18,538 nt of DNA from an uncultured delta proteobacterium (GCA_903930515.1 CAIYYW010000282.1:1-18538); one strand, 5' to 3'. Numbered from the stretch's first letter, positions 1-18,538 are shown. Notes: generated by a model not told the origin, from the sequence alone. Made by a program: numbers and translations.

Positions 1-1424
1 CCGGGGATCTGGTCCAGGGAGATTCCGGGTAACAGGGCCACAAATTTCAGCTCTTTGGCCAGGCGGTGCAAGGCCGTCTCCACCCTCCAATCCCGCCTTG
101 ACTCCAGATAAATACGGTCGTTTTCAAAAATGACCGTCGCTCCCCCGACCTGTTTTTCCAGGAGCATCCCGGTTAAAAGCCTGCCCAACTGCTCGGGCGC
201 TTCTCCGCTTTCCACCCCGGCGTCTCCCATAATTTCCAGCAAATGATAGAACTGATCCTCGGTCAGGGACGACTTGAGGAAAAGGGCGAGCAGGTGGATT
301 TGCTGGAAATATTCCAGGTATCTGGGCAGGAAAAATTCAGCGGTGCCGGCTCCCATCAGCTTGCCAAGCGGGATCGGCTCCGGGGTCGCGCCGGAAATAA
401 ACAATTCCGGCTCCACCCCCTCCGGAGCGGCCAGGATGATCCCGAGCTCCCCGCCATTGGCGGTCGCGGCTCTGAAATCGGAGTAGAGCCTTTCATACGC
501 CTGGAGATGGCCAGCGTGGTTGGGCGCAAAGTAGGCGTTTCTAAGCAAGGCCCTGATCAGGGACTGGATAAAAATATTTACCGCGCCTAAGTCAACCGGC
601 GCGATCGGCGGTTGAATTTCATTCAACTCCGGCCGGGCCGTTTCCATCACATTCCCATTCTCGTCTTCCAGGATCAATTCCTTCTCTATCTCCAGCCATT
701 GCCGGAGTTCCGAAAGCGGTTCCGGGATCAGGATCGCGTCAACCGGCTGGGCCGGAGTCTCCCGCGGGGAAGATGCTTCCCGAGGCCGCACCGGTTCGGG
801 CTTGATCGGTTCAGGATTTGCCGGCTCGGACGCAGGCTCGCTCCGTTTCCAATGGAGATGTAGCTTGCCGATCGGGACCCGGCCGGTTCTGGGCAGGCTG
901 ATTGTGGACCAGGGCCGGACGGAATTCGATTCCCGGGTCCGGGCTGCTTGGGACCGGATCAGGCCCGACCGCAGAGGACTTAAAATTTCCATGGAAAGGG
1001 GCAGGGCCTCCCGGAACACGGTCGGGCAAGGCCTGACCACGACCAGGGCCTCTTCCCCGGTCTCTTCCTCGTCAATCAGTTCGCGGATTTCCTCTATCTC
1101 CAGTCGTCTTACCCTGCCGCTCTCGTTTTCCATAAACTCGTTGTATCCGGGCAGTTCATAAAGCCGGTCCAATAATTTCGTGACTTGCTCAAAGTTGACC
1201 ACCGCCGCGTCCACCGAATGTATGCGCGAATTTTTTCCTTTTACCCGCGTCTGGATTTGGATCGGCTCCGTCAATTCCGGGAGGGAAACTTCCAGATTCA
1301 GGTCTTGTCCGATTTGATACTGGCTGCTGAGCGGAATCACCAGACGGCCGTGGGAGATGGAATCAAGGAAATGATCGAGAAAAATTCCGGGCGCGGAAAA
1401 CACCAACTGTACTTTATTGTTCAT
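1..1424 (-). CDS. PilZ-like/HEAT-type protein, paralog of the next gene (3' part outside window)
   Basis: Reading the minus strand from ATG at 1424 gives 474 codons with no stop before the window edge, so this gene is cut by the edge and not broken. An in-frame TGA lies just upstream of the ATG, which fixes the start; no clear Shine-Dalgarno is seen. The product begins MNNKVQLVFSAPG and aligns along its length with the neighbour at 1502-4510: an N-terminal beta-rich PilZ-like region (about residues 1-90, with LPELTEP matching LPELSEP), an acidic/Pro-rich linker (about 95-270), then a conserved helical region containing GAGTAEFFLPRYLEYF and DWRVETALHRLAKELK. Similarity is roughly 40-45% by eye in the conserved region. 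The HEAT repeats seen in the neighbour would lie outside the window. It is probably a cytoplasmic regulator or scaffold; exact function unknown. It follows the neighbour by 77 bp on the same strand, likely one operon. Confidence 0.85.
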   Translation of the reverse strand, partial: MNNKVQLVFSAPGIFLDHFLDSISHGRLVIPLSSQYQIGQDLNLEVSLPELTEPIQIQTRVKGKNSRIHSVDAAVVNFEQVTKLLDRLYELPGYNEFMENESGRVRRLEIEEIRELIDEEETGEEALVVVRPCPTVFREALPLSMEILSPLRSGLIRSQAARTRESNSVRPWSTISLPRTGRVPIGKLHLHWKRSEPASEPANPEPIKPEPVRPREASSPRETPAQPVDAILIPEPLSELRQWLEIEKELILEDENGNVMETARPELNEIQPPIAPVDLGAVNIFIQSLIRALLRNAYFAPNHAGHLQAYERLYSDFRAATANGGELGIILAAPEGVEPELFISGATPEPIPLGKLMGAGTAEFFLPRYLEYFQQIHLLALFLKSSLTEDQFYHLLEIMGDAGVESGEAPEQLGRLLTGMLLEKQVGGATVIFENDRIYLESRRDWRVETALHRLAKELKFVALLPGISLDQIP

Positions 1425-1501
1425 AGGAATGGGGCTTCAACCTATTAGTTGGATGCCGGGGCCGGGGGCCAAGTTACGGCGCCGCGGGAATCCGGGAGCG
1501 A

Positions 1502-4500
1502 TTATTTTCCGGTTCCCAGTCTTAAATTGAGCTGCTTCAGGACTTCGTCCAGTTTGGAGGACAGCTCTTTTCCCGAGGGCTTTAGCTGAGAAAGACTTTT
1601 CCGAGCCTCTTCATCGCCGATTTTGCCCAGCAGCTCCAGGCCGGCGATTTTGGGCTTGTCGCGTCCCTCGGTCTGGCTGGCAAAGCGTTTGCGGATCCTC
1701 TCCGCAAAACCCTCCCCCTCCGAGACCAGCGCGAGCAATTTTTCCTCCAGCCCCCGTCGCTCTTCCTCGCTCTCGGGCAAGGCCCTGGCCAGTTCCTGGA
1801 TCGCCAGCGCCCGGAGTTCGGCATGCTCTTCCGGGTTAAAGGCCAGATCCGACATCCTGGTTCTGAGGAAGGAATTATTCTTGGACATAAACCCGAGCGC
1901 GGCCACCGCCCTTTTCCTCACCCCCAAGTCCGGGTCTTTAAAGATCGGTTCCATCACCGCGAGAGCCTCCGATCCCAGAATCCGGACCAGGGAACTGATT
2001 GCCTCGGCGCGAAGCTCGGGCCGGGAATGTCTGAGGAACACCTTGACCAGGTCGGCGTCCGCTTGGTTCCTGGCCCGGCCGAGAGCTTCCAGGGCCAGCA
2101 ATTGCAGGTTGAAAGGCTTGGCCGGGTCTTGTAAAATGCCCCGCAGCCGCTCAATGGATTTGGGCCCGAACCGGACCAGGCCCTCAATCAAAAGCTTGCG
2201 CTTGCCCGGGTTTTGCTCCGTGAGCAGGGTATCATAAATCTTTTGCAGGCCGAACTCTCCCAGGAGCAGGAATATTTCTTCAATCCCCTTCCTCACCCCG
2301 CTGGCATCTTCCAGCAGCAGCCGGATCAAGACCGGGACCTGTTCCCCCCAGACCGCCTGGTTCAAGTCGGCGAGGTTATGCTCGGACAGGAGCGCGCGTT
2401 TTTTCGCCGGCACTTTGGTAAGGCCTTCGGTGATCAGATACAGCCCCTGGTAATCCCTCCGGTCCAGGAGCAGGGGCAAAATCCGGCTGAAATATTTCAG
2501 GAACAGCTCCAGGTCTTCTAGTTGCCGGGCTTCCGCGAATTTGCCCAGCCAGAGGTAGGGCTGTTTCTGGAACTCGTCCGCCATCGACTTGATATTGATC
2601 CTGTCCTGGACCTCGGGGGGCAGCTCGTCAAAGGTGATAATATTATGGTAAAACATCTGTTCCAGAAAAAGGTCGGTTCCCTCAATCTCCTCGGTTAAAA
2701 TCTTGAGCGCGATTTTCTTGAGGATCCCTTTGATCGAATCAATCCTGGGCAGGATGATATTTCTCTGCTCGTCGGTTTCCAGTTTGATTTCGCCCAGCCG
2801 TTTTAGTTCTTGAAAAATATATTCCGAGGTCGGGATCAACATATCCATCGGGAAAAAATCTATCACCGCCTCTTCCAATTCCCCCTGGTCTATCCCCGGC
2901 ACTTGGCGGGCGATCAGGTAAACATTGAGCACAATTTCCTTGAGCAATTCCGGACGGCGCAAGGGGCGGAGGATGTCCTGGATGATCTGGGACTTGAGCC
3001 GGGAGAGTTCTTTCGGGTCCAGGTCCTTGTAGAGCGGGAGCACTTTTAAATCTTTGGCCAGACGCTGGATCGCCATCTCCACCCGCCAGGGTAGCTTGGT
3101 TTCCAAATAAATCAGGTCGTCTTCAAAGATCGCGGAAATCTCCGTAATCCGGTCCTCCACCAGCATCCGGGTCAAGAGCCGGCCGGATTCCGAGGTCTCT
3201 CCCTGGTCCACCTTCGGGTCGCTCATAATATCCACGAACCGGTAAAAGTTATTCTCGGCGATGGTGTTCTTGACTGCCAGGCTGATCAGGCGCTTGCGCT
3301 CGAAAAAATCCAGGTATTTCGGGAAAAAAAGTTCGGAGGTGCCGGCTCCCAGCAATTTCTTGAGCGTGATCGGCTCCGGGCTTACGCCGGTGATCATAAA
3401 TGTCGGGGGATGACCGGTCTGGTGTTGGAGGATAAAGCCGAGTTCAATATTATCTCCCACGGCCTGCTTGAATTCCTGGAATAAGCCCTGCTTGGCCGAT
3501 TGCGAGCCGGGATGGTCCGAGGCATAGTATCCGCTCCGGAGCATGGCCTTGACCAGCGACTGGGTAAAGTGGCCCACCGGAGCGAAATCCAAAAGATCAA
3601 CCGCTTGCCGCTCCTCCCCCTGTTCTTCCCGGACCCCTTCCTCGGGCTCTGCTTTTTTAGGCTTCTTCTCTTCCTTCCGGACCAGCCAGGTCCGGAGTTG
3701 CTGGAGGGGGTCGGAAACCGAGGGCGCCGGTGGAGGATCAACCCCCTTGATCCTGACCTCGCTCTCAGCATCTTTCTCCGCCCCCTTTTTCAATTCAACC
3801 TTTTCCACCTTCGGCTTTTCCGGATGGGAGTGGATTTCTTCCCTTGTAATCGGCGCCTTTTTCGGTTTCGGCTTTTCCGGCTCCGGCTTTTCCGGATGGG
3901 AGTGGATTTCTTCCCTTGTAATCGGCGCTTTTTTCGGTTTCGGCTTTTCCGGCTCCGCTTTTTCCGGCTCCCGGATGACAACCTTTTTCGCCGCTTCCGA
4001 TTCTTCTTCTCCAGCCGGTCCGGTTCCGGGCTTAATCACAACCTCCGACTCCGCGGGTTTTTCCGGTTCCGCGCTCCCCGGCTCTTCCATAAGCGCTTTT
4101 GATAAAACGGTTTCGGATTCGGTTTGCGCCTCCGGCCCTTCCTGATCCTCGGGTCCCACTTTCAAAATAATCTCTTCCGCTTCCTCAATTCCCGCCTTTT
4201 TCCGGCCAGGGACATCCAGTAACTCATTGTAGGAGGGAATCTCGGCCAGCCGGTCTAATATTTTGTCAACTTCTTCCCGGTTGGTTATGGTCACTTCCAC
4301 TGATTTGCCGTCCGGGTTCACGGCTTTGATCCGCGCCATAATCTTTTGTGGCTCGGACAACTCCGGCAGAACCAAGTCCACTTCCAACTCTTCTCCAACC
4401 GGATGCACCTGGCTGGTAGGGATAGTCAGAATGCCGGTGGATAGGGATTCCAGAAACTTTTGTAACAGTTTGCCGGTTTCAGGGAACCTCAACCGGATTC

Positions 4501-4510
4501 TTCTTGCCAT
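1502..4510 (-). CDS. Large PilZ-like domain protein with acidic/Lys-Pro linker and C-terminal HEAT repeats
   Basis: A 1002-residue protein starting at ATG 4510; a TTG three bases upstream is possible but less likely. Residues 1-95 resemble PilZ-type domains of the myxobacterial TIGR02266 kind (SLSTGILTIPTS, then VGEELEVDLVLPELSEP). The RxxxR arm is not evident and the usual (D/N)xSxxG turn is changed, so c-di-GMP binding is doubtful. Residues about 105-300 are a Glu/Pro/Lys-rich, probably disordered linker with a duplicated 24-residue unit. Residues about 300-560 are a helical domain shared with the paralog at 1-1424. The C-terminal third (about 700-990) shows HEAT-like helical pairs, for example RPELRAEAISSLVRIL and DLGVRKRAVAALGFM. 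No signal peptide or membrane segment is seen, so it is likely a cytoplasmic scaffold or signalling protein. Function unknown; PilZ assignment is by pattern only. Confidence 0.85.
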   Translation of the reverse strand: MARRIRLRFPETGKLLQKFLESLSTGILTIPTSQVHPVGEELEVDLVLPELSEPQKIMARIKAVNPDGKSVEVTITNREEVDKILDRLAEIPSYNELLDVPGRKKAGIEEAEEIILKVGPEDQEGPEAQTESETVLSKALMEEPGSAEPEKPAESEVVIKPGTGPAGEEESEAAKKVVIREPEKAEPEKPKPKKAPITREEIHSHPEKPEPEKPKPKKAPITREEIHSHPEKPKVEKVELKKGAEKDAESEVRIKGVDPPPAPSVSDPLQQLRTWLVRKEEKKPKKAEPEEGVREEQGEERQAVDLLDFAPVGHFTQSLVKAMLRSGYYASDHPGSQSAKQGLFQEFKQAVGDNIELGFILQHQTGHPPTFMITGVSPEPITLKKLLGAGTSELFFPKYLDFFERKRLISLAVKNTIAENNFYRFVDIMSDPKVDQGETSESGRLLTRMLVEDRITEISAIFEDDLIYLETKLPWRVEMAIQRLAKDLKVLPLYKDLDPKELSRLKSQIIQDILRPLRRPELLKEIVLNVYLIARQVPGIDQGELEEAVIDFFPMDMLIPTSEYIFQELKRLGEIKLETDEQRNIILPRIDSIKGILKKIALKILTEEIEGTDLFLEQMFYHNIITFDELPPEVQDRINIKSMADEFQKQPYLWLGKFAEARQLEDLELFLKYFSRILPLLLDRRDYQGLYLITEGLTKVPAKKRALLSEHNLADLNQAVWGEQVPVLIRLLLEDASGVRKGIEEIFLLLGEFGLQKIYDTLLTEQNPGKRKLLIEGLVRFGPKSIERLRGILQDPAKPFNLQLLALEALGRARNQADADLVKVFLRHSRPELRAEAISSLVRILGSEALAVMEPIFKDPDLGVRKRAVAALGFMSKNNSFLRTRMSDLAFNPEEHAELRALAIQELARALPESEEERRGLEEKLLALVSEGEGFAERIRKRFASQTEGRDKPKIAGLELLGKIGDEEARKSLSQLKPSGKELSSKLDEVLKQLNLRLGTGK
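3811..3964 (-). repeat. 72-bp tandem duplication inside the linker of the PilZ/HEAT gene
   Basis: Two near-identical 72-bp units (about 3821-3892 and 3893-3964) follow each other without frame change. Each encodes a 24-residue unit with KPKPKKAPITREEIHSHPEK. The paralog at 1-1424 lacks it, so this is a recent in-frame expansion of the linker. Confidence 0.85.
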
Positions 4511-4517
4511 CAAATTT

Positions 4518-4546
4518 ATCTTACCACTTTGCCAAATTCAGTTCAA
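4518..4546 (-). promoter_or_regulatory. Candidate sigma70 promoter of the PilZ/HEAT gene, leaderless geometry
   Basis: On the minus strand TTGAAC (4546-4541), a 17-bp spacer and TAAGAT (4523-4518) stand just before the ATG at 4510, with only 7 bp between the -10 box and the start codon. Transcription would begin at or next to the ATG. The lack of a strong Shine-Dalgarno agrees. Inferred from consensus matching only. Confidence 0.45.
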
Positions 4547-4602
4547 AAACTTTTTTGGACACCCCCTTGATCCGGATGTAAAAAAGGTTTTACAAAATCC
4601 GG

Positions 4603-4652
4603 TTAGTCTGCGGAGGGAATCGGGATATAATGTGAACAAAAAGGCGGAGGGG
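4603..4652 (+). promoter_or_regulatory. Candidate -10 box and ribosome binding site of the hexosaminidase gene
   Basis: A perfect TATAAT lies at 4626-4631; the hexamer 17 bp upstream (TTAGTC, 4603-4608) is a poor -35. GGAGGGG at 4646-4652 sits at good spacing before ATG 4656. It decides the start of the gene against much longer upstream in-frame readings. Confidence 0.5.
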
Positions 4653-4655
4653 AAA

Positions 4656-6158
4656 ATGAATAGGAAAAAAGGGTTCGGCTTGGCGATTTTGGCGTTGGTT
4701 TTGTTCCCGGCGTTGGCCGCGGGATCGGGCAATCGCGATCCGAACAAGCCGCTGGGGCTGATCCCCTGGCCGGCGCAGTTGATCCTTGGTTCCGGAAGTT
4801 TCGCCCTGGATCAAAATGCCGCGCTGTCAATTTCACCCCCGGCTTCCCGCGAGCTGGCAAGCACGGCGGAAATTTTCGTTTCCTTGCTCAAGGGGCGTTC
4901 CGGGCTGGAGCTGAAAATTGCCGGCCCGGCTCCGGCCAAAAAAACCATTTTTCTGGAGCAGAAGGCCGATCCGGAACTGGCCGGGTTCGGGCCCGAGGCC
5001 TATCGGTTGGAAATAGACCCGGCTCAAATCAAAATTTCCGCGCCCGACCCCAGGGGAGTTTTCAACGGGGCGATGACCCTGTTGCAGATTTTAGAGGAGT
5101 CGGACGGTTCCCGCGAGGCGCCTTCGCTCCGGATCGTTGACTATCCCCGCTTTCCTCATCGCGGCCTGTTGCTGGATCCGGCAAGGCATTTCCTGAGCGT
5201 TGATCTGGTCAAGCGGGTTTTGGACTTGATGGCGCAGCTCAAGCTCAATGTTCTCCATTTCCACCTGGTGGATGATCAGGGGTGGAGGATGGAAAGCAAG
5301 GTCTATCCGAAATTGCAGGAGATCGGCGGCAAGGACGGATATTATACTCAGGATCAACTCAAGGATTTGGCGGCATACGGACAGGCCCGCAACATCACGC
5401 TAGAACCGGAGATAGAAATACCCGGACACAGCTCCGCGCTCCTGGCCGCGTATCCGGAGTTGAGTTGCTCGGGCCAACAAGTGGAAGTGAGCAAGATCTG
5501 GGGTATTCAGCGCAACGCCCTTTGCCCGGGCAAGGAGGAGGTTTATCTTTTCCTTGACCGGCTGATCCGGGAAACGGCTGAAATTTTCCCCTCTTATTAT
5601 ATCCATACCGGCTCGGATGAAGTGTCGCCCGCGGACTGGCAGGGCTTTCCCAAAAACCAGGAGTTGGAGAAAACCCTTGCCGAGAAAAACAATCTGGGCT
5701 TGCAGTGTTACTTCATCAATCGCGTGAACAAAACCTTCCTAGACCTCAACCGCAGGATGATCGTGTGGGACGAAATGGCGGACTGTTTGCCCGAAGGAGC
5801 AATGGCCCAGGCCTGGAGGTCCACCAACCCGATCTCGCCGGTGACCGCGGCCGGACATCCGGTGGTGGTTTCCCCGGTAGATCCCTGGTACCTGGACTAT
5901 CCGGACTGGCCCTGGCAATTGAAAAGGGTTTACCTGTTTGAGCCGGCGCCCGAGGGATTGAGCGCGGACCAGCTAAAACTGCTGAGGGGCGGCCAGGGGA
6001 ACCTCTGGGGAGAGCGAGCGCCGGAGCAGAAGATTATGCCCAAACTGTTCCCGCGCCTGCTCGCAATCTCGGAAGTGCTATGGTCGCCTGAATCCGCCCG
6101 GGATTGGGGAAAATTCAAAGCGCGGTTGAAAACCGTCGGGAAAAACTTTGAGAAATAA
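4656..6158 (+). CDS. Secreted beta-N-acetylhexosaminidase, glycoside hydrolase family 20
   Basis: A 500-residue protein that should remove terminal beta-linked GlcNAc/GalNAc from glycans or chitin-type oligosaccharides by substrate-assisted catalysis. The frame is open back to 4263, but GGAGG at 4646 and a signal peptide (residues 1 to about 23, MNRKKGFGLAILALVLFPAL then AAGSG) place the start at 4656. Residues about 35-145 form the GH20b-like N-terminal domain and 165-480 the catalytic barrel. GH20 landmarks are present: substrate arginine R177 in LDPARHF, HFHLVDDQGWR (201-211), EIEIPGHS (252-259), and HTGSDE (317-322) holding the catalytic pair D321-E322. The length is normal for a single-domain GH20 enzyme. 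Export by Sec to periplasm or outside is likely. It stands alone, divergent from the PilZ/HEAT gene. Family assignment firm; exact substrate unknown. Confidence 0.95.
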   Translation: MNRKKGFGLAILALVLFPALAAGSGNRDPNKPLGLIPWPAQLILGSGSFALDQNAALSISPPASRELASTAEIFVSLLKGRSGLELKIAGPAPAKKTIFLEQKADPELAGFGPEAYRLEIDPAQIKISAPDPRGVFNGAMTLLQILEESDGSREAPSLRIVDYPRFPHRGLLLDPARHFLSVDLVKRVLDLMAQLKLNVLHFHLVDDQGWRMESKVYPKLQEIGGKDGYYTQDQLKDLAAYGQARNITLEPEIEIPGHSSALLAAYPELSCSGQQVEVSKIWGIQRNALCPGKEEVYLFLDRLIRETAEIFPSYYIHTGSDEVSPADWQGFPKNQELEKTLAEKNNLGLQCYFINRVNKTFLDLNRRMIVWDEMADCLPEGAMAQAWRSTNPISPVTAAGHPVVVSPVDPWYLDYPDWPWQLKRVYLFEPAPEGLSADQLKLLRGGQGNLWGERAPEQKIMPKLFPRLLAISEVLWSPESARDWGKFKARLKTVGKNFEK

Positions 6159-6193
6159 GGAGTCCGTTTCATCAGCCTTGAAAAGCCGGAGCT

Positions 6194-6280
6194 GGGAGTC
6201 GGGGATTGGGGATTAGGGGTTTGTAATTCAGTATTCCCCAACTCCCAAACCCCGAATTCCCGACCCCCAATTCCCTTCCC
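6194..6280. repeat. Imperfect inverted repeat with G-quadruplex motif on each strand
   Basis: The left arm (6194-6219) has runs of 3,4,4,4 G separated by 3-4 bases on the plus strand. The right arm (6236-6280) has C runs of 4,3,4,3,5,3,3, thus G runs on the minus strand. The arms are imperfect reverse complements (about 6194-6223 against 6246-6275). It lies between the hexosaminidase stop and the secG promoter and may be a terminator-like or repetitive element. Confidence 0.6.
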
Positions 6281-6290
6281 GCGCCGCAAC

Positions 6291-6318
6291 TGGACAACGG
6301 GCAAAAAGTGTATATAAT
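6291..6318 (+). promoter_or_regulatory. Sigma70-like promoter of secG, leaderless geometry
   Basis: TGGACA (6291-6296), a 16-bp spacer and a perfect TATAAT (6313-6318). The secG ATG is at 6327, only 8 bp after the -10 box, so the predicted start of transcription falls at or within two bases of the start codon. No Shine-Dalgarno precedes the ATG. Confidence 0.65.
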
Positions 6319-6326
6319 ACCCGTCT

Positions 6327-6749
6327 ATGGAAATTGTTTTATACAGCATCCATATTGTCGTGGCGATTTTTCTGGTCTTGGTGATCCTGCTTCAGCAGGG
6401 AAAAGGATCGGATATGGGCGCCGCGTTCGGAGGAGCAAGCTCCACCGTGTTCGGAGGAGCGAGCGGGAGACAGAGCTTCCTGGTACAGGTAACGGTCGGC
6501 TTGGCCGTGGTCTTTTTGCTGATGAGCCTGGGCCTGAGTTGGAGGGCTTCCCAGATTCATAAAAAAGGACCGGGCACGGAAGCCCCGGGCGAGGCGCCGA
6601 TGCCGACGCTTCCGCTAGAGCCTACTCCCGGAGCCGCTTTGCCGACTACTCCCGGCGCCCCTTCCCCGGGACTGCCGGCTCCCACCGAGCCGATGCCGAC
6701 CGCTCCGGTCAGCCCGGAGCCAAGCCCGCAATCGCCCGGTAATAAATAG
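6327..6749 (+). CDS. secG: Protein translocase subunit SecG with long Pro-rich C-terminal tail
   Basis: A 140-residue protein; small subunit of the SecYEG inner-membrane translocation channel. It has the two SecG transmembrane helices (about residues 3-20 and 50-70) and the diagnostic loop LLQQGKGSDMGAAFGGASS followed by TVFGGASG. The first 75 residues equal a normal SecG. The remaining about 65 residues are an unusual tail rich in Pro, Thr, Ala and Glu with repeated PxP/PGAP units, probably disordered; because SecG ends in the periplasm, the tail should face that side. The start at 6327 fits the family N terminus. A tRNA-Leu(GAG) gene follows on the same strand, the same arrangement as secG-leuU in E. 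coli, so this is likely the ancestral locus. Confidence 0.95.
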   Translation: MEIVLYSIHIVVAIFLVLVILLQQGKGSDMGAAFGGASSTVFGGASGRQSFLVQVTVGLAVVFLLMSLGLSWRASQIHKKGPGTEAPGEAPMPTLPLEPTPGAALPTTPGAPSPGLPAPTEPMPTAPVSPEPSPQSPGNK

Positions 6750-6756
6750 CTTCTTC

Positions 6757-6831
6757 GCGAGGATGGCGGAACCCTCCTTCGCCTCCGCTTTTGGCGGAGG
6801 CTACGGCGGGTGGAAGTTGTCCAAGGCTGAG
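6757..6831 (+). pseudogene. Decayed tRNA-Leu-like fragment interrupted by a hairpin repeat
   Basis: 6757-6772 (GCGAGGATGGCGGAAC) equals the first 16 nt of the tRNA gene at 6870, and 6822-6831 (CAAGGCTGAG) equals its anticodon stem-loop part (6897-6906). They are in the same order but 49 nt apart instead of 11. The extra DNA contains a hairpin: GCCTCCGC (6781-6788), a short T-rich loop, GCGGAGGC (6794-6801). No matching 3' half is recognisable after 6831. Confidence 0.5.
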
Positions 6832-6869
6832 TAAGTATTGCGGCTGATTTATTGCCGATTGAAAAGACT

Positions 6870-6958
6870 GCGAGGATGGCGGAACTGGTAGACGCGCAAG
6901 GCTGAGGACCTTGTGGCAAAAAAATGCCATGGGGGTTCAATTCCCCCTCCTCGCACCA
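6870..6958 (+). tRNA. tRNA-Leu (anticodon GAG), CCA encoded
   Basis: The 89-nt gene folds as a class II tRNA: acceptor GCGAGGA/TCCTCGC, D arm with GGTAGA, anticodon stem CAAGG/CCTTG with loop CTGAGGA (anticodon GAG at 6904-6906), long variable arm TGGCA/TGCCA closed by an A loop, T arm GGGGG-TTCAATT-CCCCC, discriminator A and encoded CCA (6956-6958). It reads leucine CUC/CUU codons. Its 3' end is repeated at 10690-10714 and 17882-17908, marking it as an integration target. Confidence 0.97.
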
Positions 6959-7305
6959 GATATGAACATGGTCTATCTCCTTAATATCATTTGCGAATTC
7001 GGTTTCCGAACCAATGACAGCGATTTTCGGTTGTGTGCCGGTTAAGTTATCCGCCGCGTTTGGCGGGATCGCGTCCCTAATCTTGTATAGTCCCCCACGC
7101 CCATAGACACTGGCCCGCCCTGTCCCGCCCTTCGTGATGGGGTAATGCCCGCTGGGCGAAGGAATTGAAATGCGGCGCTGAGAAATGAGGATCAGCGTTA
7201 ACAAGGCTTGGTTGATGATTTGTGATCCGATCAAGAGCGGACCCCACATTCATCCAAACTTGAATAGGGCTGCAATTGCTGGTATGATGGCGGCTGCAGT
7301 TGGAT
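6959..7305. other. Gene-free stretch after the tRNA
   Basis: No plus-strand gene is supported. The minus strand has an open frame across 7249-6557, but it continues antisense through the tRNA and into secG, so it is not accepted as a gene. The part from 7200 to 6960 (with IAVIGSETEFANDIKEIDHV) could be a remnant of an unknown coding sequence. The stretch is the left end of module 1, where an integrase gene would be expected; none is seen. Confidence 0.5.
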
Positions 7306-7334
7306 TTGTTATGGAGGGCGGTTGGCCGCATAAT
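7306..7334 (+). promoter_or_regulatory. Candidate promoter of the aminotransferase operon
   Basis: TTGTTA (7306-7311), a 17-bp spacer and CATAAT (7329-7334). The -10 box falls inside the first copy of the 39-bp direct repeat at 7317-7417, which would suit a regulator binding site. Transcription would start near 7341, leaving a leader of about 95 nt. Confidence 0.35.
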
Positions 7335-7417
7335 TCCGGAACAAACGCAGACTGACAAGTATTTTTGTTGTCATTGATGGCGGCTGGCCGAAAGTATCAG
7401 GTAACGAACGCGACTGA
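7317..7417 (+). repeat. 39-bp imperfect direct repeat upstream of the aminotransferase gene
   Basis: Copy 1 is 7317-7355 and copy 2 is 7379-7417, 62 bp apart. Both begin GGCGGYTGGCCG and end with AACGC followed by GACTGA, with about 70% identity including one small gap. Copy 1 overlaps the predicted -10 box and copy 2 ends just before the ribosome binding site AGAGG (7423-7427). It could be a paired operator or leader-RNA repeat. Confidence 0.45.
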
Positions 7418-7434
7418 AGAGCAGAGGTATTATC

Positions 7435-8712
7435 ATGACCGATCCCAAGGATAGTCTCCAAAAAATCAAGGACAAAGCCCTGGCCGATTACGCCAGGCAC
7501 ATAAGCCCGATGAAGGTGCGGACGCTGACCCAGGCCGGGGTCAACTTGATTGAGGACAAGCGGGAAGGCACGTCGGTCTGGGACATAACCGGTAAAAAAT
7601 ATATTGATTGCATGACCGGCGCGGGCATTATGAATGTGGGCAGGCGCAACCCGGATATTATAAATGCTCTCAAGCAGGCGCTTGACCGCCTGGACATCGG
7701 CGTTTTCCTTTTTATGTCCAAACAGAAGGCCGACCTGGCCAGAAAAATTTCCGAGATCACCCCCGGCAACCTCTCTTGCACCGTCTTTGGCGTGGGGGGC
7801 GGCGAGGCCGTTGACACCGCCATCAAGCTGGCGCGCGGCTATTCAATGAAACCAGAGATCATCTACACCGACAAGGCCTACCACGGACATACCGGCTTTG
7901 CCCTGTCCGCCATCGGGCGCGATTCCTTTCGGGAGCCTTTCGAGCCGTTGATGCCGCGTTTCAAAAAAGTCCCCTATAATGACGCAAAAGCCATTGAGGG
8001 AGCGATTACCGATGACACCGCCGCCGTCATCCTTGAAACCATCCAGGGAGAAGGCGGCATCAATGTGCCCTCGGACGACTACCTGCCAAAAGTACGCAGG
8101 ATCTGCGACGAGCACGATGTGCTCTTGATCCTTGATGAGATACAAACCGGCATGGGCCGCACCGGCAAGATGTTCGCCTGCGAACACTGGGGGGTGACGC
8201 CGGATATCATGACCATAGCCAAGTCGCTGGGCGGGGGGATTTACCCTATCTCCGCCACCGTATACCGGGAGGAACTCCAGGACTTTTTCATTCCCCATCC
8301 CTTTGTTCACCTCTCCACCTTTGGGGGCGCCGACCTGGGATGCGTGGTGGCGCTGGCCACCATTGAATATATCCAGAAAAACAATCTTCTTGAAAACGCG
8401 ACCAAGATGGGGGACCGCTTCAGAAATGGTTTTAACCGTATCCTTGCAAGCTTTCCGGATTTGCTGCTTGAGGTCAGACAAAAGGGGCTGATGATGGGTC
8501 TTCAATACAGCAACGGTTCCATCGGACCGCGCATGACCAAGAAGTTCGCGGAGCGGGGCGTGCTCGCGGTCTACACCGGAAACGACCCCAGTGTCTGCCG
8601 GCTGATGCCTTCCCTGGTGATAACGCCGGAAGAAGTTGATTTCGTGCTCAATGCGCTCGACGATAGCATGAAGGAGCTTTCTGAAGAGGGTGGTATTGGC
8701 AAGAATGACTGA
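7435..8712 (+). CDS. Class III PLP-dependent aminotransferase
   Basis: A 425-residue fold-type I enzyme of the acetylornithine/ornithine/4-aminobutyrate aminotransferase group. It should move the omega- or alpha-amino group of a diamine or amino acid to a keto acid in the cytoplasm. Landmarks: the PLP-phosphate loop [11 protein letters not shown] (121-131), YHGHTG (149-154) stacking on PLP, D234 in [14 protein letters not shown] contacting the pyridine nitrogen, and the Schiff-base lysine K263 in TIAKSLGGG. The length is normal. AGAGG at 7423-7427 supports ATG 7435. It is the first gene of an operon with an SCP2-like protein (29 bp downstream) and an APC permease, suggesting uptake and transamination of one amine substrate. 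Which substrate cannot be told from sequence; GABA, putrescine, ornithine or beta-alanine-like compounds are all possible. Confidence 0.92.
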
Positions 8713-8741
8713 CTGGCGCACATGGATTTAGGGGGTGAAAA

Positions 8742-9101
8742 ATGGCTGCAACCAAAGACATTATGGAAGCTCTGGCTGACTACAAGGAGCAGTGCAACAA
8801 TAACCAACGCCTGCGCCGCATGCAGCGGGACTGGAGTAAGCTGCTTCACTTCGTGGCGAAGGACACCGGCGACAGTTTCACCATGGAGGTGGTCAAGGGC
8901 GAGATCATTGCCAACGAGGAGGGGGCGCGGGGCGTTCCCGACATCATAGTCACCGCCACCAGTGAGGACATGTGCGACATGTTCTGGGGAGATCTCAACC
9001 CTGCGCAGAAATACCTTGACGGCGAGATCCTGGTCAAGGCCAGTCCTGAGGATGTGCAGCGCATTGATGCCATTACCATGATTATCTGGCCGGAAAGTTG
9101 A
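8742..9101 (+). CDS. SCP2-like sterol/lipid carrier domain protein
   Basis: A 119-residue single-domain protein. The second half follows the SCP2 sterol-carrier pattern: VKGEIIANEEGARGVPDIIV, then TATSEDMCDMFWGDLNP and AQKYLDGEILVKASPEDVQ, comparable to the family pattern of a charged beta sheet, an x-D-x-T/V-I strand, L-x-G-x-L-N-P, and a G-K/E-I/L-x-V-x-G-D end. SCP2 domains have a hydrophobic tunnel binding lipids or acyl-CoA; no enzymatic activity is expected. No signal peptide is seen, so it is cytoplasmic. The ribosome binding site AGGGGG (8730-8735) is strong and the gene sits between aminotransferase and permease, so co-expression is likely. Its role beside an aminotransferase is not known; it may bind a hydrophobic or CoA-linked substrate. 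Confidence 0.75.
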   Translation: MAATKDIMEALADYKEQCNNNQRLRRMQRDWSKLLHFVAKDTGDSFTMEVVKGEIIANEEGARGVPDIIVTATSEDMCDMFWGDLNPAQKYLDGEILVKASPEDVQRIDAITMIIWPES

Positions 9102-9167
9102 GGTTGTTGCTTTTCTAGAGTCGCTGATTTTTTCTCGTCTCAATTTGCTTGGAACCGGGAGACTGGC

Positions 9168-10568
9168 ATGCCGACTTTAAAGAAAGTCCTGAAACTTCGC
9201 ACCGTGGTGTCCGCCTCGGCGGGCCTGGCCATGGCAACTTCGGTCTACCTGGCGGGCTTGCAGATAGCGCTTACGGTGGTGGGCGAATTGGCCTGGATAT
9301 CAATCCTGGTGGCCGGGGCGCTGTGCATGCTCTCGGCCATGTGCTTTTCCGAACTGGTTTCCCTCTATCCGACCGCAGCCGGCATCAAGCTCTACATCCA
9401 GCACGCCTTCAACGAGAAGGCGGCCGTCGCCATCGGCATGTTCTATGTCATCACCGGCACTGCCATCGTGGGGGCGGAGGGCTATCTGCTTTCCAGCGTG
9501 ATGATTGAGACGGTGGGGGTCAGGGTCAGCATGATGGCCGACCGGTTCTTCTGGATGTCGATTTTCATCCTGATCGTGGCCTACATCAACTATCGGGGAG
9601 TCTCCATCACCGGCTGGGTGCAGGATCTGCTTACCTACATTATGTTCGCCTTCCTGCTGACTATTTCCATCTACACCCTCGCGACCCGGGGCGTTGACAT
9701 CGGCCCGGCGCTTCACAGCCCGAATTTTACTCTCGGCAAGGTGCTGACGGCCGCAGGGCTGGGGGTGTTTTTATTCGTGGGCTTCGAGTGGGTGACGCCG
9801 CTTGCGGAAGAAACCGAAGACTACCGGATGGTGGGCAAGGGCATGATGCTTGCCGTGCTGCTGTTGACCATAACTTATTCCCTGTTCGTTGTAGCCATGT
9901 ACGTAGGGCTCACTGATCAGCAGTTGAAAAGCGGCACCACCATACCCCACATCCTTTTCGGGCGGAACCTTTTCGGTCCGACCGGAGGCGTGATTTTTAT
10001 TTTCATGAGCCTCCTGGCCTCTTTAACCTCTTTCAATTCCGGGGTTCTCAACTTCTCCAGGTTTGGTTACGCGATGGCCCGGGCCAATATCTTGCCCCGG
10101 GTGTTCAGCAAACTGCACCCCGATTATGCCACCCCGTGGGTCGCGATCCTGGGGCTGACGATTTTTGCACTGGCCTTGTGCGCGTTCACCCTGTTCAGCG
10201 GACAATTCATGTTTATCATTACCATGGCCGCGGCGCTGGAGTGTTTCATTTACGTGGTCGTCTCCATTTGCGTGATCCGTCTCCGGAAAAAATATCCGGA
10301 CCAGGAGCGTTCTTACAAGGTGCCATTCGGAAAGCTCATCCCGGTCGTGAATATTGTCGTATTTTCCGGCCTGATGCTGGGGATATTCGCAGACACCACC
10401 CGTGATTCCCTGGGCAAGATAATGTTCAAAAACTATTGGGTGGCCGTGGTGATGGCGGTGTTCGCCTTGGTCATGACGGCGTATGCTTTTGTTGTCGTTC
10501 CCCGTCTTCAGCAGGCTGCCCGGCAACGGGCTTCACAGCGGAAGCGCCGGCGGCCAGGCCAGTCGTGA
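9168..10568 (+). CDS. APC-superfamily amino acid/amine permease
   Basis: A 466-residue inner-membrane transporter with about 12 hydrophobic helices. TM1 carries the APC-type unwound signature SAGLAMATSVYLAG (about residues 17-30), and GFEWVTPLAEETEDYRMVGKG in the middle matches the conserved TM6/TM7 link of APC permeases (G-E-x-x-P-x-E-E-x). A basic tail rich in Arg/Lys ends the protein at the cytoplasmic side. GGGAG at 9157-9161 supports the ATG. It is the third gene of the aminotransferase operon (66 bp after the SCP2 gene) and should import the substrate of the aminotransferase or exchange it for the product. Substrate unknown. Confidence 0.92.
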   Translation: MPTLKKVLKLRTVVSASAGLAMATSVYLAGLQIALTVVGELAWISILVAGALCMLSAMCFSELVSLYPTAAGIKLYIQHAFNEKAAVAIGMFYVITGTAIVGAEGYLLSSVMIETVGVRVSMMADRFFWMSIFILIVAYINYRGVSITGWVQDLLTYIMFAFLLTISIYTLATRGVDIGPALHSPNFTLGKVLTAAGLGVFLFVGFEWVTPLAEETEDYRMVGKGMMLAVLLLTITYSLFVVAMYVGLTDQQLKSGTTIPHILFGRNLFGPTGGVIFIFMSLLASLTSFNSGVLNFSRFGYAMARANILPRVFSKLHPDYATPWVAILGLTIFALALCAFTLFSGQFMFIITMAAALECFIYVVVSICVIRLRKKYPDQERSYKVPFGKLIPVVNIVVFSGLMLGIFADTTRDSLGKIMFKNYWVAVVMAVFALVMTAYAFVVVPRLQQAARQRASQRKRRRPGQS

Positions 10569-10689
10569 ATAACGGCGTCAGTTTTTTATAAATCCATGTC
10601 AGACGGGCTTACCAGCAAACGCTTTTGGTATGGTTTCTGCAAGGGAGTTGTCGGGGGGTTGTCCTCCTTGGAAAGTTTTTTCCCAAGGC

Positions 10690-10714
10690 GTTCAATTCCC
10701 CCTGCTCGCACCAG
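10690..10714 (+). repeat. tRNA-Leu 3'-end copy (att-like site)
   Basis: 25 nt equal to the tRNA-Leu 3' end including CCA (6936-6960 region), with a single mismatch at 10704 (G for C). Same orientation as the tRNA. It lacks the rest of the tRNA, as expected of an attachment-site remnant left by integration at a tRNA 3' end. Confidence 0.75.
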
Positions 10715-10782
10715 AATATATTTTCTATTTATTTGATACTATTGGACAATCTCAATTTTTCTTCAACTGGTTTTTGGTGCAA

Positions 10783-10808
10783 GTGCACACATAGGGCACA
10801 CTTTTTGT
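10783..10808 (+). repeat. 26-bp GTGCAC/GCAC repeat, copy A
   Basis: Begins GTGCACACATAGGGCACAC and ends in a T run; identical to 17700-17725 over 26 bp and similar to 17974-17999. It holds a short GTGC...GCAC inverted core. It occurs only near the tRNA-end copies, so it may be a recombinase binding site or other element-end sequence. Confidence 0.7.
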
Positions 10809-10903
10809 CTGAGCTATCCGCAGAACCCTTGCTAACACTAGGCTATGCAAGATGGTTGATTTTAAACTAATGGATGGTCCAGCTAATGGGGGCACTTCTA
10901 TAG

Positions 10904-11059
10904 CTGCGGGTCAAGACTTTATTTATTGAGGCAGGCAGTCCTTGGGAGAATGGCTATATTGAGAGCTTTAACGGCAAGCTCCGGGATGAGCTTTTGAACG
11001 GAGAGATTTTCTAGACTTTGCAAGAGGACAAGGTGCTGATTTAGGCCAGGCGGAGGCTA
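10904..11059 (+). pseudogene. IS3-family transposase (OrfB, DDE) C-terminal remnant
   Basis: The plus-strand frame at 10904 reads [18 protein letters not shown] then [18 protein letters not shown], the well-known C-terminal block of IS3-family OrfB with the last catalytic Glu in GYIESFN. It is broken by TAG (about 11012) and again by TAG at 11042-11044, and the usual following NxxRPHSSLGY block is missing. Only about 50 codons remain, so it is non-functional debris lying between a tRNA-end copy and the beta-barrel gene. Confidence 0.85.
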
Positions 11060-11097
11060 TTACCTGGACGCCTCGCTCAAGCCCGTCAACTTGCTTT

Positions 11098-12270
11098 TCA
11101 GAAATTCCATATCACCCGGCCCCACAAAAACTGCGGGAGCGCGCCGAAATCCCCTTGCGGGTTCCCGCCAAAGAGTTGCGCGCCTGCGGCGATGGTGACG
11201 GACTGGGTTGCGGAGTAAGAAAAGGATGGCCCGATGAAGAAGGAACCGCCGTCCATGTCGTAGATAATGGCGGAACTGAACCCGAGCAGTGAGGTAAGAC
11301 TGAATCCGGTGCTCAAGCAAAGGAAGTTGCGGTCAATGGTCACAAGCCCCTGCTTGGTTGAGAACAAGAGTTCGGAGCCGTTCTGGCCCGAGTCCGAGAG
11401 CACTCCGTCGTCGTGGTAGTATTCGAGGATCATGAGGATCCCGTTTTTGAACTTGTATGAATACCCGACGGTGCCGCGCACATAGTTCAGGTCGTGGTCG
11501 GGGATGGTGTAGCTCAGTTCCCCGTAAAGGTTGCCGTCCTTCACATTGCCTGAGAACGCTCCGCCCACGATGTAGTCCTTGAAAATCCGGGCGGCCAGGA
11601 AATGCAGGTCAAAGGCTTTAACCGTGGTTTTGTAGTAAAACGCGAGCCGGCTTTTGTCCCAGCTGTCGCCGATGCCGTAGGCGAGCGAGGCATAGCTGCT
11701 CGGCCCGAGCTCGTATTCCATGCTCGCGCCGTCCACGCCCACCCGCTCCCCGGGGTTCAGGGATAAGGGGCTCACCGGATTGAAGATATCGAGCGGGCTG
11801 TAGAACAAGGCGCTGCCGTAAGCAATACGTTGACGGCCCACCACGGCCTTGAACTTTTTGCCCTCGTAAGCGACCCAGGCGCGGTAAACGCTCCAGTCCA
11901 GGTTCAGGTCTGTGGTATCGACAAAGTAATAGTCCCATTTGAAGTAGGTCGGCTGCGGGAATTTTCGCGCGAACTGATAAGCCGGGTTCTGGAGCGCGTT
12001 GCCCGCGCTCAAGAGCAAAGTCTGGCTGAAGTCCGCGGTGAAACCGTGACCGAAATTGAAATCCAGCAGCGGTCGGAACCTGGACTGTGAGAGCAGGAAA
12101 TAGTCATTGAGCAAGATCGGCGCGAGCAGCGCCTGTTCCTGGATATAGCCGGAAAAATCGATCTTGAAATCATCTTTTTCATAGACCGGCTTGCCGGAGC
12201 TGGGAGCCGCCGGCAGAGCGGCCATTATGGCTGCGGCAAGCAGAAATATTTTAGTTGCGGACCTGGTCAT
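11098..12270 (-). CDS. Outer-membrane beta-barrel protein, last gene of LolA/ABC operon
   Basis: A 390-residue protein with a signal peptide (MTRSATKIFLLAAAIMAALP, cleaved near residues 24-26) followed by alternating amphipathic strands rich in Tyr, Phe, Trp and Gly. It ends WGRVIWNF, with the terminal Phe and aromatic spacing that BAM recognises in outer-membrane proteins. A short segment RAWVAYEGKKFKAVVGRQRI resembles porin-like barrels (for example DUF1302/alginate-export types), but no family can be named with certainty. It overlaps the ATPase gene by 20 bp, so it is translated together with the ABC transporter. Context suggests it is the outer-membrane end of the exporter, either a pore or an acceptor. 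Confidence 0.85.
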   Translation of the reverse strand: MTRSATKIFLLAAAIMAALPAAPSSGKPVYEKDDFKIDFSGYIQEQALLAPILLNDYFLLSQSRFRPLLDFNFGHGFTADFSQTLLLSAGNALQNPAYQFARKFPQPTYFKWDYYFVDTTDLNLDWSVYRAWVAYEGKKFKAVVGRQRIAYGSALFYSPLDIFNPVSPLSLNPGERVGVDGASMEYELGPSSYASLAYGIGDSWDKSRLAFYYKTTVKAFDLHFLAARIFKDYIVGGAFSGNVKDGNLYGELSYTIPDHDLNYVRGTVGYSYKFKNGILMILEYYHDDGVLSDSGQNGSELLFSTKQGLVTIDRNFLCLSTGFSLTSLLGFSSAIIYDMDGGSFFIGPSFSYSATQSVTIAAGAQLFGGNPQGDFGALPQFLWGRVIWNF

Positions 12271-12937
12271 TGGTGATTTTGCCGTCTTTCAATTCAACCA
12301 GCCGCTTTGCGTACTCCATAACCATAGGGTCGTGGGTCGAGAAGAGGAATGTGATTCCCTGGTCCTGGTTGAGCTTGTGCATCATGTCCATGAGTTCATG
12401 CGCGGTCTTGGAGTCGAGATTGGCGGTCGGCTCGTCCGCGAGCACCAGTTCCGGAAGGTGCACGATCGCGCGCGCCACGGCCACGCGCTGCTGCTGTCCG
12501 CCGCTCATCTCCGTGGGCTTTTTGTTGACGAGCTGGCCGAGCCCGAGCTGTTCAAGGATCTTGATTGAACGCTCCCGCCGTTCCTTCCTGGGCACGTGCT
12601 GCAGGATCAGAATGTATTCGACATTCTCCAGCGCGGTCAGCACCGGGATCAGGTTATAGGCCTGGAAAACGAAACCGACCTTGAAAAGCCGGAGCCTTGA
12701 GAGCTGGCTGTCGTTAAGCGCGGTGATCTCCTGGTCCGAGAGCCAGACCTTTCCGGCCGAGGGCCGGTCCAGGCCGCCGATGATGTTGAGCAGCGTGGTC
12801 TTGCCCGAGCCGCTCGGGCCGAACAGCGCCGTGAACTCGCCCTTCTCCATCTTGAAGTCCACACCGGCCAGGGCATTGGTCGCAACATCATGTTCCTTGT
12901 AAACCTTGTTGATCGCCTGAACTTGCAAATGCGCCAT
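12251..12937 (-). CDS. LolD/MacB-type ABC transporter ATP-binding protein
   Basis: A 228-residue complete nucleotide-binding domain that powers the two FtsX-type permeases encoded upstream. Walker A GPSGSGKTT (40-48), Q-loop Q92 in FVFQAYNLIP, signature SGGQQQRVAVARA (145-157), Walker B LVLADEP (164-170) and H-loop H202 in STHD are all intact. The LIPVLTALENVE stretch is typical of the LolD/MacB/FtsE family. ATG 12937 is chosen over an upstream TTG (12955) because GGAGG lies 6 bp before it (12944-12948) and the protein then starts like LolD. It begins 14 bp after the second permease and overlaps the barrel gene. Whether it moves lipoproteins, as LolD does, or another substrate is unknown. Confidence 0.95.
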   Translation of the reverse strand: MAHLQVQAINKVYKEHDVATNALAGVDFKMEKGEFTALFGPSGSGKTTLLNIIGGLDRPSAGKVWLSDQEITALNDSQLSRLRLFKVGFVFQAYNLIPVLTALENVEYILILQHVPRKERRERSIKILEQLGLGQLVNKKPTEMSGGQQQRVAVARAIVHLPELVLADEPTANLDSKTAHELMDMMHKLNQDQGITFLFSTHDPMVMEYAKRLVELKDGKITNDQVRN

Positions 12938-12951
12938 CTCAAACCTCCATT

Positions 12952-14802
12952 TCAATACTTACTTAAAGCCTCAACCACCGGAAGTCGGCTCGCGCGCGCC
13001 GCGGGATAGAGCGCGGAAAGGATCGCGATCACAAAAGCCGTGACCACTATGGTCAGAATGTTCACCAGAGTCAGCGTCGGATGGATCACATACGGGCCGC
13101 CGCCGCCCCCTAAGTCCCACGTGAACCATGCCACATCCAGGCCGTGCCTTGACCAGTAACCGATAATTATGCCGCTGACCAATCCGCCAAGCGCCATGCC
13201 TATAAGCGCGAGCATCACCGATTCCATGATCACCATAAAGAACAGCTGGCGCGGGCGGGTGCCGATCGCCTTGAGTATCCCGAACTCGCGCACGCGTTCG
13301 AACACGCTCATCACCATGGTGTTGGCGATCCCCACGGCGATGATGATGTAGATGCAGAAGAGCAGTATATAGTTGACATAGTCCCCTGCCGAAATAAGCA
13401 TGACCATGTCCGGATAGAGTTCCTTCCAGTCCAGAATATCGAGACCCAGACTGGAAAGCAGCTCCTGGTCGGTCTCCTTAGAATCCGCGCCTTCTTTCAG
13501 CCTGACTACGATTTCGCTTGCCGCAGACTGGCCGACAAATTCTTTCCACAAGTCAGAGCTGCCGGAAATTGCGAAAAGCCCGTCCTCCTTTGCGCCCGGC
13601 CCGCGCTTGAGCGTGCCCGCGACTTGAAGGGGAAGCGACTTGCCCTGCGCTTCGATAAGAATGGTGTCTCCCGCGCTCACCCCAAGCCGTTCCGCGGCAG
13701 CCTCGCCTAGTATCACCCATCCCTGATTGGCGTCCAATTCTTTGTCCAGCTCGGCCCCCGCAAGCCAACTGTTCTCCGGAACCTTGACCCGGCTGAAAAT
13801 CCCGGACAGGCGGTCCTCTTTCAGCGGCTCCACGCCGATGACGGACAGTTCCAAAGATCTCTTCCTGCCGCTACGCTCAAAGACCGCGGTGGCCGGCAGT
13901 TCCAAACGATAGCTGACCAGCTCCGAGTTCGGGTTGTTCTTGAATGACTCGGCTATCGCCTCCGGCGCGAGGATCAGCTTGCCCGGCTCTTTCGACCTGA
14001 TGCCGAGCAAGTGGACCGCTTTGTTATCCAGCGTTTCCTGCTCCGGTTCAGCTTTCAGGTCCGATTTCCGGTTAGGCAGCCTGGCTTTTAATTCAGCCTT
14101 CAATGCGTCCAAATTTTTGGGATCGTCGACCATGATCGCGATTTCATTGAGCCTGCCCTTCATATCCATGATCCGCTCGGCCTGCCGGATCGGCATATAG
14201 ACCAGGCCCCTGTTCCAATCCTCGAAGCCGCTGTCAAACACTCCCTTGATCCTGAAGCTTTCCACCACATCCTGGCCGCCGGAAAAACCCTGCATTAAAA
14301 AGGCAATCTTATCTCCAGCGCCCAGCCTGAGCTTATGGGCCAGGGACTTACCGATGAGGACCACAGGCTCGTCATCGCTCTGGAAATAACTCCCGCTTTT
14401 GATGAAGCTTTTGATCCTGGTCACGGTGGGCTCGAGATCCGGGTCAATGCCCATGATCATGACTCCCTGCGAGGAGCTCGGCGACCGGGCGAGCGCGAAA
14501 TTGTAGATGCGGGGCGAATAGCCCGTCAGGTGCGGCGCGCCTTTGATTTTATTGATCACCGCGGCGCCGTCGGTCATACACAGCCTTAGGCTCTGGTTCT
14601 TGTGGTAACCCAGCCGGTGGATCTGAACATAGCCAATGTTTCCGAAAATGACGGTTTCCAACAACTTTGCGCTGACCGCGTCGTAATAGGAGCCGACGAT
14701 GCACATTGCCCAGACACCGACCGCGACCGCCGCAATGATCACAATAGTCCGGCGCGGGTTCCGCCCCAGGTTGCGCCACGCCATTTTAAAAAACTCCATC
14801 AT
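12952..14802 (-). CDS. FtsX/LolCE-type ABC permease with duplicated periplasmic module (second permease)
   Basis: A 616-residue inner-membrane subunit. It has the MacB/LolC topology: TM1 (about 19-40), a very large periplasmic domain (41-472), then TM2 (about 475-500), the coupling helix FERVREFGILKAIGTRPRQL (501-520), TM3 (521-548) and TM4 (580-605). LolC/E are normally about 400 residues; the extra length comes from a second copy of the periplasmic module. Copy 1 (about 113-227) has MIMGIDPDLE...VVLIGKSLAHKLRLGAGD, copy 2 (317-435) has SVIGVEPLKED...WVILGEAAAERLGVSAGD. AGGAGG lies just before the tandem ATGs (14802, 14799); the first aligns with the sister permease. It starts 7 bp after the sister gene stop. 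It is expected to pair with that protein as a heterodimer. Confidence 0.93.
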   Translation of the reverse strand: MMEFFKMAWRNLGRNPRRTIVIIAAVAVGVWAMCIVGSYYDAVSAKLLETVIFGNIGYVQIHRLGYHKNQSLRLCMTDGAAVINKIKGAPHLTGYSPRIYNFALARSPSSSQGVMIMGIDPDLEPTVTRIKSFIKSGSYFQSDDEPVVLIGKSLAHKLRLGAGDKIAFLMQGFSGGQDVVESFRIKGVFDSGFEDWNRGLVYMPIRQAERIMDMKGRLNEIAIMVDDPKNLDALKAELKARLPNRKSDLKAEPEQETLDNKAVHLLGIRSKEPGKLILAPEAIAESFKNNPNSELVSYRLELPATAVFERSGRKRSLELSVIGVEPLKEDRLSGIFSRVKVPENSWLAGAELDKELDANQGWVILGEAAAERLGVSAGDTILIEAQGKSLPLQVAGTLKRGPGAKEDGLFAISGSSDLWKEFVGQSAASEIVVRLKEGADSKETDQELLSSLGLDILDWKELYPDMVMLISAGDYVNYILLFCIYIIIAVGIANTMVMSVFERVREFGILKAIGTRPRQLFFMVIMESVMLALIGMALGGLVSGIIIGYWSRHGLDVAWFTWDLGGGGGPYVIHPTLTLVNILTIVVTAFVIAILSALYPAARASRLPVVEALSKY

Positions 14803-14809
14803 CGGCCTC

Positions 14810-16645
14810 CTATTGCAGCCGCAGGGTCTGCGCCAGTTTGGTCCGGCTCGCTCGCAAAGCCGGAGGGATGGTCGTGACCAGCACTAAACAAAAGTTGATG
14901 AGGGTTGCTTTGAGCAGCATGCGCGCTGTGAGTTTGGCATAAATAAACGACGGCATGTCCTGCGCTTCCATCATTCTTCCCGCCTCCTCGCTAATCGCGT
15001 AGAAGTTGATCGGGTTGTAGATTAAATAAAGCGATGGGATCAGCCCGAGCATTAGTCCGAGCGCGGTGCCGAGCAGGCCGAGCATGGCCGACTCCAGTAA
15101 TATGATCACGAAGATTTCCGAGGGCCTTGTCCCGATCGCCTTCATGATCCCAAACTGGCGCACGCGCTCGAGCACGCTCATCAGGATGGTGAGCATGAAC
15201 ACGAACCCGATGATCACGAAAAGGATTGCCCCAATGAATGACATGCTGTAACTGCTAGTCTTCGTTGTATTCATATAATTCGATCTCAGCTCCCGCCAGA
15301 GGACCACCTCGTAGTTCAGGCGCGATCCGATCAGGCTCCTGGCCTCGGACTCGCTTGAGCCCGGGAGCTTGATTGTAACCTGGCTCACATTTTCTCCGAG
15401 CCAGAGCCGGTCCTGCAATACCGCGAGCGGGACATAAGCCCGGGCTTTGCCGCCCGGCGCCACAACCCCGGCCAGTTTCAGCTCGAGCTTTACCGGCTCG
15501 CCCGCGTAGTTGGCGCCCGTGAGCATGACCAGGTCGCCGGTCTTGAGCCGGGACTTTTCTGCAATTGAGGAATCGAGCAACACCCAATCGGCGCCGGTCA
15601 GGCCGGACGCGGCTTTGGGCCATGCATCGTTCACGGTCATTTCCCTGGCCGGGTCGACGCCGAGTGTGGCGACCGTCGCGCCGTTGAGCGCCAGATCAGT
15701 GCGCACTTCCATTGAAAAATCCTTCAAGCCGGGAATGCGCGAAAGCATCTTGTCCAGGATTTCCTGGTTGGCGAGCTGGAGCGGAGAATCCTCCGGCAGG
15801 GTGGGCTTGTTGGGCCTGACCATCCAAAGCCCTCGTCCCAGGGAGTCCACTGTCCAGGGACCACGCCCTTCTGCGATCGCGCCGTATAAGGCTTTTTCCA
15901 CCGCGGGGATGTCATTTAAATCTTTCACGATGATTGCGATCTGGGTGACCTGGCCGCTCATGCCCAGAAAGTCCTGGAGCGCACCCAGGTTGACCAACAT
16001 CATGCTCGAGTCATATTTATCCGAGCAGCTGTGGAAAATGCCGCTGATTTTAAAATTAATTGCCGCCATGCTCCCATAAGCGTCCTGAGTCGTGAGCGAG
16101 AGCTCATCGCCGACTTTCACTTGCAGGTTGCGGGCTAGGACCTCGCCGATCACCACGGACTTGGGCTCGGACGCGGACAGGTACTTGCCGGAATAACCGC
16201 GATTGGTCTTGGTCCCCCTGGGCAGCTTAATCATGTCCGGGAAAAAAGTCTGGGCCACGCGCGAGGTCTTGACTTCATGATCGGGCAGCACGCCGCAGAT
16301 TGTCGCGTTCGCGAGGTAGCCGCCGGACTGAACAAAGGTCCCGGTGCAGAGCCTGGGCGAATAAGCGGTGACGCCGGGCATCCGGTCCAGGGCCGCGGTC
16401 AACCGCGGGTCCAGGGGCATGGCGCGCGCAATGGTCTGGTCCATCTGGTAGCCGGCCCGGTGCACCTGGAGATACCCGGGGAATATCTTCAATAAGTATT
16501 CGAGCTCTCCCAGGAACGCGCCCGTAGTAAAGGCATAGTAAAAAAGCGTAATGCCGGCGCCGAACATGATCACACACATGGTCAGCCCGCTGCGGAGCTT
16601 GTGTCTCCAGAGGTCGCGCCATGCTATTTTCAAAAACGCAAGCAT
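14810..16645 (-). CDS. FtsX/LolCE-type ABC permease with duplicated periplasmic module (first permease)
   Basis: A 611-residue inner-membrane protein homologous to the next gene: N-terminal MLAFLKIAWRDLWRHKLRSG matches MMEFFKMAWRNLGRNPRRT. TM1 (about 18-40), periplasmic region (41-466), TM2 (467-490), coupling helix LERVRQFGIMKAIGTRPSEI (492-511), TM3 (512-541) and TM4 (573-593). The periplasmic region again holds two modules: 113-243 (ICGVLPDHE, SVVIGEVLARNLQVKVGD, ISGIF) and 322-430 (TLGVDPARE, WVLLDSSIAEKSRLKTGD, LAGVV). In LolCDE one permease recruits the substrate and the other LolA; here both large domains could fill such roles. It begins 3 bp after the LolA-like gene stop, so translation is coupled. 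Confidence 0.93.
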   Translation of the reverse strand: MLAFLKIAWRDLWRHKLRSGLTMCVIMFGAGITLFYYAFTTGAFLGELEYLLKIFPGYLQVHRAGYQMDQTIARAMPLDPRLTAALDRMPGVTAYSPRLCTGTFVQSGGYLANATICGVLPDHEVKTSRVAQTFFPDMIKLPRGTKTNRGYSGKYLSASEPKSVVIGEVLARNLQVKVGDELSLTTQDAYGSMAAINFKISGIFHSCSDKYDSSMMLVNLGALQDFLGMSGQVTQIAIIVKDLNDIPAVEKALYGAIAEGRGPWTVDSLGRGLWMVRPNKPTLPEDSPLQLANQEILDKMLSRIPGLKDFSMEVRTDLALNGATVATLGVDPAREMTVNDAWPKAASGLTGADWVLLDSSIAEKSRLKTGDLVMLTGANYAGEPVKLELKLAGVVAPGGKARAYVPLAVLQDRLWLGENVSQVTIKLPGSSESEARSLIGSRLNYEVVLWRELRSNYMNTTKTSSYSMSFIGAILFVIIGFVFMLTILMSVLERVRQFGIMKAIGTRPSEIFVIILLESAMLGLLGTALGLMLGLIPSLYLIYNPINFYAISEEAGRMMEAQDMPSFIYAKLTARMLLKATLINFCLVLVTTIPPALRASRTKLAQTLRLQ

Positions 16646-16648
16646 GTT

Positions 16649-17437
16649 TCACCAATTTTTGCTTTTCAGGTTTTTCTCCGTGAAGATCCCCGAGTTGATG
16701 TCGATATCGAACTTGACCTCGGTGATAAGTAATTCAGTCTTGTGCCCGGGCTTGGTCATGGAGCGCATCTCCCATTTGCTCGGCAGTTTTCTGCCGCCCA
16801 TTTCCCTGACCTCGGAAAAAATCATCTCGTCCACCATCTTGCCGGACTCTTCAAAATTCTGCTCCTTGAGCGGTATGAATCCCTGGTCCCAGACCCAGAC
16901 CAGGATTTTGCCCCAGACCACCGGCGCATTGGGCTTGGGCAAAAGCTCAACCTGATAAACTTTGCCTCCCTGCTGATGATCGGCAAGATTGATTATTTTG
17001 TGTTCATAATCCCTCACGATGCTGGATTCGTGCATTAGGTCATCATTGCTGAAGTCCGAGCCCATCCAAGAATCGCGCATCATGGAGGGCGGGATTTTCA
17101 TCACTTTTTCCGCGGCCGGCATATACATCCAGAGGTTATAGCCGATCTTCAAAAAGCCGGTGCCGCGCTCGCGCGCCGGCTCAGTGATGCGGATGAACGA
17201 CCTGGAGTCCTTGACCGTCTCGTAAGCGAACATCTCGAGCTCGCGCGGGCCTGACCAGTCAGGGTTGTACATGGTCATCTTCACCTTCATGTAGCTGGTC
17301 TCGCCCCGGAGCAAAGCGTCCATCTTCGCCACCACCTCATCAGCAGTGAGCATTTGCCCAAAGACCGGAAAAGCCAGCGCGAGGGTTAAAGCAATCAAGC
17401 AGGAGCCTCCAGCCCAAAATTTTTTCATAAAACCCAT
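16649..17437 (-). CDS. LolA-like outer membrane lipoprotein-sorting protein (TP0789-like)
   Basis: A 262-residue secreted protein with a signal peptide (MGFMKKFWAGGSCLIALTLA then LAFPVFG, cleaved near Q29). The mature part follows the LolA-like family of Treponema TP0789: tandem beta strands with FIRITEPARERGTGFLKIG, NLWMYMPAAEKVMKIPPSMM and WMGSDFSNDDLMHESS. These proteins fold as a half-barrel that carries lipid or lipoprotein acyl chains through the periplasm. ATG 17437 is preferred over 17452/17449 because GGAGG (17443-17447) lies 5 bp upstream. It is the first gene of the five-gene operon and directly precedes two LolCE-type permeases, so it should receive cargo from the ABC unit and pass it to the outer-membrane barrel. 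Its cargo is unknown. Confidence 0.93.
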   Translation of the reverse strand: MGFMKKFWAGGSCLIALTLALAFPVFGQMLTADEVVAKMDALLRGETSYMKVKMTMYNPDWSGPRELEMFAYETVKDSRSFIRITEPARERGTGFLKIGYNLWMYMPAAEKVMKIPPSMMRDSWMGSDFSNDDLMHESSIVRDYEHKIINLADHQQGGKVYQVELLPKPNAPVVWGKILVWVWDQGFIPLKEQNFEESGKMVDEMIFSEVREMGGRKLPSKWEMRSMTKPGHKTELLITEVKFDIDINSGIFTEKNLKSKNW

Positions 17438-17474
17438 CCCGTCCTCCATCAATTATTCTGGTTGAAAACTTCAT

Positions 17475-17503
17475 ATTTTAATGCTATTCATTTATAAAAT
17501 CAA
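17475..17503 (-). promoter_or_regulatory. Candidate sigma70 promoter of the LolA/ABC operon
   Basis: On the minus strand TTGATT (17503-17498), a 17-bp spacer and TAAAAT (17480-17475). Transcription would start near 17468, giving a leader of about 30 nt before ATG 17437 with its GGAGG. The local DNA is AT-rich compared with the flanking genes. Confidence 0.5.
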
Positions 17504-17529
17504 CTCTTAAGTCAACAAATTAGATTTCT

Positions 17530-17586
17530 TTACCACCCACCAGCCTGGCAGGAAAACTGTTTTGGCATAATGTCTCTGATCTTCAT
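17530..17586 (-). pseudogene. N-terminal fragment of an unidentified protein (possibly CBS-domain type)
   Basis: An ATG at 17586 preceded by a strong AGGAGG on the minus strand (about 17591-17597) opens a frame of only 18 residues starting MKIRDIMPKQ, similar to the beginning of CBS-domain proteins, and stops at TAA 17530-17532. Its ATG overlaps the stop of the upstream remnant as ATGA. The strong ribosome binding site with almost no protein suggests a truncated gene. It could also be a real short leader peptide. Confidence 0.3.
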
Positions 17587-17693
17587 GTTATCCCCTCCTT
17601 TCTGATCATGTCTAAGATTGTTTTTTTGACCTTGTCATAGAGGTCGGCCCAGACGCTCTTGACAAACTCTAGCTCAGGCGCGAGTCGGAGAGA
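17583..17693 (-). pseudogene. C-terminal gene remnant of unknown protein
   Basis: The minus-strand frame ending at TGA 17583-17585 reads SLRLAPELEFVKSVW then ADLYDKVKKTILDMIRKEGI, a regular amphipathic helix pattern that looks like true coding sequence. Upstream of about 17693 the same frame runs through the 26-bp repeat (17700-17725) and into the tRNA-end copy, so it is probably the tail of a gene cut at the repeat. The 4-bp ATGA overlap with the next fragment is typical of an old operon. The family is not recognised. Confidence 0.35.
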
Positions 17694-17699
17694 ATTTTT

Positions 17700-17725
17700 G
17701 TGCACACATAGGGCACACTTTTTGT
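17700..17725 (+). repeat. 26-bp GTGCAC/GCAC repeat, copy B
   Basis: Identical over 26 bp to 10783-10808. It lies at the point where the coding remnant at 17583-17693 begins and 156 bp before the third tRNA-end copy. Confidence 0.75.
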
Positions 17726-17881
17726 GCAAAATAGTGTCCAGAAAGTGTTCGGGAAGTGTATTGGAGCTGTCTTCGGGGCCACTTGGGGCACCCGGCTCAT
17801 CGCTGGATTCTGTGCGGATTTTCGCGGTTTCTGTATGGGATTTGTCGGGGTTTTGTTCGTTCTGGGATTTGTTTTCCCTGA

Positions 17882-17908
17882 GGTTCAATTCCCCCTCCTC
17901 GCACCAGA
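17882..17908 (+). repeat. tRNA-Leu 3'-end copy (att-like site)
   Basis: 27 nt identical to 6934-6960 (part of the T arm, acceptor 3' strand, ACCA and the next GA). Same orientation as the intact tRNA. No other tRNA part is nearby. Confidence 0.85.
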
Positions 17909-17973
17909 ATATTTTTTTATCTATTTGGTACTATTATGAAATTTGATCTTCTCTCGATATAATTTTAATTCAA

Positions 17974-17999
17974 GTGCACGCATAGCGCACATTTTTTAT
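17974..17999 (+). repeat. 26-bp GTGCAC/GCAC repeat, diverged copy C
   Basis: Resembles copies A and B with a few substitutions (GTGCACGCATAGCGCACA then a T run). It stands about 65 bp after the tRNA-end copy, as copy A does after the copy at 10690-10714. Confidence 0.6.
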
Positions 18000-18004
18000 G
18001 AGCT

Positions 18005-18187
18005 TCAACCCGAAATAAACTCTGTGCCGGAATTGTCCATCACGGTCAGCGCAAACGGCTTTTACGAAAGCTGCACTTTCAGGTTTTGGTTCGAGATGGA
18101 TGTTGCGGCCGGAGCTCCTGGCCTGGCCGGGCCTTGAACGATCAGGACTGCGATCATGATCAGGGTTGCTCGGAATATTTTTCTCAT
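18005..18187 (-). pseudogene. Broken secreted glycosidase start (GH31-like N terminus)
   Basis: ATG 18187 follows GAAAGGAA and opens a signal peptide (MRKIFRATLIMIAVLIVQGP). The frame then reads ATSISNQNLKVQLS, a TAA stop (18062-18064), and continues in the same frame KPFALTVMDNSGTEFISG to a TGA at 18005-18007. The pattern VQLS-KPFALTV-D--G resembles the N-terminal beta domain of GH31 alpha-glucosidases, which are 700-900 residues long; nothing more remains. It is therefore likely a truncated pseudogene. The GH31 link rests on a short motif. Confidence 0.5.
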
Positions 18188-18212
18188 TTCCGGTTCCTTT
18201 CTCGTTATAACT

Positions 18213-18538
18213 TCAAGCTTCCAAAACAACCTTGTAGCCCAGTCGTTCGGCCAGGCCGGAAACGCTCTGCTTGAGGTCTCCGTAAACCGTGACCCGGTGC
18301 CAGCCCCACTGGTCCCAGAATTTGAAGAGCTTTTCAAAGTCTCCGATTGGCTCAGCCACCAGCTTGGTGCGGCAGGCGCGGTCGTCTGGGGCGTTGCCCA
18401 CGGCCTTGGCTTGGTGGAAAAGAATTTCTTTCCGCCCAGGATGAATGGGCAAGGCGGCCCTCGCGAAGGAGAGTTTCCAGAAGGCGTTGGCGACAGGCGC
18501 AACCGATTCCTACGCGTACGAGTGGGCCAAGCGCAGCA
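18213..18538 (-). pseudogene. C-terminal reading frame with in-frame TAG (possible sugar-isomerase-like protein)
   Basis: The minus-strand frame from the right edge reads LRLAHSYA, TAG (18510-18512), then ESVAPVANAFWKLSFARAAL, PIHPGRKEILFHQAKAVG, NAPDDRACRTKLVAEPIGDF, EKLFKFWDQWGWHRVTVYGD and so on to TGA at 18213-18215. The sequence before and after the TAG looks like one protein, so the gene is probably interrupted; a TTG at 18452 is the only nearby alternative start. The end (HRVTVYGDLK then LAERLGYKVV) faintly recalls the C terminus of L-fucose/arabinose isomerase-like proteins, not enough to assign. It runs out of the window and ends 25 bp before the glycosidase remnant. Confidence 0.5.

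Follow-up and report, generated by a model that had tools for sequence, protein, structure and literature searches.

Described systems related to the operon

The known relatives of the system described here are RND-driven cousins and one cluster from Borrelia, and its ABC-type form is largely undescribed in the open-access literature searched. In Castellaniella, AmeABCD combines a DUF1302 barrel and a DUF1329 LolA-like protein with an HAE3-type RND pump, and its deletion lowers the tolerance to apolar monoterpenes, a phenotype by which it counts as an exporter of these compounds (PMC6394551). The DUF1302 and DUF1329 proteins of P. putida are predicted to form a complex (PMC10866462), and in Thalassolituus the MMPL-LolA protein TOL_3187, with the adjacent porin TOL_3188, showed a response on the C28 alkane (PMC6304351). 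The iron-regulated genes PG1178-1181 of P. gingivalis encode a TetR protein, an MMPL protein and a protein for lipoprotein sorting, besides one hypothetical protein (PMC10470040, PMC10434189). YbbAP-TesA is a type VII system that extracts hydrophobic compounds (PMC12646458). The only published cluster of the ABC kind found in the open-access literature searched is BBJ23-29 of Borrelia (PMC13078400).

The window, i.e. the whole stretch of 18,538 nucleotides analyzed here from an uncultured delta proteobacterium, contains a five-gene operon which, like AmeABCD, unites a motor of the inner membrane with a periplasmic protein of the LolA superfamily and a predicted outer-membrane barrel. The HAE3 RND motor, the DUF1329 carrier, an extra BNR-type protein (AmeC) and the DUF1302 barrel are features of AmeABCD itself, whereas the window operon has an ABC motor and no HAE3/MMPL RND pump; RND motors are found at other loci with the same barrel family. 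TOL_3187/TOL_3188, with an MMPL-LolA fusion beside a predicted porin, resembles one of these loci (L042, see below), but it is driven by an RND motor, and the likeness is one of gene arrangement. YbbAP-TesA shares the type VII ABC complex, which extracts hydrophobic compounds, but has a lipid hydrolase as partner and neither carrier nor barrel. With MacAB-TolC, the operon has the MacB-type periplasmic domain and the ATPase family in common, but no MacA adaptor or TolC-type channel was matched by Pfam among the five proteins, and ATPase and permease are separate genes.

In the Borrelia cluster, too, a MacB-type ATPase and permease have a predicted outer-membrane barrel and a LolA-like protein as neighbors, and BBJ26 and BBJ27 matched the ATPase and permease profiles strongly. 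It differs in being described only in spirochaetes and in having two TPR proteins, a single permease and an Omp85-type barrel (BBJ25); no TPR gene comparable to BBJ23/24 was found by Pfam among the five proteins of the window operon. BBJ25 was rejected as a relative of the window barrel (no match, hhalign probability 0.5%). BBJ29 (L117:10008-11009), to which the Borrelia paper assigns no role, carries a GRQ..G motif and comes after the LolA-like BBJ28, the same position that the barrels have in L037, L063 and L092. It reached 7.9 bits with the whole-family barrel model (0 of 1752 shuffles as high) and an hhalign probability below 1%. The clade-restricted barrel models did no better, as two of them did not match it and a third scored it at 6.3 bits, a value reached in 1 of 1704 shuffles. 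On these sequence scores, BBJ29 may be regarded as a weak candidate for the barrel of the Borrelia cluster, as a lead only.

Gene content of the operon

Five adjacent ORFs, all on the minus strand at ~11098-17452, encode in order a LolA_like carrier, permease 1, permease 2, an ATPase and a barrel. A GGAGG ribosome site marks ATG 12937 as the likely start of the ATPase, and with this start the genes are separated by gaps of 3, 7 and 14 bp and one 20-bp overlap; the 14-bp gap is recovered because the ribosome sites favor this ATG. A tight operon with this order and spacing had been claimed in the sequence-only reading, with which the ORF reading and the Pfam and NCBIfam searches agree.

The first gene (16649..17452, minus strand) encodes a TP0789-like periplasmic carrier and likely starts at ATG 17437, with GGAGG just before it. 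As read from the sequence, the protein has a Sec signal peptide and no lipobox after the hydrophobic stretch. The Pfam search placed it in PF17131 (182.9 bits, curated cut-off 30) and in no other family, PF03548 (LolA) included. The nearest solved chains are 9tp6, which is P. gingivalis LolA3 and the best match, and 3buu. In LolA3 the LolA arginine is absent and LolB is hardly bound (PMC13103446). When the LolA_like genes of 60 genomes (about 63) were inspected by eye, roughly 24 lay near a detectable barrel, and the PF17131 family is therefore wider than this system. The second LolA_like gene of the same genome (contig C156, L118:4856-8240) has an overlap with the end of a HAMP/MCP-signalling gene of 865 aa, which is an odd pairing.

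Permease 1 (14810..16645, minus strand, 611 aa) and permease 2 (12952..14802, minus strand, 616 aa) are LolC/E-like, and in the Pfam search each contained two periplasmic MacB_PCD modules and FtsX. Their scores against the NCBIfam model TIGR02212 (lolCE) were 113 and 158 bits, respectively, below the equivalog cut-off of 362. The AlphaFold model of permease 2 (pLDDT 69) consists of one TM helix, two periplasmic domains, the second with low model confidence, and three TM helices; its best match in VIA-align was LolE of LolCDE (Z 26.8, rmsd 5.0 over 373 residues). Only the window and G002, a genome of the same order, had a pair of ~610-aa permeases with duplicated modules; the permeases of most other loci are ~410 aa long. 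The LolD/MacB-type ATPase (12251..12955, minus strand) matched ABC_tran at 117.8 bits in Pfam, and its best NCBIfam model among 193 families was LolD (TIGR02211) at 233.8 bits, below the cut-off of 307.75, as is the housekeeping copy at 260. Walker A, signature, Walker B and H-loop could all be read from the sequence. With FtsX/MacB_PCD permeases, 1 + 3 TM helices and a LolD-type ATPase, the transporter is of type VII (MacB/LolCDE).

The last gene (11098..12270, minus strand) encodes a protein of 390 aa from an unnamed family, for which no Pfam or NCBIfam family was matched. Its signal peptide, predicted strands and C-terminal Phe are those of a putative outer-membrane beta-barrel, and an aromatic end (F/Y/W) was present in 70 of 78 family members. 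The family is divergent (~20% identity among 18 aligned members), with the core motif DRA..GRQxIxWG..PxDxF..ERxGVDAL, which the window barrel carries in the conserved form GRQxIxxG..PxDxF. Its mean beta-alternation score of 14.4 exceeded that of shuffled sequences (10.2), while the window barrel alone, at 12 against a shuffle mean of 10.5, did not exceed the shuffles. The AlphaFold model, built from three input sequences, was poor (pLDDT 45, 16 strands); nearly all of its top Foldseek matches in the PDB were outer-membrane barrels, including porins, AlgE and PelB, and at this low confidence any assignment finer than outer-membrane barrel is unsafe. The family profile gave no credible match among PDB sequences. 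DUF1302 (PF06980) did not match the window barrel but matched 6 of 18 relatives weakly (E up to 1, best 0.00095), and these matches, together with weak ones to Wzi, suggest a distant tie to those barrels. On plasmids the barrel was found in two records only, both unannotated.

Housekeeping Lol proteins in the same genome

The same genome encodes a LolC/E permease scoring 387.6 bits (equivalog cut-off 362) and a LolD-like gene on contig C224, and a true LolA (PF03548) on contig C218. The operon is thus not the only Lol system of the genome, and since housekeeping LolCE, LolD and LolA exist separately, the earlier claim that it is accessory is borne out. LolB (PF03550) was detected neither in the operon nor in the genome, which is 93% complete. 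The operon shares with the Lol system a LolE-like permease fold, a LolD-like ATPase and a carrier of the LolA superfamily, but the carrier belongs to PF17131 and not PF03548, a barrel is present and not LolB, the periplasmic modules are duplicated, and a separate LolCE-D and LolA are encoded elsewhere in the genome. By the tests made, the system would work like Lol, yet is not a member of it.

Conservation across genomes

With the barrel alone as query and blind to its neighbors, a search of 60 genomes yielded 17 further loci that were readable in context. A LolA_like gene was found beside the barrel in 14 of these and all four roles in 9, so that barrel homologs do not lie mostly away from these genes. 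A profile of the barrel family matched 165 of 386 genomes at E 1e-3. The second set of 80 loci (59 families) comprised the window, two named loci (L024 of Aliifodinibius, Balneolaceae, and L025 of a Chlorobiota MAG) and the stronger profile matches; the profile was built from such loci and this set is therefore biased toward them, a bias from which the first set is free.

A LolA_like gene was present in 67 of the 80 loci. At about one such gene per genome, chance alone would put one within 9 kb of roughly 0.5-1% of genes picked at random. Among the 13 loci without LolA, 8 were on a cut contig or had a contig end nearby and 5 had good flanks (L030, L072, L086, L101 and L102). LolA, FtsX, ATPase and barrel occurred together in 51 loci from 43 families, 33 loci having exactly the order of the window (LolA-FtsX-FtsX-ATPase-barrel) and 9 the reverse order. 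Median gaps between consecutive genes were 4, 4, 11 and -4 bp, the last being that between ATPase and barrel. Barrel distances correlated with those of LolA, FtsX and ATPase (r 0.74-0.82, Mantel p 0.001, n=50). The system is accordingly real and spread over at least 43 families.

The conserved five-gene set in unrelated genomes and the barrel as constant partner, like the separate housekeeping Lol proteins, support the sequence-only reading in part. Nor is the set "complete" at every locus, as L026 (G002:C70), the nearest relative of the window operon, and L029 are four-gene versions that have no ATPase gene at the locus. In the related genomes of L033, L062 and L064, bactofilin-like and envelope-type genes could be read downstream of the barrel.

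TetR-family genes were present in 14 of the 80 loci, next to the cluster in 13 of them (P about 1e-8; for example L034, L059, L069 and L103), and were not seen in the window. TetR aside, no recurrent cargo, biosynthetic or lipoprotein gene was found among the cluster neighbors; two-component and housekeeping families recurred, but look incidental.

Exchange of the motor

Among ABC-linked barrels there were a clade of 12 (support 99/97), of which 8 had an MMPL/RND pump in view and 4 showed none, nor any other motor, and a single additional RND-linked case. At the RND loci, the neighbors are LolA_like and the pump, which stands in place of the ABC genes; two genomes hold both kinds. In L042 (10765-14229), the RND pump is fused to a LolA_like domain in a protein of 1154 aa, the barrel gene follows with an overlap, and the portion corresponding to the pump is similar to HpnN, a hopanoid transporter, and BstA, a sterol transporter. 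Because the motor beside the same pair is either ABC or RND, the carrier-barrel pair is the constant element. A separate observation was made in L051 (5336-9220), where MMPL pump and barrel share one 1294-aa frame in which the barrel retains a start codon and signal peptide of its own, at residue 901; the two may be truly fused, or a stop codon was lost or the assembly is wrong.

Genomic setting of the operon

The 27-nt tail of a tRNA-Leu gene (6870-6958) recurs at two sites on the plus strand, 10687..10713 with 2 mismatches and 17880..17906 with 1 mismatch, which form the downstream and upstream boundaries of the operon module, respectively. Two tandem modules end in such tails: 6958-10713, which begins at the tRNA gene itself and has an aminotransferase, SCP2 and an APC/amino-acid permease, and then 10714-17906, with the operon. 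A dispersed repeat of ~270 bp lies beside the tail (17581..17925, plus strand) and has copies on contig C155 of the same genome (83% identity) and in the same-genus genome G001 (82%). The earlier notion of a mobile module bounded by tRNA ends stands as far as the tail repeats are concerned, which are real at the level of sequence; no integrase was found within the window, and mobility of the module is something that we infer.

The tRNA-Leu tail setting was noticed also on C155, C2 and C378 of the same genome (G000), the ~270-bp repeat accompanying some of the tails, and on G001:C309 (L121-L122) a hydrogenase/Mrp-like gene set lies between two tails at a distance of ~22 kb. When an empty site was sought in G001, its secG-tRNA-Leu contig ended 600 bp past the tRNA, and the best LolA_like of this genome is at a contig end. 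The operon contig of G002 (C70) had no tail match, and the tRNA setting is therefore local and not part of the system. Elsewhere in the window, 1502-4513 encodes a 1003-aa protein with a weak TIGR02266-like match, a HEAT-repeat and a repeated segment, EKPEPEKPKPKKAPITREEIHSHP.

Proposed function and alternative explanations

We consider it somewhat probable that the operon encodes an accessory trans-envelope exporter of a hydrophobic, lipid-like molecule, following the Lol principle with a terminal barrel. The inner-membrane ABC complex would extract a greasy molecule from the inner membrane, and LolA_like would take it into its hydrophobic cleft, cross the periplasm and dock on the dedicated barrel, which would accept the molecule and pass it on, either into the outer membrane or out of the cell. 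In the sister clade, the same carrier-barrel pair would be served by a proton-driven HpnN/BstA-like RND pump, and because of this the hand-over from carrier to barrel is probably the defining step. The direction would be export, by analogy with other type VII motors. TetR ligands are usually small hydrophobic molecules, and the TetR proteins of the subset probably sense such a ligand.

An ordinary porin that merely lies beside a Lol-like operon and has no function in common with it would account for the barrel motif recalling DUF1302 and Wzi barrels and for the model resembling general porins. The linkage over 43 families, the overlapping genes with the median ATPase-barrel gap of -4 bp, the correlated distances of the barrel and its neighbors, and the retention of the barrel with a second motor type make this explanation very improbable. 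An uptake or retrograde route, in which hydrophobic compounds enter through the barrel and are brought inward by LolA_like, or in which mislocalized lipids are cleared from the outer membrane, is also rather improbable. Type VII ABC transporters extract from the inner membrane toward the periplasm, as is established for LolCDE and MacB, and the operon has no periplasmic binding protein or importer-type permease. Such a route would nevertheless fit the requirement of the P. putida DUF1302/DUF1329 genes for growth on Tween 20 (PMC10866462), the induction of TOL_3187/3188 by long alkanes (PMC6304351) and that of the RND operon PG1178-1181 under iron and hemin limitation (PMC10470040, PMC10434189).

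A dedicated lipoprotein pathway, in which one or a few lipoproteins are drawn out by the ABC complex and handed via LolA_like to the barrel, which replaces LolB by inserting them in the outer membrane or flipping them to the surface, has been proposed for Borrelia BBJ23-29 (PMC13078400) and would agree with a permease fold nearest to LolE, an ATPase that best matches LolD and a genome without LolB. We regard it as unlikely for the operon, as LolCE, LolD and LolA are already present in the genome, the carrier is not PF03548, no lipoprotein gene recurs beside the cluster, the motor of the RND clade is related to hopanoid and sterol pumps, and the relative LolA3 hardly binds LolB (PMC13103446). 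A lipid or hydrophobe is thus favored over lipoproteins as the cargo, with moderate confidence, because of the PF17131 carrier, the poor binding of LolB by LolA3, the link of RND pairs to apolar compounds and the TetR genes of a subset. Of the cargoes first suggested (lipoproteins, lipids or a surface glycolipid), lipoproteins thereby become the weaker reading. The published functional data all come from RND-type relatives, whose barrels are at best putative homologs of this one, DUF1302 being matched weakly.

Implications

How bacteria that lack the E. coli set move lipids or lipid-anchored molecules across the outer membrane is an open question, and every step is represented in the operon. 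The gene set is compact and conserved in at least 43 families; it has hardly been studied and would be easy to delete. The export scheme joins Borrelia BBJ26-29, AmeABCD, the alkane-induced TOL_3187/3188 and the iron-regulated PG1178-1181. A wider idea, which we put forward only tentatively and consider doubtful, is that of multi-phylum exporters with a core of LolA-type carrier and private barrel and an interchangeable motor (type VII ABC or RND), which would bring a lipid, glycolipid or lipidated protein to the outer leaflet or the outside. If true, this exporter class would supply the step of outer-leaflet or outside placement, and no machine for that step is known from most non-proteobacterial diderms. 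The findings suggest a general role for LolA-fold carriers as shuttles of hydrophobes, paired with a matched barrel, and not as lipoprotein factors only.
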